Below the pieces are notes generated by a model. It was not told the origin of the DNA. It saw only the letters and a program-made list of their open reading frames with translations, and did no database searches. This document shows positions 1 through 64,000 of a stretch of 64,000 nt of DNA, piece after piece; positions within the stretch are counted from its first letter, which is position 1, and each line of letters starts with the position of its first letter. The position numbers and the translations under genes were made by a program. Source of the DNA: Paraburkholderia hospita (GTDB lineage: Bacteria; Pseudomonadota; Gammaproteobacteria; Burkholderiales; Burkholderiaceae); contig NZ_CP026107.1 of NCBI RefSeq assembly GCF_002902965.1, positions 2,294,001 to 2,358,000 on the forward strand. Reading direction: 5' to 3'.

Positions 1-407
1 AGCTTGCGATGCACGACGTAAAGCTGAAACCACAGTTCGCCCGTCGCGGCCTTCGCGACGCGCTCGATCGAAGCCGTCGATGCCGTCGACAGCGCGAAAG
101 GAATGCCGAACTTTCCCGCCGCGCGCGCAAGCGCGAGATCGCCATCGTGCCAGAAGATGCCGTTCAGTCCCGTCGGCGCGATCACGAGCGGCGCTGTGAT
201 CGGCTTGCCGAACAGCGACGTCTGCAAGTTGCGCTGGCTGACATCGACGAGACGCCGTGGCTGAAACCTCACAGCGTGATAGACATCGCGATTGTGTTTC
301 AATCCGAGTTCGTCTTCCGCGCCACCTTCCAGATAATCGAACACGATCTTCGGAAGCCGCTTCTTTGCGAGCGCGCGAAAGTCCGCGATGTTCACTGGCT
401 TGCTCAT
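1..407 (-). CDS. mdlB: FMN-dependent alpha-hydroxy-acid dehydrogenase, mandelate dehydrogenase-like (partial, N-terminal 135 residues)
   Basis: Only the N-terminal third is in the window; the gene runs off the left edge. The start is ATG at 407 with a strong GGAGGA 7 bases upstream. The protein opens with a short helix, then DYLEGGAEDELGLKHNR, later PRRLVDVSQRNLQTSLFGKP and APTGLNGIFW, and ends in ELWFQLYVVH. These are landmarks of the TIM-barrel FMN-binding L-lactate/glycolate/mandelate oxidase family. It begins 19 bases after the stop of a benzoylformate decarboxylase gene on the same strand, so the natural reading is (S)-mandelate dehydrogenase, which makes benzoylformate for its neighbour. 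L-lactate dehydrogenase is the alternative; the catalytic His and Arg residues lie outside the window. Confidence 0.85.
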   Translation of the reverse strand, partial: MSKPVNIADFRALAKKRLPKIVFDYLEGGAEDELGLKHNRDVYHAVRFQPRRLVDVSQRNLQTSLFGKPITAPLVIAPTGLNGIFWHDGDLALARAAGKFGIPFALSTASTASIERVAKAATGELWFQLYVVHRK

Positions 408-426
408 TGCACAGTCCTCCGCATCT

Positions 427-2019
<1,593 letters not shown>

Positions 2020-2073
2020 TCAACAGGCTCATGCTAGGCAGCGAAGCTCGATAAATCCAATCATCGTTTTTTT

Positions 2074-2089
2074 GTTCTTATAATAGAAC
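2074..2089. promoter_or_regulatory. Inverted repeat in the mdlC/LysR intergenic region (operator candidate)
   Basis: GTTCT-TATAAT-AGAAC is a perfect 5-base inverted repeat around a TATAAT box, and it also satisfies the T-N11-A pattern of LysR sites. It sits 24 bases before the LysR GTG start and 70 bases before mdlC. The TATAAT could be the -10 box of the regulator gene, which would allow autorepression. This is inferred from sequence only. Confidence 0.4.
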
Positions 2090-2112
2090 GTGTCTATATT
2101 CCCCCCTCCGAC

Positions 2113-3006
2113 GTGACCACAGACCTCAACCTGATCCGGACATTCGTCGCGATCTACGAGACCCGGAGTGTCAGCGCCGCAGCAAGGCGGCTGAGCATCA
2201 CGCAGCCCTCCGTCAGCTATTCGCTGAACCGTCTGCGCGACCTGCTGCAAGACCCGCTTTTCACGCGCACACGCGACGGCATGGTGCCGACCTTCAACGC
2301 GACGCAACTGTTCAATGCATTCAAGAGCGCGCTCGACAGCATCGAAACGGCAATATCGACGACACGTCAGTTCGACCCAACGGGTTCGAACCGCTGCTTC
2401 CGGCTCGCGCTCTCGGATCTCGGCGAACTGCATTTCCTGCCGTTTCTCGTGCGCGAGCTTCAGGCCATCGCGCCTTCGGTGGAACTGGAGATCGTGCAGA
2501 TCGACAGCGAGCGGATCACTGAATGGCTGCAAACGGGCAGCGTCGATGCGGTGGTAGGTAATCTGCAATTCGTCGGCGGGCAGGTGCGCAAAAAGGCGCT
2601 ATTCACCGAGAGCTATTCGTGTTTGCTCAGCCCGACGCATCCTTCGATTGGCAACGCGATGACACTCGCGGACTATGTATCGGCAAATCACGTGGTGGTC
2701 GCGCCGTTCACGGGACACCATCTCGTCGAGGACGTGATGGGCAGCATGGGACTGACCCGCAAGATTTCGCTGCGCGTGCCGCATTTCACGAGCCTTGTCG
2801 CGGTGATTGCTACGACCGATCTGGTGCTCACGCTGCCGACGCGTATCGCGCGTTCATTCGCAAGCGACGGCAGAATGCGTGTGTTACCGCTGCCGCTGGA
2901 GATACCGCCGTTCGAGGTGAATCTGTACTGGTATCCGCACGCCGAAGATTCGGCCGCGCAGCAGTGGTTCTGCGACACGATCGCGCAGTGCCTGAGCGAC
3001 GTCTGA
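2113..3006 (+). CDS. LysR-family transcriptional regulator (mandelate locus)
   Basis: This 297-residue LysR-type regulator has an N-terminal winged HTH (residues 1-60: DLNLIRTFVAIYETRSVSAA, then ITQPSVSYSLNRLR) and a periplasmic-binding-like effector domain (about 90-290). It starts with GTG at 2113. No better ATG exists, and the next in-frame one would delete the HTH. It is divergent from mdlC-mdlB with about 108 bases between them, the usual arrangement for a LysR protein that controls the neighbouring catabolic operon, so mandelate or benzoylformate is the likely inducer. That role is inferred from position. Confidence 0.9.
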   Translation: MTTDLNLIRTFVAIYETRSVSAAARRLSITQPSVSYSLNRLRDLLQDPLFTRTRDGMVPTFNATQLFNAFKSALDSIETAISTTRQFDPTGSNRCFRLALSDLGELHFLPFLVRELQAIAPSVELEIVQIDSERITEWLQTGSVDAVVGNLQFVGGQVRKKALFTESYSCLLSPTHPSIGNAMTLADYVSANHVVVAPFTGHHLVEDVMGSMGLTRKISLRVPHFTSLVAVIATTDLVLTLPTRIARSFASDGRMRVLPLPLEIPPFEVNLYWYPHAEDSAAQQWFCDTIAQCLSDV

Positions 3007-3022
3007 AGCGCAAGCGCCGCTT

Positions 3023-4357
3023 TCAGTACGCGTAACCGCTTATCACGCGCCTGACCGTTTCCAGCGACTCGCGCAGCACATCGAGTTCGACGGAACCCAA
3101 CGCGAGGCGGACCGCATGCGGCACATGGTGCGAGGTCGCATAGGGCTCGGCCGTCGACACCGAAATGCGCTCGCGCATGAGCGCCGCCGCAACCTGGTCA
3201 GCGCGCACTTCTTCCGACAACGGCAGCCAGACGAAATACGACGACGGGTGACGAACGCAATTCAGGCCCGCGAGAATCTCGGCGGCCATGGCTTGCCGGA
3301 TCTTCGCGTCGCGGCGTTTCTCCGCTTCCAGCCGCTTGACGGTGCCATCCTCGAGCCACGCGCACGCGATCGACGTCATCACGCCGGGCGTATTCCACGT
3401 CGTCGCCCTGATGATCCGCTCGATGGCTTGCATCGATTCAGCGGACGCCACGACAAAACCCACGCGCAGCCCCGTAGCGACGCTCTTCGAAAAACCGGAC
3501 ACGTACACGGTCGTTTCCGGCGCGAGCGCGGCAAGCGGCGCGGGCGGCTTGTCGGCGAGGAAGGCGTACGCGGCGTCTTCGACAATCAGTAGCCCATGCC
3601 GGCGCGCAATCGACACAAGTTGCTTGCGCCATTGCGCACTCGTCACCCAACTGAGCGGATTGTGCAGCGTCGGCATCACGTAGACGGCGCGCACGCGTCG
3701 CGTCCTGCACAAGCGTTCGAGCGCGTCGAGGTCGAACCCTTGCCCGTCCGCCGGGATCGGTGCCAGTTCGAGGCGACACGCCTCGGCCAGCACCCTGAAA
3801 CCCGGATACGTCAACGTGTCCACTGCGACCACGTCGCCAGGGCTTAGCAGCGCCATCACGGTCGACGCCAGGCCCGCTTGCGCGCCGTTCACGAGCGACA
3901 CCTGTTCCCAGCCGACTTCGAGCCCCCGGCTCGCGAGATGACGCGCTACGGCCGCACGTTCGTGCTGGCGTCCGCCATGCGGCTGATAGCGCAGCAGACT
4001 TTCCAGATCGCCGGACGCAGCAAGCTGGCGCAACGCGCCGCGCAACAGATCGGCCTGACCCGGCAGCGCCGGATAGTTGAAGTTGAGGTCGACCATGCCC
4101 GCCGCGAGCGCGAACTGATCGATGCCTTGTCTAGGCCGCAGCGAAATTTCCCGCACGAACGTGCCACGTCCCGTCTCTCCGCTGACGAGACCCATCGCCG
4201 CGAGCTCGGCGTAGACCCGCGTCGCCGTGACGAGCGCGAGGCCACGCTCGGACGCGAGCTGCCGATGCGTCGGCAGGCGCGTGCCGGCGCGCAAGCGTCC
4301 CGAGCGGATATCCGCGGCAAGCGTGTCGACAAGCTCCTTGTACCGGGGCTGAGCCAT
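3023..4357 (-). CDS. MocR-type regulator: GntR winged HTH fused to a PLP aminotransferase fold
   Basis: The protein is 444 residues long. An N-terminal GntR HTH (about residues 5-70, RYKELVDTLAADIRSGRL and LPTHRQLASERGLALVTATR) is joined to a fold-type I aminotransferase domain (about 105-444). The PLP lysine is in VSGFSKSVATGLRVG, and YVMPTLHNPLSW and EDAAYAFL give the cofactor pocket. MocR proteins sense PLP or amino compounds and often regulate a divergent gene. ATG 4357 was chosen; a TTG seven codons upstream would lie inside the inverted repeat at 4370-4395. It converges with the mandelate LysR gene (16-base gap) and is divergent from the DJ-1/PfpI gene. Confidence 0.88.
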   Translation of the reverse strand: MAQPRYKELVDTLAADIRSGRLRAGTRLPTHRQLASERGLALVTATRVYAELAAMGLVSGETGRGTFVREISLRPRQGIDQFALAAGMVDLNFNYPALPGQADLLRGALRQLAASGDLESLLRYQPHGGRQHERAAVARHLASRGLEVGWEQVSLVNGAQAGLASTVMALLSPGDVVAVDTLTYPGFRVLAEACRLELAPIPADGQGFDLDALERLCRTRRVRAVYVMPTLHNPLSWVTSAQWRKQLVSIARRHGLLIVEDAAYAFLADKPPAPLAALAPETTVYVSGFSKSVATGLRVGFVVASAESMQAIERIIRATTWNTPGVMTSIACAWLEDGTVKRLEAEKRRDAKIRQAMAAEILAGLNCVRHPSSYFVWLPLSEEVRADQVAAALMRERISVSTAEPYATSHHVPHAVRLALGSVELDVLRESLETVRRVISGYAY

Positions 4358-4369
4358 ATGCAGATGTAT

Positions 4370-4395
4370 CCATGACAATTATTTGATTGTAATGG
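4370..4395. promoter_or_regulatory. Inverted-repeat operator candidate for the MocR regulator
   Basis: CCATGACAAT at 4370-4379 and ATTGTAATGG at 4386-4395 form an inverted repeat (CCATnACAAT, 6-base spacer, ATTGTnATGG) with 9 of 10 positions paired. It lies in the 86-base gap between the divergent MocR and PfpI genes, 12 bases before the MocR ATG and 48 before the PfpI ATG, and could control both. Confidence 0.55.
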
Positions 4396-4443
4396 TATCT
4401 GCGCTTAGCATCTCTTCACCACATTCATCGGCGGGCGGACATC

Positions 4444-5061
4444 ATGCACATCGCGATTCTCACTTTCGAAGGCTTCAACGAACTCGATTCGCTGATTGCG
4501 CTCGGCATTCTCAACCGGATCAAGAAGCCGGACTGGCGCGTGTCGATTGCGACGCCGCATGCGCGCGTGAAGTCGATGAACGGCGTGGTGATCGAAGGGC
4601 AGATCGCGCTGCACGAGGCGAATGCTGCGGATGCAGTTATTGTTGGCAGCGGCATGTTGACGCGCAACGTCGTTGCCGATCAGACGTTGATGGCGCAGAT
4701 GCAATTCGACCCGTCGCGCCAACTGCTCGGCGCGCAGTGTTCCGGCACACTCGTGCTGGCGAAGCTCGGGCTGCTCAATGGCGTACCCGCCTGTACGGAC
4801 CTGACCACGAAGCCATGGGTCGAGGAAGCCGGCGTGGACGTGCTCAATCAGCCGTTCGTCGCGCGAGGCAACGTCGCGACTGCGGGCGGGTGTCTTGCGT
4901 CCCAGTATCTGGCCGCGTGGGTCATTGCGCGATTCGAAGGCGTCGATGCAGCCGCGAGCGCGATGCACTACGTCGCGCCTGTCGGCGAAAAGGAAGAGTA
5001 CGTTGCGCGCGCGATGCGCAATATCACGCCTTTTCTGCAAGAGACGAGCGCGGCCATTTAA
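4444..5061 (+). CDS. DJ-1/PfpI family protein
   Basis: This 205-residue single-domain protein has the glutamine-amidotransferase-like DJ-1/PfpI fold. Glu13 (FNELDS) and Cys99 in the nucleophile elbow AQCSGT correspond to the conserved Glu/Cys pair of DJ-1-type enzymes. GGxxARPWV-type text is replaced by DLTTKPWVEEAG. Members include isonitrile hydratases, glyoxalase III-like enzymes, amidases and chaperones, and the substrate cannot be told from sequence. It lacks the C-terminal AraC HTH seen in regulators of this family. Divergence from a PLP-binding MocR regulator suggests an amine- or aldehyde-related role. Confidence 0.82.
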   Translation: MHIAILTFEGFNELDSLIALGILNRIKKPDWRVSIATPHARVKSMNGVVIEGQIALHEANAADAVIVGSGMLTRNVVADQTLMAQMQFDPSRQLLGAQCSGTLVLAKLGLLNGVPACTDLTTKPWVEEAGVDVLNQPFVARGNVATAGGCLASQYLAAWVIARFEGVDAAASAMHYVAPVGEKEEYVARAMRNITPFLQETSAAI

Positions 5062-5192
5062 GCGCCGCACTTTTAAACCGTTTGCCGCTTCTCTGTTATC
5101 GAAATCGCGACACGATTCCCACGCGATGCGACATGGGAAAAGGTACGAAAAAGCCACCAAAAAATATTTATCGAATCCAGCGTCATATCCGC

Positions 5193-5219
5193 TCAAGCCG
5201 CCCCGATATCGGCCGACAA
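5193..5219 (+). promoter_or_regulatory. Sigma-28 (FliA)-type promoter candidate upstream of the chemoreceptor gene
   Basis: TCAAG at 5193-5197 and GCCGACAA at 5212-5219 are separated by exactly 14 bases. The classical enterobacterial flagellar promoter is TAAAG-N14-GCCGATAA, so 4 of 5 and 7 of 8 positions match. A palindrome CCGATATCGG (5204-5213) overlaps the spacer. The box is 90 bases before the TTG start of the chemoreceptor. Confidence 0.55.
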
Positions 5220-5308
5220 CCAACGTAATCAACGATGCGCATTGCTTCGTCTTTAGCGCACCGCAAGTCGATATCGGTTGGTAGTTCGTCATTGGGGCAG
5301 AGGTCATT

Positions 5309-7201
5309 TTGAAGCTTACGGATTCGATCGCATTCAAATTCAGCGCGGCATCGGGCGCCGCGCTCGCAGTCACGGTTCTACTTCTCACGACGGTCGGCGC
5401 GTTGAACGTGCGTCATCAGGCTGTCGACGAGTTCGAGCAGTCCAGTCACGCAAGAATCGTCCAGGCCGACGAATCGCTCGATGTGAGCTTCAAGGAGGTC
5501 GAACAGAACCTCACGTATCTGACGCAAACGGCGCAACTGAAAGCCGCCGACCAGAGCATCACCGACTATCTGAACCACGGCGGCCAGATGACGCCGGACA
5601 AGAACGGCGAAGTCGAGAAGTCGATCTTCGCGTTGCTCAAGCAGTTCGGCGACACGCATCCCAACATGCGCTATCTCGACATCGGCACGCATTGGGGCGG
5701 CTATGTGCAATGGCCGATCGAAAGCCTGAACGGCGAGCACTACGATCCGCGCGTCAGGCCGTGGTATCAACTGGCGATGACGGCGCCCGATCGTGTCGTG
5801 CGGCCCGCGCCTTATCTGAGCGCGGCCGGTTCCGGCGGCGCGATCATTCCGTTCGCGCGCGTCGTGAAGGACAGCAAGGACGAGATTCTCGGCGTGCTCG
5901 AAGGCGACATCTCGCTCGACGACTTCGCGCGACTCACCAGCGGGATCCAGTTCGGCAAGACTGGCTATCTGCTCGTCACGGACAGCAGCGGAAAAATTCT
6001 GATCGATCCGCGCGAGAAGAAACACGAGTTCAAGGAACTCAAGGGCCTGGGCGGCGGATACGAACAGCTGTCCAATGGCAGCGATGGGCTCGTTCGCATC
6101 CAGATGGACGGCGTCGAGTATCAGTCGTTCATCTACGCGTCGCCGAAGAACGGCTGGAAGTACTACGCGCTCGTGCCCGAATCGGAAATGATGGCGGCCG
6201 CCAACCGGCTCACGTGGACGCTGATCGGGATGGGGCTGCTGGTGCTCGTGGTCGCCGTGCTCATCATGATTGCATTGGGTCGCCGGATAACTGATCCCAT
6301 TCGCAATCTTGCCAACTCGATGCACGAAATCGCATCCGGCGACGGCGACATGACGCGGCGTCTGCCTCAACTCAGCAACGACGAAGTGGGCCATCTCGCG
6401 AAGCAGTTCAACGCATTCGTCGAAAAGCTGCATGGCGTTTTGCTTAAGGTGAGGACGAACAGCCGTCACCTCGAACTCGCTGCCGGTGAAGTGTCAGCGG
6501 GCAATCTCGATCTGTCGTCGAGAACCGAACAACAGGCGGCGTCGATCCAGCAAACGGCGGCCAGCATGGAAGAACTGGCGGGCACGGTGCGCGGCACGGC
6601 CGATCAGGCGACGACGGCCAACGCCGTCGCTGCGGGCGCCGTGGATGTGGCGCGGCGCGGCAACGAGGCCGTTGCGGGCGCGGCGAAGACGATGAACATC
6701 GCCGTCGAGCAATCGGGGCGCATCGTCGGCATTGTGGGGATGATCGAGGGCATCGCGTTCCAGACCAACATCCTGGCGTTGAATGCCGCTGTCGAATCGG
6801 CGCGCGCGGGCGAGAGCGGTCGTGGGTTTGCCGTCGTCGCCGCCGAAGTGCGCAACCTGGCGCAGCGTTCGACCAGCGCGGCAAAAGAGATCAAGGGATT
6901 GTTGGAGGCGTCCGTCGGCAATGTCGAGGCGGGTGCCGAACAGGTCAACCTCGCGGGCAAGACAATCGCCGAACTGACGGATGCCGTTTCCAACCTCGCC
7001 ACCATTACCAGCGAAATCGCGGATTCCGCACGCGAGCAAAGCCGCGCGATTGGCGAAGTGAATCAGGCGGTGTCGCTGATGGACCAGTCGACGCAGCAGA
7101 ACGCAGCGCTGGTGGAGGAGATTGCCGCCACGTCCGAATCGCTCAGCACGCAAGGCAAGGATCTGAACGCGACGGTTGGGTTCTTCAAGCTCGGTGCTTG
7201 A
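5309..7201 (+). CDS. Methyl-accepting chemotaxis protein with periplasmic Cache sensor
   Basis: The 630-residue receptor has an N-terminal membrane helix (about residues 12-33) and a periplasmic dCache-like sensor domain (about 40-290; [10 protein letters not shown] and [20 protein letters not shown] are typical). A second membrane helix follows (about 300-322), then HAMP (about 322-375) and a cytoplasmic signalling domain whose hairpin tip reads [17 protein letters not shown]. It ends in VGFFKLGA and lacks the NWETF-type CheR tether. The start is TTG at 5309 after GGGGCAGAGG. Cache sensors usually bind amino or organic acids; the ligand is unknown. It appears monocistronic, with a sigma-28-like promoter upstream and a long terminator hairpin downstream. 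Confidence 0.94.
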
Positions 7202-7216
7202 GGCGCGCAACAGTTA

Positions 7217-7254
7217 GCAGCAAAGCGGCCCGAGCCTAATCGCCGCTTTGCTGC
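7217..7254. terminator. Bidirectional hairpin between chemoreceptor and TetR genes
   Basis: A perfect 13-base inverted repeat (GCAGCAAAGCGGC at 7217-7229 and GCCGCTTTGCTGC at 7242-7254, 12-base loop) follows the chemoreceptor stop by 15 bases and overlaps the last codons of the convergent TetR gene. There is no T-run, so Rho assistance or simple mRNA 3'-end protection is possible. Confidence 0.6.
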
Positions 7255-7865
7255 GACGCCGAGACGAGATACATGCGTAGGAGTTGACGCATTTCGGCGA
7301 GCAGCGCCGCTCGCACCGAAGATTCCTCGTCGGCGATGCCGACGACGGCCTTCAGCATATGGATCAGCACCACCGACATCACCTTCGCCTTCGCGGCGGG
7401 CAACGCGGGAATCGCTTCACACAGGATATCCGCCACACCGCCGCGCATGACCTTGCGAAAGCGCTTGCGTTCGTCCACGCTTCCGCCGCGTGCATCCATC
7501 AACGCGATCGCGAAACTGCGCTGCGACCGTAGCAGAAGCATCATATCGACGAATGCGTCGGCCACACGCTCCAGCGTCATGCCGGGTACCTGTTGTTTCA
7601 GTTCGGTCAGCCCGTTCTTCACGTGCTGCGCGTATTGCAGCAGCAGTGCATCGGCAAGCGCCTCCTTGGTCGGAAAGAAGCGATACAGCGAGCCGATCGC
7701 CGTTCCCGAACGCGCCGCGATCTCAGTCATCGTGGCGGCATCGTAACCCTTCTCCGAAAATACTTCGACGCCCGCGGTCATGATCGCGGCGACGCGCAGC
7801 CGCCCTCGTTCGCGTTTGGGTTCGGTGGCGCGCGCCGGGTCGGTTGATGATGTGCTCATAGTCAT
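7236..7865 (-). CDS. TetR/AcrR-family repressor
   Basis: The 209-residue protein has a TetR N-terminal HTH at about residues 24-70 (IMTAGVEVFSEKGYDAATMTEIA, then SGTAIGSLYRFFPTKEALADAL) and an all-helical C-terminal ligand domain. Two in-frame ATGs (7865 and 7859) are possible, and neither has a good Shine-Dalgarno. It is divergent from an AbrB-family membrane protein gene. The region between them carries three GAGGA/TCCTC dyads, one inside the spacer of the promoter that reads toward the membrane protein. This points to local repression of the neighbour and of itself. Confidence 0.9.
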   Translation of the reverse strand: MTMSTSSTDPARATEPKRERGRLRVAAIMTAGVEVFSEKGYDAATMTEIAARSGTAIGSLYRFFPTKEALADALLLQYAQHVKNGLTELKQQVPGMTLERVADAFVDMMLLLRSQRSFAIALMDARGGSVDERKRFRKVMRGGVADILCEAIPALPAAKAKVMSVVLIHMLKAVVGIADEESSVRAALLAEMRQLLRMYLVSASQQSGD

Positions 7866-7877
7866 TACGATTCGACG

Positions 7878-7911
7878 ATATGCGAGGATTTGATAGGCAT
7901 TCCTCGCATAT
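7878..7911. promoter_or_regulatory. TetR operator candidate 1 (proximal to the repressor gene)
   Basis: ATATGCGAGGA at 7878-7888 is perfectly repeated in inverse as TCCTCGCATAT at 7901-7911 with a 12-base spacer. It is 12 bases upstream of the TetR start and shares the GAGGA/TCCTC half-sites with the two dyads further downstream. Confidence 0.6.
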
Positions 7912-7970
7912 TATCGCACTCCGTTTGCTATGCGTCTGGCTCCTGTAATTTCGGTGAAGTAAACGGTCAA

Positions 7971-7999
7971 TTGACTTATGAGAGGGTGTCCTCTAGTAT
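7971..7999 (+). promoter_or_regulatory. Sigma-70 promoter for the AbrB-family gene
   Basis: TTGACT (7971-7976) and TAGTAT (7994-7999) are separated by exactly 17 bases, a near-consensus housekeeping promoter. The dyad at 7981-7994 fills its spacer and the dyad at 8007-8018 lies at about the transcription start, so bound repressor would block RNA polymerase directly. The open reading frame begins at 8055. Confidence 0.65.
7981..7994. promoter_or_regulatory. TetR operator candidate 2 (inside promoter spacer)
   Basis: AGAGG-GTGT-CCTCT is a perfect inverted repeat located between the -35 and -10 boxes. It carries the same GAGG/CCTC core as the neighbouring dyads. Confidence 0.55.
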
Positions 8000-8006
8000 G
8001 TTTTGA

Positions 8007-8018
8007 GAGGATATCCTC
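8007..8018. promoter_or_regulatory. TetR operator candidate 3 (at transcription start)
   Basis: GAGGATATCCTC is a perfect 12-base palindrome immediately after the -10 box. It continues as GCAT, so its right half TCCTCGCAT is identical to the right arm of the dyad at 7878-7911. Confidence 0.6.
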
Positions 8019-8054
8019 GCATTTAATCGCCACCGGTCGCATTGCTCATTCGTC

Positions 8055-9164
8055 ATGTTCCAGAAAATGCTCCGCAAGCCTTGCGTGTGGATCGATCGCT
8101 CGCCGCCGGCCTTGCAGTGGGCGGCGCTCATCGGCCTGTCGCTTGCGTTCGGCGCCCTACTTTTTTGGCTCGATATTCCGGCCGCCATGTTGATCGGTCC
8201 GTTGCTCGCGGGGATCGTGGTCGCTGGTAGCGGTGCAAGGCTGCCGCTCTCGCGGCGCGCGTTCGTGCCCGTCCAGGGGCTGATCGGCTGCATGATCGCG
8301 AAAATGCTGCCGTCGTCGGCATCGATGGAACTCGCCGTTCATTGGCCGCTGTTTGCCGCTGGCGTGTTCTCCGTCATTGCGGCAAGCGCCCTGCTTGGGT
8401 GGCTGCTGGTCCGCATGGACGTGTTGCCGGGCACAACCGCGTTGTGGGGCGTCAGTCCAGGCGCGGCCACGGTGATGACCTTGATGGCGGAATCGTTTGG
8501 CGCGGATGCGCAGCTGGTCGCTGTCATGCAGTACCTCCGGGTGCTGATCGTGGCCACCGTCGCGTCCGTTCTCGCCCGGATCGTCGGGGCAAGCGGGCCC
8601 CACGCGGCGCCCGTCGTCACGTGGTTCGCGCCCATTGCGACATTGCCGCTCGTCCAGACGCTTGCGCTCGCGCTAGTCGGATCGCTCGTTGGGCAGCGCT
8701 TGCGCATTCCGCTCGGACCCATGCTCGTCACGATCGTTGCGGGCGTATTGCTCGCGCATCACGGCTGGCTCACGATCGAACTGCCGCGCTGGCTGCTCGC
8801 CATCGCCTACGCGTTCGTAGGCTGGCGCATCGGCCTGAGATTTACCCGGCCGCTGCTCGCGCATGCGATGAAGGCGTTGCCTCGTCTGATCGCGTGCTCG
8901 GTCGCGTTGATCGCGATTTGCGCGGGCATCGGCGGCGCGCTCGTCGTGACGGCGGGTATCGATCCGCTGACCGCGTATCTGGCGACGAGTCCCGGCGGCG
9001 CGGATTCAGTGGCGATCATCGCCGCATCGAGCAACGTCGACGTGCGCTTCGTCATGGCGATGCAGATGGCCCGCTTCGTCGCCGTGCTCTTGATCGGACC
9101 GGCGGCAGCACGCTTCATTGCGAAACGCGTGCATTCGAAAACCGACGAATCCGGGCGTTCATAA
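8055..9164 (+). CDS. AbrB-family (duplicated-domain) integral membrane protein, putative transporter/regulator
   Basis: This 369-residue protein is almost wholly membrane-embedded, with roughly ten hydrophobic helices. Two related halves carry the family signatures DIPAAMLIGPLLAG / GVSPGAATVMTLMAE and GPMLVTIVAGVLLA / TSPGGADSVAIIAA. These belong to the AbrB family annotated as putative ammonia-monooxygenase-associated membrane proteins (not the DNA-binding AbrB). The biochemical role of the family is unknown; the SPGGA/SPGAA repeats suggest a pore or substrate site. Expression is probably repressed by the divergent TetR protein. A small membrane protein gene follows 38 bases downstream. Confidence 0.82.
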   Translation: MFQKMLRKPCVWIDRSPPALQWAALIGLSLAFGALLFWLDIPAAMLIGPLLAGIVVAGSGARLPLSRRAFVPVQGLIGCMIAKMLPSSASMELAVHWPLFAAGVFSVIAASALLGWLLVRMDVLPGTTALWGVSPGAATVMTLMAESFGADAQLVAVMQYLRVLIVATVASVLARIVGASGPHAAPVVTWFAPIATLPLVQTLALALVGSLVGQRLRIPLGPMLVTIVAGVLLAHHGWLTIELPRWLLAIAYAFVGWRIGLRFTRPLLAHAMKALPRLIACSVALIAICAGIGGALVVTAGIDPLTAYLATSPGGADSVAIIAASSNVDVRFVMAMQMARFVAVLLIGPAAARFIAKRVHSKTDESGRS

Positions 9165-9202
9165 AGCGACGCCTTTTCACACCCCACGCAAGAGGTAAAA
9201 CC

Positions 9203-9514
9203 ATGCAGCAAGTCTGGCTCTTTTTCGCCGGGGCGCTTTTGTGCAATAGCGTCCCGCATCTGTCTTCCGGCCTGCAAGGACATCCGTTTCCCACGCCATT
9301 TGCCAAACCGCACGGCGTCGGCGACTCGTCGCCTCTGGTGAATATCCTGTGGGGATTCGTGAATCTTGCGCTGGCGCTAGTGATCACCTCGCATCACTGG
9401 GACGCGGATCGCATCGTTCCGGATGCCACGGTCATGCTGCTGGGCGCGCTCGCGATCGGGATTTTTCTTTCGCTTCACTTCGGCAAGGTGCAACGGGACA
9501 AACGCGCGGCCTGA
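9203..9514 (+). CDS. Small three-helix membrane protein, function unknown
   Basis: The 103-residue protein has three hydrophobic stretches (about 3-17, 47-63 and 75-92). The loop after the first carries NSVPHLSSGLQGHPFPTPFAKP and the chain ends in a basic tail. ATG 9203 is preceded by AAGAGG with good spacing. The HLxxGLxGxxFPTPF segment resembles a conserved Burkholderiales family of hypothetical inner-membrane proteins. It follows the AbrB-family gene by 38 bases on the same strand and is probably co-transcribed with it. Confidence 0.75.
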   Translation: MQQVWLFFAGALLCNSVPHLSSGLQGHPFPTPFAKPHGVGDSSPLVNILWGFVNLALALVITSHHWDADRIVPDATVMLLGALAIGIFLSLHFGKVQRDKRAA

Positions 9515-9583
9515 CGCCGAACGCCATTGTTCTCGGGCGCGCAACCACCGTTCTCGTTTCGAGAAGTATCAATTGACCTGGCG

Positions 9584-9612
9584 AGGGATTCTGCTGCGAA
9601 GGCAGCGTCCCT
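9584..9612. promoter_or_regulatory. Interrupted dyad upstream of the GST gene (weak operator candidate)
   Basis: AGGGA and GCTGC at 9584-9597 are mirrored by GCAGC and TCCCT at 9602-9612. The dyad lies 57 bases before the GST ATG, in the 155-base gap after the small membrane protein. It might serve the LysR regulator encoded further downstream, but nothing else supports this. Confidence 0.25.
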
Positions 9613-9669
9613 AGACTTTGCATCAAGTGATCGGGATGTCCCAGTCACATCTGACCAAAGGAAACCGCC

Positions 9670-10287
9670 ATGAAGCTCTACTACCACCCGTTGTCCGGCC
9701 ACTCGCACCGCGCCCGCCTGTTCCTGTCGCTGCTCGGCATCGAGCATCAATCGATTCAGGTCGATCTCGCCGCTGCCGAGCACAAATCCGCCGAATTTCT
9801 GAAGCTCAACCGCTTCGGCCAGGTCCCGGTTCTCGTCGACGGCGACACCACGATCGCCGACTCCAACGCGATTCTGGTGTACATCGCCCGCAAGTTCGGC
9901 AAGACCGACTGGCTGCCGCAAACGCCCGCGCTGGAAGCCGCCGTGCAGCGCTGGCTGTCCGTGGCCGCCGGCGAGATCGCCTTCGGCCCGGCCGCCGCGC
10001 GACTGATCACCGTGTTCGGCGCAAAATACAACGCCGAAGAGCTGATTGCCCGCGCGCATCGCATCCTCAAGCTGATCGACGAAGAGCTGGCCGGGCGTGA
10101 GTTCATCGCGCAACCGCATCCGACGGTCGCCGATGTCGCGCTGTACAGCTACATCGCGCGTGCGCCGGAAGGTAACGTCGACCTGTCGTTCTACCCGAAC
10201 GTCAACGCGTGGTTGCGCCGCATCGAGGCGCTGCCTGGCTTCGTCGAGTTCCAGAAAACGCCTGTCGGCCTCGCCGCCAACAGCTGA
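9670..10287 (+). CDS. Glutathione S-transferase family protein
   Basis: The 205-residue protein has the two-domain cytosolic GST architecture: an N-terminal thioredoxin-like domain (1-78; [45 protein letters not shown]) and an all-helical C-terminal domain (about 88-200, [14 protein letters not shown]). The Ser/His-rich loop at residues 9-12 is where the catalytic Ser or Tyr would sit. It is 62 bases upstream of the flavin/iron-sulfur fusion gene on the same strand, so the two may form an operon handling an electrophilic or quinone-like compound. Confidence 0.9.
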
Positions 10288-10349
10288 GCGCGTCAGTGAG
10301 CGGGAAGCCCAACGCGTGGCTTTCCCGGCTTTACGCCCGGAGGCAAATC

Positions 10350-12422
10350 ATGAGCACGGTATCGACGGATAAAGGGTCGCCCTGGCATGCAGGCGAACTG
10401 GCGCTGCAAGAGAAAGTCGGTGTGGCGGCGAAGATGCAGGAACTCGGCCGCCGGGTGGTTCGCGACTACATGCCCGATCAGCACCGCACTTTCTACAGAC
10501 AATTGCCGTTCATCGTGGCCGGCGCAGTGGCTGACGACGGTGACGTATGGGCAACACTCGTTGCCGGTCAGCCGGGCTTCATGCAGTCGCCGACCGAGAA
10601 GATTCTGCACATGCACGTTGCCGCCGACCCGCAAGATCCCGCATCCGGCGGCATTCACGAAGGCGCGGCAATCGGTCTGCTCGGGATCGAGCTGGACACG
10701 CGCCGCCGCAATCGCTTGAACGGTCTGTTGCGTGGTGCGACGTCGCAAGGTTTCGACGTCGAGGTCATACAGAGCTTCGGCAATTGCCCGCAATATATCC
10801 AGGCTCGTGATTTCGAATTCATCCGCGATCCCGGTATGTTTTCCGATATCGCGCCCACGGAGTTCGACGGCCTGACCGGTCACGCCCGCGCGATGATCGA
10901 AGCAGCGGACACGCTGTTTGTCGCGTCCTATGTAGGCGAAGGCGAGCAACGCCAGGTCGACGTGTCGCATCGCGGCGGCAAGGCGGGCTTCGTGCGTATC
11001 GGTGACGACGGCCGCCTGACCATTCCCGATTTCGCGGGCAACCTCTTCTTTGCTACGCTCGGCAACTTCCTCGTCAATCCGCGCGCGGGGCTCATCTTCG
11101 CCGACTTCGAAACGGGCGACGTCCTGCAATTGACGGGCGACGCGACCGTCGATCTCGACTCGCCCGAGATCGCCGCGTTTCAGGGCGCGGAGCGGCTGTG
11201 GCATTTCACGCCGCGACGCATCGTCTATCGCAAGGGCGCGCTGCCGCTGCGATGGAAATTTCGGGCCAATGGCTGGTCGCCGAACTCGCTGATGACAGGC
11301 AGCTGGGACGAAGTGACAAGCCGCCTGAAGGCCGCCGAACTAGCGAATGCATGGCGGCCGTTCAAGGTGACGAATGTCGTCGATGAAAGCTCGGTGATCC
11401 GTTCGTTTCATCTCGAACCTGTGGACGGCGCGGGGCTCATTCCACATATCGCGGGTCAGCATCTGCCTGTCCGCGTCATGCTGCCCGGTCACGATAAGCC
11501 TGTGATCCGAACCTATACGCTGTCGACGGCACCCGCCGATGGCCTCTATCGGATCAGCGTAAAACGCGAGGGACTCGTGTCGTCGCATCTTCATGACACG
11601 CTGCACATCGGCAGCATCATCGAAGCGCGTGCGCCCGCTGGCCAGTTCACGATCGATGCCGCCGAGCGCCGTCCCTCCGTGCTGCTCGCCGCCGGCGTCG
11701 GCATCACGCCGATGCTCGCGATGCTCAGGCACATCGTCTACGAAGGGCTGCGCACGCGGCGCGTACGCCCGACGTGGTTCTTCCATTCGGCGAGATCGCT
11801 GAAAGAGCGCGCGTTCAGCCGTGAGATCGAAACGCTCGCGGTATCCGCGAAAGGCGCGGTGAACGTGGTGCGCGCATTGAGTCACACCGACGGTGCACGG
11901 GAAGGCAAGGACTTCGACGTGGAAGGCCGGATCGATGTCGCGCTGCTGTGCGACACGCTGCCCTTCAACGACTACGACTTCTATCTTTGCGGACCGTCAG
12001 CGTTCATGCAGTCCATGTACGATGGCTTGCGCAATCTCAACGTCGCGGACAAGCGCATTCATGCCGAGGCGTTTGGGCCGTCCGGGCTGCAACGCAGGAA
12101 GGATGCTGCAGCCGTCACAGGTCCCGCTCGCGTCGCGGCGGAGCAGCCGGTCCCCATCGCGTTCGTCAAGTCGGGAAAGGAAGCGCGCTGGAATCCGGAC
12201 AGCGGTACGTTGCTGGAGCTTGCGGAAGCACGCGGACTGAATCCTGAATTCGGTTGCCGCGGCGGCAGTTGCGGCACGTGCCGCACGCGCATCGTGGAGG
12301 GCGCGGTGGCGTACACCATTACGCCGGAATTCACCGTGCCGGACAACGAAGCCTTGATCTGTTGCGCCGTGCCCGCCAATGCGGAGACGGGCGGCGGCGA
12401 CCGTCTGCTGCTCGATCTGTGA
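10350..12422 (+). CDS. Triple-fusion oxidoreductase: PNPOx-like domain + ferredoxin reductase + plant-type [2Fe-2S] ferredoxin
   Basis: The protein is 690 residues long and starts at ATG 10350 behind GGAGG. Residues about 25-330 form a pyridoxamine-5'-phosphate-oxidase-like FMN-barrel region (EKILHMHVAADPQDP, GNLFFATLGNFLVNPRAGLIF). Residues about 345-590 form an FAD/NAD(P)H reductase (RTYTLSTAP for FAD, AAGVGITPMLAM and FYLCGPSAFMQ for NAD). Residues about 605-690 form a plant-type ferredoxin with C636RGGSC641GTC644 and a closing Cys at 671/672. The electron path NAD(P)H to FAD to [2Fe-2S] is therefore intact; the PNPOx-like part may bind FMN or act on the substrate. The substrate is unknown. 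It follows a GST gene and precedes a LysR gene, suggesting xenobiotic or reactive-compound reduction. Confidence 0.88.
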   Translation: MSTVSTDKGSPWHAGELALQEKVGVAAKMQELGRRVVRDYMPDQHRTFYRQLPFIVAGAVADDGDVWATLVAGQPGFMQSPTEKILHMHVAADPQDPASGGIHEGAAIGLLGIELDTRRRNRLNGLLRGATSQGFDVEVIQSFGNCPQYIQARDFEFIRDPGMFSDIAPTEFDGLTGHARAMIEAADTLFVASYVGEGEQRQVDVSHRGGKAGFVRIGDDGRLTIPDFAGNLFFATLGNFLVNPRAGLIFADFETGDVLQLTGDATVDLDSPEIAAFQGAERLWHFTPRRIVYRKGALPLRWKFRANGWSPNSLMTGSWDEVTSRLKAAELANAWRPFKVTNVVDESSVIRSFHLEPVDGAGLIPHIAGQHLPVRVMLPGHDKPVIRTYTLSTAPADGLYRISVKREGLVSSHLHDTLHIGSIIEARAPAGQFTIDAAERRPSVLLAAGVGITPMLAMLRHIVYEGLRTRRVRPTWFFHSARSLKERAFSREIETLAVSAKGAVNVVRALSHTDGAREGKDFDVEGRIDVALLCDTLPFNDYDFYLCGPSAFMQSMYDGLRNLNVADKRIHAEAFGPSGLQRRKDAAAVTGPARVAAEQPVPIAFVKSGKEARWNPDSGTLLELAEARGLNPEFGCRGGSCGTCRTRIVEGAVAYTITPEFTVPDNEALICCAVPANAETGGGDRLLLDL

Positions 12423-12529
12423 GGCAGGTCGTGCGCGGAGGGCTGCGAAACGCTGTTATGCTTGACGCTCGCTTGCCTGTCGACGCCCGGCAGGCGTCCT
12501 CTATCCCCTTCCCGTTCATCTCCTCAGAC

Positions 12530-13435
12530 ATGGACAGGCTCCAGGCAATGAACACCTTCGTGACCGTGGTCGAGACGGAAGGCTTCGCGTCCGCGGCGCG
12601 CAAGCTCAACGTGTCGCCGTCGGTCATCAGCCGGGTGATGAACGAGCTCGAAGAACACCTTGGCGTGCGGCTGTTGACCCGCACGACGCGCGTCGTGCGA
12701 ATGACGGATGCAGGCGCCACGTTCTTCGAGGATTGTCGCCGCATCCTCTCGGAAATCGAGGTGGCCGAGCTTTCCGCTGCCGGTGCGAACACCACGCCGC
12801 GCGGCCAGTTGACCGTGACGGCACCTGTCCTGTTCGGAAAGATGTATGTGACGCCCATCGCTCACGACTATCTGACGCGCTATCCGGCCGTCAATCTGAA
12901 TTGCTGGTTTCTGGATCGCATCGTGAATCTCGTCGACGAAGGGGCGGATGTCGCGATCCGCATCGGCGATCTGCCGAGTTCATCGTTGCAGGCGATTGCT
13001 GTTGGCAAGGTGCGCCGCATGCTGTGCGCTTCGCCCGCTTATCTGGACGCGCACGGCGTGCCGCAGCATCCCGACGATCTCGCGTCTCACGTGACCATCC
13101 AGGCGACAGGCCTCACGTCCGCGCCCGAATGGCGCTTCCGCGTGGACAACAAGCCGCTGACGGTGCCAATCCAGCCGCGTCTCGTGACCACCACGAATGA
13201 TTCGGCGATCTCGGCGGCATTGGCGGGGCTAGGCATCGTGCGTCTGTTGTCGTATCAGATCGCGCAGGAACTGGCGGACGGTACGCTGCGCGCCGTGTTG
13301 GCCGATTACGAGCTAGCTACCTTGCCCGTACATGTCGTCCATCGCGAAGGCAAGCATGCGAATCAGAAAGTGCGCGCATTTCTCGACCTCGCAATCGAAA
13401 CGCTCAGGGCGAAGGCTTCGCTCTGGCATGCGTAG
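12530..13435 (+). CDS. LysR-family transcriptional regulator
   Basis: The 301-residue protein has a LysR HTH (MDRLQAMNTFVTVVETEGFA, SPSVISRVMNELEEHLGVRL) and an effector domain with LTVTAPVLFGKMYVTPI and DRIVNLVDEGADVAIRIGDL, typical of the subgroup that controls quinone or electrophile detoxification genes. ATG 12530 aligns with the family start. It lies 107 bases downstream of the triple-fusion gene in the same orientation and probably regulates the GST/fusion pair. It lacks the divergent layout, so this is only a guess from proximity. Confidence 0.9.
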   Translation: MDRLQAMNTFVTVVETEGFASAARKLNVSPSVISRVMNELEEHLGVRLLTRTTRVVRMTDAGATFFEDCRRILSEIEVAELSAAGANTTPRGQLTVTAPVLFGKMYVTPIAHDYLTRYPAVNLNCWFLDRIVNLVDEGADVAIRIGDLPSSSLQAIAVGKVRRMLCASPAYLDAHGVPQHPDDLASHVTIQATGLTSAPEWRFRVDNKPLTVPIQPRLVTTTNDSAISAALAGLGIVRLLSYQIAQELADGTLRAVLADYELATLPVHVVHREGKHANQKVRAFLDLAIETLRAKASLWHA

Positions 13436-13456
13436 ATCGCGCCGCCCGGCTGATTC

Positions 13457-14326
13457 ATGAAACGTACGATGCCCCATTCCGCACACAACACGCAGCTCGC
13501 AACGAGAGAGCATACGCAGTATGGCTATGTCGACGGCGCGGGTATCGAAGTGCTTCATGCCCGCTTCGAGCACCATCGGTTTGCTACGCATGCGCACGAC
13601 ACGTGGGCTATCGGCGCGGTGCTACGCGGCGCAAAGGACTCGATGACCAGCGCGCGGCAACCGTCGATCGTCAATGCCGGCGAGGTGTACGCGATCCCAC
13701 CGCACGTCGCGCATGCGGGCATGTCCATCGGCAATCATGGATGCGAATACGTGATGCTCTATGTGCCCGATGCCGAATGGCAATTGCAGTGCGATATTCA
13801 CAGTGTTTCGCCGCACGCGTTTTCGCAGCCCGTGAAGATGCGCCGTGCGATGGCTCCGTTCGTGCAGTTCGCTGCGCTGTCGATGCAAAGCTCGCACATG
13901 TCATCGACATGGCCCGATGAATGGGCGCTGTTGTGCGAAGCGGTGCTGGGTTCGATGAACGATCGCGATGCGTCTGCACAGTCGTCTTCGATAGTCGCCG
14001 ACAAACGTCTGCGCGACGTGCAGGCCTACTTGCAGGCATTTTCCGGCCGTAACGTGCCGCTCGACGAACTGGCGCGCGAGGCGTCGCTATCGGCGTCAGA
14101 GTTGTGCCGTCGCTTTACTGCTGCGTTTGGGTTGAGTCCACATCGTTACCAGCTCGTGCTGCGCCTGAAGACCGCAAAGCACTTGTTGCTGGATGGCGTG
14201 ACGCCTTCCGCCGCAGCCGCCGCAACCGGCTTCGCGGATCAAAGCCACCTCGGACGCCACTTCAAGGCCGTGTTCGGCGTGACACCTGGCGCCGTGGCGC
14301 GGCGAAACAGCGCAAGAACGTTCTAG
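13457..14326 (+). CDS. AraC-family transcriptional regulator with cupin sensor
   Basis: The 289-residue protein has an N-terminal AraC-type cupin (about 20-150; HHRFATHAHDTWAIGAVLRG, NAGEVYAIPPHVAH). A C-terminal double HTH follows (about 185-285; VPLDELAREASLSASELCRRF and PSAAAAATGFADQSHLGRHFKAVFG). The group with HxHxxWxxG..G often regulates LysE/RhtB exporters or amino-acid metabolism. It follows the LysR gene by 21 bases; the target is unknown. Confidence 0.9.
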   Translation: MKRTMPHSAHNTQLATREHTQYGYVDGAGIEVLHARFEHHRFATHAHDTWAIGAVLRGAKDSMTSARQPSIVNAGEVYAIPPHVAHAGMSIGNHGCEYVMLYVPDAEWQLQCDIHSVSPHAFSQPVKMRRAMAPFVQFAALSMQSSHMSSTWPDEWALLCEAVLGSMNDRDASAQSSSIVADKRLRDVQAYLQAFSGRNVPLDELAREASLSASELCRRFTAAFGLSPHRYQLVLRLKTAKHLLLDGVTPSAAAAATGFADQSHLGRHFKAVFGVTPGAVARRNSARTF

Positions 14327-14385
14327 ATCGCATCCTGCGCGACGCATAAGGTAGTGCCTTGCACATTGCCCGAGAGCACTTTTCT

Positions 14386-14892
14386 ATGCACACCGCGACC
14401 ACACCGCCTCGCATCTCCACCTTTCAGGATTCGTTCACCGACGAGGTGGTCGGCTTGATCCTGCATATCCAGAATGACGAGAGCAAGGTCGGTATATCGA
14501 TCGAGGATCAGCCCGAGCTTCTCGATATCAATCGATACTTCATCGCGAATGGCGGTGGCTTCTGGATTGCACTCGACCAGCAAGGACATGTGGTCGGCAC
14601 AATCGCCCTGCAGATCGAGACGGCAACGGTTGCCGTGCTGAAGAAGTTCTTTGTGTCGGCAGCGTGGAGAGGCGCGGGGATGGGATGCGCGTCGCGCCTT
14701 TACGAAACGCTGTTGGCGCATGCAAGGCTCAAAGGCATCGAAACGATCCTGCTCGATACCCCTTCCGTTTCGACGCGCTCACATGCATTTTATCGACGTC
14801 AGGGGTTTCAGCAGATCGCGGCTGGAGAATTGCCCGTCAAGTACGCTTACCCCGATCGGGATTCGTTACTGTTCAGGCTGGAACTTGCCTGA
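14386..14892 (+). CDS. GNAT-family N-acetyltransferase
   Basis: The 168-residue protein carries the GNAT fold: FWIALDQQGHVVGTIALQI for beta strands 2-4, FVSAAWRGAGMGCASRL as the acetyl-CoA pyrophosphate loop (R/Q-x-x-G-x-G/A), and SHAFYRRQGFQQI near the C-terminus. The ATG at 14386 was preferred over an upstream TTG at 14359. The substrate is unknown. It ends 2 bases before the convergent MipA/OmpV gene. Confidence 0.85.
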   Translation: MHTATTPPRISTFQDSFTDEVVGLILHIQNDESKVGISIEDQPELLDINRYFIANGGGFWIALDQQGHVVGTIALQIETATVAVLKKFFVSAAWRGAGMGCASRLYETLLAHARLKGIETILLDTPSVSTRSHAFYRRQGFQQIAAGELPVKYAYPDRDSLLFRLELA

Positions 14893-14894
14893 AA

Positions 14895-15764
14895 TCAAAA
14901 CCGGTAATTCACCGATGCAAGCGTATTGAGTTCGCTTCGACGCTCGGTGATCGGGCTCGCGGCGGCGTAGTGCTGCAAACGTCCAAGCGTCACCGCAATT
15001 GAGGCGGCCCAGTGCTTCGAAATGTCGTAGCTGACGTAGCCGTTCAGATGCACGTCACGAATGCCTGCGCCCGTGTTGTACGCAGGTAGTCCCGACGCTG
15101 CGCTCTGCTGGCTCGACACACCAAAGAACGTTCGCGTGTACTCCGCATCCGCCCAGGTAAAGCCGGGACCCATCGAAAACAGCCAGCCTCCAACAGGCAG
15201 CGACGCGTAAAGGTCGGTGACCACGGTCTTGCCCTGACCATGCCCGGCGATGTCCTGATACATCGCCACGGACCCGGTGAACATCCACACCGTGTAGTCA
15301 GCGAAGAGCTTCAGTTTCGGACCGCCGTCGACGTTACCCAGCCCGTGCAGATGCGGATCGTCCTTTTCCTGGCGCGACTGGAAATCGAAGCTCAGCGCTG
15401 CACCGACGTGATAGTCCTCGCTGCGCAGCACGTTCAGCCCCAGCACGTCGGGACCTTGCGAAAACACGCGATCGTCGTAAGAGATGTCGAGCGCGGGATA
15501 GGGAAACACACGCAGTTCACGCGAGCCGGGGTACAGCGGCGTGATGACGACACCCGGCCCGATGCCGATCTTCCATTTGCTGGCGGGCTTTGCTGTCGCG
15601 TCGCTTTGCTGCGAAGTTGACGAAGTTGACGAAGAGGACGACGGGGACGAAGAGGAAGGCGGCGCCTCGTCAGCCCATGCTCCCGCTGTGTGGAGCGTCA
15701 ACGTCATTGCCGCCGCCAGCGTAGCGGCGCGTCTTGCCGCGATGAAGGAACTCGACTTCGCCAT
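14895..15764 (-). CDS. MipA/OmpV-family outer membrane protein
   Basis: The 289-residue protein has a signal peptide (about 1-31, ending AGAWADEAPP), an unusual serine-rich linker (about 36-50) and a beta-barrel of the MipA/OmpV family (PGVVITPLYPGSRELRVFPYP, ending LASVNYRF with the C-terminal Phe expected for BAM insertion). MipA scaffolds murein-synthesising enzymes; many members are simply OmpV-like porins. Its ATG overlaps the stop of the preceding hydrolase (TGATG), so translation is coupled. It is the last gene of a three-gene operon with a DUF4118 membrane protein and an esterase. Confidence 0.85.
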   Translation of the reverse strand: MAKSSSFIAARRAATLAAAMTLTLHTAGAWADEAPPSSSSPSSSSSTSSTSQQSDATAKPASKWKIGIGPGVVITPLYPGSRELRVFPYPALDISYDDRVFSQGPDVLGLNVLRSEDYHVGAALSFDFQSRQEKDDPHLHGLGNVDGGPKLKLFADYTVWMFTGSVAMYQDIAGHGQGKTVVTDLYASLPVGGWLFSMGPGFTWADAEYTRTFFGVSSQQSAASGLPAYNTGAGIRDVHLNGYVSYDISKHWAASIAVTLGRLQHYAAASPITERRSELNTLASVNYRF

Positions 15765-16654
15765 CACGCGCGACCTTTGCCCATCGCTGCCAGTTGCCGC
15801 AACCGGCGGGCAAGCGCCTTCGACACCACGGGCTTTCCGCCCGCATCGCCCGTACGGCTCGCGATTTCGCTTTCGCGCAGGAACAGCGCGGTCTCCCGCG
15901 CGACGATCTCGCGCTCGTTGTCGGATGTAATCATGTGATACGAATCGTCGAGCCAGATGGTGCGCAAGAACGTCGATCCAATCGACGAAGACACGAAGCG
16001 TGGATTGCGCGGACTCGATGTTTCATCGTCGATTGCGTGAATGATCAGGCAGTCGTTGCGGATCGCGCGCACTTGCGAGCGCACGCTCGCCGCGAGCCGG
16101 CTGGCTTCGTGCAGCGCGGGCAGCGAGATCGTCGATGGGCCGACTTCGCTGAAGTCGTCGCGTTCCATCGCGCGCGCGATCTTGGCCCGCAGTGCGTCGT
16201 TGCGCAGCCCGTACGGCGCCGATTCGCGATAGCGGTAGCGCGAACGCAACGGCGAGTAGTACGCCCAGTTCAGCAAGAAGCGATACCACGGAATCGCCCA
16301 GCCGTCGTACGCGAGCGTAAGCGACAGCAGCGCGACGGCCTGTGCCTGCGGGCGACGATGCACGAGCGAGAGCGAGAGCGCCGCGCCGATCGAAAGGCCG
16401 CAGATCGACACGCGCTCGTAGCGCGCGGCAAGCGCATCGTATTCGCGTGTCGCCGCGTCGAGCCAGTGCTCCATCGCCTGCTCTTTCGAACCCGCCGTGT
16501 AGCCATTGAGCACGGGCACGCAGGTCGTAAAGCCTTCGTCGCTCAGAAAGCGCGCGAGGTAGCGCAATTCCAGCGGCGAGCTGGATAGACCATGCAACAT
16601 CAGCACGGCATGGCCGTCGCCTTCGTTGAAGATCGTTCGGACAGAGGTTTTCAT
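15764..16654 (-). CDS. Alpha/beta hydrolase (carboxylesterase/monoacylglycerol-lipase type)
   Basis: This 296-residue hydrolase has LMLHGLSSSPLELRYLA as the oxyanion region, the nucleophile elbow GLSIGA, an acid in IHAIDDETS and His in DSYHMITSD, so the Ser-Asp-His triad is complete. No signal peptide is seen, hence it is cytoplasmic. ATG 16654, opening MKTSVRTI, was chosen: it lies 5 bases after the stop of the upstream membrane protein, while the longer frame would run back into that gene. The set resembles the YghX/Est30-like short-chain esterases. It is the central gene of the operon DUF4118 - hydrolase - MipA. Confidence 0.85.
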   Translation of the reverse strand: MKTSVRTIFNEGDGHAVLMLHGLSSSPLELRYLARFLSDEGFTTCVPVLNGYTAGSKEQAMEHWLDAATREYDALAARYERVSICGLSIGAALSLSLVHRRPQAQAVALLSLTLAYDGWAIPWYRFLLNWAYYSPLRSRYRYRESAPYGLRNDALRAKIARAMERDDFSEVGPSTISLPALHEASRLAASVRSQVRAIRNDCLIIHAIDDETSSPRNPRFVSSSIGSTFLRTIWLDDSYHMITSDNEREIVARETALFLRESEIASRTGDAGGKPVVSKALARRLRQLAAMGKGRA

Positions 16655-16659
16655 AGGCG

Positions 16660-17502
16660 TCACTCGCCGACGCGCAGCACGAGGAAATCGCCCGCGTGTG
16701 TCGTGAAGCGTTCGCAGACACAATCGACAAGTTGCGCGGCGCTATCGCCCGTCTCGCCTTGAACACCCGCCGATGCATGCATCGCGGTGGCATCGCCCGC
16801 GCGCAGCCGCACACGATGCGAGCCGGGCCACAGCGCGTTCGAAAGGCGGCGAATATCCTCGGGTTCGACATCGTCGAAGCGAGGGCCTGGTGCGATCTCC
16901 GCTGGTGGCAGCGCAACGGCAAGAACATTTGCCCCGGCCTCGCGCGTGCTGCCAGCGTCAGTACCGTGGGTCCACGCGGGCATGCGCTCGAGTGCCTGAA
17001 TCAGCACAAACGACTTGCTGTGTTGCGACAGATGACGTAGCAGCCTGTGCGTTTCATCGACGGCGCGGCGCGCGAGCATGCGATCGTTGTCGTGACGCAG
17101 CAGCATCTCGTAGCGCGACTGCGCGACCGACGTAATCAGCTCCGCGCGAAATTGCGCGCGCCTCAACCTTTCAACCAATGTAATAAAGACGAGCGCAACC
17201 ATCGGGTACGACACGACGAACAGCACATCGGAGCGGTCGATGAAACCAAACATCGCGTAAGGCGGCACGAACAGATAGTCGCCGATGCACACGCCGGCCA
17301 GCATCATGGTCAGCGCGGGCGCAAGGCCGAAGTAGTACTCGATCAGCACGGCTGCAACGCAGAACGCAGCGCCCGGCATCGCTGGACCGAGCAGCGGATG
17401 CAGGAGAAGACGCACGCCACTCGCAATACAGAGCGCGGCAATCGCGGCAAGCCATCGCCGTGCCCCGCGAGGCGCCCAGCGACGGGCGTTTTGAACTTGC
17501 AT
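16660..17502 (-). CDS. DUF4118 (KdpD-like four-helix) membrane protein
   Basis: The 280-residue protein has four N-terminal hydrophobic helices (about 16-110) with DYLFVPPYAMFGFIDRSD, the hallmark of the DUF4118 module otherwise found in KdpD and other sensor kinases. A coiled stretch (about 112-150, VERLRRAQFRAEL onward) and a soluble C-terminal part follow. No kinase H-box or ATPase motif is seen, so it is a sensor-like membrane protein without an output kinase. It is the first gene of the operon with an esterase and MipA/OmpV, which suggests envelope function. Confidence 0.78.
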   Translation of the reverse strand: MQVQNARRWAPRGARRWLAAIAALCIASGVRLLLHPLLGPAMPGAAFCVAAVLIEYYFGLAPALTMMLAGVCIGDYLFVPPYAMFGFIDRSDVLFVVSYPMVALVFITLVERLRRAQFRAELITSVAQSRYEMLLRHDNDRMLARRAVDETHRLLRHLSQHSKSFVLIQALERMPAWTHGTDAGSTREAGANVLAVALPPAEIAPGPRFDDVEPEDIRRLSNALWPGSHRVRLRAGDATAMHASAGVQGETGDSAAQLVDCVCERFTTHAGDFLVLRVGE

Positions 17503-17984
17503 GAATTGTTGTTTGCCGGACTACCGGACACTCTTCGACGTGTGGCCGTCATGGCCAAGATGGACAGACAAACTAGAAAGCCTGGAACGGCCCGAAAGAT
17601 ATCACATGTAATTCGCCGTAATACTTGAACTTTTCCTATTTCAGCATTTATGCGACGGTAGTATTTGCCTTATATGCGCGCTAACGTTTGCGTGCTTTAG
17701 GGGAACAAATCGAAAGCAAAGTGACAGGAAGCCAGAGTACTTATTTCTATTCGCGCCGTGGTCCCACTTCGCCTTGAGCATTCGCTGGAGATCTTCCGCG
17801 AACAAATGAAAGGAACCCGTCAGGAAAACCGTCAATGCGCGTGCTTTTTGTCGTACTTCAATACTCGATCCGGTCGCGCCGTCGGTACTGACGAGCACCG
17901 CAGCGCGAGTAATAGAGCAGATTCACATCGCGCCGCTACTCTCTTTTCTTATCAACTATCAATCCATGCAACTCAAACGGTAAT
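17503..17984. other. Intergenic region with no convincing gene
   Basis: About 480 bases separate the divergent-tail DUF4118 operon start and the binding-protein gene end. The stretch is less GC-rich than its surroundings. It should hold the promoter of the DUF4118 operon (reading left) near 17510-17640. Two short open frames (17641-17898 minus and 17758-18057 plus) have no family resemblance or good ribosome site and are not called. Confidence 0.5.
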
Positions 17985-18011
17985 TCGTATCCGCGCGATG
18001 CGCGGATACGA
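17985..18011 (-). terminator. Hairpin terminator after the binding-protein gene
   Basis: A 12-base perfect stem (TCGTATCCGCGC / GCGCGGATACGA) with a 3-base GAT loop starts 3 bases after the stop of the periplasmic binding protein gene. The following bases in the transcript direction are only moderately T-rich (ATTACCGTTT). Confidence 0.65.
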
Positions 18012-18013
18012 TC

Positions 18014-19222
18014 TCACATTCGAATCACATCCATTACCGTTTTCTTCTTGTCCTTGAACTGATAAATCGTAATGGCCGCGTCCTTCAGATCGCCGTGCAT
18101 ATCGAATGCGATTTTGCCGATCACGCCGTCATACTGCGTGACGGGCATCGCAGCCAGAACTTTGGTCCGCTCGGTCGAATTGGCGCGCTTCATCGCTTCG
18201 TAAATGACGTAGACGGCATCGTACGCAAACGGCGCGTACGCATCGATGGGCACCTTGTAGCGCGCGGTGTAACGACGATCGAATTCCTGCCCCTTGGGCA
18301 TCTTCGAGAGCGCGAGTCCCGCTTCGGAGCACACCAGGTTGCCGATCGCGTCGCCCGCAAGGCTCACCATCTTGTCCGTGCATGCACCGTCGCCGCCGAG
18401 CACGCTCGCCGTCATGCCGAGATTCGCCGCCTGCTTCACCAGCGGTCCCGCCGTCGCATCGGAACCGCCATACATGATGACGTCGGGCCGCAGCCCCTTG
18501 ATCTTGGTCAAGATCGCGCGGAAGTCGGTGGCCTTGTCGTTGGTCGCTTCGCGCGCGACGATCGTACCGCCGTTCGCCTTCGCCGCTTTCACGAACTCGT
18601 CGGCAAGTCCCTGTCCATAAGCCGTCGAATCGTCGATCACGGCAATCCGTTTCGCGTGCAGCGAATTGAGCGCGTAACGCGCGAGTGCCGGTCCCTGCAA
18701 TGCATCCGTCGCCACGACGCGAAACGTCGTCTTGTAGCCCTGTTGCGTGTAAGCAGGATTCGTCGAGCCTTGCGAAATCTGCACGACTTGCGCTTCGCTA
18801 TAGATGCGCGACGCGGGAATCGACACGCCTGAGTTGATGTCGCCGACTACGGCCACCACGCCATCGTCGACCAGTTTTTGCGCGACCTGGGTTCCCGTGC
18901 GTGGATCAGCGGCATCGTCCTGCGAGTCCAGTTGCAGACGTACCGGCTTGCCGCCGATCACAGGGTGCTGACTGTTGATCTCATCGACTGCGAGGCGCGC
19001 AGCGTTTTCGCTGTCCTTGCCCATGTTCGCGAGTTGCCCGGTGAGCGGCGCCGCGTGGCCGATCAGCACGACAGCGGGAGTGGTATCAGCGGCATGCGCG
19101 GATGTCTGAATAGCGGCCAGCGCAACGACACCAGCTAATGAGCGAAAAGTTTGATTCACGGACTGCCTCACTTTGGTCATGAATGCGGTAAAGGTGCTAA
19201 ACAAGCGCGCCATCGATTTCAT
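18014..19222 (-). CDS. Branched-chain amino acid/amide-type ABC transporter substrate-binding protein (LivK family)
   Basis: The 402-residue protein has a cleavable signal (hydrophobic stretch near 27-42 ending TSAHAAD) and a type I periplasmic binding fold: VVLIGHAAPLTGQLANMGKDSENAARLAVDEIN, VVGDINSGVSIPAS and GDGACTDKM. An internal ATG at 19180 would give a more standard signal peptide; the upstream ATG at 19222 has AGGCG close by. No permease or ATPase genes are adjacent, so it must use components encoded elsewhere. Next to an amidase and DUF2848, amide or urea-like ligands are plausible, but leucine-type ligands cannot be excluded. Confidence 0.9.
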   Translation of the reverse strand: MKSMARLFSTFTAFMTKVRQSVNQTFRSLAGVVALAAIQTSAHAADTTPAVVLIGHAAPLTGQLANMGKDSENAARLAVDEINSQHPVIGGKPVRLQLDSQDDAADPRTGTQVAQKLVDDGVVAVVGDINSGVSIPASRIYSEAQVVQISQGSTNPAYTQQGYKTTFRVVATDALQGPALARYALNSLHAKRIAVIDDSTAYGQGLADEFVKAAKANGGTIVAREATNDKATDFRAILTKIKGLRPDVIMYGGSDATAGPLVKQAANLGMTASVLGGDGACTDKMVSLAGDAIGNLVCSEAGLALSKMPKGQEFDRRYTARYKVPIDAYAPFAYDAVYVIYEAMKRANSTERTKVLAAMPVTQYDGVIGKIAFDMHGDLKDAAITIYQFKDKKKTVMDVIRM

Positions 19223-19299
19223 CGCGCCTGAAAACCAGTATTCGTTCGCCGTAATTGCGCGTCCAACGAGAAATTCTTTTTGCTGCCGATAAACAAATG

Positions 19300-20655
19300 T
19301 TATGCGGGCACGACAGTCTCGCTATGCCTGAGTAACGCTTCAATGCTGCGCGCTATCGCGAGAATCGATGCATCGGCGAGCGCAGGCCCGCAGAGCGACA
19401 GGCCGACGGGTAGTTCGCCTTGCCGGTGGCAAGGCAGCGTCAGCGCGCAGCCGTCCATGAAGTTCACGACAGCGGGATTGCGCAGCACCTTCGCATTCGT
19501 CGACGAGAATGCATCGTCGTCGCTTTCCACACTCGCAATGGCAGGCGGAACGATGGCGACAGTCGGCATCAGCCACGCATCGAATCTCGCAAGACGCGCC
19601 CGCGTATCGCGCACGAAGCGCTCGCGCGCGGCGAGCAGGTCGATATAGTCGGCGGCGCTGCGCCCTTCTCCGGCGCGCAGACGTTTGAGCACGCGCGGGT
19701 CATACGTATCCGCGTCGCGGGCGACGTGCTCGCGATGCCACGCCCACGCCTGCGCCGCCGTGATGCCCGCAAGCGGATAGCGGCCCGCGACCTCATGCAA
19801 CTCGGGAAACGCAAAGCGCTCCACGGACGCGCCCGCGCGCCGCAACATGCCGATCGCGCGATTGAACGCGGTGCTGACGGTCTCGTCGAGATCGTCAGCC
19901 ACGTAGTCGGACGTGACACCGAGCCGAAGTCCTGCGAGCGGGCGCGGCGCCGTGTCGAGCGCCTGTCCGGAGACAATGCTGTCGATCAACGCGCAACAGT
20001 CGACGCTGCGCGCAATCGGCCCGATCGAATCGAACGACGCCGACAGCGGCACGATGCCGTCGAGCGGCACGCGCCGCGCGGTCGGCTTGAAGCCGACCAG
20101 TCCGCAGAACGCGGCGGGAATGCGGACCGAGCCGCCCGTGTCGGTGCCGAGCGCGGCGGCGACATGGCCGAGCGCGACGGACACTGCCGCGCCTGAACTG
20201 GAGCCGCCCGCAAGACGCTTTGGGTGAGCAGGATTCAGCAGCGTTCCGTAGTGCGGGTTCAGCCCGAGGCCGGAGAACGCAAACTCGCTCATGTTGGTGC
20301 GGCCCACGAACACCGCGCCCGCCTCGCGCAAACGCGCGACGGCGGCGGCGTCGCGCACGGCAGGCGTCGCGTCGCGCAGTATCCGCGAGCCCGCTGTCGT
20401 CACCTGTCCTTTGATGTCGAACAGGTCTTTTACCGAAACGGGGACGCCTGCCAATGCGGAAGGCACGTAGCCGCGCTCGCGAAACGCGTCGCTGCTGGCG
20501 GCCGCTTCGCGTGCCGCCACCCGGTCGATATGCGTGTAGGTCGATCCGCCTCGTGCGAGGTCGGCGTCGATAGCCGCAAGGCTCGTGTCGAGCAGTTCGC
20601 CTGCCGACAGCTTTTTAGCCGCGAGCGCCTTGCCGGAATCACGAATGGTGCGCAT
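19300..20655 (-). CDS. Amidase-signature-family amidohydrolase
   Basis: The 451-residue enzyme has the amidase signature core. The catalytic Lys is in GVPVSVKDLFDIKG, the Gly/Ser-rich loop is LAGGSSSGAAVSVALG, and the nucleophile Ser is in GTDTGGSVRIPAAFCGLVGFKP. This completes a Ser-cisSer-Lys triad. It hydrolyses an amide to acid and ammonia; the specific substrate is not readable. ATG 20655 was preferred to the GTG at 20664 because GGAG sits 8 bases before it. The gene starts within 6 bases of the DUF2848 stop, so the two form a tight operon. Confidence 0.9.
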   Translation of the reverse strand: MRTIRDSGKALAAKKLSAGELLDTSLAAIDADLARGGSTYTHIDRVAAREAAASSDAFRERGYVPSALAGVPVSVKDLFDIKGQVTTAGSRILRDATPAVRDAAAVARLREAGAVFVGRTNMSEFAFSGLGLNPHYGTLLNPAHPKRLAGGSSSGAAVSVALGHVAAALGTDTGGSVRIPAAFCGLVGFKPTARRVPLDGIVPLSASFDSIGPIARSVDCCALIDSIVSGQALDTAPRPLAGLRLGVTSDYVADDLDETVSTAFNRAIGMLRRAGASVERFAFPELHEVAGRYPLAGITAAQAWAWHREHVARDADTYDPRVLKRLRAGEGRSAADYIDLLAARERFVRDTRARLARFDAWLMPTVAIVPPAIASVESDDDAFSSTNAKVLRNPAVVNFMDGCALTLPCHRQGELPVGLSLCGPALADASILAIARSIEALLRHSETVVPA

Positions 20656-20660
20656 CGCGA

Positions 20661-21344
20661 TCACTCCGTATGCGCAAGCGCATCGACGCTATAGCGATGC
20701 CGCAAGCTGCGTCCAAGCACAGGATCGTGCAGTTCCAGTTCGTACGCGCCCGCGGGCGTCAGCGCGCCGAGCACGGGCTGCGTGCCGCAGAACAGCACGG
20801 TCTCGGGAATCATCGACGTCGAACCGAACGCGCGCCAGATCAGCGGCTCGGGATGCATCAGCCGCGCAAGCGTGCCTTCCTGATAGCGGATACGCTCGCC
20901 GCTCGCATCGATGCGCCAGCTACGCGCGATCAGCGCGTCCCAATGCGCAGCCACGTCCGCATAGCGCCACAGCGTTTTGCCGAGCGGCTTCGCACACATC
21001 TGCTTCGACACGGCAACGTCATAGCCTTCGACCTTGCGGTCCGTATGATCCGAACCGATACCGACCAACAAGCCATCCTCTTGCGTCTGGATCAGCACGA
21101 CTTCGACTTCGCCCGACGAATGCTCACCGATCACTTCAATGCTGTCCGCCGTCGTCAGCAGGGCGGGCGCGACTTCGTAGAAGCATGGCACGCTCGACGG
21201 CCTGCGCACGCCGATCGCTTCCAGTTCGCGAATATGATGCTCGACCTCGGCGTGGTCGCGTCCCGCCCAGCCCGCAATCACGAGACGGCTCGCGCTCACT
21301 TCGACGTGCAGCCCGCCTTCGATTTCGCATGACACTTTCTTCAT
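20661..21344 (-). CDS. DUF2848 protein (fumarylacetoacetase-like fold)
   Basis: The 227-residue soluble protein matches DUF2848 as I know it: FYEVAPALLTTADSIEV, GSDHTDRKVEGYDVAVSKQMC and the C-terminal FCGTQPVLG. DUF2848 proteins are often encoded beside amidases, hydantoin-type or ureido-compound genes and are thought to share the FAH/ureidoglycolate-lyase-like fold. The reaction is not established. It is co-transcribed with the amidase and divergent from a LysR gene that is followed by a ureidoglycolate lyase-like gene. Confidence 0.8.
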   Translation of the reverse strand: MKKVSCEIEGGLHVEVSASRLVIAGWAGRDHAEVEHHIRELEAIGVRRPSSVPCFYEVAPALLTTADSIEVIGEHSSGEVEVVLIQTQEDGLLVGIGSDHTDRKVEGYDVAVSKQMCAKPLGKTLWRYADVAAHWDALIARSWRIDASGERIRYQEGTLARLMHPEPLIWRAFGSTSMIPETVLFCGTQPVLGALTPAGAYELELHDPVLGRSLRHRYSVDALAHTE

Positions 21345-21531
21345 CGCAACGTCCTCTGGTTTGACAGTGTGTTTGCCCTTCCATCAACGGGCATTTGCTG
21401 CGAAGTGTTGGCGCGTGCGCCGTGCGTGTCCAACAAATTAAAGTTGTCGCGTGGTTGAAATTTTTCTTGTCACCCAAGGCGTGACGCGGCGCTACACTGA
21501 GCCATTCGTGCTTGCCTCGTCAGGGTTGTGA

Positions 21532-22476
21532 ATGAATCTGCGATTTCTCGAAACGTTTGTCTGGCTGGCGCGACTGCGCAGCTTCCGCCTGACGGCCGAG
21601 CGGCTGCACGCGACCCAGGCAGCCATTTCGAGCCGCATCTCCGCGCTCGAACAGGAACTCGGCGTGCGGCTATTCGAGCGTGGCTCGAAAGAAGCGACGC
21701 TCACGCAGGACGGCAGCAAAGCGCTGCCGTTCGCCGAACAGATGCTGAAGCTGAATCAGGCGATGCTCGCGAGCGTCGGCGATCGCTCAAAGGTGTCGGG
21801 CCTGCTGCGGCTCGGCGCGATCGAATCGATCGTGCATACGTGGCTGCCCGATCTGCTCAAGCGCATCCGCGACGAGTATCCGAACCTCGTGATCGAGCTG
21901 ACCAGCGACACGTCTGCGAATCTCTCCGCGCAACTGGCGAACGGCCATATCGATGTGTCGTTTCAGACGACGAGCGTCGCCGGCGCGGACATGACGAATG
22001 TTCCGCTCGGCAGTCTTCCGATGCGCTGGATGGCAAGCCCGGCGCTCAATCTGTCCGCGCAGGCGCTCACCGAAACTGAACTGGCCGCGTATCCGGTGAT
22101 CAGCTTCGCGCGTCATTCGCCGCCGCATGAGTTTCTGACGGGCCTGTTCGCGGCTAGCGGGGACGTGCAGGTGCAGATCAATTGTCTTTCGTCGGTGGCG
22201 GCGATCATCCGGCTCGTGGTCGACGGATTCGGCATTGCCGTGCTGCCGCCCGCGTTCGTGATGCGTGAACTCGAAGCGGGCCAGTTGCAACTGCTCCAAG
22301 TCACGCACCGCGTGCCCGCGTTGCCGCTGGTCGCCGCGTACCGGCGCACGCCTGACAGCCTGCTTGCCGAGTCGATCACGCGGCTCGCGCTGAACGTCGT
22401 GCTCGATTTCAGCCTGAAGCATGGGCCAGAGTTCGCGCTGTTCCCGCCATCGGACGACGCCATCTCGCATGCATGA
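21532..22476 (+). CDS. LysR-family transcriptional regulator (amidase/DUF2848 locus)
   Basis: The 314-residue protein opens MNLRFLETFVWLARLRSFRLTAE with HATQAAISSRISALEQELGVRLF, a complete LysR HTH, followed by the two-lobe effector domain. It is divergent from the DUF2848-amidase operon (187 bases between starts) and overlaps the next gene's possible early start, so it likely controls both sides. Confidence 0.9.
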   Translation: MNLRFLETFVWLARLRSFRLTAERLHATQAAISSRISALEQELGVRLFERGSKEATLTQDGSKALPFAEQMLKLNQAMLASVGDRSKVSGLLRLGAIESIVHTWLPDLLKRIRDEYPNLVIELTSDTSANLSAQLANGHIDVSFQTTSVAGADMTNVPLGSLPMRWMASPALNLSAQALTETELAAYPVISFARHSPPHEFLTGLFAASGDVQVQINCLSSVAAIIRLVVDGFGIAVLPPAFVMRELEAGQLQLLQVTHRVPALPLVAAYRRTPDSLLAESITRLALNVVLDFSLKHGPEFALFPPSDDAISHA

Positions 22477-22507
22477 CCGATCCATTCATCAACACGAGTA
22501 CGCCGAC

Positions 22508-23050
22508 ATGCTGACCGCTCTTTCCATACCGATCGAACCGCTCGAAGTGAATCGCTGTGAACCGTATGGCTGGATGCTCGGCAAGCCTGTGCGCACGGAC
22601 GGCGACGCGCCGGCGTTCGTCAGCCCCGCGTCGGACTTCTGGCGCGAGCATCTGTTCGATACGGGCACAGCGGGCGAAACCGAAATACTCTGGGTCGTGT
22701 ACCGCAATCGTGGCGCAGAGATCTCCGCGCTCGAATTGCATCGTTTGACGCAGCAGGCCATCGTGCCGTTGACGGCACCCGTCGTGCATATCGTCGCGAC
22801 GTCGCTCGAAGACGGCGAGCCGGACCTCAATTCGCTGCGCGCATTCGAGATTCCCGTTGGCAAAGGTCTTTGCATGCGGCCTAACGTCTGGCACGCGACG
22901 CGTGTCACGAACACAGAGTCCACCTGTTTGATGCTCACTCGCCCTTCGACAACCTACGATCTCGTCGTCCATCTGAAGACGGGTGCGCCTGCATGCGAAA
23001 GCGTCATCAGGACAATCGACACACGCACGCTCGAATTCAGCACGGCCTGA
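22508..23050 (+). CDS. Ureidoglycolate lyase-like (AllA-type cupin) protein
   Basis: The 180-residue protein resembles the ureidoglycolate lyase/hydrolase family: LSIPIEPLEVNRCEPYGWMLGKP at the N-terminus, LELHRLTQQAIVPLTAP and the cupin-like FEIPVGKGLCMRPNVWHA. The family cleaves ureidoglycolate to glyoxylate and urea in purine degradation. Homologues beside amidases and DUF2848 may act on other ureido or alpha-hydroxy-amide compounds. ATG 22508 aligns with the family start; an upstream ATG at 22469 overlaps the LysR stop. It is probably co-transcribed with the LysR gene. Confidence 0.75.
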   Translation: MLTALSIPIEPLEVNRCEPYGWMLGKPVRTDGDAPAFVSPASDFWREHLFDTGTAGETEILWVVYRNRGAEISALELHRLTQQAIVPLTAPVVHIVATSLEDGEPDLNSLRAFEIPVGKGLCMRPNVWHATRVTNTESTCLMLTRPSTTYDLVVHLKTGAPACESVIRTIDTRTLEFSTA

Positions 23051-23287
23051 ACGTGTTCGCGTGCTATCGCACGCGTCATGCCTCTAGAAAGTTTTGTGTA
23101 GTGACTGTCTGCTTGCGATGCGTCCCGACACGGTGCAGGATAAGTCGAGTCAACAGGACGCATGTGCCGCATCGCCTTCCGCACTGATCCACTTCGCATA
23201 CGCGTTCAGGTCCGCATGTTGCTAACCGATACAGGTTGAGCATCGCACGCGCAACGCGCCGTGAAGCATGAACAGGAGGCTGACAGC

Positions 23288-25718
23288 ATGAACGACGAGA
23301 GCAAAGCGAGCACCTCTAAAGGCCCGTCGAGGCACCGGTCACCGTCCGTCGTCGCAAGATGGCTCAGTGTTCTCTTTGCCGTGCTGGCTGGTCTGTATCT
23401 GCTGATAGGCGGTATCTGGCTCGTCACGATTGGCGGCTCACCTTATTACATCGTTGCCGGCGTCGTTCTGCTCGCCGTCGCGTGGCTGATCCATCGCGGC
23501 AACGGGCTCGCGTTGTCGCTCTATTCGCTCTTGCTGATCGGCACATTGATATGGGCCGTCTTCGAAGCGGGTTTCGATTTCTGGGCGCTTGCGCCGCGCA
23601 CCGATATCCTCGTTCTGTTCGGCGTCTGGCTGCTGTCGCCGTTCGTCTTCCGTCTGTTCGATGTGTCCGCTCGGCGCGGCGGCGCCGTTGCGCTCGTGGT
23701 ATGCCTCGTTCTCACGGGGGTCGCGCTCGCGTATGCGGCATTCAACGACCCGCAGGAGATCAACGGCAAGGTCGCGGAAAACGCGGCCGTGTCGCCGATG
23801 CAACCCGACTCGCATGCCGGCGACTGGACGGCATACGGCCGCACGCAAGCGGGCACCCGCTATTCGCCGCTCACGCAAGATCAACCAGGAAAACGCGAAA
23901 GACCTGCAGGTCGCGTGGACCTTCCAGACGGGCGACAAGAAAGGCCCCAACGATCCCGGTGAAATCACGGACGAAGTGACACCGCTGAAGGTCGGCGACA
24001 TGCTTTATCTTTGCTCGCCGCATCAGATCCTGTTCGCACTGGATGCCGCGACAGGCAAGGAAAAATGGCGCTTTGATCCGGGCCTGAAAACCGACCCAAG
24101 CTTCCAGCACGTGACCTGCCGCGGCGTGTCGTATCACGAGTCGGCGGCTGCCGCTGCCGCGAAGGACGAATCCGCGCAACGCGCGTTGCCCGCGTGCGCG
24201 CGCCGCGTGATCCTGCCCGTCAACAACGGCCATCTTTTCGAAGTCGATGCCGCAACGGGACAGCGCTGCGCCGGCTTCGGCAACAACGGCGACCTCGACT
24301 TGCAGCATCTGCAACCGGTGACCACGGTGGGAGAGTACGAGCCGACCTCGCCGCCCATCGTCACCGACAAGATCATCGTCATGGCGGGAGCGGTGACGGA
24401 CAACTATTCGACCCGCGAGCCGTCCGGCGTGATACGCGGCTTCGACGTCGAAACGGGACAACTCGTGTGGGCGTTCGATCCAGGCTCGGCCACACCGAAC
24501 GCCATTCCCGACGACCATCACACGTTCACATCGAATTCTCCCAACTCGTGGGCACCCGCCGCCTACGACGCGAAACTCGACCTCGTCTATCTGCCGATGG
24601 GCGTAAAGACGCCCGACATCTGGGGCGGCAATCGCACGCCGCAGGACGAGCGCTACGCGAGCGGGCTGCTGGCGCTGCATGCATCGACGGGCAAGCTCGC
24701 GTGGTTCTATCAGACGGTGCATCACGATCTGTGGGACATGGACCTGCCCGCGCAGCCAACCATCGCCGACATCACCGACCGCAACGGCAACGTCGTGCCC
24801 GCGATCTACGCGCCTGCGAAGACGGGCAACATCTTCGTGCTGGATCGCCGCACGGGCACGCCGATCGTGCAAGCGCCCGAGCAGCCCGTGCCGCAAGGCG
24901 CGGCCGAAGGCGATCGTGTATCGCCGACGCAGCCGTACTCGCAACTGACCTTCCGGCCCGCGAAGAACCTGTCTGGCGCCGACATGTGGGGCGCAACGAT
25001 GTTCGACCAGCTCGCGTGCCGCGTGATCTTTCACCGGCTGCGCTACGAAGGTCCGTTCACGCCGCCGTCCGAAAACGGCACGCTGGTTTTTCCGGGCAAT
25101 CTCGGCATGTTCGAATGGGGCGGTCTCGCCGTCGATACCGACCGGCAACTCGCAATCGCGAACCCGATCGCGCTGCCGTTCGTCTCGAAGCTCGTCGCGC
25201 GCGGGCCACACAACCCGATTCAGCCGCCAGAGAACGGCCAGGGCGGCACGGGCACGGAATCGGGCATCCAGCCGCAATATGGCGTGCCGTTTGGGGTGGA
25301 GCTGAACCCGTTCCTGTCGCCCATCGGCTTGCCTTGCAAACAGCCCGCATGGGGTTACGTGGCAGCGCTCGATCTGAAGACGAACCAGGTAGTGTGGAAA
25401 AAGCGCATCGGCACGGTTCGCGACAGCGCGCCCGTTCCGCTGCCGTTCAAGATGGGCATGCCGATGCTAGGCGGCCCGATGACGACGGCAGGCCACGTGT
25501 TCTTCATCGGCGCGACTGCCGATAACTATCTGCGCGCCTACAGCACCGACACGGGCGAGGAACTATGGCGCGCGCGGCTTCCCGCTGGCGGCCAGGCCAC
25601 GCCGATGACCTATGAAGCGAACGGCAAGCAGTACGTGGTGATCGCTGCGGGCGGACATGGGTCGTTCGGCACGAAGCTCGGCGACTATGTGATCGCGTAT
25701 GCGTTGCCGGACAAATGA
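23288..25718 (+). pseudogene. gcd: Membrane-bound PQQ-dependent glucose dehydrogenase, frameshifted
   Basis: The locus encodes about 809 residues in two overlapping frames. The first (from ATG 23288 with AGGAGG upstream) gives the N-terminal five-helix membrane anchor and the sequence up to TAYGRTQAGTRYSPLTQ. The protein continues in the +1 frame as INQENAKDLQVAWTFQTGDK and runs to the natural end at 25718. One extra base in CAAG at about 23876-23879 breaks the frame. The beta-propeller PQQ domain (WTFQTGD, PNSWAPAAYD, HHDLWDMDLPAQP, GTGTESGIQPQYGVP) is otherwise intact. Gcd oxidises glucose to gluconate in the periplasm and feeds ubiquinone. The frame break may be a real loss of function or a sequencing error. 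Confidence 0.88.
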
Positions 25719-25725
25719 CGCACGC

Positions 25726-27036
25726 TCACTGCTTCGCGAGGTACCGCTGCGCCAGTGCTTCATAAAGCGGTGGCGCAAACAGCCTCGACACCTGGCTGGA
25801 AATGAGCGCGGTCGCCATCAGCGAAAGCACCAGCGCGTGTCCGTTGATCATCTCGATCACGATCACGAACGCGGTGATCGGGCTTTGCGTGACAGCCGCG
25901 AGATAGCCGACCATGCCGAGCGCGATCAGCATCGGCAGCTGCATTTGCCCGAACACGAGATGCAGCGCGTTGCCGATGCCCGCGCCGATCGCGAGCGAAG
26001 GGGCAAACAACCCGCCCGGCGCGCCGGGCAGATACGATCCGACCATCGATGCCATCTTCAGCACCGGATAACTCGCGCCAAGCTGTGAATTGCCTTCCAG
26101 CATTCCGCGCGCTTCGGCATAGCCGCTGCCGAACGTGTGACCGCCCGCAGCGACACCGATCACCGCGATAAAGAGGCCGCACGCCGCGCCGAATGCAACC
26201 GGATGTTCTTTTCTCCACGCCGCGAGCCGCCCAGGCATCCAGCGATCGGTGTTCAGCAGCAGCCAGCAAAACGCGCCGCCTGCCACGCCCGTCACGACCC
26301 CCAGCATCACGACAGCAACGACGAGCAGATCGGGAAAATGCCCGTCGATGTCGATCGTGCCGAAGTACGTGTAGTTGCCCTGCAAGCCTAGCGAGACGAT
26401 GCCCGCGAAGATGATCGCCGTAATCAGCACGCCGCTGGTTCGCGTTTCGAAGCTGCGTGTCAGTTCTTCGATGGCGAAGACAACGCCCGCGAGCGGCGCA
26501 TTGAATGCCGCGGACAGCCCGGCAGCCGCACCGGCCAGCGCGAGTTTGCGCTCCAGGCCCACGCCGCGAAGACTGCGCAAGCGCGCCGGATAGAAGCGCC
26601 GCAGGCTGAACATCAGCGCGGCGCCGATGTGGATGGTCGGCCCTTCACGTCCGATGGTGAATCCGCCGAGAATCGACAGAAACGACACGGCGATCTTGCC
26701 AACCAGAATGCGCATGTTCAGCAGACGCGGACCGAGGTCGCGCCCTTCGTGCAGCGTCGCGATGACTTGCGGAATGCCGCTGCCTTCAGCGCCCGCGAAG
26801 CAGTGCCGCGTAATCCAGACACCGAGCGCCGCGACTGCGGGTGTGAGCACGAGCGGCAGCCACCAGAACTTCGTCGTATAGCGCAGAAACGCGTCGTAGC
26901 CGAAATCGATCAGCCGCGCATACATGACGGCGACAAGCCCGGTCGCGACCGCGCCGAGCCAGAATACGCCGTAATGCAGCCAAAGCCGCCTGCCGCGCAG
27001 CAACGCGCGTCGGTCGAGAAGTACGGGAATACGCAT
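25726..27036 (-). CDS. ClC-family voltage-gated chloride channel/proton antiporter
   Basis: This 436-residue protein has the ClC signatures in order: GSGIPQVI, GREGPTIHIGA with the gating glutamate and GGLFAPSLAIGAGIG. The internal glutamate in FAIEELTRSFE is consistent with a Cl-/H+ antiporter and not a pure channel. About 12-14 membrane helices are expected. No cytoplasmic CBS domains follow. The ATG at 27036 opens MRIPVLLDRR; the frame extends upstream without ribosome-site support. It converges with gcd (7-base gap). Such antiporters aid acid resistance or anion balance. Confidence 0.9.
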   Translation of the reverse strand: MRIPVLLDRRALLRGRRLWLHYGVFWLGAVATGLVAVMYARLIDFGYDAFLRYTTKFWWLPLVLTPAVAALGVWITRHCFAGAEGSGIPQVIATLHEGRDLGPRLLNMRILVGKIAVSFLSILGGFTIGREGPTIHIGAALMFSLRRFYPARLRSLRGVGLERKLALAGAAAGLSAAFNAPLAGVVFAIEELTRSFETRTSGVLITAIIFAGIVSLGLQGNYTYFGTIDIDGHFPDLLVVAVVMLGVVTGVAGGAFCWLLLNTDRWMPGRLAAWRKEHPVAFGAACGLFIAVIGVAAGGHTFGSGYAEARGMLEGNSQLGASYPVLKMASMVGSYLPGAPGGLFAPSLAIGAGIGNALHLVFGQMQLPMLIALGMVGYLAAVTQSPITAFVIVIEMINGHALVLSLMATALISSQVSRLFAPPLYEALAQRYLAKQ

Positions 27037-27128
27037 CGGGGCGTCAGTGTGACTAAAGCAAAGTAAGGCACATTGTGACATAAATGCGCGATCCTCCGTT
27101 TCGACACGTACAACCCGTGCGCAAATGG

Positions 27129-27548
27129 TTATTCGCTCGTGTCGCCGAACACCCAGCCAAATGAGCCGTAGTGCGCCCTGTGCTCGGCTGCGAGCTTGAG
27201 CAGGCAGCGCTCGCCCTTCGGCGTCAGATGCACCTGCACCTGGCGGCGATCTTCGGCGTCAGGCTTGCGCGTTACGAGACCGGCCGATTCGCAGCGCGAC
27301 ACGAGCGCCGCCGTACCGTTCGGCGCGGCCTGCAGACGCTCCGCCAGTTCGCCGACAGTGGCCCACTGCCTCCCCTCGAAACCGCGCACATGCAGCAGCA
27401 ATTGATATTGCAGCGTCGTAATACCCGCCGCGTTGGCGATCTCCTCGGACGCGCGCAAGAACTTGCGCAGCTCGTAACGGAATACCGACATCGCTTCCAG
27501 ATCCTGTTTGCCCGGAAGGTTGCGTTTGGGCTGCCTGCTTGAACTCAT
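27129..27548 (-). CDS. MarR-family transcriptional regulator
   Basis: The 139-residue protein has the MarR winged helix: ITTLQYQLLLHVRGFEGR, TVGELAERLQAAPNGTAALVSRCESAGLV and RKPDAEDRRQVQVHLTPKGERCL (wing and beta hairpin). ATG 27548 has AGGA 7 bases upstream. It is divergent from the methyltransferase gene with about 200 bases between, the standard layout for local control. The ligand is unknown. Confidence 0.9.
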   Translation of the reverse strand: MSSSRQPKRNLPGKQDLEAMSVFRYELRKFLRASEEIANAAGITTLQYQLLLHVRGFEGRQWATVGELAERLQAAPNGTAALVSRCESAGLVTRKPDAEDRRQVQVHLTPKGERCLLKLAAEHRAHYGSFGWVFGDTSE

Positions 27549-27749
27549 CTGAAGTCCTGGTGAATGGATAAAGACACGGTGATGTTCGCGGATCATACAC
27601 ACGATCGAATCGCCCGCCGTCACCTGTACTTTGCCTTTCATCTGTCTTTTCAGAATCTATACTTTGCATGGGCGAAGTCGGCGAAACGCACGCATCGACG
27701 GGACGCTCTTTTCGTCATATCAATTCTGCCTTCTTCAGGGAGGTGGCAC

Positions 27750-28811
27750 GTGCAATACGACGAACAGAAAGTGCAGGACTTCATGGAGCGCATGGTTGGA
27801 GAGTTCGGCGCGGTCGCCTCGGCGCCGCTGATCGCGCTGGGCGACCGGCTCGGCCTGTACAAGGCGATGACCGAACAGGGCTGGATGACCTCGGAACAGG
27901 TCGCCGACCGCGCCGGCCTCGCCGAGCGATACGTGCGCGAATGGCTTGCGGCGCAGGCCGCATCGGGCTTCATCCGCTACGATGCCGAAACCGCCCGCTA
28001 CCAGCTCGAAAACGAAATGGCGATGTGCTTTGCCGAAGAAGGCAGCCCGACGTTCATTCCGGGTTTCGCCGACTGCGCCGAAGCGATGTTCCGCAGCCTG
28101 CCCAAGCTCGAAGGCGCATTTCGCACGGGGCTGGGCGTCGGGTGGCATCAGCATCATCCATCGCTGTTCAAGGGCACAGAGCGATTCTTTCGTCCAGGCT
28201 ATGCGGCGCATCTGGTCGACGAGTGGATTCCGGCTTTAATCGGTGTCGAAGCCATACTCAAGGGACGCGGCGCGAAAGTCGCGGATGTTGGCTGCGGCCA
28301 CGGCATATCGACGATGCTGATGGCGCAGGCGTATCCGGAGGCGACCTTCGTCGGCTTCGACTATCACGAACCGTCCGTGCAGCGAGCACGAGAACTCGCG
28401 GATGAATCGGGTCTCAGCGAGCGCGTCACGTTCGAAATGGCAAGCGCACAGCAATACCCAGGAAGCGACTACGATCTCGTCGCATTCTTCGATTGCCTGC
28501 ACGACATGGGCGACCCGACGGGCGCGGCGGCCCATGTGTTGCAATCGCTGAAGCCCGAGGGCACGTGGATGATCGTCGAGCCCTTTGCGAACGACCGGCT
28601 CGAAGACAATCTCAACCCTATAGGGCGTGTGTTTTATTCGGCATCGACGATGATCTGCACGGGCGCGTCGTTGTCGCAGGAAGGCAGAAAAGCGCTCGGC
28701 GCGCAGGCGGGCGAAGCGCGGCTCAGGGAAGTCGTGACTGAGGGCGGCTTCACGCGTTTCAGGCGCGCGACGCAAACGCCGTTCAATCTGGTTTTTCAGG
28801 CGCAGGCCTGA
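27750..28811 (+). CDS. SAM-dependent methyltransferase with N-terminal winged helix (Rv2258c-like)
   Basis: The 353-residue protein begins with GTG at 27750 after GGGAGG. Residues about 20-100 form a winged-helix dimerisation domain (LGDRLGLYKAMTEQGWMTSEQVAD, YVREWLAAQAASGFI). Residues about 150-350 form a class I methyltransferase with SAM motif VADVGCGHGIST and acidic FVGFDYHEPSV. This two-part build is shared with O-methyltransferases and Rv2258c-like enzymes acting on small hydrophobic or phenolic substrates. It is divergent from MarR, which may sense the substrate. Confidence 0.88.
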   Translation: MQYDEQKVQDFMERMVGEFGAVASAPLIALGDRLGLYKAMTEQGWMTSEQVADRAGLAERYVREWLAAQAASGFIRYDAETARYQLENEMAMCFAEEGSPTFIPGFADCAEAMFRSLPKLEGAFRTGLGVGWHQHHPSLFKGTERFFRPGYAAHLVDEWIPALIGVEAILKGRGAKVADVGCGHGISTMLMAQAYPEATFVGFDYHEPSVQRARELADESGLSERVTFEMASAQQYPGSDYDLVAFFDCLHDMGDPTGAAAHVLQSLKPEGTWMIVEPFANDRLEDNLNPIGRVFYSASTMICTGASLSQEGRKALGAQAGEARLREVVTEGGFTRFRRATQTPFNLVFQAQA

Positions 28812-28871
28812 ACGGCCCATATGGAATCAGCCGGGCGCGCATGCACGCCCGGCTTGTGCGGTTGCGCCGGC

Positions 28872-29105
28872 TTACTGCGACATCGCCCCCGACGCCGGAT
28901 GATCCATTCCCATCGCGTCGTGCTTCTTCATCTTGTCGCTCTTCTTCATCGAATCGTGCGACATGTTGTCCTTTTTCATCGCGTCGTGCGACATGCTGTC
29001 TTTGCTCATCGCATCGTTTGCCATCGCGCCGCTTGCTTGCGCGAATGCAGCCGTCGTGCCTAACGCCATCGCTGCTGCGAATACTGCCGTCATCAGTCGT
29101 TTCAT
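28872..29105 (-). CDS. Exported pentapeptide MxKDx repeat protein
   Basis: The 77-residue protein has a signal peptide (MKRLMTAVFAAAMALGTTAAFAQ). The mature part is built of Met-x-Lys/His-Asp-x-type five-residue repeats (AMSKDSMSHDAMKKDNMSH and so on), rich in Met, His, Asp and Lys. Proteins of this kind are small, periplasmic and of unknown function; Met/His/Asp richness suggests metal binding or sacrificial methionine oxidation. It lies 68 bases downstream of the sulfite-oxidase-like gene in the same direction and probably belongs to the SigF-controlled operon. Confidence 0.88.
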   Translation of the reverse strand: MKRLMTAVFAAAMALGTTAAFAQASGAMANDAMSKDSMSHDAMKKDNMSHDSMKKSDKMKKHDAMGMDHPASGAMSQ

Positions 29106-29173
29106 TGCTCATCTCCTTGCTGGGTTGAAATTGGTATCCGGCATGACCGGAACCGGAAAAAGAAGAACTGCGC

Positions 29174-29950
29174 TCAGGAACCGCCGAACCAGTTGTAGCC
29201 CTGATCGACCCAATAGCCGCCGGGATAGGTATTGGTAACGAAGATCTCGACGATATGCTTCGGGTTCTTGTAGCCGAGCTTGGTCGGCATCCGTAGCTTC
29301 ATCGGGTAGCCGTATTTCGCAGGCAAACGCTCGCCGTCGTATTCGAACGTGAGCAAGGTCTGCGGATGCAGCGCCGTCGGCATGTCGATGCTCTCGTAGT
29401 AGTCGTCGGCGCAGCGAAAGCCGACATACTTCGCGCTCGTATCCGCCCCGACGCGGCGCAGGAACTCCGCGAACGGCGTGCCGCCCCAGCGTCCGATTGC
29501 GCTCCACCCTTCCACGCAGATATGCCGCGTGATCTGCTCCGCGTGCGGCAGCGCGTACAACTCGGGCAGCGTCCACACGCGTTGCCCTGTCACGAGACCG
29601 CTGACCTTCAGCCGATAGTCGCTGCCGTTCACTTCGGGCACGTCGTCGATGCCGTAGAACGCATTGAACGGAAAGGGCCGCGTGAGTTGCGCTTCGGTGT
29701 AGGTCGGCGCGAGCTGGTTCGGATCGAACAGGAACGCCTGCGCGCGATCGTTCAGCCGTGAGACGGCAGTCAGAAATGCGTTGACCGATTTGTCGTCGGT
29801 GATCGAGCAGCCTGTGAGCAGCGACAGGCCGCCCAAGGTCAACAGGCGCTTGCCGAACAGACGGCGCGAAGGCATGTCCAGTTCGCGGCGCGCATCCGCG
29901 AGAATCGCTGCGCGGTCGAGCTTGATGATGGGTTTGTCGTCGGTCTTCAT
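29174..29950 (-). CDS. Tat-exported molybdopterin oxidoreductase (sulfite oxidase/MsrP fold)
   Basis: The 258-residue protein has the SUOX-type molybdopterin domain: DYRLKVSGLVTG, the cofactor cysteine C145 in RHICVEGWSAIGRWGG, and KYGYPMKLRMPTKLGYKNPKHI. The N-terminal SRRLFGK (28-34) fits a twin-arginine motif. It is followed by a hydrophobic stretch and a lipobox-like LLTGC with C48, so a Tat-exported membrane-anchored lipoprotein is likely. With the neighbouring cytochrome b as electron donor this resembles the MsrPQ methionine-sulfoxide repair pair, or a sulfite oxidase. It follows the cytochrome gene by 20 bases. Confidence 0.87.
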   Translation of the reverse strand: MKTDDKPIIKLDRAAILADARRELDMPSRRLFGKRLLTLGGLSLLTGCSITDDKSVNAFLTAVSRLNDRAQAFLFDPNQLAPTYTEAQLTRPFPFNAFYGIDDVPEVNGSDYRLKVSGLVTGQRVWTLPELYALPHAEQITRHICVEGWSAIGRWGGTPFAEFLRRVGADTSAKYVGFRCADDYYESIDMPTALHPQTLLTFEYDGERLPAKYGYPMKLRMPTKLGYKNPKHIVEIFVTNTYPGGYWVDQGYNWFGGS

Positions 29951-29970
29951 GTCGTGTCCTCGGGCGGAAA

Positions 29971-30609
29971 TCAGCGGCCGCGCAACATGGTCAGGAGCGA
30001 GCGCGGCACGAGCGCGACCATCGCGACATGCACGACGACGAACGCCGCCATCACAGCCATCGCGCAGAAGTGAACGATGCGCGCGTTGTCATAGCCGCCC
30101 ATCAGCTCGCGCAACAGCGGAAACTGGACCGACTTCCAGATCGCAAGCCCCGACAGCACGAGCACCACGAGATCGACGATCACGACGAGATACGCGAGCT
30201 TCTGCACCGCGTTGTACTGGCGCAAATCTGTGTGAGCGAGCTTGCCGCTCAATGCGGCGAGGAAGTCGCGCAGCACGGCGCGCGGCGAGATCGGGAAGAA
30301 CTTCGCGACGAGGCGCCCGCTTGCGATGTTCAGCGCGAGATACAGGATGCCGTTGAACACCAGCAGCCACATCGCCGCGAAGTGCCATTGCAGCGCGCCG
30401 CCAAGCCAGCCGCCGAGGGTAATAGACGGTGGAATCACGATGTTGTGAAACACCGGCGACGCGTCATAGATGCGCCAGCCCGAGAACATCATCACGAGTG
30501 CGGCGAAAGCATTGAGCCAATGCGTGATGCGCAGCCAGATCGGATGAATCGGTGCATTGCGCGGTGCGGTTTCGGGTGCCGGAGTGAGGGTCGCTTTCAT
30601 CGTGTCCAT
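29971..30609 (-). CDS. Cytochrome b561-type membrane protein
   Basis: The 212-residue protein has four or more hydrophobic helices with haem-ligand histidines in PIHPIWLRITHWLNAFAALV, WHFAAMWLLVF and VHFCAMAVMAAFVVVHV, as in the Ni-Fe hydrogenase/thiosulfate-reductase cytochrome b family. It probably passes quinol electrons to the periplasmic molybdoenzyme encoded next. ATG 30609 was chosen because the SigF-type promoter at 30642-30667 would start transcription at about 30635, too late for the upstream ATG at 30636. Confidence 0.87.
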   Translation of the reverse strand: MDTMKATLTPAPETAPRNAPIHPIWLRITHWLNAFAALVMMFSGWRIYDASPVFHNIVIPPSITLGGWLGGALQWHFAAMWLLVFNGILYLALNIASGRLVAKFFPISPRAVLRDFLAALSGKLAHTDLRQYNAVQKLAYLVVIVDLVVLVLSGLAIWKSVQFPLLRELMGGYDNARIVHFCAMAVMAAFVVVHVAMVALVPRSLLTMLRGR

Positions 30610-30641
30610 GTCGATCACCATGACGGTCTGATACACGTCAA

Positions 30642-30667
30642 TTCGTCAGGGACACGGGATTGGTTAC
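30642..30667 (-). promoter_or_regulatory. SigF-type ECF promoter for the cytochrome b561-molybdoenzyme operon
   Basis: Read on the minus strand, TGTAACC-N16-CGAATT is seen (GTAACC 30667-30662, CGAA 30645-30642). It is identical in boxes and spacing to the divergent promoter at 30725-30750. This matches the GTAACC-N16-CGAA element that I recall for Caulobacter SigF. Confidence 0.75.
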
Positions 30668-30724
30668 AGCATCGCGTGCTTTTTCGAGCAATTCACTCCG
30701 CTCGCGAAAAAATTTCGCACACGT

Positions 30725-30750
30725 GTAACCAGAAACGGTGAAACGACGAA
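30725..30750 (+). promoter_or_regulatory. SigF-type ECF promoter for the sigma factor/anti-sigma operon
   Basis: GTAACC (30725-30730), 16 bases, CGAA (30747-30750), with the same flanks as the divergent copy (T before, TT after). It is 172 bases before the sigma factor ATG, implying autoregulation. Confidence 0.75.
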
Positions 30751-30921
30751 TTAACCCGGTAAAGGAGGCGGGTGACGACGATGGACGACGACCGCGCTAT
30801 AGTGGCGCATCACGGCTTCGGCTGTGCCGAAACGCTCGATCTGAAGCTCAGCGCCCCGCTCGCCGCGGCAGCGAGCCACGTGCACGTCTCGTCGTCTCGC
30901 CGTCCTGCCAATAAGGGAGTC

Positions 30922-31470
30922 ATGTTGCAAGAAGCGGAAAGCCGCCTGAAAGCGTTGTTCGTTCGCGGTCTCGACGGCGATGCCGACGCTTATCGCAGCT
31001 TTCTGCAGGCACTCACGCGGCACCTGCGCGGCTTTCTGCGCAGACGCATTCCGAACTATCGCGACGACGTCGAAGACCTCGTCCAGGAGATTCTGCTCGC
31101 GGTGCACAATGCGCGTCACACCTATCGTCCGGACGAACCGCTGACTGCGTGGCTGCACGCGATCGCCCGCTACAAGCTGATGGATTTCTTCCGCTCGCGC
31201 GCACGCCGCGAATCCCTGAACGATCCGCTCGACGACTACGCCGAGCTGCTCGCCGACACCGACGACGAACCCGCCCAGGCGCGCCACGACATCGGCAAGC
31301 TGCTCGAACATCTGCCCGACAAGCAGCGGCTGCCCATCGTTCACATGAAGCTCGAAGGCCTGTCGGTGACGGAGACGGCGCGCATCACGGGCCTGTCCGA
31401 ATCGGCCGTGAAGGTCGGCGTGCACAGGGGTCTCAAGGCGCTGTCCGCGCTCATTCGGGGGCTGCGATGA
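30922..31470 (+). CDS. sigF: ECF sigma factor, SigF-like
   Basis: The 182-residue protein has sigma region 2 (about 20-85; [35 protein letters not shown]) and region 4 (about 125-178; [23 protein letters not shown] and [19 protein letters not shown]). ATG 30922 has GGGAG just upstream and starts [13 protein letters not shown]. It overlaps the next gene by four bases (ATGA), so the sigma factor and its membrane regulator are made together. It faces a redox-repair operon with the same promoter motif. The symbol follows the Caulobacter SigF/NrsF pair by analogy. Confidence 0.92.
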
Positions 31471-32108
31471 AGACCGACGATCTCATTGGCCTGCTGTCGA
31501 ACCAGGTGACGCGTATCGAGCGCGGCGCTGTTGCGCGCCGCTTCACCAAAGCGCTGCTGCTCGGCGCGTTGGGCTCGCTGATCCTGATGAGCGTGGTGTT
31601 CGGCGTGCGGCACGATCTGGGCAGCGTCGCGCGCACCACCATCTTCTGGGCGAAGATGGCATATCCGCTTGCGATCGCGGTGGGCGCGATGCTCGCCGTG
31701 ATGCGGCTCGGCCGACCGGGCGCGCGTGCGGGCTATTCGTGGGCGATCATCGCGTTGCCGTTTGTCGCGGTGTGGATCGCGAGCATGATGGTGCTCGACA
31801 GCGCGGCGCCCGGCACGCGCTTGCCGATCGTGCTCGGTCATACGTGGCGCACGTGCCCGTTCAATATCGTGCTGCTGTCGGTGCCGACGTTTCCTGCCGT
31901 GTTCTGGGCCGTCAAGTCCCTTGCGCCGACGCAGTTGCGGCTCGCGGGTGCCGTCGCCGGGCTGCTTGCGAGTTCCACTGCGACGATCGTGTATTGCCTG
32001 CATTGCCCGGAGATGAGCCCGGCGTTCTGGAGCGTGTGGTACGCGATCGGGATGTTGCTGCCCGCGGGCATCGGCGCGTGGCTGGGGCCGAAGCTGTTGC
32101 GCTGGTAG
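31467..32108 (+). CDS. nrsF: NrsF-family (DUF1109) membrane anti-sigma factor
   Basis: The 213-residue protein has a short cytoplasmic N-terminus and about six membrane helices, as expected for DUF1109/NrsF, which sequesters SigF at the membrane. Cys130 (HTWRTCPFN) and Cys177/Cys180 ([14 protein letters not shown]) lie at almost the positions of the two cysteines that I recall as necessary in the Caulobacter protein (about 131 and 181), so redox or metal sensing is plausible. Its ATG overlaps the sigma factor stop. Confidence 0.9.
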
Positions 32109-32140
32109 TGAAGGCGTGGGGAACAAGCTTTCGACGAGGC

Positions 32141-33292
32141 TCAGGCTTCGAGGTCGTCACCTTCGGCGACGGCAGGCCCGATATAGTGCGCGCGAGGACG
32201 CAACAGGCTGCCGCTCGTCATCTGTTCGATGGAGTGCGCGGCCCACCCTACGCTTCTCGCGATCGCGAACAGCGCGAAGGCCGCGTCTCTTTGCAGCTCA
32301 CAATGCTCGACGAGTGCGGCAAGCGCAATATCGATAGTGGGCTGCATGCCCGTCGAGGTGTCCACGCAAGCGATCAACTCGCCCGTCGTTTGCGACGGCG
32401 CTAACATCGACAGCAGACAGGCTGCTCGCGGATCGCCTTGCGGGTAAAGCTCGTGTCCAAAACCGGGTAACGACTTGTTATCGGCGAGCCGGCGTCGCAC
32501 GGTCTGCTCGGCTCCCGAATTGCGCGCATCGTCGATCAACGCATGCACTCGTGTAATCGCGTCGCCGTGCAACGGCCCGGAGAACGCGGCAAGTCCCGCC
32601 AGCATGCACGCACCAAGCGAAGCCCCCGTCGACGCAGCAACACGGGCAGCAAACGCCGAGCTGGTCAGTTCCTGATCCGCGAGCAGCACGAGCGTCCGGC
32701 GCAAAAGCTCCGCGTGCCGCTCAGCCCGCCATGCACGAGCGATGCGCAGATGCAGCGGCCCCTCGTCCGAATCGAGCCCGACAAAAGCACTCGCGAGATG
32801 GCCGACCAATCCGGCCGCGTCCTCATGCATGCGCTCGACGTCCAGCGCATGAACCGATCCGCCCTCAGCCGCCGCCATGCTCATTGCGGCAAAGACACGC
32901 GCTCTTGCGGAACCTTCCATCCTGACCGGTTGGGAAGCCGGAAAGCGGGGCCGTTCGGCCGAGTCCCACAACAGTTCCGCGGCTTCCTCCAGTGTCGCGG
33001 TCGCGGCCATTTGAATCGCGTCCTTGCCGCGGTAATACAGCCTGCCACGAACGATGGTCGAGATATGGGTATTGATGATGGGCTCGCCCCACGCCATCGT
33101 GCTCGCCGCGATGTTCTTGCGCGCGCGTCCAAGGTCGCGCTTCTTCATCAGCATCGAAATATCCGACGCGCGATACAGCTTGCGGCTGATGTGATCCGGG
33201 TCCCAGCGCACCTCGATCTGACCGCGGCTGACATAGGCGTATAGCGTCTGCTTGCGCACGCCGAGCGCCGCGCACGCCTCCTCCTGTGTCAT
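32141..33292 (-). CDS. Citrate synthase-family enzyme with N-terminal helix-turn-helix
   Basis: The protein is 383 residues long. Residues 1-50 form an excisionase/MerR-like HTH (MTQEEACAALGVRKQTLYAYVSRG). The rest is a small citrate-synthase domain with GPLHGDA (His242), PGFGHELYPQGDPRA (His280) and TIDIALA (Asp321), which retain the usual His-His-Asp catalytic set. Such proteins are annotated as citrate/2-methylcitrate synthases of unknown substrate. ATG 33292 leaves the palindrome 33306-33322 upstream as a regulatory site; a TTG start at 33322 is possible. It is divergent from a GudP-like transporter. Confidence 0.85.
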   Translation of the reverse strand: MTQEEACAALGVRKQTLYAYVSRGQIEVRWDPDHISRKLYRASDISMLMKKRDLGRARKNIAASTMAWGEPIINTHISTIVRGRLYYRGKDAIQMAATATLEEAAELLWDSAERPRFPASQPVRMEGSARARVFAAMSMAAAEGGSVHALDVERMHEDAAGLVGHLASAFVGLDSDEGPLHLRIARAWRAERHAELLRRTLVLLADQELTSSAFAARVAASTGASLGACMLAGLAAFSGPLHGDAITRVHALIDDARNSGAEQTVRRRLADNKSLPGFGHELYPQGDPRAACLLSMLAPSQTTGELIACVDTSTGMQPTIDIALAALVEHCELQRDAAFALFAIARSVGWAAHSIEQMTSGSLLRPRAHYIGPAVAEGDDLEA

Positions 33293-33305
33293 CCAGTTCT
33301 TCACG

Positions 33306-33322
33306 TTGATTGACTCAATCAA
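33306..33322. promoter_or_regulatory. Perfect 17-base palindrome (operator candidate)
   Basis: TTGATTGACTCAATCAA is a perfect palindrome around a single C. It lies between the HTH-citrate synthase ATG (13 bases away) and the transporter ATG at 33412, in the control region shared by both divergent operons. The HTH of the synthase itself is one possible ligand. Confidence 0.6.
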
Positions 33323-33411
33323 GGTTGACGGTCATGGGTGCCGCCGGTTTAATGCAAAACATAAACACACAAAAAAATCCGCACGACGCGCGCACCAAGG
33401 AGGAGATATCG

Positions 33412-34779
33412 ATGGCTTCAGACCGAACGACCCAGTATATATCGACGGCATCGGAGCGCATGACGCGCACGCGCTACTCGATCCTCGCGACGATCCTGCT
33501 GCTGGCGACGGTCGCCTATGCGGACCGCGCGATCCTGTCGATTGCAGGGCCCGGCATCGCGAAGGAATTCGGCCTGAATCACGTGCAGTTGGGCTATGTG
33601 CTGTCGGCATTCAGTTGGGCGTATGTGGTGGGTCAGATTCCAGGCGGCCTGCTGCTCGACCGGTTCGGCACCAAGAAGATGTATGGCGCGACGCTCATTC
33701 TGTGGTCGATCGCGACCATGCTGGTCGGCTTCATCGGCAACGTCACGTCGGATGTCTCCGTTGCGCTTGCGCTGCTGTTTGCGCTGCGCTTCGCGCTCGG
33801 CCTGATCGAGGCACCGAGCTTCCCGGCGAACGGCCGCGTCGCGGTCATGTGGTTCCCGAAGGAAGAGCGCGGGCTCGCGACATCGCTGTTCGCTTCCGCT
33901 TCCTACTTCGCGGTGGCGATCTTCTCGCCTTTCGCCGGCTGGCTCACGGCGAAGTTCGGCTGGCCCTCGCCGTTCATTGCGCTTGGACTCATCGGCATTG
34001 CAGCGGCTGGGCTGTGGGCCGTCGTCATGCACGAACCGCGCAACCATCCGCGCGTATCGTCGAGCGAGCTCGATCACATCATTGCGGGCGGCGCGATGAT
34101 CGACATCGACTCGAAACACGAACTGCAGGCACGCCCCGCCGTGTCGTGGGCGCTCGTACGGACGCTGCTCGGCAACCGGATGCTGTGGTGCTCGTATATC
34201 GGCCAGTACTGCACCATCGCGCTGAGCTATTTCTTCATCACGTGGTTCCCGATCTATCTCGTGCAGGCACGCGGCATGAACGTCATGGAAGCGGGTTTCG
34301 CAACGATGATTCCCGCCGTGTCCGGCTTTCTCGGCGGCATTGCGGGCGGCGTGATCTCCGACATGCTCATCCGTCACGGCTGGAGCGTTTCGTGGGCGCG
34401 CAAGACGCCGTATATCGTCGGCATGCTGGTGGGCTGCTGCCTTGTGCTGTCCGCCTTCACCGAGAGCAATGTCCTGATCGTGCTGTTGATGACGCTCGCG
34501 TTCTTCGGCAAAGGCACTGCCGCGGGCGCGGGCACGTGGGCGATCGTCAGCGACACGGCGCCGCGCGAAGCGGTTGGCCTTGCGGGCGCGATCTTCAATT
34601 GCGTCGGCAACATCGGCGGCATCGTCACGCCGATCGCGTTCGGCTACATCGTGCAGGCAACGGGCGGCTATACAGTCGGGCTCTACTTCGTCGCCGCGCA
34701 CTGCCTCGTCGCGGCAGTCGTCTACCTGCTGTTCATGGGCAATATCAAGCGCGTGCAGATGCGCACGCCCGGCACTTAA
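33412..34779 (+). CDS. MFS transporter, anion:cation symporter type (GudP/GarP-like)
   Basis: The 455-residue protein has 12 predicted membrane helices and opens with RYSILATILLLATVAYADRAILSIAGPGIAKEF, closely like glucarate/galactarate permeases. LDRFGTKKMYG is the loop 2-3 MFS motif. It probably imports a sugar acid or other carboxylate by proton symport. AAGGAGGAG precedes ATG 33412. It is 13 bases upstream of the 2-hydroxyacid dehydrogenase gene, and together they look like a carboxylate uptake and reduction operon. Confidence 0.9.
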   Translation: MASDRTTQYISTASERMTRTRYSILATILLLATVAYADRAILSIAGPGIAKEFGLNHVQLGYVLSAFSWAYVVGQIPGGLLLDRFGTKKMYGATLILWSIATMLVGFIGNVTSDVSVALALLFALRFALGLIEAPSFPANGRVAVMWFPKEERGLATSLFASASYFAVAIFSPFAGWLTAKFGWPSPFIALGLIGIAAAGLWAVVMHEPRNHPRVSSSELDHIIAGGAMIDIDSKHELQARPAVSWALVRTLLGNRMLWCSYIGQYCTIALSYFFITWFPIYLVQARGMNVMEAGFATMIPAVSGFLGGIAGGVISDMLIRHGWSVSWARKTPYIVGMLVGCCLVLSAFTESNVLIVLLMTLAFFGKGTAAGAGTWAIVSDTAPREAVGLAGAIFNCVGNIGGIVTPIAFGYIVQATGGYTVGLYFVAAHCLVAAVVYLLFMGNIKRVQMRTPGT

Positions 34780-34792
34780 TGGAAATCAAGCT

Positions 34793-35773
34793 ATGCAACA
34801 ACCGGACACGCTGAAGCCAACCGTACTCAACGCGGCGGAATTGCCCGAGTGGACTAATGCGGAACTCAGAGCGCTTTTCAATGTTCTCGATCTGCCGAAA
34901 GATCCCGACGCCGCCGCTGCGTTTCTGGCGAAGCATGGTCATGAAGTGCGCGGCATTGCGCTACGCAAGACGAAGATCGACGCAGCGTTTCTCGATGCCG
35001 TGCCTGCTGTCGAGATCATTTCGAGCTACAGCGCAGGTCTCGACAATCTGGACGTGCAGGCAACCAGGTCGCGCGGCATCACGATTGAAAACACGTCACA
35101 CATTCTGGCCGAAGACGTCGCGAATGCAGCCGTCGGTCTTGCGCTTGCCGTCACCCGCGATTTCATCAACGCGGACGCCTTCGTCCGTACGGGAACGTGG
35201 CCTGAGCACGGACACTATCTGCTTGGACGTTCGATCTCGCGCATGAAGGTCGGGATCGTCGGACTCGGCACGATTGGGTCCGCAATCGCGAAGCGCCTGC
35301 AAGCATTTGGCTCGAACCTCGCGTATTTCGGCCCGAGCCGGAAATCGGTCGATATTCCGTACTATGACGACGTCGCCCATCTCGCGCGCGATTGCGACAT
35401 GCTGATTCTGACCTGCCCGCTTTCTCCTTCCACGCATCATCTCGTCAATGCAGCCGTGCTCGATGCGCTTGGACCTCGCGGGTATCTCGTGAACATTTCA
35501 CGCGGGCCTGTGGTCGACGAGGCGGCGCTGATTGCCGCTCTGGCGCAAGACGGGATTGCGGGCGCGGCGCTCGATGTTTTCGAGTACGAACCGGTCGTTC
35601 CCGAAGCGCTGATACGCGATCGCAGAGTAGTGTTGACGCCGCATATCGGCTCGGCGACGGACGAAACGCGCCGGAGCATGGCGGAGAACGTCGTCGATAC
35701 GCTTGCCAGGCATTTCGGGCTCCCCGGCCCGCGCGGCAGGCAAATTGACGCTGCCGTCGAAAGTATCGGATGA
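34793..35773 (+). CDS. D-isomer-specific 2-hydroxyacid dehydrogenase (glyoxylate/hydroxypyruvate reductase-like)
   Basis: The 326-residue protein has the NAD-binding fingerprint VGIVGLGTIGSAIAKRL and the catalytic Arg in NISRGPVVDEAAL. Glu is in LDVFEYEPVVPE and His in VVLTPHIGSATDETR, so the Arg-Glu-His set is complete. The fold starts with ALFNVLDLPKDPDAAAAFL and SYSAGLDNLDV. It likely reduces glyoxylate, hydroxypyruvate or a related 2-keto acid. Co-transcribed with the upstream transporter. Confidence 0.9.
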   Translation: MQQPDTLKPTVLNAAELPEWTNAELRALFNVLDLPKDPDAAAAFLAKHGHEVRGIALRKTKIDAAFLDAVPAVEIISSYSAGLDNLDVQATRSRGITIENTSHILAEDVANAAVGLALAVTRDFINADAFVRTGTWPEHGHYLLGRSISRMKVGIVGLGTIGSAIAKRLQAFGSNLAYFGPSRKSVDIPYYDDVAHLARDCDMLILTCPLSPSTHHLVNAAVLDALGPRGYLVNISRGPVVDEAALIAALAQDGIAGAALDVFEYEPVVPEALIRDRRVVLTPHIGSATDETRRSMAENVVDTLARHFGLPGPRGRQIDAAVESIG

Positions 35774-35848
35774 CATTGCCGCCGTCGTTCCAGGATCAGG
35801 CATCGCGAATGCTCAATGCCAAGGCGCTATTGATCCCGGGAGAACGAC

Positions 35849-36121
35849 ATGGCTGAATATGATGGCGAACGCAGCACCGACGAACGGATTCGCGAACGTG
35901 CGTATCAACTTTGGGAGCGGGACGACGATCCCAGGAAACATGCCGACGAGTACTGGGATACGGCACGGCGACAGATCGAAGCCGAGGGCGCGGATGATGC
36001 GCCCGTCGAGCCTCCGATCGAGCAATCCGACAAGCGACAGCTGGAAAGCGAAGACCCGCAGGAAGGTGAAAACCCGAACGGCGATGCTGCAGGCAAGCCG
36101 CGCGCGAAGCGGACGCGGTGA
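35849..36121 (+). CDS. DUF2934 small acidic protein
   Basis: The 90-residue protein has the DUF2934 motif IRERAYQLWERDDDP...HADEYWDTARRQIEAE at residues 14-45. A disordered tail follows, rich in Glu, Asp and Pro and ending basic. GGGAG lies upstream of ATG. Members are small cytoplasmic proteins of unknown function, common in Burkholderiales and rhizobia. It stands alone 75 bases after the dehydrogenase and converges with the arsenic operon. Confidence 0.82.
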   Translation: MAEYDGERSTDERIRERAYQLWERDDDPRKHADEYWDTARRQIEAEGADDAPVEPPIEQSDKRQLESEDPQEGENPNGDAAGKPRAKRTR

Positions 36122-36151
36122 CTAACGCGGAGTGAAATCGTCACGCCGCCG

Positions 36152-36190
36152 TGCAGGTTCTACGTATGCTTGCACCTCGTAGAACCTGCA
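36152..36190. terminator. Convergent hairpin between DUF2934 gene and the arsenic operon
   Basis: TGCAGGTTCTACG (36152-36164) and CGTAGAACCTGCA (36178-36190) form a perfect 13-base stem with a 13-base loop. AAAATAT follows on the plus strand. It is placed between two gene ends, as for a bidirectional terminator. Confidence 0.7.
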
Positions 36191-36218
36191 AAATATCAGG
36201 TCTCCAGCGGACCTGATC

Positions 36219-37484
36219 TCATGACGTGCTGCTTCCTCGCGCAGTGAGCGTGGAGGTCACTCGAGCCGCCGATCGCACAGCGAACACGAAAGCGCCTGCC
36301 GACACCAGCGACACAACCAGCACCGTCCATTCGACGGGGAGATAGTTGTCCGTCATCGCCCAGATTGCCGCCGCCGAGATCGGCGCAATGCCTTTCGCGA
36401 TGTTCGACGGCATCGAAAGAAGGCCGCTCACCGCGCCGTAGCCTTCCGTCCAGAGGATGTTCTGGACAATCGTCCCGCGCAGAATGGTCATCATGCCGTT
36501 GGCGCCGCCGTACACAACCGCGAACAGGATGAGCCCAGCCGTGGACGTGCCGACGCACATCAGGATCACGACCGAGGCGGGGAAAGCTGTGGTGACCACA
36601 ATGCCGATGATGGCCGGACGCACGTTCCTGCCGGCCGTGAACCACAGGATCCGCGCAAGTACCTGTGCTGGCCCGATGGTTGCCATCGTAGCGAGTGTCG
36701 CGGCAGGCGACACTGCACGCTCGGTCATTAGCGGAACGAGGTGGAACGTCAAGGCGGCAAATGTCGAATAGTAGGCAGTGAAGCAGACGGCGAGTCCCCA
36801 GAATGCGGGCGTTCGCAAGGCGCGTCGCGTTGATTCCCTGCTGGTCGCGTTGAACGTACTTCGATCTGATACGCCATCCGCGCGTGCGTTCCGTCGAATA
36901 GCAAACACGTGGATAGGAAGACAAACAGCGACGTTAGCGAGCGCCAGCACGATCAGCGCGCCGCGCCAGTGATACCCGTCGATCAGGACCTGTGTCAGCG
37001 GAATGAACACAGTGCTCGCGAATCCCGCCACGAGCGTTATCAGCGTGATCCTTCCCGGATAGCTGGCCGGAAAATCGCGCGTGATGACGGCGAACACAGG
37101 GTCGTAGAGCGTCGCCGCCATGGCAATGCCGAGCCCTACCCATACGACAAACAGCGTGGACAGACTGTGAGCCTGCGACCACACAGCGAGCATCGCCGTT
37201 GCGAGGAACGTGCCGCCCGTCATCACCATGCGGCCGTGTCCACGGTCTATCAGCGTCCCGACCGGGTAGGCTGCGAAGCCCGAGACCAGCAGGCCCGTCG
37301 AGAGCGCGGCGTTCGTCGCTGTGCGGCTCCATCCCATCGTGCTTTCCATCGGCACGACAAAAAGCGAAAACGCATAGTAGATGGAGCCCCACGAAACCAG
37401 CTGTGCGACCGCGAGCGCCCACGTCTCTATCCGCGCATGAACGTGATCGGGCTCATTCAGTTTCGCTGTCGTCGGTGTCGGCAT
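36219..37484 (-). CDS. MFS transporter encoded at the end of the arsenic operon
   Basis: The 421-residue protein has 12 hydrophobic helices and opens [14 protein letters not shown] before [39 protein letters not shown] is the MFS loop motif. Transporters of this subgroup follow arsH in several Burkholderiales arsenic operons; whether it exports an organoarsenical is not known. It is unlike ArsJ context because no GAPDH gene is near. The start at 37484 overlaps arsH by 32 bases; no closer ATG gives a full first helix. Confidence 0.8.
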
Positions 37485-38214
37485 TCGAACTGGTTTCGTG
37501 TCGCATCGCCGCGCTGGCAAGCGTGCTCGCCGGCGCGGGGGCCGCCTCCTTCCGTTCACTATAGCGATCGGTCAGATAGTCCGAACGATCCCGGACAAGC
37601 AGCGTGAATTTAAACAGCTCTTCCATCACGTCGACCACGCGGTCGTAGTAGGCAGAGGGCTTCATCCGGCCGTCGGAATCGAACTCCTGATAGGCCTTCG
37701 CAACCGACGACTGGTTGGGGATCGTCACCATCCGCATCCAGCGGCCGAGCACGCGCAGCGCATTCACCGCGTTGAAAGACTGCGAGCCGCCACACACCTG
37801 CATGACAGCGAGCGTGCGGCCTTGCGTCGGCCGTATTCCCGCGCTTTCGAGCGGCAGCCAGTCGATCTGGTTCTTGAACACGGCCGTCAGATTGCCGTGA
37901 CGCTCAGGGCTGCACCATACCTGCCCCTCGGACCACTCCGACAGTTTGCGCAGTTCGATCACCTTCGGATGGTCTGCCGGGACGCTATCGGCGAGCGGCA
38001 GGCCGTGAGGATCGAACACACGTGTGTCCGCGCCGAAATGCCGGAGGATGCGCTCGGCTTCGAGCGTAAGCAGCCGGCTGTACGACGTGGCCCGCAGCGA
38101 CCCATACAGCAGCAGGATGCGCGGCGGATGCGTCGATGTAGCCGCGGGTGTCAGCTTCTCCAGTTGCGGTGTTTCGAGATGTGAAGCGCTGATGTTCGGC
38201 AGATCGCTCAGCAT
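37453..38214 (-). CDS. arsH: ArsH, NADPH-dependent FMN reductase / methylarsenite oxidase
   Basis: The 253-residue flavoprotein has the ArsH FMN phosphate loop [14 protein letters not shown] and the typical [21 protein letters not shown] and [21 protein letters not shown]. ArsH oxidises trivalent organoarsenicals to less toxic pentavalent forms. It starts 2 bases after the acr3 stop. It is longer than minimal ArsH through a tail of about 25 residues that overlaps the transporter gene. Confidence 0.93.
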
Positions 38215-38216
38215 GG

Positions 38217-39308
38217 TCAGTTTCTCCGAAGGCTGGCCGCAGCTTGCCGATGCCCTGATTCATACCAGAGCTGTGAACGGTTCACGATGCCGACCACCAG
38301 CAGCATCACGGGCACCTCGATCAATACGCCGACCACTGTCGCGAGCGCGGCGCCCGAGTGAAAACCGAACAGACTGATTGCCGTGGCGACTGCGAGTTCG
38401 AAGAAGTTGCTCGCGCCAATGAGACTGGATGGTCCAGCCACGCAATGTGCGACGCCAAGCCGGCGATTGAGCAGGTAGGCAAGCCCCGAGTTCAGAAACA
38501 CCTGAACGAGGATCGGCACAGCGAGCATCGCGATCACCAGCGGCTGCGCGACGATCGCCTGGCCTTGAAACGCGAACAGCAGGACCAGCGTCGCAAGCAA
38601 TGCGCAGATCGACCACGGGCCAAGGCGCGCAACGACGCTGCGAAAATGCGCTTCGCCGCGCGCCAGCAGATGGCGCCGCAGCAGTTGCGCGAGGATGACG
38701 GGAATGACGATGTACAGACAGACGGACGCGATCAGCGTATCCCACGGCACCGTAATCGCAGACAAGCCGAGCAGCAACGCGACGAGGGGAGCGAACGCCA
38801 CGATCATGATCGAGTCGTTCAGCGCGACCTGCGACAACGTGAAATACGGATCGCCCTTGCACAGCTGCGACCACACGAACACCATCGCCGTGCAGGGCGC
38901 GGCGGCCAGCAGGATCAGACCCGCGACGTAGCTGTCGAGCTGCTCGACGGGCAGCCAAGGCCGGAACACGTGACGGATGAACAGCCAACCGAGCAGCGCC
39001 ATCGAGAACGGCTTGACGAGCCAGTTGACCGCAAGGGTCACGCCGATGCCGCGCCATTGGCTGCCGACCTGCTTCATCGCCGCGAAGTCGATCTTGACGA
39101 GCATCGGGATGATCATGATCCAGATCAGCACCCCGACGGGCACGTTGACGTGCGCCACTTCCATACGGCCTATCGCCTGAAACACGCGCGGAAGTATCTG
39201 CCCGAACACCACACCGGCAACGATGCATAGCGCAACCCATAGCGTCAGATAGCGTTCGAAAAAACCGATCGCCGGGCGCACGGCTGTGCGAGCCTCAGTG
39301 CTGCTCAT
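38217..39308 (-). CDS. acr3: ACR3-family arsenite efflux permease
   Basis: The 363-residue protein has ten predicted membrane helices and the ACR3 signatures [29 protein letters not shown] and [13 protein letters not shown] with the conserved Cys139 needed for arsenite transport. [14 protein letters not shown] and [17 protein letters not shown] complete the family pattern. It exports As(III) by the proton gradient. The start overlaps arsC by 14 bases. Confidence 0.95.
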
Positions 39309-39816
39309 TGGCTTCTTCTGCCGGGCGTTCGCCGATCGCGCGCATTTCGCGCTGGATCGCGTTGTGATCGAGAACGTGCAAAGGCAGGTTCACGAATTGG
39401 CTCACGCGGTTCATGATCTGTCGATAAACCTTGTCGAAGACTTTGCGCTTCTCGTCGTCGGTTCCCTGGAAGGCCGCGGGATCTTCAAATCCCCAATGCG
39501 CCGTCACCGGCTTGCCAAGCCAGATCGGACAGACCTCGCCAGCAGCCTGATCGCACACGGTGATGACAAAGTCCATCTGCGGCGCGTCGGGTTTGGCGAA
39601 CTCGTCCCAACTCTTGCTGCGCATCTGTGCCGTGTCATAGCCCAGCGCGTTGCATCGCTCGACCGCGAACGGATTGACCGCACCGGATGGATGGCTGCCC
39701 GCGCTGTATGCGCGAAAGCGGCCTTTGCCAAGCACGTTGAACAGCGCTTCAGCCATGATGCTGCGCGCGCTGTTGCCCGTGCAAAGGATCAGGACGGAAT
39801 AAGGTTTGTCGCTCAT
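39295..39816 (-). CDS. arsC: ArsC, low-molecular-weight phosphatase-type arsenate reductase
   Basis: The 173-residue protein has the PTP-like loop C12TGNSAR18 (CX5R), a second Cys pair at 88 and 96 (VCDQAAGEVCP) for the intramolecular disulfide relay, and HWGFEDPAAF with the acid. This is the thioredoxin-coupled type with a C-terminal extension. It reduces As(V) to As(III) for export by ACR3. GGAG is 8 bases before ATG, and ATGA overlap couples it to arsI. Confidence 0.93.
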   Translation of the reverse strand: MSDKPYSVLILCTGNSARSIMAEALFNVLGKGRFRAYSAGSHPSGAVNPFAVERCNALGYDTAQMRSKSWDEFAKPDAPQMDFVITVCDQAAGEVCPIWLGKPVTAHWGFEDPAAFQGTDDEKRKVFDKVYRQIMNRVSQFVNLPLHVLDHNAIQREMRAIGERPAEEANEQH

Positions 39817-40280
39817 TGGCGGCTCCGGATTGAAATCGCGGTCTCGGACGGCACGCAACAGGCTGCCGTCGATCCGCTTACTGGTAATGCCTCGATATGG
39901 GACTGTCCATAGATGGGCGCCGATTCGAGCGTTCGAAAGGTTTCCCACGCGACGCCTTGCGGATCGACGGTCCACGCCTTGTCGGACTTCGCATAGCAAC
40001 ACGTGGTGCCGCTCTGGTGCTGCACAGGGAGTGCGGCCGCAGCGAAGCGCGCGTTCATCTCGGCAAGTTCTTCATCGGTTTCGACCTGGATGCCGATGTG
40101 GTCGACGCCCGGCTTCGCACCGCGTTGGGAGATCGCAAAGTTCACGGGCGGATCGGTCAACTCCCACTTGCAATAGTCGCTCTTCGTAACCGTCGGCTCG
40201 ACGTTGCCGAACACCGCGCTATAAAAGCGAACGCTGTCCGCAAGGTTCTCGACCGCGACGTGGATGTGCATGCGTTTCAT
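39813..40280 (-). CDS. arsI: ArsI/CadI-type VOC dioxygenase (C-As lyase)
   Basis: The 155-residue vicinal-oxygen-chelate protein starts MKRMHIHVAVENL and has metal ligands in the expected places (His5/His7, His61 in GVDHIGIQ, Glu113 in AWETF). The vicinal cysteine pair C94-C95 (GTTCCYAKSDKAW) is the substrate-binding signature of ArsI, which cleaves the carbon-arsenic bond of trivalent organoarsenicals. The related CadI name is often given to the same family; the arsenic operon favours ArsI. It overlaps arsR and arsC by ATGA. Confidence 0.9.
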   Translation of the reverse strand: MKRMHIHVAVENLADSVRFYSAVFGNVEPTVTKSDYCKWELTDPPVNFAISQRGAKPGVDHIGIQVETDEELAEMNARFAAAALPVQHQSGTTCCYAKSDKAWTVDPQGVAWETFRTLESAPIYGQSHIEALPVSGSTAACCVPSETAISIRSRQ

Positions 40281-40609
40281 GGCTTGTCTCCGCAGCAGTT
40301 GGAAAGATCGCTGGCGGCGCAGGGGACGCCGGCGCAACAGTTCTCCGTGAGAAAGCCGATCAGCGTGGTCATCGCATCGAAGTTGGCGGTGTAGATGACG
40401 AAGCGCCCCTCCTGTCGCGAACTCACCAGTTCAGCGTGCGTGAGGTCTTTCAGGTGAAACGACAGGCCGGAAGGCGAAATCCCCAACTGCTGCGCGATTT
40501 CACCCGCTGCCATGCCTTCAGGGCCGGCAATGACAAGCTGGCGAAAGATGGCCAGGCGGGATTCGTGAGCGAGCGCGCCGAGCGCGCGTACGGCATTGAT
40601 CGTGTCCAT
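40277..40609 (-). CDS. arsR: ArsR/SmtB-family arsenic-responsive repressor
   Basis: The 110-residue repressor has a winged HTH (LAHESRLAIFRQLV, AAGEIAQQLGISPSGLSFHL). It lacks the classical CxC pair in the recognition helix. Instead it has C-terminal cysteines C91, C92 and C97 (ENCCAGVPC) and C105/C106. This places it with the Acidithiobacillus-type ArsR, whose site is a C-terminal Cys triad. It is the first gene of the operon, 30 bases downstream of a strong inverted repeat. Confidence 0.94.
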   Translation of the reverse strand: MDTINAVRALGALAHESRLAIFRQLVIAGPEGMAAGEIAQQLGISPSGLSFHLKDLTHAELVSSRQEGRFVIYTANFDAMTTLIGFLTENCCAGVPCAASDLSNCCGDKP

Positions 40610-40638
40610 GTGGACTACTTTACTCGTTCCATTTCTAT

Positions 40639-40658
40639 ATTTCAAGAAATGTTGAAAT
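40639..40658. promoter_or_regulatory. ArsR operator candidate
   Basis: ATTTCAA-GAAATG-TTGAAAT is a perfect 7-base inverted repeat, of the TTCAA/TTGAA type expected for ArsR/SmtB dimers. It lies 30 bases upstream of the arsR ATG, over the probable promoter. Confidence 0.7.
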
Positions 40659-40660
40659 GA

Positions 40661-41058
40661 TAGCGTTTCAGGGACAGGACTGATCGTTTAGCCGTGGAGC
40701 AATCGCACCGCGTGGTTGATTGCGAAATGCGGGCTAGTTTATAGAAGCGCCGGGTATTCTCGGCGTGGTGGATTCAGACTCGCCAGCGAAACAAATCGGC
40801 CTCGAATGGGCGCGCGCATGGGTCGATAACCACGCGTGAAGCGCCGCTTCCGCCCCGCGCTGGCGGTATTCCGAATATTGGCGAGCCCGTTTCTGTTGAT
40901 ACCCTCGAGCGCGATGACGCCGCCCTCATGAAATGCGCCACGGCCTTGCCGACGGCGTGACTACGCAACCTCGCGCCGGCGCCTTTTCACGACAATCGCG
41001 TCAAGGCCCGACCGCGCAAGAAATGTTGCAAAATGGACCAAACCACGGGGTGGTATAG
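40661..41058. other. Intergenic region without a convincing gene
   Basis: About 400 bases lie between the arsenic operon promoter and the histidine kinase. The left 30 bases may complete the ars promoter. No frame shows a known family or ribosome site, and I see no tRNA or terminator. The kinase promoter is not obvious. Confidence 0.5.
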
Positions 41059-42264
41059 ATGCCAAATTTACCGGCTTCACTCGATTCGCAAGAGTCGCTG
41101 GCCCGCGACCTTGGTACGGTAGCCCGGATCTCCGCCGTACCGTCCATTCTGCGGATGATTTGTGATGAGACGGGAATGGGATTCGCGGCAGTTGCGCGAG
41201 TCACTGACACCAGCTGGACCGCTTGCGCCGTGCAGGACAACGTCGGCTTCGGGTTGAAGCCCGGCGGCCAACTGGAACTCCAGACGACGCTGTGCTTTGA
41301 GTCTCGCGCAGCACGCGCGCCTATCATCATCGACAAGTTCAGTGAAGATGCGACCTACCGCGGTCACCACACCCCTGCAATCTACGGCCTCGAAAGCTAC
41401 ATCTCCGTTCCAATCATCTTGCCGAACGGTGAGTACTTCGGAAACCTCTGTGCAATTGACGCCCGGCCAGCGCAAGTCTCGGAGCCACGCATCGTCCGGA
41501 TGTTTGAGGTCTTCGCTAATCTGATTGCGATGCAACTGGACAGCGAAAAGCGACAGTGGTCGACCGAAGCACAACTGCTGAGTGAAAGGGAAACGGCCGC
41601 GCTGAGAGAGCAGTTCATCGCCGTACTTGGCCATGACCTGCGAAACCCACTCGCAGCCGTGAATGCAACCGCCGAAATACTGAGCCGTCGTCACGCTGAC
41701 CCAGACCTGACGAACATGGGGAAGCGCCTTAAAGCGACGGTGTTCCGGATGAGCCGGCTAATCGACGACGTGATGGATTTCGCGCGAATTCGACTCGGAT
41801 CAGGGATGAGAGTCGCCATCACGCCTGTCGAAGACCTCACAGCGCACCTGCGCGTGGTCGTCGACGAGCTTCGCGCCGCAAATGAATCGCGCATTGTAAC
41901 CAGCCATCTTGATGTTCAAGCAGTCGTCCGTTGCGACACTGGGCGCATCCAGCAGTTGCTATCCAACCTGCTAGCTAATGCTCTCACGCATGGGTCGACC
42001 GATGCGCCGGTTGTCGTGGTAGCGAGCAGTGACCAGACTCATCTGGTTCTCTCGGTCACCAACGATGGAGAGCCTATTGAGCCGCATTTATTGGCGAAGG
42101 TGTTCGAGCCATACTGGCGACCTCCGACAAGCGCACCTGGCGGCGGATTAGGCCTCGGTCTCTACATCTGCAAGCAAATTGTCGAAGCACACTGTGGCAC
42201 GCTCGAGGTGGTTTCTACCGCCGACGCAGGCACCCGTTTTACGGCCCGTATCCCTCTAACGTGA
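41059..42264 (+). CDS. GAF-domain sensor histidine kinase
   Basis: The 401-residue soluble kinase has a GAF domain (about 20-165; GFAAVARVTDTSWTACAVQD, SYISVPIILPNGEYFGNLCAID). The H-box is LGHDLRNPLAAVN (about residue 198), N-box NLLANALTHGS, and G-boxes NDGEPI and GGGLGLGLYICKQIVEA. No membrane helix is seen, so the signal is cytoplasmic. No response regulator gene is adjacent, so it is an orphan. ATG 41059 lies in a region without a strong Shine-Dalgarno. Confidence 0.92.
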   Translation: MPNLPASLDSQESLARDLGTVARISAVPSILRMICDETGMGFAAVARVTDTSWTACAVQDNVGFGLKPGGQLELQTTLCFESRAARAPIIIDKFSEDATYRGHHTPAIYGLESYISVPIILPNGEYFGNLCAIDARPAQVSEPRIVRMFEVFANLIAMQLDSEKRQWSTEAQLLSERETAALREQFIAVLGHDLRNPLAAVNATAEILSRRHADPDLTNMGKRLKATVFRMSRLIDDVMDFARIRLGSGMRVAITPVEDLTAHLRVVVDELRAANESRIVTSHLDVQAVVRCDTGRIQQLLSNLLANALTHGSTDAPVVVVASSDQTHLVLSVTNDGEPIEPHLLAKVFEPYWRPPTSAPGGGLGLGLYICKQIVEAHCGTLEVVSTADAGTRFTARIPLT

Positions 42265-42500
42265 AAAGACATCAGCTTCACTCCGATTGCCCCTGGGTGA
42301 TCACGCCTCGGCCTTTGCAGGTTGTGTTTCGTCCGTCATGCAGGCTTCAGATGTTGAAGGGTTCGAAGGCCTCAGTGAACAAGCTGTGGAAATCCATGGC
42401 CATACCCTCAAGCATTGCGGTGAGCGTGTCATCACATGCGGGCGTGGGCAATCAAAAGGACGTGGCCCTTTCCGCATTCACGAACGGCACATAACTGCAA

Positions 42501-42532
42501 GAAGAACGGTCCGCCTCGGCGGACCGTTCTTC
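42501..42532. terminator. Strong bidirectional terminator between the kinase and cold-shock genes
   Basis: GAAGAACGGTCCGCC and GGCGGACCGTTCTTC form a perfect 15-base stem (effective loop 4 bases). It lies 26 bases after the convergent cold-shock gene in the minus direction and 237 bases after the kinase stop in the plus direction, with TTCTT in the descending arm. Confidence 0.75.
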
Positions 42533-42557
42533 GCGCGACCGCGAAAGCGCTTAGGTA

Positions 42558-42761
42558 TCAGATCGGTTGAATGTTGGCCGCCTGCTTGCCCTTCGGTCCT
42601 TGCTTGACCTCGAAGCTCACCTTTTGACCCTCCTGAAGAGACTTGAATCCCTCCGCCTTCACTTCCGAAAAATGAGCAAACAGATCTTCGCCGCCATCGT
42701 CTGGCGTAATGAAGCCAAAGCCCTTCGCATCGTTAAACCACTTCACAGTACCGGTTGCCAT
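42558..42761 (-). CDS. cspA: Cold-shock-domain protein (CspA family)
   Basis: The 67-residue single cold-shock domain has RNP1 KGFGFI and RNP2 DLFAHFS, starts [10 protein letters not shown] and ends KQAANIQPI. It is a cytoplasmic single-strand nucleic-acid chaperone. GGAAAC lies before ATG 42761. A long untranslated leader is expected for cold-inducible members and may occupy part of the 395-base gap upstream. Confidence 0.95.
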
Positions 42762-43156
42762 GATTGTTTCCAAAATTGAAATAGGCCGCGTTATGCAGAC
42801 GCCATCGGCCGCGTCGTAGATGCGTTCAATGTCTTCAGACGATCGCGATTACGGACAAAGGAAACGTGCTGCGGATACTTGGCGCACGATGAGTCAACGG
42901 CGCGGGCGCAAGCCCGACGCTTCCTTATCAAGTCTTGAGATGATGCCGCGGCAACTGGGCGGTACAGTAGTCCGCTCAATATCGTATATGGCCAACAGAA
43001 GAATCGTTCAACTACTCCACGTACAGCGCGATAACCCGGACCCAATGGGAGTCCCGGTCTTCCGACCGAGACTCCGGCTTTCGACCCAGCATGCAACACC
43101 ACTGCGCCAGCGCGCCAATATACGGAATATGTTCAGGCGGCAGGGCCGAGCTAGCG
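42762..43156. other. Intergenic region upstream of the cold-shock gene
   Basis: About 395 bases between the phasin stop and the cold-shock gene start, both on the minus strand. Two open frames on opposite strands (42791-43102 and 42820-43170) have no recognisable family or ribosome site and are not called. It should contain the cold-shock promoter and leader. Confidence 0.5.
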
Positions 43157-43663
43157 CTACGCCTGGCTGACAGCGGTCTCGACGGCCTTTTTGGTCGCCC
43201 TTGTGGCTGCTGCATACGCCGCATCAGCGGCCTGGCTCGCAGCGCCGAAACTCGACTTCCAGAAGGCCACAATCGTGTCGCCTCCCGGCAGTGCATTTTT
43301 CGACATGTTGTCGAACCAGGCTTTTGGTTCAAGTGAAGGTTGCTTGAGAACCAGTTTGGCCGCCTCCTCGAACTCGGCCTGAGTGCTCGAGACAATTTCG
43401 GTTACGTGCTTCCAATAGGCCTGCGCCTTTTGAACGCCAGTCTGAAGTTGGGTCGTTTGAACTGCGAAGGCTGCTTGCGGATCTTTGCCAATGCCGGGCT
43501 GGACAGCGATTTCCTGCACCTCGGCCAGAGTCGCTTTGACCGTCTGTGTATTGAGTTCAAGCAGCATTTCGAACCCGTGGAGAGCTTTGCTCGCAAGACC
43601 GAAGACTGTGTCGACGCTTGCTTTGGTGGCGCTAATCGTTTGTTCCGGTACAAGCGTGGTCAT
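43157..43663 (-). CDS. phaP: Phasin family protein (PHA granule-associated)
   Basis: The 168-residue helical protein opens MTTLVPEQTISATKASVDTV with ATG 43663 after GGAG. It has the phasin features GLASKALHGFEMLLELNTQ and AKLVLKQPSLEPKAWFDNMSKNALPGG and an Ala/Lys-rich C-terminus. Phasins coat polyhydroxybutyrate granules. Two CTGCGTTGC-type dyads upstream resemble PhaR sites, which would link expression to PHA. Confidence 0.88.
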   Translation of the reverse strand: MTTLVPEQTISATKASVDTVFGLASKALHGFEMLLELNTQTVKATLAEVQEIAVQPGIGKDPQAAFAVQTTQLQTGVQKAQAYWKHVTEIVSSTQAEFEEAAKLVLKQPSLEPKAWFDNMSKNALPGGDTIVAFWKSSFGAASQAADAAYAAATRATKKAVETAVSQA

Positions 43664-43702
43664 GGCTGACTCCAAAAATAGGGGCATGTCGCCCAATTCG
43701 CA

Positions 43703-43717
43703 TGCTGCGTTGCAGCA
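43703..43717. promoter_or_regulatory. PhaR-like operator candidate, proximal
   Basis: TGCTGC-GTT-GCAGCA is a perfect inverted repeat 40 bases before the phasin ATG. TGC-rich dyads of this kind are the known targets of PhaR in Cupriavidus-type PHA loci. Confidence 0.5.
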
Positions 43718-43864
43718 ATTCATGAGCCTATCTTAATGATAAATTCCGTGAAGTCAAACATATATTTAGCGGGTCTGCAGCACCAATCCCCATGGAAAGC
43801 TCGCCCCGTATGAATTGTCACGTGACCGGCCGTCAAACGAGTCCTTTCTCCGGAATTTCCGTGT

Positions 43865-43880
43865 CTGCGTTGCGTCGCAG
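43865..43880. promoter_or_regulatory. PhaR-like operator candidate, distal
   Basis: CTGCG-TTGCGT-CGCAG is an inverted repeat that shares CTGCGTTGC and GCAGCAATT with the proximal site, about 200 bases before the phasin gene. Confidence 0.4.
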
Positions 43881-44245
43881 CAATTTTCACCGGTTGTCTC
43901 GGCGGTTGACGATAGGTTGCTGACTTGCTCGAGCACGCTCCGCCCCCGATTTCCTCAAGCAGGCAGCAATCTATTCGGATGAATATGCTCGATGCTCGGA
44001 CGAAGGGCTTGCCTTGCCTGAACGAATTCCTGGCCGGCCTCGCAGTTGTGCCCAAACCGAACCCCACACGCCCATCGATTTGATTCGTTGACGATTTCCA
44101 ATCAAGAAATCACAAGAAAACAGCTACATGTGGGAAATTGTCGCGCAATACTCGACGTGCCCGCCTGGTCTCCTCGCGGGTTCTTCACCTTGGCCCGCTC
44201 TAACGGGCTTCCTTTTCTTCCAGTGTCGACGGCCTGTTTTCCACC
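43881..44245. other. Intergenic region between phasin promoter and small Cys-rich protein gene
   Basis: About 365 bases with no gene that I can support. It holds upstream sequences of both divergent genes. The part near 44080-44130 is A-rich, in contrast with the surroundings, and could contain the promoter of the small protein gene. Confidence 0.45.
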
Positions 44246-44259
44246 AGGAGGCAGAAACT

Positions 44260-44460
44260 ATGGACGACTGTACCGTTTGCGCCAGTCTCGAAGGGCGGCC
44301 TGCTGACATTGCACGCGCAGAAGGCATGAAGTTGATAGGCATCGGCCAATGTGAAGGCGTAACAGCTATTGAGCATTATCGCTGCGAGCATTGCGGTGCT
44401 GTCATGGCGCGCCAACTTTGCGGGTGCTCGTCTGAGAAAGTGTGGACAGTCCTTGCTTGA
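44260..44460 (+). CDS. Small cysteine-rich protein (zinc-ribbon-like), function unknown
   Basis: The 66-residue protein is preceded by a strong AGGAGG 8 bases before ATG 44260. It has CTVC near the N-terminus (residues 4-7) and CEHC (46-49) with a later CGC, a spacing that could bind zinc. It reads MDDCTVCASLEGRPADIARA and ends EKVWTVLA. I recall close relatives only as hypothetical proteins in Paraburkholderia. Upstream text was excluded because it lacks coding character. Confidence 0.7.
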   Translation: MDDCTVCASLEGRPADIARAEGMKLIGIGQCEGVTAIEHYRCEHCGAVMARQLCGCSSEKVWTVLA

Positions 44461-44625
44461 CCATTGCCCCCCCGGACAGCAACATCAATCCCGGCAACAA
44501 CGTCAGCGCGATAAATGCAGCGATGAATCCGTAACGCGTTAGCCTGTCTCTCTGGAGGGACCGAGTCATCAGCGATTAGCTTCGAGAACAAATGGGCTAA
44601 GCGTAGTCGATATGCAATCGGGCGT

Positions 44626-44662
44626 CCTTGCACAAAAATCGGATTCACTGGTATTTTTTCGA
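44626..44662. repeat. Imperfect direct repeat, copy 1
   Basis: The 37-base element begins GTCC/CTTGCACAAAAATC and continues GGATTCACTGG and a T-run ending TCGA. About three quarters of its bases match the element at 45040-45077. It lies 40 bases beyond the 3' end of a decayed AraC gene. Confidence 0.5.
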
Positions 44663-44701
44663 TCCGATTACTGCGGCACGTAGCAACGCGAACGCTTGCG
44701 A

Positions 44702-45020
44702 CTATTGCCGGGCCGCCGCGCGGATCTGGCTCGGTGCCTGCCCCACTTCTCTGCGGAAGAAGCGCGTAAAGTACGCGGCATCTGCGAAGCCAAGCCCGAA
44801 AGCAATCTGCTCCACCGACATGTTCCCAAAGATGAGATCGCGCTTCGCCTCGGTGATGATGCGTGCGTGGAATGGAGCCGTTGCGGATAGCCGATGTATG
44901 CGGATGCTCAGCGATGGCGATCTTGAGCGGGACTTTTCTGGTCAACATCCTCTCCATGAGTGGTTCGTCGCCGGCGACGGGATCAGCGCCTGGCGTATCG
45001 TCTCGATGGATTCAGAATAT
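44702..45020 (-). pseudogene. Decayed AraC-family regulator gene (C-terminal HTH remnant)
   Basis: On the minus strand the frame ending at 44702 reads HARIITEAKRDLIFGNMSVE, QIAFGLGFADAAYFTRFFRR and EVGQAPSQIRAAARQ. This is an almost perfect second AraC helix-turn-helix with the family C-terminal signature. Upstream, the matching first-HTH text (LTRKVPLKIAIAEHPHTS) is in a different frame, and text before that in a third frame. At least two frameshifts have occurred and there is no start or sensor domain. It is flanked on both sides by imperfect direct repeats. Confidence 0.75.
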
Positions 45021-45039
45021 TTGACGGGGCCTTCCGTGT

Positions 45040-45077
45040 CCCTACACAAAACGCAGATTCAATGGCACTTTTGTCGA
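45040..45077. repeat. Imperfect direct repeat, copy 2
   Basis: The 38-base element begins CCCTACACAAAACGCAG and continues ATTCAATGGCACTTTTGTCGA. It mirrors copy 1 at 44626-44662 in order and spacing. It lies upstream of the AraC remnant and 115 bases before the binding-protein gene, so it might also be a surviving AraC operator. Confidence 0.5.
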
Positions 45078-45191
45078 GGCCGCGCGGGCGCCAGGTGAGA
45101 TTCAGCGGGACTCTCGTGCGCTGACACAAAACCGGTTTATCCTTGCACCCTCAGGCCGCAGCACAAAAACGCGGTCGCCACGGGAGCATTC

Positions 45192-45926
45192 ATGACTATC
45201 GATCAATCCGTCGTTGCCGCGTTCACGCCCACGGGCAAGGTGCGCGCGTCGATCAATCTCGGCAACCCGATTCTCGCTAACAAGAACGCTGAAACGGGCG
45301 AGCCGTTCGGCGTATCCGTCGATCTGGCGCGCGCGTTCGCCGACAAGCTCGGCGTCGAACTGGAACTGGTCGTGTTCGACGCAGCGGGCAAATCGGTTCA
45401 GGCGATCAGCGAGGAGCGCGCGGATTTTGGCTTCTTCGCCGTCGATCCGTTGCGTGGCGAGACGGTTGCGTTCACGGCGCCGTATGTGTTGATCGAAGGC
45501 TTCTATCTCGTGCGCGATGACTCGCCCGTGAAGACGAATGCCGATGTCGATCATGCGCACAACCGCGTCGCCGTCGGCAAGGGCAGCGCGTATGACCTGT
45601 TCCTGACGCGCGAATTGAAGGCTGCGGAGATCGTGCGCGCGCCGACTTCTCCGGCTGTCGTGCAGACCTTCCTCGAACAGAATCTCGAAGTCGCTGCAGG
45701 CGTGAAGCAACAGCTCGAAGCCGATGCGAAGAAGGTCAGCGGACTTCGGCTGCTCGACGAACGGTTCATGGTGATCCAGCAGGCAATGGGTACGCCGAAG
45801 AGCCGTGGGCAAGCGGCGGCGGCAGCGTTGCATGCGTTTGTCGAAGAGATGAAGGCTTCCGGGTTTGTCGCCGACGCGCTGGCGCGACATGGGATCGCGG
45901 GAGCGTCGGTCGCGCCGAAGGCCTAA
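45192..45926 (+). CDS. Amino-acid-type solute-binding protein lacking a signal peptide
   Basis: The 244-residue protein has the type II periplasmic-binding fold of family 3: LGNPILANKNAETGEPFGVSVDLARAFADKLGVE, DFGFFAVDPLRGETVAFTAPY and GKGSAYDLFL. Unlike normal transport receptors it starts MTIDQSVVAAFTPTGKVR with no hydrophobic leader, and upstream sequence gives no in-frame alternative. It may be cytoplasmic, or a ligand-binding enzyme-like protein such as a cyclohexadienyl dehydratase relative. No permease genes are adjacent. Confidence 0.82.
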   Translation: MTIDQSVVAAFTPTGKVRASINLGNPILANKNAETGEPFGVSVDLARAFADKLGVELELVVFDAAGKSVQAISEERADFGFFAVDPLRGETVAFTAPYVLIEGFYLVRDDSPVKTNADVDHAHNRVAVGKGSAYDLFLTRELKAAEIVRAPTSPAVVQTFLEQNLEVAAGVKQQLEADAKKVSGLRLLDERFMVIQQAMGTPKSRGQAAAAALHAFVEEMKASGFVADALARHGIAGASVAPKA

Positions 45927-46090
45927 AGGTTGCGCGCCCTGCGCGCGCTCCAGCCAGCTTTGCATAGAGACGGCCCGAGGCAGCCGTCACGTCCGGTCCT
46001 CCCTTCGCCGGCATTGCCGACATGTTCGATCCGATGCAACGAGTTCATCGGCAAACACGTACGTCAATTGGCCGGCACCTCCCTACTATC

Positions 46091-46180
46091 GATTCCAGTC
46101 GCCGCACGGTGTCGTTGACAGCGTGCCGGCATTGCCATCCCGGCTTTCGCACATGTTCGCCCTTCAGGGCGACTGGAATC
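46091..46180. promoter_or_regulatory. 13-base perfect inverted repeat spanning the leader of the hydrolase gene
   Basis: GATTCCAGTCGCC (46091-46103) is exactly complementary in inverse to GGCGACTGGAATC (46168-46180), with 64 bases between. The right arm includes the only purine-rich ribosome-site candidate and ends 3 bases before the ATG at 46184. Folding would hide the start; alternatively the arms are two half-operators. Confidence 0.5.
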
Positions 46181-46183
46181 ATC

Positions 46184-47170
46184 ATGCGCAATACGTTTAT
46201 CTCCGCCTTGCTCGCCGCGTCGATTGTTTTGACGGGCGCGGCGCATCACGCCCACGCTGCCACCAATGACGACTATCTGCCGATGGCATCGGCGGCCATC
46301 TCGACCGCGACCGCAAAAATCGTCGACGGCAAGGTCGACGTGAACGGCGTGCGTTACCACTATCTGCTCGCGCAGGGCAAGCAAGACGGCACGCCCGTCG
46401 TGCTGCTGCACGGCTGGGGCTCGACCTCGTACATGTGGCGCTACGTGATGCCGCAACTCGTCGCGCGCGGCTATACGGTGCTCGCGCCAGATCTACGCGG
46501 CCTCGGCGATACATCGAAGCCAGCGACGGGCTATGACAAGGCGAACGTCGCCGAGGACATCCGCGCGCTCGTCGCGAAGCTCAACCTCGGTCCGCAGGTC
46601 AACGTCGTCGGTCACGACATGGGCGGGATGGTCGCATATGCGTACGCCGCGCAGCATCCTGACGAAGTGCGCACGCTCGCGATCCTCGACGTGCCGCTGC
46701 CCGGCATCGAGCCATGGGATCAACTCGTGCAGACGTCGCGCACGTGGCACTTCCGCTTTTATTCGGTGCAGGATGTGCCCGAGATGCTGATCGCCGGACA
46801 CGAACTCGAATACCTGAAGTGGTTCCACAACTCGGAAGCGGTGAACGCCCGCGCGTTCACGAACGAAGTCGAAGAAACCTATGCCCGCGAATACGCGATG
46901 CCGGGTGCACTGCGCGCGGGCTTCGAGTACTACCGCGCGTTTCCGCAAGACGTGAAGGCCAATCAGGCGTTTTCCGCGACGAAGCTGACGATGCCGGTGC
47001 TTGGCATCGGCGGTGCGGGGAGCTTCGGGCCGATCATCGGCGATCATTTGCGGCATGTCGCCACGAATGTCGAGGCGGTCAATGTGCAGGGGTCGGGTCA
47101 TTGGGTCGCCGAAGAGCAACCTGCTGTCGTGACGGGCGCATTGCTCCGGTTTCTGCCGCCTGCGCGTTGA
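46184..47170 (+). CDS. Exported alpha/beta hydrolase, epoxide-hydrolase-like
   Basis: The 328-residue protein has a signal peptide (MRNTFISALLAASIVLTGAAHHAHA). An alpha/beta hydrolase domain follows, with LLHGWGSTSYMWRYV as oxyanion motif and the nucleophile in VVGHDMGGMVAY. The nucleophile is Asp (about 145), as in epoxide hydrolases and dehalogenases. His lies in GSGHWVAEEQP. WDQLVQTSRTWHFRFYSVQD is also typical of epoxide hydrolases. It should act in the periplasm or outside. The weak ribosome site is enclosed in the inverted repeat upstream. It precedes a LysR gene by 143 bases. Confidence 0.87.
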   Translation: MRNTFISALLAASIVLTGAAHHAHAATNDDYLPMASAAISTATAKIVDGKVDVNGVRYHYLLAQGKQDGTPVVLLHGWGSTSYMWRYVMPQLVARGYTVLAPDLRGLGDTSKPATGYDKANVAEDIRALVAKLNLGPQVNVVGHDMGGMVAYAYAAQHPDEVRTLAILDVPLPGIEPWDQLVQTSRTWHFRFYSVQDVPEMLIAGHELEYLKWFHNSEAVNARAFTNEVEETYAREYAMPGALRAGFEYYRAFPQDVKANQAFSATKLTMPVLGIGGAGSFGPIIGDHLRHVATNVEAVNVQGSGHWVAEEQPAVVTGALLRFLPPAR

Positions 47171-47313
47171 ATGTCGAGGCGCATTGCCCTCACTCGTCGC
47201 ATCACGCGCCCACCGGCCACGGGCGCAAAAAGGGCCGCTGTTAATATGGCCGCTGACGGACTGCCTCGATCAGTCCGCCCCACAAGCCAAGAACGTCGAC
47301 AAGGTCCGGCAGC

Positions 47314-48207
47314 ATGCGCATCGATCCGTACAGCCTGGAGCTGTTCATATCCGTCGTGCAGGAAGGCTCCATCGCTCGGGCGGCCAGCCGCAATCACATC
47401 GCCCCTTCAGCTTTGAGCAGACGCATTGCGGATCTCGAATCCGCAATGGGCCTTCCTTTGCTGATCCGCTCGCCTTCAGGCGTCGAGTTGACCGAGGCGG
47501 GCCGCCACGCATTCGCGCGCGCGGCATCCGTCCATGATCAGTTGCAGTCGCTCGCGCGCGAGGTTCAGTCGCTCAGCGGCCAGGTCGCCGGCGTCGTGCG
47601 TCTGTATGCGAACGCGTCCGCGATCGTCGGCTTTTTGCCCGAGCGTCTGAAAGCCTTTCAGGCCCGCTACCCGCTCGTACAGATCGCGTTGACCGAGCAG
47701 ATCAGCGACGAAGTGATTCGCGCATGCGTGGACGACCGGGCGGACGTGGGCATCTCGGCGAGCAGCAAGATACCGGGAGGCCTGGATTCATGGCACTTCG
47801 CCGATGATCCGCTGATGGTCGTGCTCCCGCTCGATCATGAACTCGCCGCCCTCGATGCGCCGACATTCAGCGACGTCATCCGTTTTCCACTCGTCGCGCT
47901 GCAGGCGGGCGGCTCACTCGATCAGACTCTGAAGGAGCGTGCCGATGCCGTGCGGACGCCGCTCAACCTGTCCGTGACGGTCAACAGTTTCGATGCGCAA
48001 TGCCGGATGGTCGAAGCGGGACTCGGCATCGGCATCGTCCCGACGAGCGCCGCGTCCGCTTTCGCCGGATCGCGCGGTTTCGTGCGCCGGCCGCTCGATG
48101 AAACGTGGGCACGTAACCGCAGCCTGCGCGTTCACGCGCTCAAAAAATCGTCGCGCCTTAAAGCCGTGCAGGCGTTGATCGATTCACTCTCTCAGGCCGA
48201 GGGTTAA
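47314..48207 (+). CDS. LysR-family transcriptional regulator (aconitase-like/MFS locus)
   Basis: The 297-residue protein has a LysR HTH (YSLELFISVVQEGSIARAA, APSALSRRIADLESAMGL) and the effector domain with ISASSKIPGGLDSWHF and EAGLGIGIVPTSAAS. It lies 95 bases upstream of the aconitase-family gene in the same direction, so co-regulation of the catabolic genes that follow is likely. Confidence 0.9.
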   Translation: MRIDPYSLELFISVVQEGSIARAASRNHIAPSALSRRIADLESAMGLPLLIRSPSGVELTEAGRHAFARAASVHDQLQSLAREVQSLSGQVAGVVRLYANASAIVGFLPERLKAFQARYPLVQIALTEQISDEVIRACVDDRADVGISASSKIPGGLDSWHFADDPLMVVLPLDHELAALDAPTFSDVIRFPLVALQAGGSLDQTLKERADAVRTPLNLSVTVNSFDAQCRMVEAGLGIGIVPTSAASAFAGSRGFVRRPLDETWARNRSLRVHALKKSSRLKAVQALIDSLSQAEG

Positions 48208-48302
48208 CGAGGACATCGCGATTTGCGATGTCCCCTTTGCCGATCGAGCACTTCGTTGTCGACGCCATGGCCGTCTAGATTTCCCGTTGAAGGAGAAATC
48301 AG

Positions 48303-50270
48303 ATGGCGAAACTGGATTTGACGGGCCGGATACTGTTTCTTTGCGACGATCCTGAACGGGTCGAACGGCAACTCGACGGCTCCGATCTGACGCAGGCGTT
48401 GGCGGGAACGCTGAGAGACGACGTATCGACGGACGAGATCACGCCGATGAGCGTGCTCACCCGCTTCGACGAACGCCTGGGCCGGTTTCCTTACGTCGGG
48501 TTCCGCACGGGAGATCGCAATCCGATCGGCCCCGACGCGATCCGCACTGGCGGCTTTTGCGTGACGGTCGCGGGTAATCGATACGGCAAAGGTTCGTCGC
48601 GCGAACACAGTCCGGTCGCGGAATATCGCGCGGGCATCCGGCTCGTGATTGCGAAGAGCTTCGAACGGATTTATCGGCAGAACGCGGATAACCTTGGCCT
48701 GTTTACGTCGACGGATTTCGGGCTGATCGAACGCATCCAGCGCGGCGAGGCGATTGACATCGAGGAACTCGTTGCTTCGCGCGACAGCCTGTCCGCGTCG
48801 ATCCTCACAAGCGGCGGCCTGTTGCGCTATGGCGAGCGGCATATGCGGCGCATCGAAAACGCCGCGTGCCCCGTAGATTCCATCGATACCGAACCCCGCA
48901 CGCTTGCGCAAAAGATTCTGCAGCGCCACGCGCTTCGCACGGAAGGCACGAGCGATTCGCTCACGCCCGGCTCCGGCGTATTCGTGCGTGCCGACTGGCG
49001 CTTTATCCACGAGTACTACACGGGCATGGCAACGCATATGCTGCACGCGACGTTCGGCAAGCCATTGTCGCTGGATCAGCCCGAAACCATTCTCACGTTC
49101 GAAGACCATCTCTCCTATTCGCACAAGAGCGAACTGCACGTGAGAAACGGTCTGCTGCCCGATGTGCGCGAACTGTCGGAAGCACACCGGCAATTCGCTA
49201 AAGACTACGGGCTGACGAATCACGGCTACCTGAACGCCACGGGCGACACCATCAGCGAAGGCTCCGAAGGCATCTCGCACGCGATGATGGCGGAACGCTA
49301 TGCGCTGCCGGGTCAGCTCATCGTCGGCACGGATTCGCACACGCCGCATAGCGGCGCGCTCGGCTGCGTGGCGTTCGGCGTCGGCACGACGGATATGGCG
49401 AACGCTTTCGTCACGGGCGCGGTGCGGATGACCGTGCCGCAATCGCTGCGCGTCGATTTCGAAGGCCCCGTCCCGGCCGGCGTGACGGCGAAGGATCTCG
49501 CGCTGCATTTGCTCGCCGACCCGAGAATCCGTGCCGGCGCGGGCGTGGGCAAGATATTCGAGTTCGCCGGCTCCGCGATCTCGCAGCTGACGACCGACGA
49601 ACGCGCGACCCTCACGAACATGACGGCGGAACTCGGCGGCTTCACCGGCATCGTCGCGCCCGACGAAGAAACCGTCCGCTTTCTCAAGGAACGGCGCGGC
49701 ATCGACTTCGTGATCGAGCCGTGGATGCGCAGCGATCCGGACGCAAGCTACGCCGACGTGATCGAGATCGATTGCGCGCAGATTTCGCCAATGCTCGCCG
49801 CACCCGGCGACCCCGGCAACGGCATTGCGCTGCGCGATCTTGCCCAACGTCCGCGCGTCGAGATTGCGTATGGCGGTTCGTGTACAGCGGGAAAGCGTGA
49901 GGACTTCGACCACTATCACGCGGTGCTGGCATGGGCTGCGACGCGCGGCATGCGCGTGCCATCCGATGTGAAGCTCTATCTGCAGTTCGGCACATCCGAC
50001 GTCAGGGACTATTGCGTGCGGCGCGGCTATATCGACGCGTTCGAGCAGGTCGGCGCCATCCTGCTGCAACCGTCGTGCGGCGCATGCGCGAACTGCGGGC
50101 CGGGTTCGTCGACGGATGCGAGCCAGGTGACGATCAGCGCGATCAACCGCAATTTCCCCGGCCGCTCCGGGCCCGGTCAGGTATGGCTTGCCAGTCCGCC
50201 GACCGTGGTGGCGAGCGCGCTTGCGGGCCGGATCGCTTCATTCGCCGAGTTGCAGGAGCAGTACGCGTGA
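48303..50270 (+). CDS. Fused aconitase-family hydro-lyase with swivel domain at the N-terminus
   Basis: The 655-residue protein joins a small LeuD-like swivel domain (about 1-190, GNRYGKGSSREHSPVAEY near residue 90) to a LeuC/aconitase large domain (about 200-655). The large domain has GTDSHTPHSGALGCVAFGVGTTD, YGGSCTAGKRED (near 524) and the [4Fe-4S] cysteines C592GAC595ANC598. In ordinary aconitases the swivel domain is C-terminal, so the order is inverted. It should dehydrate/rehydrate a tricarboxylic or malate-type substrate, such as an isopropylmalate-like or methylated acid. AAGGAG precedes ATG. It is followed by an MFS transporter. Confidence 0.85.
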   Translation: MAKLDLTGRILFLCDDPERVERQLDGSDLTQALAGTLRDDVSTDEITPMSVLTRFDERLGRFPYVGFRTGDRNPIGPDAIRTGGFCVTVAGNRYGKGSSREHSPVAEYRAGIRLVIAKSFERIYRQNADNLGLFTSTDFGLIERIQRGEAIDIEELVASRDSLSASILTSGGLLRYGERHMRRIENAACPVDSIDTEPRTLAQKILQRHALRTEGTSDSLTPGSGVFVRADWRFIHEYYTGMATHMLHATFGKPLSLDQPETILTFEDHLSYSHKSELHVRNGLLPDVRELSEAHRQFAKDYGLTNHGYLNATGDTISEGSEGISHAMMAERYALPGQLIVGTDSHTPHSGALGCVAFGVGTTDMANAFVTGAVRMTVPQSLRVDFEGPVPAGVTAKDLALHLLADPRIRAGAGVGKIFEFAGSAISQLTTDERATLTNMTAELGGFTGIVAPDEETVRFLKERRGIDFVIEPWMRSDPDASYADVIEIDCAQISPMLAAPGDPGNGIALRDLAQRPRVEIAYGGSCTAGKREDFDHYHAVLAWAATRGMRVPSDVKLYLQFGTSDVRDYCVRRGYIDAFEQVGAILLQPSCGACANCGPGSSTDASQVTISAINRNFPGRSGPGQVWLASPPTVVASALAGRIASFAELQEQYA

Positions 50271-50347
50271 AGCGCCGTGCGATCGACTACGGATAGCGGG
50301 CAGTGCTCGATCCGAGAAACATTCAAACTACGAGACAGGAGACAGAC

Positions 50348-51790
50348 ATGGCCATTCTGGAGGGCGCCTCGGATCTACGCGCCACTGACCTTCCAACGCG
50401 CGTCGAGACAGCGTCGGCGGCCGCTACGGGCGCGATTTCGGCGCGCCTCGACAGGCTTCCCGCGACGCGCGCAGTCTGGAAGCTGATCCTGCTGCTGAGC
50501 CTTGGTTTCTTCTTCGAGCTCTACGATCTTCTCTTCACCGGCTACATCGCGCCCGGTCTCGTCAAGAGCGGCATCCTCACGCCCACCACCACAGGTCTGT
50601 TCGGCACGTCAGGCGTCGCGAGCTTCATCGCTGCGCTCTTCAGCGGACTGTTCGTCGGCACGATCGCATGCGGCTTTCTCGCCGACCATTTCGGCCGACG
50701 CGCGATCTTCACGTGGTCTTTACTGTGGTACGTCGCTGCGAACACGGTGATGGCCTTCCAGGATACGGCCACCGGTTTGAACTTGTGGCGCTTCATCTCG
50801 GGCATGGGAATTGGCGTCGAGCTGATTACCATCGGCACCTACATGTCCGAACTCGCGCCGAAGCATCTGCGCGGCAGGGCATTCGCAATCTGTCAGACGA
50901 TCGGCTTCTCGGCCGTGCCTGTCGTCGCGTTTCTTTCCTGGCTGCTCGTGCCCAGGGCGCCATTTGGCGTGGACGGGTGGCGATGGGTCGTGCTGCTCGG
51001 CGGCATCAGCGCGCTGTTCGTCTGGTACTTCAGGCGCAATCTTCCGGAAAGTCCGCGCTGGCTGGCGGGCAAAGGGCGGCTTCGCGAAGCCGACGAAGTC
51101 CTCGCCCGTCTCGAAGAAAAAGTCGCGCAGCAGCACGGGCAGCCGTTGCCCGAGCCAGGCCCCGCCGACCCGGTGCCGCGCAAGGCCGGATTCGCCGATA
51201 TGTGGAAACCGCCGTATCGCAAGCGCACCGTGATGCTGATCATCTTCCACATCTTCCAGACAGTCGGCTTCTTTGGCTTCGCGAACTGGGTGCCGACGCT
51301 GCTCGTCAAGCAAGGCATCACGGTGACGTCCAGCTTGCTGTACACGACCGTCATCGGCCTGGCTGCGCCGCTTGGGCCGTTGCTCGGCTACTGGATTGCG
51401 GACCGCTTCGAACGCAAGCATGTGATCGTCTGCATGGCCGCGCTCAATATCGTGGCCGGCCTGCTCTTCAGCCAGGCGGCATCGGCCGTCGCCATCGTGA
51501 TACTGGGCGTGCTTCTGACGCTGGCGGGCAACATCATCTCGTTCACCTATCACGCGTATCAGCAGGAACTCTATCCGACGGCGATTCGCGCGCGTGCAGT
51601 GGGCTTCGTCTATTCGTGGAGCCGTCTGTCGGCGGTGTTCAGCTCGTTCGTGATCGCCTTCACGCTGAAGGATTTCGGTGTCGCAGGCGTATTCGTTTTC
51701 ATTGCGGGCGCGATGACGCTCGTGATCTTCGTGATCGGTCTGATGGGCCCGCGAACGCTCGGCAAATCGCTCGAGAGCATTTCACACTGA
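50348..51790 (+). CDS. MFS transporter of the MHS/sugar-porter type (carboxylate uptake)
   Basis: The 480-residue protein has 12 helices. GFFFELYDLLFTGYIAPGLVKSG in helix 1, FLADHFGRRAIF as loop motif, RGRAFAICQTIGF and the PESPRWLAGKGR motif are typical of the MHS/SP transporters for aromatic or organic acids. AGGAGA precedes ATG 50348. It is 77 bases downstream of the aconitase-like gene and probably imports its substrate. Confidence 0.9.
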   Translation: MAILEGASDLRATDLPTRVETASAAATGAISARLDRLPATRAVWKLILLLSLGFFFELYDLLFTGYIAPGLVKSGILTPTTTGLFGTSGVASFIAALFSGLFVGTIACGFLADHFGRRAIFTWSLLWYVAANTVMAFQDTATGLNLWRFISGMGIGVELITIGTYMSELAPKHLRGRAFAICQTIGFSAVPVVAFLSWLLVPRAPFGVDGWRWVVLLGGISALFVWYFRRNLPESPRWLAGKGRLREADEVLARLEEKVAQQHGQPLPEPGPADPVPRKAGFADMWKPPYRKRTVMLIIFHIFQTVGFFGFANWVPTLLVKQGITVTSSLLYTTVIGLAAPLGPLLGYWIADRFERKHVIVCMAALNIVAGLLFSQAASAVAIVILGVLLTLAGNIISFTYHAYQQELYPTAIRARAVGFVYSWSRLSAVFSSFVIAFTLKDFGVAGVFVFIAGAMTLVIFVIGLMGPRTLGKSLESISH

Positions 51791-51845
51791 CCGTGTCTCG
51801 CGTGTGCCGGCGGCCTGCATGGCGGGCCGCCGCGCGCGGCATCCT

Positions 51846-52751
51846 TCACGTGCCGCACGCGTGAATCAGAAACTGCTGTAGCGCCGTCGCCGGCCCGCTC
51901 AACTGCGCGCCCTTGGCCCAGATCATGCCCGCATCCATTTGCGGCACCACGTCCGTGATGGGGCGCGCGTCGATACGCTTGCCTTCCAGCGACCACGGAC
52001 GGAACACCATATCCGACAGCACCGTCACGCCGAAACCATGCGCGACCAGTCCGCGCAGCGCTTCCATCGAACTGGTGCGAAACGCGACGTTCGGTGTAAT
52101 CCCCTTCTTCTTCCAGTAGCGCAGCGTCGACTGCTCGCCCTCGTCCACCGTGATCAGGATGTACGGATGCGCCGCGATGTCCTTTAGCGACGGCGCGTCC
52201 ACTTGCGCCAGCGGATGTGACGGCGCGAGCCACAGTTGCCGCCGCGAGCGGATCAGCACCTGGCTGCCGAACCGGCTGAGCTTTTCGACATTCGACAGCA
52301 GAACGACGCCGATCTCGACCTCGCCATCCAGCACCGCGCGTTCGATGTCCACTCGCTCCATGTCGCGCAAATCGAACTCGATGAACGGATACGTCGCCCG
52401 GAAACGCGCCAGCAGTTCGGGCAGGAAATAGCCCAGCACCGTATAAGAAGCGGCGATGCGCACCGTTCCGCGCATATCGTGCGAGCGAAACGGCGGTTTG
52501 TGCACGGCATCGCGCGCGGCGTCGAGCACGCGTCGCGCGTGGTTGTAGAAATCCTGGCCGTCCGGCGTGAGCGTGACGCCCTGCGGCAACCGCTCGAACA
52601 GCCGTGTGCCGAGACCGCTTTCCAGCGCGAGCACCGCGTTGGTAATCGCCGATTGCGATACATGCTCGTTGGCCGCCGCCATCGAGAACTGGCCGGTTTG
52701 GGCCGCCGCCACGAAGTAACGCAGCTGCCGGAGTGTGAGATCGAACGCCAT
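51846..52751 (-). CDS. LysR-family transcriptional regulator (indolepyruvate oxidoreductase locus)
   Basis: The 301-residue protein has the LysR HTH (LRQLRYFVAAAQTGQFSMAAA, SQSAITNAVLALESGLGTRLF) and an effector domain with VRIAASYTVLGYFLPELLARF. It is divergent from the indolepyruvate oxidoreductase gene with 100 bases between the starts, an A/T-rich stretch containing several T-N11-A possibilities, so it is the likely regulator. Confidence 0.9.
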   Translation of the reverse strand: MAFDLTLRQLRYFVAAAQTGQFSMAAANEHVSQSAITNAVLALESGLGTRLFERLPQGVTLTPDGQDFYNHARRVLDAARDAVHKPPFRSHDMRGTVRIAASYTVLGYFLPELLARFRATYPFIEFDLRDMERVDIERAVLDGEVEIGVVLLSNVEKLSRFGSQVLIRSRRQLWLAPSHPLAQVDAPSLKDIAAHPYILITVDEGEQSTLRYWKKKGITPNVAFRTSSMEALRGLVAHGFGVTVLSDMVFRPWSLEGKRIDARPITDVVPQMDAGMIWAKGAQLSGPATALQQFLIHACGT

Positions 52752-52851
52752 CTGATTTTCGAATACCAGAATTGTATATTTGTGATTTTACGATAGCAAT
52801 TCGGCTTTTTATACTCGCGAAAAATCACGATTCCCCGGAGACAGCCCTGCC

Positions 52852-55800
52852 ATGAATGCGCCCGATCTAGCCGTCGCATCCGACCTAGCGACCGAAACGC
52901 CCGACACGCCCGTCACGCTTGAAGACAAGTACACGCTCGAAAAAGGCCGTGTGTATATCAGCGGCACGCAGGCGCTGGTGCGTCTTCCGATGCTGCAAAA
53001 AGCACGCGACCGTAAGGCCGGGCTCAACACGGCTGGCTTCATTTCCGGCTATCGCGGCTCGCCGCTGGGCGCGCTCGATCAGTCGCTGTGGAAAGCAAAA
53101 AAGCATCTGCAGGACAACGACATCGTCTTCCAGCCCGGCGTCAACGAAGATCTGGCCGCGACGTCCGTCTGGGGCACGCAGCAGATCAACCTGTGGCCAG
53201 GCGCGACGCGCGACGGCGTATTCGGCATGTGGTACGGCAAAGGCCCCGGCGTCGACCGGACGGGCGACGTGTTCAAGCACGCGAACTCCGCCGGTAGCGA
53301 CGCGCGCGGCGGCGTGCTCGTGCTGGCGGGCGACGATCACGCGGCGAAGTCGTCGTCGGTCGCGCATCAGTCGGAGCACGCGTTCATCGCGGCGGGGATT
53401 CCCGTGCTGTATCCGGCGAACGTGCAGGAATATCTCGACTACGGGCTGCACGGCTGGGCGATGAGCCGCTACTCGGGTCTATGGGTCGCGATGAAGTGCG
53501 TGACGGACGTGATCGAATCCACGGCGTCGATCGATCTCGATCCGGACCGTGTCGAAATCGTCACGCCGACCGACTACGCGATGCCTGAAGGCGGCCTCAA
53601 CATCCGCTGGCCCGACGCGCCGCTCGCGCAGGAAGCGCGGCTGCTCGACGAGAAATGGTACGCAGCGCTCGCCTATATCCGCGCGAACAAGCTGAACCGC
53701 GTCGTGATCGATTCACCGACGCCGCGCTTCGGCATCATCACGGCGGGCAAGGCCTATCTCGACGTGCGCCAGGCGCTCAGCGACCTGGGCCTCGATGAAG
53801 ACACATGCGCTCAAATTGGCTTGCGTGTGCTGAAAGTCGGCTGCGTGTGGCCGCTCGACGCGCAGGATGCACGTTCATTCGCAACGGGCCTGGAAGAAAT
53901 TCTCGTCGTCGAAGAAAAGCGCCAGATTCTCGAATACGCGCTGAAAGAAGAGCTATACAACTGGCGCGAGGACGTGCGGCCAAAGATCTACGGCAAGTTC
54001 GACGAGCGCGACAACGAAGGCGGCGAATGGTCAGTACCACGCGGCGACTGGCTGCTGCCCGCGCATTACGAGCTGTCGCCCGCGCTGATCGCGAAGGCCG
54101 TTGCACGGCGCCTCTCGCGCGCCGATTTGCCCGACGACGTGCGGGCGCGGATGCTCGCGCGCGTCGCGATCATCGAAGCGAAAGAGCGCGAAGCGGCGAA
54201 GCCGCGTGTATCGGTCGAACGCAAGCCGTGGTTCTGCTCGGGCTGCCCGCACAACACGTCGACTAACGTGCCTGAGGGCTCTCGCGCGCTTGCGGGCATC
54301 GGCTGTCACTACATGTCGATGTGGATGGACCGCAAGACGGAAACCTTCAGCCAGATGGGTGGCGAAGGCGTCGCGTGGATCGGCCAGATGCATTTCTCCG
54401 GCGATAAGCATGTCTTCGTCAATCTCGGCGATGGCACGTACTTCCATTCGGGTCTGCTTGCGGTTCGCGCGGCCATCGCGGCAAACGCGAACATCACCTA
54501 CAAGATTCTCTACAACGATGCCGTCGCGATGACGGGCGGCCAGCCCGTCGATGGCGTGCTGACCGTGCCGCAGATCGCGCATCAGGTCCACGCCGAAGGC
54601 GCGAAGCGCATCGTCATCGTCACCGACGAGCCGCAGAAGTATCACTCGGGCATCGTGTTGCCTGCGGGCGTCGATGTTCATCATCGCGATCAACTCGATT
54701 CCGTGCAGCGCGCACTGCGCGATATGCCCGGCACGACCGTGCTGATCTACGACCAGACTTGCGCGACCGAGAAACGGCGGCGGCGCAAACGCGGCGCGTA
54801 TCCCGATCCCGCGCGCCGTGCGTTCATCAACGATGCGGTATGCGAAGGCTGCGGCGATTGCTCGGTGCAATCGAACTGCCTGTCCGTCGAGCCGCTCGAT
54901 ACGCCGCTCGGCACGAAGCGCAAGATCAACCAGTCGTCGTGCAACAAGGACTTTTCGTGCGTGAAGGGCTTTTGTCCGAGCTTCGTCACGGCTGAAGGCG
55001 CGCAGCTTCGCAAGCCTCAGGCCGCGCGCGGCAGCGGCGCAGTTAATGGCGAGTTCGACACGCTGCCGGTGCCGTCGCTACCGGCGCTCGCCAGGCCGTA
55101 CGGCATTCTCGTGACGGGCGTCGGCGGCACGGGTGTCGTGACGATTGGCGGACTGATTGGCATGGCCGCACATATCGAACGCAAGGGCGTCACCGTGCTC
55201 GACATGGCCGGCCTCGCGCAAAAAGGCGGCGCCGTGCTCAGCCACGTGCAGGTCGCATCCTCGCCCGACGCGTTGCACGCGACGCGCATTGCGACGGGCG
55301 AAGCGCGGCTGGTGATCGGTTGCGACGCGATCGTGTCGGCGTCGAACGATGTGCTGTCGCGCACGCAACACGGCGTGACGGTTGCCGCGATCAACAGCGG
55401 CGCGACGCCGACGGCCGAATTCGTCAAGAACCCGAAGTGGACTTTCCCGGGCACGCAGACGGAAGCGGGACTACGCGACAGCATCGGCGAAGGATGCGCC
55501 TTCATCGACGCCAACGCGCTCGCGCTGAAGCTGCTCGGCGACACGATCTATAGCAATCCGTTGCTGCTTGGGTTTGCGTGGCAGAAAGGCTGGCTGCCGC
55601 TACAACTGTCGAGCCTCGTGCGCGCGATCGAGCTCAATGGCGTATCGGTCGAGAAGAATCGGCAGGCGTTCAACTGGGGACGCTATATCGCGCATCATGG
55701 CGAGGCGGCTGTGAAGGCGCTGCTCAAGCCGGCTGTCGCGCCGCAGGCGATCGTCATGCAGATGCCTGAATCGCTCGACAAGCTGATCGCATCGCGTGAA

Positions 55801-56439
55801 GCGCTGTTGACGGCGTATCAGAACGCAGCGTATGCGCAGCGCTATCGCGATGTGATCGACCGTATCCGCGTGAAGGAAACGCAGATCGCAGGCAACTCGA
55901 AACTGCCGCTCACGCGCGCGGTGGCGACGGGCCTCGCGAAGTTGATGGCCTACAAGGACGAATACGAAGTCGCTCGCCTTTACGCGGATCCTGCTTATCT
56001 GGACAAACTGCGTCAACAGTTCGAGGGCGAACCTGGCCGCGATTACAAGCTGAGCTTCCATCTCGCGCCGCCGTTGCTCGCGAAACGCGACGAACGTGGG
56101 AATTTGCAGAAGAAAAGCTTCGGTCCGTGGATGCTGCCCGTCTTCCGTGCGCTCGCGCGCATGAAGGGACTGCGCGGCACCGCGCTGGATGTATTCGGCA
56201 AAACAGCCGAGCGGCGCGGCGAGCGGCAACTGATTGCGGAGTACGTCGCGCTGGCCGACGAGTTTTGCGCAACGCTCGATCTTGAACGCCTTCCCGTGGC
56301 GCTCCAGCTCGCCGGCCTGCCGGACGATATCCGCGGCTTCGGTCATGTGAAGGAACGCAATATCCAGGCAGCGGCGAAAAAGAAGGAGCGGTTGCTCAGT
56401 GACTATCGGACGCCGGAGCGGTTGACCGCGAGCGCGTAA
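52852..56439 (+). CDS. Indolepyruvate ferredoxin oxidoreductase, three-domain fusion
   Basis: The 1195-residue enzyme combines all subunits of the archaeal IorAB type in one chain. It has an N-terminal pyrimidine domain (about 25-400; GFISGYRGSPLGALDQ), the ThDP/FeS region with C462SGCPHN and VNLGDGTYFHSG, a ferredoxin-like cluster C664EGCGDC and a C-terminal gamma domain (about 750-950; GVGGTGVVTIGGLIG). It decarboxylates aryl pyruvates to aryl-acetyl-CoA with ferredoxin reduction, in aromatic amino acid or phenylacetate metabolism. It starts MNAPDLAVASD after GGAGACAG. Divergent from LysR. Confidence 0.93.
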   Translation: MNAPDLAVASDLATETPDTPVTLEDKYTLEKGRVYISGTQALVRLPMLQKARDRKAGLNTAGFISGYRGSPLGALDQSLWKAKKHLQDNDIVFQPGVNEDLAATSVWGTQQINLWPGATRDGVFGMWYGKGPGVDRTGDVFKHANSAGSDARGGVLVLAGDDHAAKSSSVAHQSEHAFIAAGIPVLYPANVQEYLDYGLHGWAMSRYSGLWVAMKCVTDVIESTASIDLDPDRVEIVTPTDYAMPEGGLNIRWPDAPLAQEARLLDEKWYAALAYIRANKLNRVVIDSPTPRFGIITAGKAYLDVRQALSDLGLDEDTCAQIGLRVLKVGCVWPLDAQDARSFATGLEEILVVEEKRQILEYALKEELYNWREDVRPKIYGKFDERDNEGGEWSVPRGDWLLPAHYELSPALIAKAVARRLSRADLPDDVRARMLARVAIIEAKEREAAKPRVSVERKPWFCSGCPHNTSTNVPEGSRALAGIGCHYMSMWMDRKTETFSQMGGEGVAWIGQMHFSGDKHVFVNLGDGTYFHSGLLAVRAAIAANANITYKILYNDAVAMTGGQPVDGVLTVPQIAHQVHAEGAKRIVIVTDEPQKYHSGIVLPAGVDVHHRDQLDSVQRALRDMPGTTVLIYDQTCATEKRRRRKRGAYPDPARRAFINDAVCEGCGDCSVQSNCLSVEPLDTPLGTKRKINQSSCNKDFSCVKGFCPSFVTAEGAQLRKPQAARGSGAVNGEFDTLPVPSLPALARPYGILVTGVGGTGVVTIGGLIGMAAHIERKGVTVLDMAGLAQKGGAVLSHVQVASSPDALHATRIATGEARLVIGCDAIVSASNDVLSRTQHGVTVAAINSGATPTAEFVKNPKWTFPGTQTEAGLRDSIGEGCAFIDANALALKLLGDTIYSNPLLLGFAWQKGWLPLQLSSLVRAIELNGVSVEKNRQAFNWGRYIAHHGEAAVKALLKPAVAPQAIVMQMPESLDKLIASREALLTAYQNAAYAQRYRDVIDRIRVKETQIAGNSKLPLTRAVATGLAKLMAYKDEYEVARLYADPAYLDKLRQQFEGEPGRDYKLSFHLAPPLLAKRDERGNLQKKSFGPWMLPVFRALARMKGLRGTALDVFGKTAERRGERQLIAEYVALADEFCATLDLERLPVALQLAGLPDDIRGFGHVKERNIQAAAKKKERLLSDYRTPERLTASA

Positions 56440-56522
56440 CATCGATTGGATGGAGGCCGAACCGGGGCTTGCGGCAAACGCTGGCCCCGGTGCTTCGCCC
56501 GATACGCGCTTCGAGGTGCAAC

Positions 56523-56693
56523 ATGCTCGGGTTCTTCATACGCCGAAGAAGGGACGCACGCGCAGGGATGATGTGCCTGCTGGCTTGCCTTGTCGCCGGT
56601 TGTTCGACAGTCGATCAACCGCAAGCCGGTCAGACAGAGACGGCGCAGTGCCGCGTACCCGGCCACTTTTGCCAGACGTTCTTTGGCCCGTGA
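56523..56693 (+). CDS. Small lipoprotein, function unknown
   Basis: The 56-residue protein has a basic N-terminus (MLGFFIRRRRDARAG), a hydrophobic stretch and a perfect lipobox LVAGC at residues 23-27. A short mature part follows with two cysteines and ends VPGHFCQTFFGP. GAGG is 8 bases before ATG 56523. It lies 83 bases after the oxidoreductase gene. Such short lipoproteins are common, and the function cannot be told. Confidence 0.65.
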   Translation: MLGFFIRRRRDARAGMMCLLACLVAGCSTVDQPQAGQTETAQCRVPGHFCQTFFGP

Positions 56694-56738
56694 CTGAAAG
56701 CCAGCGCGCCGTGCGCATACCGAGGGGACAAAAAGAAA

Positions 56739-56758
56739 AGCCCACCAAGTGGTGGGCT
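56739..56758 (-). terminator. Rho-independent terminator oriented on the minus strand
   Basis: AGCCCACCA-AG-TGGTGGGCT forms a 9-base stem, and on the minus strand it is followed by TTTTCTTTTT, the hallmark of an intrinsic terminator. On the plus strand the tail is GAATCC, not T-rich. No minus-strand gene precedes it, so it would end a transcript from the region 56760-57100. Confidence 0.55.
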
Positions 56759-57110
56759 GAATCCATATCAGGAGGAGACATGGAGGAGACAGAGATCAGT
56801 ATAAACCCCTATTCGTGTAATGCAAGCGTTTGTATCGCCGCAGCAACGTTCATTTTCCCCGCCGCGCCCGCCAAGCCCGCCCGCGTGTAGCCTGCGCGCG
56901 ACACCGCACCTCCCGCCTGTTGCACTAGCGCAACGCTTTCCATTCCTTCCCGTTGCGTTTATTGAAAACGCATATGCGAATAATTCTTATTTGAATAAAA
57001 TCGCATCACCCGCCTGCATCCGTCGTCCCGACGACCGCTTCGCGCCCAACCAAAAGTAGTCGACGCCCGCCGTCACCCCAAAAAACAGTTTTACTCAGGG
57101 ATTGGCCATC
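56759..57110. other. Receptor-gene leader region, no gene called
   Basis: About 350 bases before the TonB receptor. It contains the direct repeat GGAGGAGACA at about 56771-56791 (a ribosome-site-like element, twice), an A/T-rich Fur-like element near 56973-56991 and the receptor leader. A 36-residue frame from ATG 56780 has a good ribosome site but no recognisable product. Confidence 0.45.
56973..56991. promoter_or_regulatory. Weak Fur-box-like element before the TonB receptor
   Basis: The 19 bases TATGCGAATAATTCTTATT match the 19-base Fur consensus at about 11 positions. It is 120 bases before the receptor ATG. The A/T-rich run stands out from the GC-rich context. It is much weaker than the box at 61514-61532. 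Confidence 0.35.
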
Positions 57111-59324
57111 ATGCCTACCACCAATTCTTCGCGTCCGCGCGTTCGGCCGCTGCATGCTGCTGTCCGCCATCTGTTCGCCTATGCAGCGTTGCCGCTGACG
57201 ATGGGCATCGCCATCACCGCCCACGCACAGTCGTCCGACGCGCCTTCGAACGGCGCCGCCGGCACCACGCTCCCCGCCGTCAAGGTGCAAGGCCAGGCGG
57301 AAGCCCTGCCCGGCGATTTCGCGCCGACCTATTCGGGCGGCCAGATTGCGCGCGGCGGCCAGTTCGGCGTGCTCGGCAACCAGAAGAACATCGACGTGCC
57401 GTTCAGCATGACGAGCTACACGTCGAAGGCGATTCAGGATTCGCAGGCGCAGAGCATCGGCGATCTGCTGTCGCACGATCCCGCCGTGCGTCCGGCCTAC
57501 GGCTTCGGCAACTTCTCGGAAGTATTCGTGATCCGCGGCTTCCAGCTGAACGGCGATGATGTCTCGCTGAACGGCCTGTACGGCATCACGCCGCGCCAGC
57601 TCGTTTCCGTCGATGTGCTCGAGCGCGTCGACGTGTTCAAGGGCGCCAATGCATTCCTGAACGGCGCATCGCCGACGGGCTCCGCGATCGGCGGTGGCAT
57701 CAATCTAGAACTCAAGCGCGCCGACGACAAGCCGCTCACGCAAGTGACCGTCGACGGCACGGCTTCGGGCCAGATCGGCACACAGGTCGACGTGGGTCGC
57801 CGCTTCGGCAGTGAAGGCCAGTTCGGCATTCGTGTGAATGGTTCGATCGACGGCGGCCAGACCAGCATCGACGACGAATTCCGCCACAACCAGACGACGG
57901 CCGTTTCGCTCGACTGGCGCGGCGAGAAGCTGCGTCTGTACGGCGACTTCCTGTATCAGCGCAAGAATATCGACCAGGGCCGCTCGACCGTTTCGGTGAC
58001 GGGCGACATCATGCCCGAACCGCCGTCGGCAACGCACAACTTCGCGCAGCCGTGGACGCAGAGCACGCTTGAAGACACGGTCGGCATCCTGCGCGCCGAA
58101 TACGACTTCCTGCCGGGCTGGACGGCCTACGCGAGCGGCGGCGTGCATCGCTCGCACGAAGACGGCACGTATTCGTCGCCGACTTTCAACGCGCTCACGG
58201 GCACGACGGCCACGCGCGGCGACATCCTGCGCACGACCAACGCGGAATCGGCGGAAGTCGGCGTGCGCGGCCGCTTCGCGACGGGTCCGGTCACGCATAT
58301 GGTGTCGCTGGGTGCGGCGATTACGAGCCTCGTCGACCGCGAAGCGTTCGCCTTCAGCAGCGCATTCCCGACCAGCCTGTACGGCGGCGGCATCGTGCCC
58401 GAGCCGGCGGCAAATGGCTTCGTCGCGGGCAGCTTCGAAGAACCGAGCCTCGCGGACCAGATCCTCACGCGCAGCATTGCCGTATCGGATACGCTCGGCT
58501 TCCTTAACGACCGCGTGCTGTTCACGATCGGCGCGCGTCACCAGCAGCTGCATCAGAACAACTACACGGTCGGCACCGACCAGATCACCAGCACCTTCGA
58601 CCAGTCGATCAACACGCCGATCTTCGGTCTCGTCGTCAAGCCGACCAGCGAGATCTCGCTGTTCGCGAACCGCGCCGAGTCGCTCGCGGCGGGCCAGACG
58701 GCGCCGTTCGGCGCGAGCAACGTCGGCCAGACGCTTTCGCCGCGCCGCTCGAAGCAATATGAAGTCGGCGCGAAGTACGACACGAATCATTTCGGCGGCG
58801 AGCTGTCGCTGTTCCAGATCGAGCAGCCGACGGCCTATACGGACAGCACGACCAACGTGTTCGGCACAAACGGCACGCAGCGTAATCGCGGGATCGAATT
58901 TTCGGTGTATGGCGAGCCGGTCAAGGGCGTGCGCCTGCTGGCGGGCGCGACGCTGCTCAACGCGAAGCAGCTCGACACGAACCTCGGCGCGACGGACGGC
59001 TATCGCCCGATCGGTGTGCCGGCGTATCTGTTCAACATCGGCGGCGAATACGATTTGCCGTGGGTGCCGGGCCTGACGTTCACGGCCGCATGGGTCCACA
59101 CGGGCAACCAGTATCTGGATGCGGCGAACAAGCTGTCGATTCCAGCGTGGGACACCTTCGATCTCGGCGCGCGCTACACGACGACCGTCTTCAAGCACAC
59201 GACGACGATCCGCGCGACCGTCCAGAACGTGACCAACAAGTCGTATTGGTCATCGACGACGGGCGCTTACCTGACTCAGGGCAAGCCGCGCACGTTGCTG
59301 ATGTCGTTGACCACGGACTTCTGA
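57111..59324 (+). CDS. TonB-dependent siderophore receptor
   Basis: The 737-residue outer membrane receptor has a signal peptide (about 1-40, ending ITAHAQSSD). The plug domain is seen at about 80-210 (PFSMTSYTSKAIQDSQAQSIGDLL, FVIRGFQLNG, RVDVFKGANAFLNG). A 22-strand barrel ends with LLMSLTTDF and its terminal Phe. There is no extra N-terminal STN signalling domain, so it does not use a FecR-type relay. It imports a ferric siderophore. ATG 57111 is preferred over a TTG three codons upstream. It converges with a PepSY reductase gene that overlaps its last 49 bases. Confidence 0.92.
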   Translation: MPTTNSSRPRVRPLHAAVRHLFAYAALPLTMGIAITAHAQSSDAPSNGAAGTTLPAVKVQGQAEALPGDFAPTYSGGQIARGGQFGVLGNQKNIDVPFSMTSYTSKAIQDSQAQSIGDLLSHDPAVRPAYGFGNFSEVFVIRGFQLNGDDVSLNGLYGITPRQLVSVDVLERVDVFKGANAFLNGASPTGSAIGGGINLELKRADDKPLTQVTVDGTASGQIGTQVDVGRRFGSEGQFGIRVNGSIDGGQTSIDDEFRHNQTTAVSLDWRGEKLRLYGDFLYQRKNIDQGRSTVSVTGDIMPEPPSATHNFAQPWTQSTLEDTVGILRAEYDFLPGWTAYASGGVHRSHEDGTYSSPTFNALTGTTATRGDILRTTNAESAEVGVRGRFATGPVTHMVSLGAAITSLVDREAFAFSSAFPTSLYGGGIVPEPAANGFVAGSFEEPSLADQILTRSIAVSDTLGFLNDRVLFTIGARHQQLHQNNYTVGTDQITSTFDQSINTPIFGLVVKPTSEISLFANRAESLAAGQTAPFGASNVGQTLSPRRSKQYEVGAKYDTNHFGGELSLFQIEQPTAYTDSTTNVFGTNGTQRNRGIEFSVYGEPVKGVRLLAGATLLNAKQLDTNLGATDGYRPIGVPAYLFNIGGEYDLPWVPGLTFTAAWVHTGNQYLDAANKLSIPAWDTFDLGARYTTTVFKHTTTIRATVQNVTNKSYWSSTTGAYLTQGKPRTLLMSLTTDF

Positions 59325-60910
59325 CGCGAGCGGTCGAACCAGACGCTGTCGGTGCGCCCCATCGATACGCGTCTGGCCGTCGCGCGCCACATCCACGCAT
59401 AGCAGGCGGCGCCGAGCGCCGCGACGATATCGACGGCCAGCGAGCCGTCGCTACTGCCCGCCCACCAGTTCGTCGACGGAAACAGCCAGCCCGCGACGCT
59501 CGTCAACGGCAGCGCAGCCGTGGCAATCACCGCGCACAGCAGCAGTTCGACAGCCGCGCGCGGCGCGCCGCGCAAGAACGCCCACGCGACGCACGCCAAA
59601 AACACCGTGTAGTAGATCGTCGCGTGCCACGCGTGCATATCCGCGACATGGCCGCTCAGCCACTTCGCTGCGACGAGGCTCAAAGCTATGCCATTGATGC
59701 AGCCGAGCGCCACACCCACCGTCAACGAAGCGAGAAAGCTCGCCGAACGACGCTGCGCGACGCTCTGGTTCTCCGCGCGCTGCGTCTTGCGCCGGCTTTC
59801 GATCCACAGCAGATTGCCCGAATAGAAGAGAAACGCGCCAGCGAGTCCGAGCACGAAGTAGCCCCATTGAATCGGCGCGCCGCCATAGCTGCCGAAATGC
59901 AGCGCGTAAATCGCGCTCGTGGCGGCGGCCCAGTTATCGCCGTTGCCGTCGCCGGGCAGGAACTTGTGGTTCACGAACTCGCCGCTGACGGGGTCCATCA
60001 ACGCGAAGCCGCCGCTGCGCGCGAGGTAATGCGGGTCTTCGCCGCGCACGAAGACAGTCGCGCCAGGCTGTCCCGCGCGCCGCCATGTCAGCTCTTCCGG
60101 TTCGAAGCCGGGCGCCTGTGCGCGCAGCTTGTCGAGCAAAGCCGTGGGCGCGAGCAGTTTCGTCGCGTCCTGTTCGGGCTTCGCGGGCGCCTTGCCGAAG
60201 AACGGATTCTGCGCGACGAGCATCGGTTGCAGCTTGCCGTCGTAGATCAGCTTGTCTTGCGCACTGTAGATGTAGTCGTGCAACCCGAAGCCCACAACCG
60301 ACAGCGCCATCACCAGATGAAACGGCAAGCTCAGAATGCCGACGACGTTGTGCGCATCGAGCCACATCCGCTTCAGGTTCTTGCCGATACGCAGCACGAA
60401 CAGGTCTTTGATCAGTGTCGGAAGCAGCACGATCACGCCCGACACCAGCGCCAGCCCGTACAGCAGCGAGACCACGCCCATCACGCCCATGCCGACGTCG
60501 AAGCCTCCCGGCACGCCCGCCGTCATGTGCAGCACGTTGACGAACTGCGCGACATCGGACGGATGCGTCGTGTCGATATGCAACTGGCCGTTCGCATCGA
60601 ACGTGGCCGTCGCGCGCTGCGAGCGGCCGTGCGTGGGCCACGTGAGCCACGCGTGATTGCGGTCGTGAAAGCGAAGCGACAAATACTTGCGCGCATCGGG
60701 CTGGGTGGCGAGCACCTGGTCGATCAGCTTTGGCGAATCTTCGACGCGAATCAGTTGATGCACGCTGGCGGGCGGCGTGGCCCAGTCGATCAGCTGATCC
60801 TTGAACATCGTGATCGCGCCCGCGTAGAAGCAGATGAACAGCGCGAGACCGCAGATTACGCCAGTCCATGTATGCACGGTCTTGTAGACGCGTAGGAGAT
60901 CGGTGCGCAT
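59276..60910 (-). CDS. PepSY-domain inner membrane protein, putative ferric-siderophore reductase (FpvG-like)
   Basis: The 544-residue protein starts MRTDLLRVYKTVHTWTGVICGLALFICFYAGAITMF and has PepSY-type helices with several His residues, repeated membrane spans and a periplasmic loop. PepSY_TM proteins beside siderophore receptors reduce ferric complexes in the periplasm (FpvG type). It is the last of three minus-strand genes headed by a Fur box. The 3' end overlaps the receptor gene in opposite orientation by 49 bases; the stop is at 59276. Confidence 0.85.
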   Translation of the reverse strand: MRTDLLRVYKTVHTWTGVICGLALFICFYAGAITMFKDQLIDWATPPASVHQLIRVEDSPKLIDQVLATQPDARKYLSLRFHDRNHAWLTWPTHGRSQRATATFDANGQLHIDTTHPSDVAQFVNVLHMTAGVPGGFDVGMGVMGVVSLLYGLALVSGVIVLLPTLIKDLFVLRIGKNLKRMWLDAHNVVGILSLPFHLVMALSVVGFGLHDYIYSAQDKLIYDGKLQPMLVAQNPFFGKAPAKPEQDATKLLAPTALLDKLRAQAPGFEPEELTWRRAGQPGATVFVRGEDPHYLARSGGFALMDPVSGEFVNHKFLPGDGNGDNWAAATSAIYALHFGSYGGAPIQWGYFVLGLAGAFLFYSGNLLWIESRRKTQRAENQSVAQRRSASFLASLTVGVALGCINGIALSLVAAKWLSGHVADMHAWHATIYYTVFLACVAWAFLRGAPRAAVELLLCAVIATAALPLTSVAGWLFPSTNWWAGSSDGSLAVDIVAALGAACYAWMWRATARRVSMGRTDSVWFDRSRQKSVVNDISNVRGLP

Positions 60911-60915
60911 AAGGG

Positions 60916-61218
60916 TTACTTGCCGATTTCGAAGAGCGCCAGTGTCACGACGCTCACTGCGCCGAGCCAGAGCCACGCGCGCAAGCCGCTGCGAAACAGG
61001 TACGCGACGGAGAACACGCCTGTCCAGACAAGCGGCACGAACAGCATCGCCGTTTCGGCTTTCGCGGCATCGACGCTCGCGCTCGGCGCGAGCCGGACGA
61101 GCAGGCCGCTCAACGCGAGGGCGACGATGAATCCGCAGATCACGCCCGCTGTCGTCTTGCCGATCCAGTGTCCTTCGACTTTCGCTTTCTTCGGCACGTC
61201 GCGGGTTGTGTCGCCCAT
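60916..61218 (-). CDS. Small iron-uptake-associated membrane protein (DUF3649-like locus)
   Basis: The 100-residue protein starts MGDTTRDVPKKAKVEGHWIGKTTAG and has three hydrophobic helices with VICGFIVALALSGLLVRLAPS, FVPLVWTGVFSVAYLFRSGLR and WLWLGAVSVVTLALFE. Such GHWIGKTTAG proteins occur beside PepSY reductases and TonB receptors. The name DUF3649 is a guess. It ends 5 bases before the PepSY start and its start overlaps the upstream gene by 79 bases. Confidence 0.7.
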   Translation of the reverse strand: MGDTTRDVPKKAKVEGHWIGKTTAGVICGFIVALALSGLLVRLAPSASVDAAKAETAMLFVPLVWTGVFSVAYLFRSGLRAWLWLGAVSVVTLALFEIGK

Positions 61219-61487
61219 GGCGCCGTTCCCGATGCGCGTCTGCGCAAAGCCGCCACGAACGGAAACGCGACGAAGCTCGCCATCACGGTCGTGATGACGA
61301 TGGAAAGCGTCGTCGCCAGATGACCCGCGACGATGCCGGGAATCAGAGCCGCAATGGCGGCGACGAGCGCCGCGCTTCGGCAGCCGCGCGGCCACAACGG
61401 CGCGGCGCGCCATTGCTGACCCGGCGATCCAAGATAGAAGAGAAGCGCGCTGACAAACGCGAGCGCGACCGGCAAGAACTCGCGCAT
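61140..61487 (-). CDS. Small membrane protein of iron locus (DUF3325-like)
   Basis: The 115-residue protein starts MREFLPVALAFVSALLFYLG and has SPGQQWRAAPL and a repeated hydrophobic pattern, like DUF3325 proteins in siderophore operons. The last 25 residues are a basic tail that runs inside the next gene for 79 bases, an unusually long overlap; a frameshift near the end is possible. It is the first gene after the Fur box. Confidence 0.65.
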   Translation of the reverse strand: MREFLPVALAFVSALLFYLGSPGQQWRAAPLWPRGCRSAALVAAIAALIPGIVAGHLATTLSIVITTVMASFVAFPFVAALRRRASGTAPWATQPATCRRKRKSKDTGSARRQRA

Positions 61488-61513
61488 GGGCGGAACGCTG
61501 GACGAAACACTGA

Positions 61514-61532
61514 CTTAATGAGAATCATTATC
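61514..61532 (-). promoter_or_regulatory. Fur box for the PepSY operon
   Basis: The 19 bases ending GAGAATCATTATC agree with the Fur consensus GATAATGATAATCATTATC at 16 of 19 positions. The box lies 27 bases before the start of the minus-strand operon at 61487. Repression by Fe(II)-Fur is expected, with induction under iron starvation. Confidence 0.85.
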
Positions 61533-61571
61533 ATACATCAGTGGGGCGATGGCCGCTCCGGAAGGCGCCGC

Positions 61572-62567
61572 TCAGAGCAAGCTCTCGCGCTTGCGAAACT
61601 CACGCGGCGACACGCCATTGCCATCGCGGAAACGTCTGCTGAAATGCGCCGCGTCATTGAAGCCGTTGCGATACGCAATCTGTTCGATCGACAGACCGGC
61701 TAACAACGGATTCAGCAACTCATCGCGACACCGCGCGAGCCTTTGCTGCAGCACGTATTTGCCATATTGCAGATCGAGCGTTTCAAAGAGCTTGTGCACG
61801 TAGCGCTTCGAGACACCCAAGGCCAGCGCGCACGCTTCGACATCCAGTTCCGGGTCGCACAGATTCGCTTCGATAAACCGCGTCAGTTGCACCCAGCGCA
61901 GCGGTTGCGCGACGGTTGGCGCCGCCTCGCGGCCAGTGCGCTGCGCGATTTCCTCCGCTTCCCGATATGCCGCGCCGAGCAACGCGACAAGCGCTTCTTC
62001 GGCGGCGGCGAGCGTGACGGGACTCATGCTCTCGAATGAAGGCAACACTTCGTCGACGAAACAATTCAGGCTCTTCACGATGCCCGATGCAGCATCCGCG
62101 CGCTGCGGACGAAACGTCGCGTGCCGCGAAACCGCTTGACCAAGAAAACGCGTAATCGGCAAACGGATCATCAGCAGATGCGCGGGTTCTTCGATACGCG
62201 CAACCGACGGCACGCGTGCCCGCCGAAACGTGATATCGCCCTTTGCGAACGGCAGCGTGCAGCCTTGCTGCGAGACCGTGCCGCGCCCCGCCAGCGCGAC
62301 CAGCACGACGACGTCATCGCCCGTGAGCCAGCGCAGATGATCGTTGTCGTGCCGCACTTCCTGGCGGCCCATGTGCGCCGTCGCAAGCACGCCGCCGCCT
62401 GTCAGCCGGCATGCGCGCAACTCGTCTTGCGCGACATGTCCGTCGAACAGCAATTCGCCCGGCATCACGATGTAATCGAGCGAACGCTTCAACTCGTCGA
62501 TACCGCTCGACGGCATCGGGTAGAGCGTCGGCGCATAAGGCAGACGAAACGCGGAACTGTCGGGCAT
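61572..62567 (-). CDS. AraC-family transcriptional regulator with AraC-binding-like domain
   Basis: The 331-residue protein has an N-terminal ligand domain (about 15-210) and a C-terminal double HTH (about 225-330; LDVEACALALGVSKRYVHKLFETL, LSIEQIAYRNGFNDAAHFSRRFRD). GGAGG is 8 bases before ATG 62567. It belongs to the subgroup with a domain for feruloyl-type or aromatic effectors. It is downstream of the aldolase and MHS genes in the same direction and probably controls them; it is separate from the iron operon. Confidence 0.9.
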   Translation of the reverse strand: MPDSSAFRLPYAPTLYPMPSSGIDELKRSLDYIVMPGELLFDGHVAQDELRACRLTGGGVLATAHMGRQEVRHDNDHLRWLTGDDVVVLVALAGRGTVSQQGCTLPFAKGDITFRRARVPSVARIEEPAHLLMIRLPITRFLGQAVSRHATFRPQRADAASGIVKSLNCFVDEVLPSFESMSPVTLAAAEEALVALLGAAYREAEEIAQRTGREAAPTVAQPLRWVQLTRFIEANLCDPELDVEACALALGVSKRYVHKLFETLDLQYGKYVLQQRLARCRDELLNPLLAGLSIEQIAYRNGFNDAAHFSRRFRDGNGVSPREFRKRESLL

Positions 62568-62654
62568 GGCGAAATCCTCCCGGCCTCTACGCCGCTGGAT
62601 AGTGATGATGTCGCAGCCAACCATTCTCGCATGTGCTCCCGCCCCACGCCGCGC

Positions 62655-63422
62655 TCAGAACAGCACGTCCGGCTCCCGCTTGATCACGCGTCGTGCGAAC
62701 AGCGCAAAGCTCGACTTGACGATGCTCGGCAGCAACAGAAAATCGTGCGACTCTTTTGCGCGCGCCGCGTCGATGGGTTTCAGTTCGCCAACTGACTGCG
62801 CAAGAATCTGGCTGCGCGCCGCGCGCTCGATCAGCACCGACAGATACGCCGATTCTTCCAGCGAAGAAGTCGCCGCGAGAAAGCCATGGTTCGCCAGCAG
62901 AATCACCCGCTTGTTGCCGAGTGCCGTCGAAATGATCTCGCCTTCGCTATCGCCGATCGGCAAGCCGGGCCATTCGCGCAGGAACGCGCAGTCGTCGTGA
63001 AACGGCGTGGCGTCCATGTGCGCGACTTCGAGCGGACGTCCCGTCATCGACAGCGCGTTCACATACGGCGGATGCGTATGCACGATGCAGTACACGTCGG
63101 GCCGCCGCCGGTAGATCCACAGGTGAAAACGGATGGCCGGATTGGCCATGCCGCGGCCTTCGATCACGTTCATCTCGTCATCGATGCGGATTACGTTGCT
63201 GCGCGTGGCCTCGTCGAAGCCGTATGCCATCGCCGTGGTCAGAAACGTGCCGTCGGATTCGCGCACGGTGATCTGTCCGGCGAGCGTTTCAGAATGGCCC
63301 TCGTGCGCGAGCATGCGGCACGCGAGCGCGATTTTCTGACGCGCGTCCCACGCGCCCTGTTCGAGCTTGCGGTCCATCTTCGCGGCGAGGCCGTCGTTCA
63401 GTTCTCGGTCGTGTTCATTCAT
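62655..63422 (-). CDS. Class II aldolase/adducin-family protein
   Basis: The 255-residue protein has the Zn-binding HTHPPYVNAL (His-x-His) and a third His in LANHGFLAATSS, and the N-terminal GHSETLAGQITVR that replaces the usual GNxS motif. It is a putative aldolase or epimerase acting on a hydroxy-acid or sugar-phosphate, or a decarboxylase relative. The substrate is not known. It follows the MHS transporter by 40 bases and precedes AraC by 87 bases, so an uptake and cleavage pair is likely. Confidence 0.85.
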   Translation of the reverse strand: MNEHDRELNDGLAAKMDRKLEQGAWDARQKIALACRMLAHEGHSETLAGQITVRESDGTFLTTAMAYGFDEATRSNVIRIDDEMNVIEGRGMANPAIRFHLWIYRRRPDVYCIVHTHPPYVNALSMTGRPLEVAHMDATPFHDDCAFLREWPGLPIGDSEGEIISTALGNKRVILLANHGFLAATSSLEESAYLSVLIERAARSQILAQSVGELKPIDAARAKESHDFLLLPSIVKSSFALFARRVIKREPDVLF

Positions 63423-63462
63423 CGACTACTCCATTAGGAAAGCGTGTTTGCTTCGCGGTGCA

Positions 63463-64000
63463 TCACGCGGAACGTGTGTCGCCCAGCGGATTCGTGCGAA
63501 TCTCCGGCGCCTGAGTTAAGGGTTGCGCGTGCGTTGCATCGAGCGGGCGTCGCGGAGCAAAGAACGTAAAGCACGCAGCGACGAGCGCGCTCGCGGTAAT
63601 GTAGGTCGCCACCGCGTTCGGATTGCCGTGGCCTTGCGCGAGCAACGACGAACAGATCAACGGATTGATGCCGCCGCCGACAATCGCGCCGATCGCGCCA
63701 ATCGACACACCGGAGAATCGCACGCGCACATCGAACATGTCGGCAAAGAAGCCGCCTTGCGGGCCGTACATCATCGGATGCACGATGCCGAGCGCAAGCA
63801 CGACGGCGACGGTGATCCACATAGGATCGCGCGTATTGAGCATCGTAAAGAACGGCCACACATAAAGCGCGCATGTGACCAGTCCGGCGAGATAGATCGG
63901 CTTTCGTCCGATGCGGTCCGACAGCGCCGCAAAGAACGGCACCATGAAGACGCCGAGCGCAGCGCCACTCATGATCGCGCCGAGAATCACGGACTTCGGC
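63463..64000 (-). CDS. MHS-family MFS transporter (partial, C-terminal part)
   Basis: The gene enters from the right edge and ends at 63463. The visible 179 residues hold about five membrane helices with LSDRIGRKPIYLAG as the repeated MFS loop motif and HPMMYGPQGGFFADMF with RVRFSGVSIGAI, typical of metabolite:H+ symporters (ShiA/proline-betaine group). It presumably imports the substrate of the following aldolase-family enzyme. The start lies beyond the window. Confidence 0.88.
   Translation of the reverse strand, partial: PKSVILGAIMSGAALGVFMVPFFAALSDRIGRKPIYLAGLVTCALYVWPFFTMLNTRDPMWITVAVVLALGIVHPMMYGPQGGFFADMFDVRVRFSGVSIGAIGAIVGGGINPLICSSLLAQGHGNPNAVATYITASALVAACFTFFAPRRPLDATHAQPLTQAPEIRTNPLGDTRSA

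Follow-up and report, generated by a model that had tools for sequence, protein, structure and literature searches.

A stress-sensing sigma factor of Paraburkholderia hospita probably switches on its own gene together with a divergent operon for the repair of oxidised methionine, through two back-to-back copies of one promoter element; circuits of this kind are already known. We give a probability of about 0.86 to the reading that both boxes are promoters of a single ECF16 SigF circuit, held by NrsF and released by an oxidant, which would drive sigF-nrsF and the methionine-repair operon. Promoter identity, conservation, gene content and the sites of the candidate regulon were observed directly, in the window (the whole stretch of 64,000 nucleotides that was analysed), in the complete genome and in related loci. 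The interpretation given in an earlier note on this DNA turned out to be mostly right, its general claim not being new. A known design of oxidant defence, in which ECF16 goes together with MrpX and a YedY-type reductase, is extended here to another large bacterial group, the closest named relatives being Paraburkholderia and Caballeronia.

Twin promoter boxes and the genes they face

The region contains the following features:

28872..29105, minus strand: MrpX-type methionine-rich peptide; TIGR02953 (pentapeptide MXKDX), 49.1 bits, cut-off 41
29174..29950, minus strand: YedY-like molybdoenzyme, PF00174; N-terminus with twin-arginine SRRLFGK and lipobox-like LTGC, both identified by eye
29971..30609, minus strand: cytochrome b561-type membrane subunit, PF01292; predicted YedZ1/MsrQ-like role
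30640..30668, minus strand: SigF-type promoter of the cytochrome b561 operon; -35 box TGTAACC (30668-30662), spacer of 16, -10 box CGAATT (30645-30640)
30680..30684, minus strand: A/T tract, UP-element-like, ahead of the cytochrome-side -35 box
30707..30715, plus strand: A/T tract (AAAAAATTT), UP-element-like, 9-17 bases ahead of the sigma-side -35 box
30724..30752, plus strand: SigF-type promoter of sigF-nrsF; -35 box TGTAACC (30724-30730), spacer of 16, -10 box CGAATT (30747-30752)
30781..31470, plus strand: candidate long form of sigF, 229 residues, from ATG 30781 (GTG 30772 is possible too); ribosome site AAAGGAGG directly 3' of the promoter
30922..31470, plus strand: short, canonical form of sigF, from ATG 30922 (TTG 30925 adjacent); ECF sigma regions 2 and 4
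31467..32108, plus strand: nrsF, membrane anti-sigma factor (DUF1109/NrsF); PF06532, 242 bits, cut-off 26.8

The window contains two exact copies of TGTAACC-N16-CGAATT and 100 dinucleotide-preserving shuffles contain none, so that the earlier observation of twin exact strings on both strands is borne out (minus strand 30668-30640, TGTAACCAATCCCGTGTCCCTGACGAATT; plus strand 30724-30752, TGTAACCAGAAACGGTGAAACGACGAATT). The pair had been placed at 30642..30750; the site is correct, and the pair in fact spans 30640-30752, reaching two bases further at either end. The boxes are arranged back to back, with 55 bases (30669-30723) between the two -35 boxes. When up to two mismatches (and CGAAYT) were allowed, we found four sites in all in the window, the two extra ones being about what chance provides (mean 1.31). 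Transcription is predicted to start near 30634 on the minus strand and near 30758 on the plus strand, since the mapped start of Bradyrhizobium EcfF lies 6 bases after the -10 box. Between 28700 and 32300, a simple scan for housekeeping promoters and terminators found none; for the promoters, its pattern was the sigma-70-like one of the E. coli type, with 0.8 matches expected.

The product of sigF matches PF04542 and PF08281 as well as the NCBI subfamily PRK12536 (324.6 bits, over the cut-off of 250), with an N-terminal extension added. NrsF lies under the NCBI equivalog cut-off (149.5 of 300 bits). Its Cys130 and Cys180 are conserved and have their counterparts at positions 129 and 179 of OsrA; among 80 related loci, the first cysteine occurs as WRTC or WRSC in 66 and the second in all. 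We thus find together what characterises an ECF16/SigF-NrsF system: ECF sigma regions 2 and 4, an adjacent DUF1109/NrsF anti-sigma factor, the two cysteines and the promoter. The window boxes agree with the group consensus (T/C)GTAAC-N17-CGAA quoted in PMC8315932.

On the other side, the best solved relative of the molybdoenzyme is 1xdq, whose molecule is named Bacterial Sulfite Oxidase, and the score against the NCBI MsrP equivalog NF003767 (81.4 bits, cut-off 207) stays below the threshold; judged by its sequence, the enzyme is YedY-like and we do not file it as MsrP. The MrpX-type peptide has 77 residues, with a signal peptide recognised by eye followed by 10 methionines in 53 residues. The operon therefore combines the three elements of an MrpX-YedYZ system, namely a methionine-rich peptide with a signal peptide (by eye), a YedY-type molybdoenzyme and a b-type cytochrome. 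An RNA-family search gave nothing beyond a single hit below the threshold, to the Burkholderia sRNA Bp2_287 and within the cytochrome gene (30296-30413, plus strand; 23.5 of 70 bits, E 0.021), which is probably due to chance.

Conservation and candidate regulon

Relatives were collected through NrsF, and the best 80 of 324 were kept, making 81 loci with the window. The cytochrome gene is divergent within 900 bases in 48 of the 81 (window included) and is not in 33. The target-side core is perfect, with a spacer of 16, in all 48 loci, and its final two bases are TT in 42 and CT in 6. In five of them it precedes mrpX, which heads the operon there and is the last gene of the operon in the window. 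On the sigma side the core is perfect in 40 loci, begins with TGTAACG in 7 and is lacking in one (L085), giving 40/48 loci with a perfect core on both sides. Positions -17 to -12 are 81-91% A/T on the sigma side (47 loci) and 71-92% A/T on the cytochrome side (48 loci), where a GC directly 5' of TGTAACC is also kept (G 94% and C 92% at -2/-1, 48 loci). Because the cores are conserved on both sides and are accompanied by the A/T tracts and by the GC ahead of TGTAACC, the promoter reading is firm at the level of sequence. The boxes are thus strongly conserved promoters of the ECF16/SigF kind facing sigF-nrsF and the cytochrome b561/molybdoenzyme operon, as the earlier note had proposed.

At the scale of the genus, a divergent pair of cores with 40-70 bases between them is present in 32 of 144 genomes (reversed control, 0). 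We fetched 30 of these 32 pairs, and all lie by SigF-type genes: 26 between sigF and cytB, three with DUF1223 opposite mrpX or cytB, and one at a bufferin gene (bufA).

Across relatives, 22 to 98 bases separate the two -35 boxes, with clusters near 31, 44, 55 and 66. A helical phasing of the two boxes was considered and dropped, since the clusters may follow relatedness and the period would be chosen post hoc. At a gap of about 30 bases, a single A/T tract could serve both promoters.

It had been claimed that the promoter fixes the start of the cytochrome gene at 30609. This start is favoured by a GGTGA stretch 5 bases ahead of it and by comparison among loci, an ATG standing at that position in 23/48 and the others beginning a few codons off, according to our own reading of the alignment output. 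The promoter alone does not set it, and we rejected that argument: the in-frame ATG 30621 also sits after the promoter (an ATG of this type is present in 8/48 loci). A longer open frame from GTG 30636 would open ahead of the predicted transcript start.

The earlier note had suggested a genome scan to list the regulon. We ran it on 11.5 Mb in 6 contigs, with expectations calculated from the base composition of the window and the reversed motif as control. The exact string has four copies (0.11 expected) and the relaxed form TGTAACS-N16-CGAAYT has five (0.59 expected), the reversed control giving 0 in both cases. All five relaxed sites precede genes: sigF-nrsF; cytb561-YedY-like-mrpX; a bufferin operon; a DUF1223 gene; and a CxxCxxCC gene. 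This short candidate regulon thus includes two gene families with no assigned role, DUF1223 and CxxCxxCC. The bare Caulobacter core GTAACC-N16-CGAA was rejected as a regulon finder, its 17 sites comparing with an expectation of 16.3 and with 15 sites for the reversed motif; the five of the 17 that fit the longer form were inspected singly. The signal is carried by the extra T and the final TT or CT, not by the bare core. The equation of the element with that of Caulobacter SigF, printed as GTAACC-N16-CGAA in PMC3511200, holds for the core, and the core alone is at chance level in this genome.

The bufferin operon (bufA/DUF2282-bufB/DUF692-DUF2063-DoxX-nrsF2) lies beside a second sigF, and the two sigF copies of the genome share the promoter element:

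L135 (contig C1 2844000-2854000), about 3493-4056: sigF2, with the buf operon at 4222-7387

The Caulobacter SigF regulon reportedly includes two paralogous operons of the DUF2282/DUF692 type. No nrsF is found directly 3' of sigF2, and immediately 5' of it is what remains of an NrsF C-terminus, with a stop; the NrsF that ends the bufferin operon has no first conserved cysteine (WRTT) and keeps the second. The CxxCxxCC gene stands just upstream of the DUF1223 gene (L136 3744-5363, contig C3 about 1327.7-1329.4 kb), and each has its own SigF-type promoter. Of 58 genus genomes searched for DUF1223, 47 gave a match and 30 loci were fetched. The core, with any flanks, lies between 120 bases before and 60 bases after the aligned DUF1223 start in 14/30 loci; all 14 are among the 23 loci with at least 53% identity, and none is among the remaining seven.

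A proposed circuit and its known relatives

In the scheme that we propose, sensing, inducer, activation and enzyme function are modelled on relatives. NrsF would hold SigF inactive at the membrane until Cys130 and Cys180 of NrsF sense an oxidant in the envelope, hypochlorite or a comparable oxidant of methionine being the most likely one, and SigF is freed. The SigF-RNA polymerase would read in both directions from the shared region. Transcription of sigF-nrsF would bring self-amplification and renewed anti-sigma factor; that SigF drives itself, as the earlier note stated, is a fair prediction from the DNA. The cytb561-YedY-like-mrpX operon would supply a periplasmic methionine-rich scavenger peptide and a quinone-linked enzyme reducing its methionine sulfoxides. 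The bufferin operon and the DUF1223 and CxxCxxCC genes would also be read, by SigF or by the second SigF.

The same gene set as in the window is said to occur in a betaproteobacterium, Azospira suillum (Melnyk, reportedly in 2015). The Azospira set SigF/NrsF-MrpX-YedY1-YedZ1, described in PMC4623255 and PMC8315932, resembles our scheme in the scavenging of hypochlorite by methionine cycling but, unlike the window genes, is located in a perchlorate-reduction island. A similar kind of gene set is reported for Brucella melitensis, with BcrS/AbcS and bcrXQP, where HOCl induces the ECF16-controlled MrpX/Msr operon (PMC8315932); there the peptide gene adjoins the sigma gene, whereas it is the last of the operon in the window, and the regulons differ. 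Caulobacter crescentus SigF/NrsF shares the core GTAACC-N16-CGAA, a YedY in the regulon and the two NrsF cysteines; it differs in that YedY is unlinked (by locus number), in that the regulon responds to chromate and cadmium rather than peroxide, and in that sigF is reported as not strongly autoregulated (PMC3511200). In Sinorhizobium meliloti, RpoE7/EcfR7 also has two divergent ECF16 promoters, the sigma operon facing a DUF692/DUF2063 operon; the target is of the bufferin type, not a reductase, and the pair is reported not to be induced by peroxide, cadmium or chromate (PMC6180224). In Bradyrhizobium, both binding and the response to peroxide require the cysteines of the anti-sigma factor (PMC3420878).

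Both the ECF16 consensus and the divergent sigma/MrpX-Msr layout (that of Brucella) have been published before. PMC3420878 quotes tGTAACc-N16-CGAA as a consensus of group 16, with Proteobacteria given for the group. The conservation of promoter recognition across classes, which the earlier note had put forward, is therefore an idea already published, to which the beta- and gammaproteobacterial loci add sequence support; the mapped promoters that we encountered (Caulobacter, Bradyrhizobium, Sinorhizobium, Brucella) are all alphaproteobacterial.

Could the strings be conserved operators of a repressor or an activator instead of -35 and -10 boxes? A mirror-image arrangement of two spaced boxes on either strand of a divergent region would suit such sites. 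However, the boxes are directional, their 16-base spacer stays fixed in surroundings that vary, and each of those in the window is closely followed by a gene start; moreover, the gap between the -35 boxes is far from constant (22 to 98 bases), and the same string has been identified as -35/-10 by 5'-RACE or primer extension in relatives. We consider operators very improbable. It is also unlikely, though less so, that the sites serve mainly SigF2 (contig C1) or another ECF factor, with a minor role for the local sigF. The second factor sits beside an identical promoter fronting the bufferin operon, the sigF promoters of Caulobacter and Brucella are reported to stay active without SigF, and a further factor may contribute to transcription of the sigma gene of Brucella (PMC8315932). 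Against this, among the 27 fetched genus pairs with cytB, sigF is opposite in 26 and DUF1223 in one, and the sigma-side box is at most one base off in 47/48 sigF loci. One specificity common to both SigF factors is more likely.

Promoter position and the start of the sigma gene

Just after the sigma-side promoter begins a translated-looking N-terminal extension of 47 residues, followed by a conserved internal start. ATG 30781 sits 28 bases after the promoter, with a ribosome-site energy of -13.1 kcal/mol. Public annotation is split, clusters of 229 and 181 residues both being among the matches listed (120 of 6785). We counted starts in 42/48 loci, in which the canonical place lies 136-331 bases from the promoter; L091, L095, L099, L101 and L104, with the promoter on the start codon, and L085, with no sigma-side promoter, were left out. 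The 42 loci are related, so that the following counts are not independent trials.

At the canonical place (the codon or ±1 codon) a start codon is present in 42/42 loci (23 TTG, 18 ATG and 1 GTG), with a ribosome-site-like stretch in 40; by the same criteria, 1664 control positions in the extension give a start in 10.4% and a start with a ribosome site in 0.9%. A start stands at the exact aligned codon in 17/42 loci, and TTG makes up 12% of the Leu codons in the sigma core. Upstream, the sigma frame is free of stops beyond +40 from the promoter in 42/42 loci, the other two frames being stopped in 28 and 34 of them. An ATG or GTG near the promoter with a ribosome-site energy of at most -6 kcal/mol (mean at control positions, -3.1) was observed in 21/24 loci of the window's group vs 8/18 of the others.

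These observations bear in two ways on whether 30753-30921 is merely an untranslated leader of sigF, with only the canonical start in use. The conservation of the canonical start with its ribosome-site-like stretch in 40/42 loci fits a leader, as do the scarcity of strong near-promoter starts in the longer group (8/18) and the fast evolution of the extension, which is weakly constrained overall (rough omega 0.75 vs 0.08 in the core). On the other hand, its length varies among loci and the frame is maintained, without a stop after +40 in any of the 42; strong near-promoter starts are the rule in the window's group; and the first residues of the extension form a conserved block, (M)DxDxAIAAHHGFGYxET. 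We find the leader doubtful, with odds clearly against it. Judging from the alignments, two start sites in the same frame are very likely present on the sigF transcript, the gene may yield two protein forms, and dual initiation, as in Streptomyces SigR, would be the plainest reading of the two starts. SigR has RsrA as its anti-sigma factor and belongs to another ECF subgroup than the window's factor. In Streptomyces coelicolor, a self-activated upstream promoter gives SigR', with 55 extra N-terminal residues, the canonical start lying further in, which works like the extended and canonical starts predicted for the window; there, the short form has its own promoter and the long form is known to be unstable (PMC4921905). 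The material available from PMC8315932 mentions no second isoform of Brucella BcrS.

In 21/80 loci the promoter lies on the sigma start itself: TGTAACC-N16-CGAA contains the in-frame sigma ATG at a constant position of the spacer (for example L104 5415-5443). These loci, among L076-L104, belong to Paraburkholderia, Caballeronia, Pararobbsia and Pseudomonas. In a family sample of 150 genomes, we found the overlap layout in 10 genomes at 11 sites, 10 of which open a sigma factor of 190 residues. Since transcription starts 6 bases after the -10 box in Bradyrhizobium EcfF, the self-activated transcript of such a locus would leave out the sigma ATG and should encode only the anti-sigma factor. Much the same overlap is reported for Bradyrhizobium EcfF/OsrA, where the mapped start overlaps the annotated sigma ATG and the authors shifted the start downstream (PMC3420878). 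Unlike there, three of the 21 loci (L091, L099 and L104) have no in-frame ATG, GTG or TTG within 120 bases past the promoter end; going by their reading frames, a downstream start of the Bradyrhizobium type is impossible in these three with ordinary start codons unless it cuts deep into the protein. The other overlap loci have a later in-frame start, often inside region 2.

We tentatively suggest, with odds somewhat below even, that the type of feedback depends on where the promoter lies with respect to the sigma start. For the lineage of the window, in which 169 bases separate the promoter end from the canonical start, the product would be an extended SigF (47 more residues, with the HHGFGY-type block) plus the canonical one, an independent proteobacterial counterpart of SigR'; in the overlap lineages, with the ATG in the 16-base spacer, it would be the anti-sigma factor only, a built-in negative feedback. 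If true, one promoter type would give positive or negative feedback by a mere shift with respect to the start codon. The candidate two-start sigma gene and the promoter overlapping the start codon are new here, and among the papers listed by searches of the open literature, at most 20 for each search, there was no report of a two-start ECF16 sigma factor or of DUF1223 under SigF.

In a tree of 79 sigma sequences, the distant-promoter loci and the promoter-on-start-codon loci need two changes each. Three of the 82 rows (L054, L055 and L056, of Caballeronia type) were left out of it: in their sigF the matched stretch is interrupted by a stop at residue 76, and the adjoining nrsF aligns over its full length.
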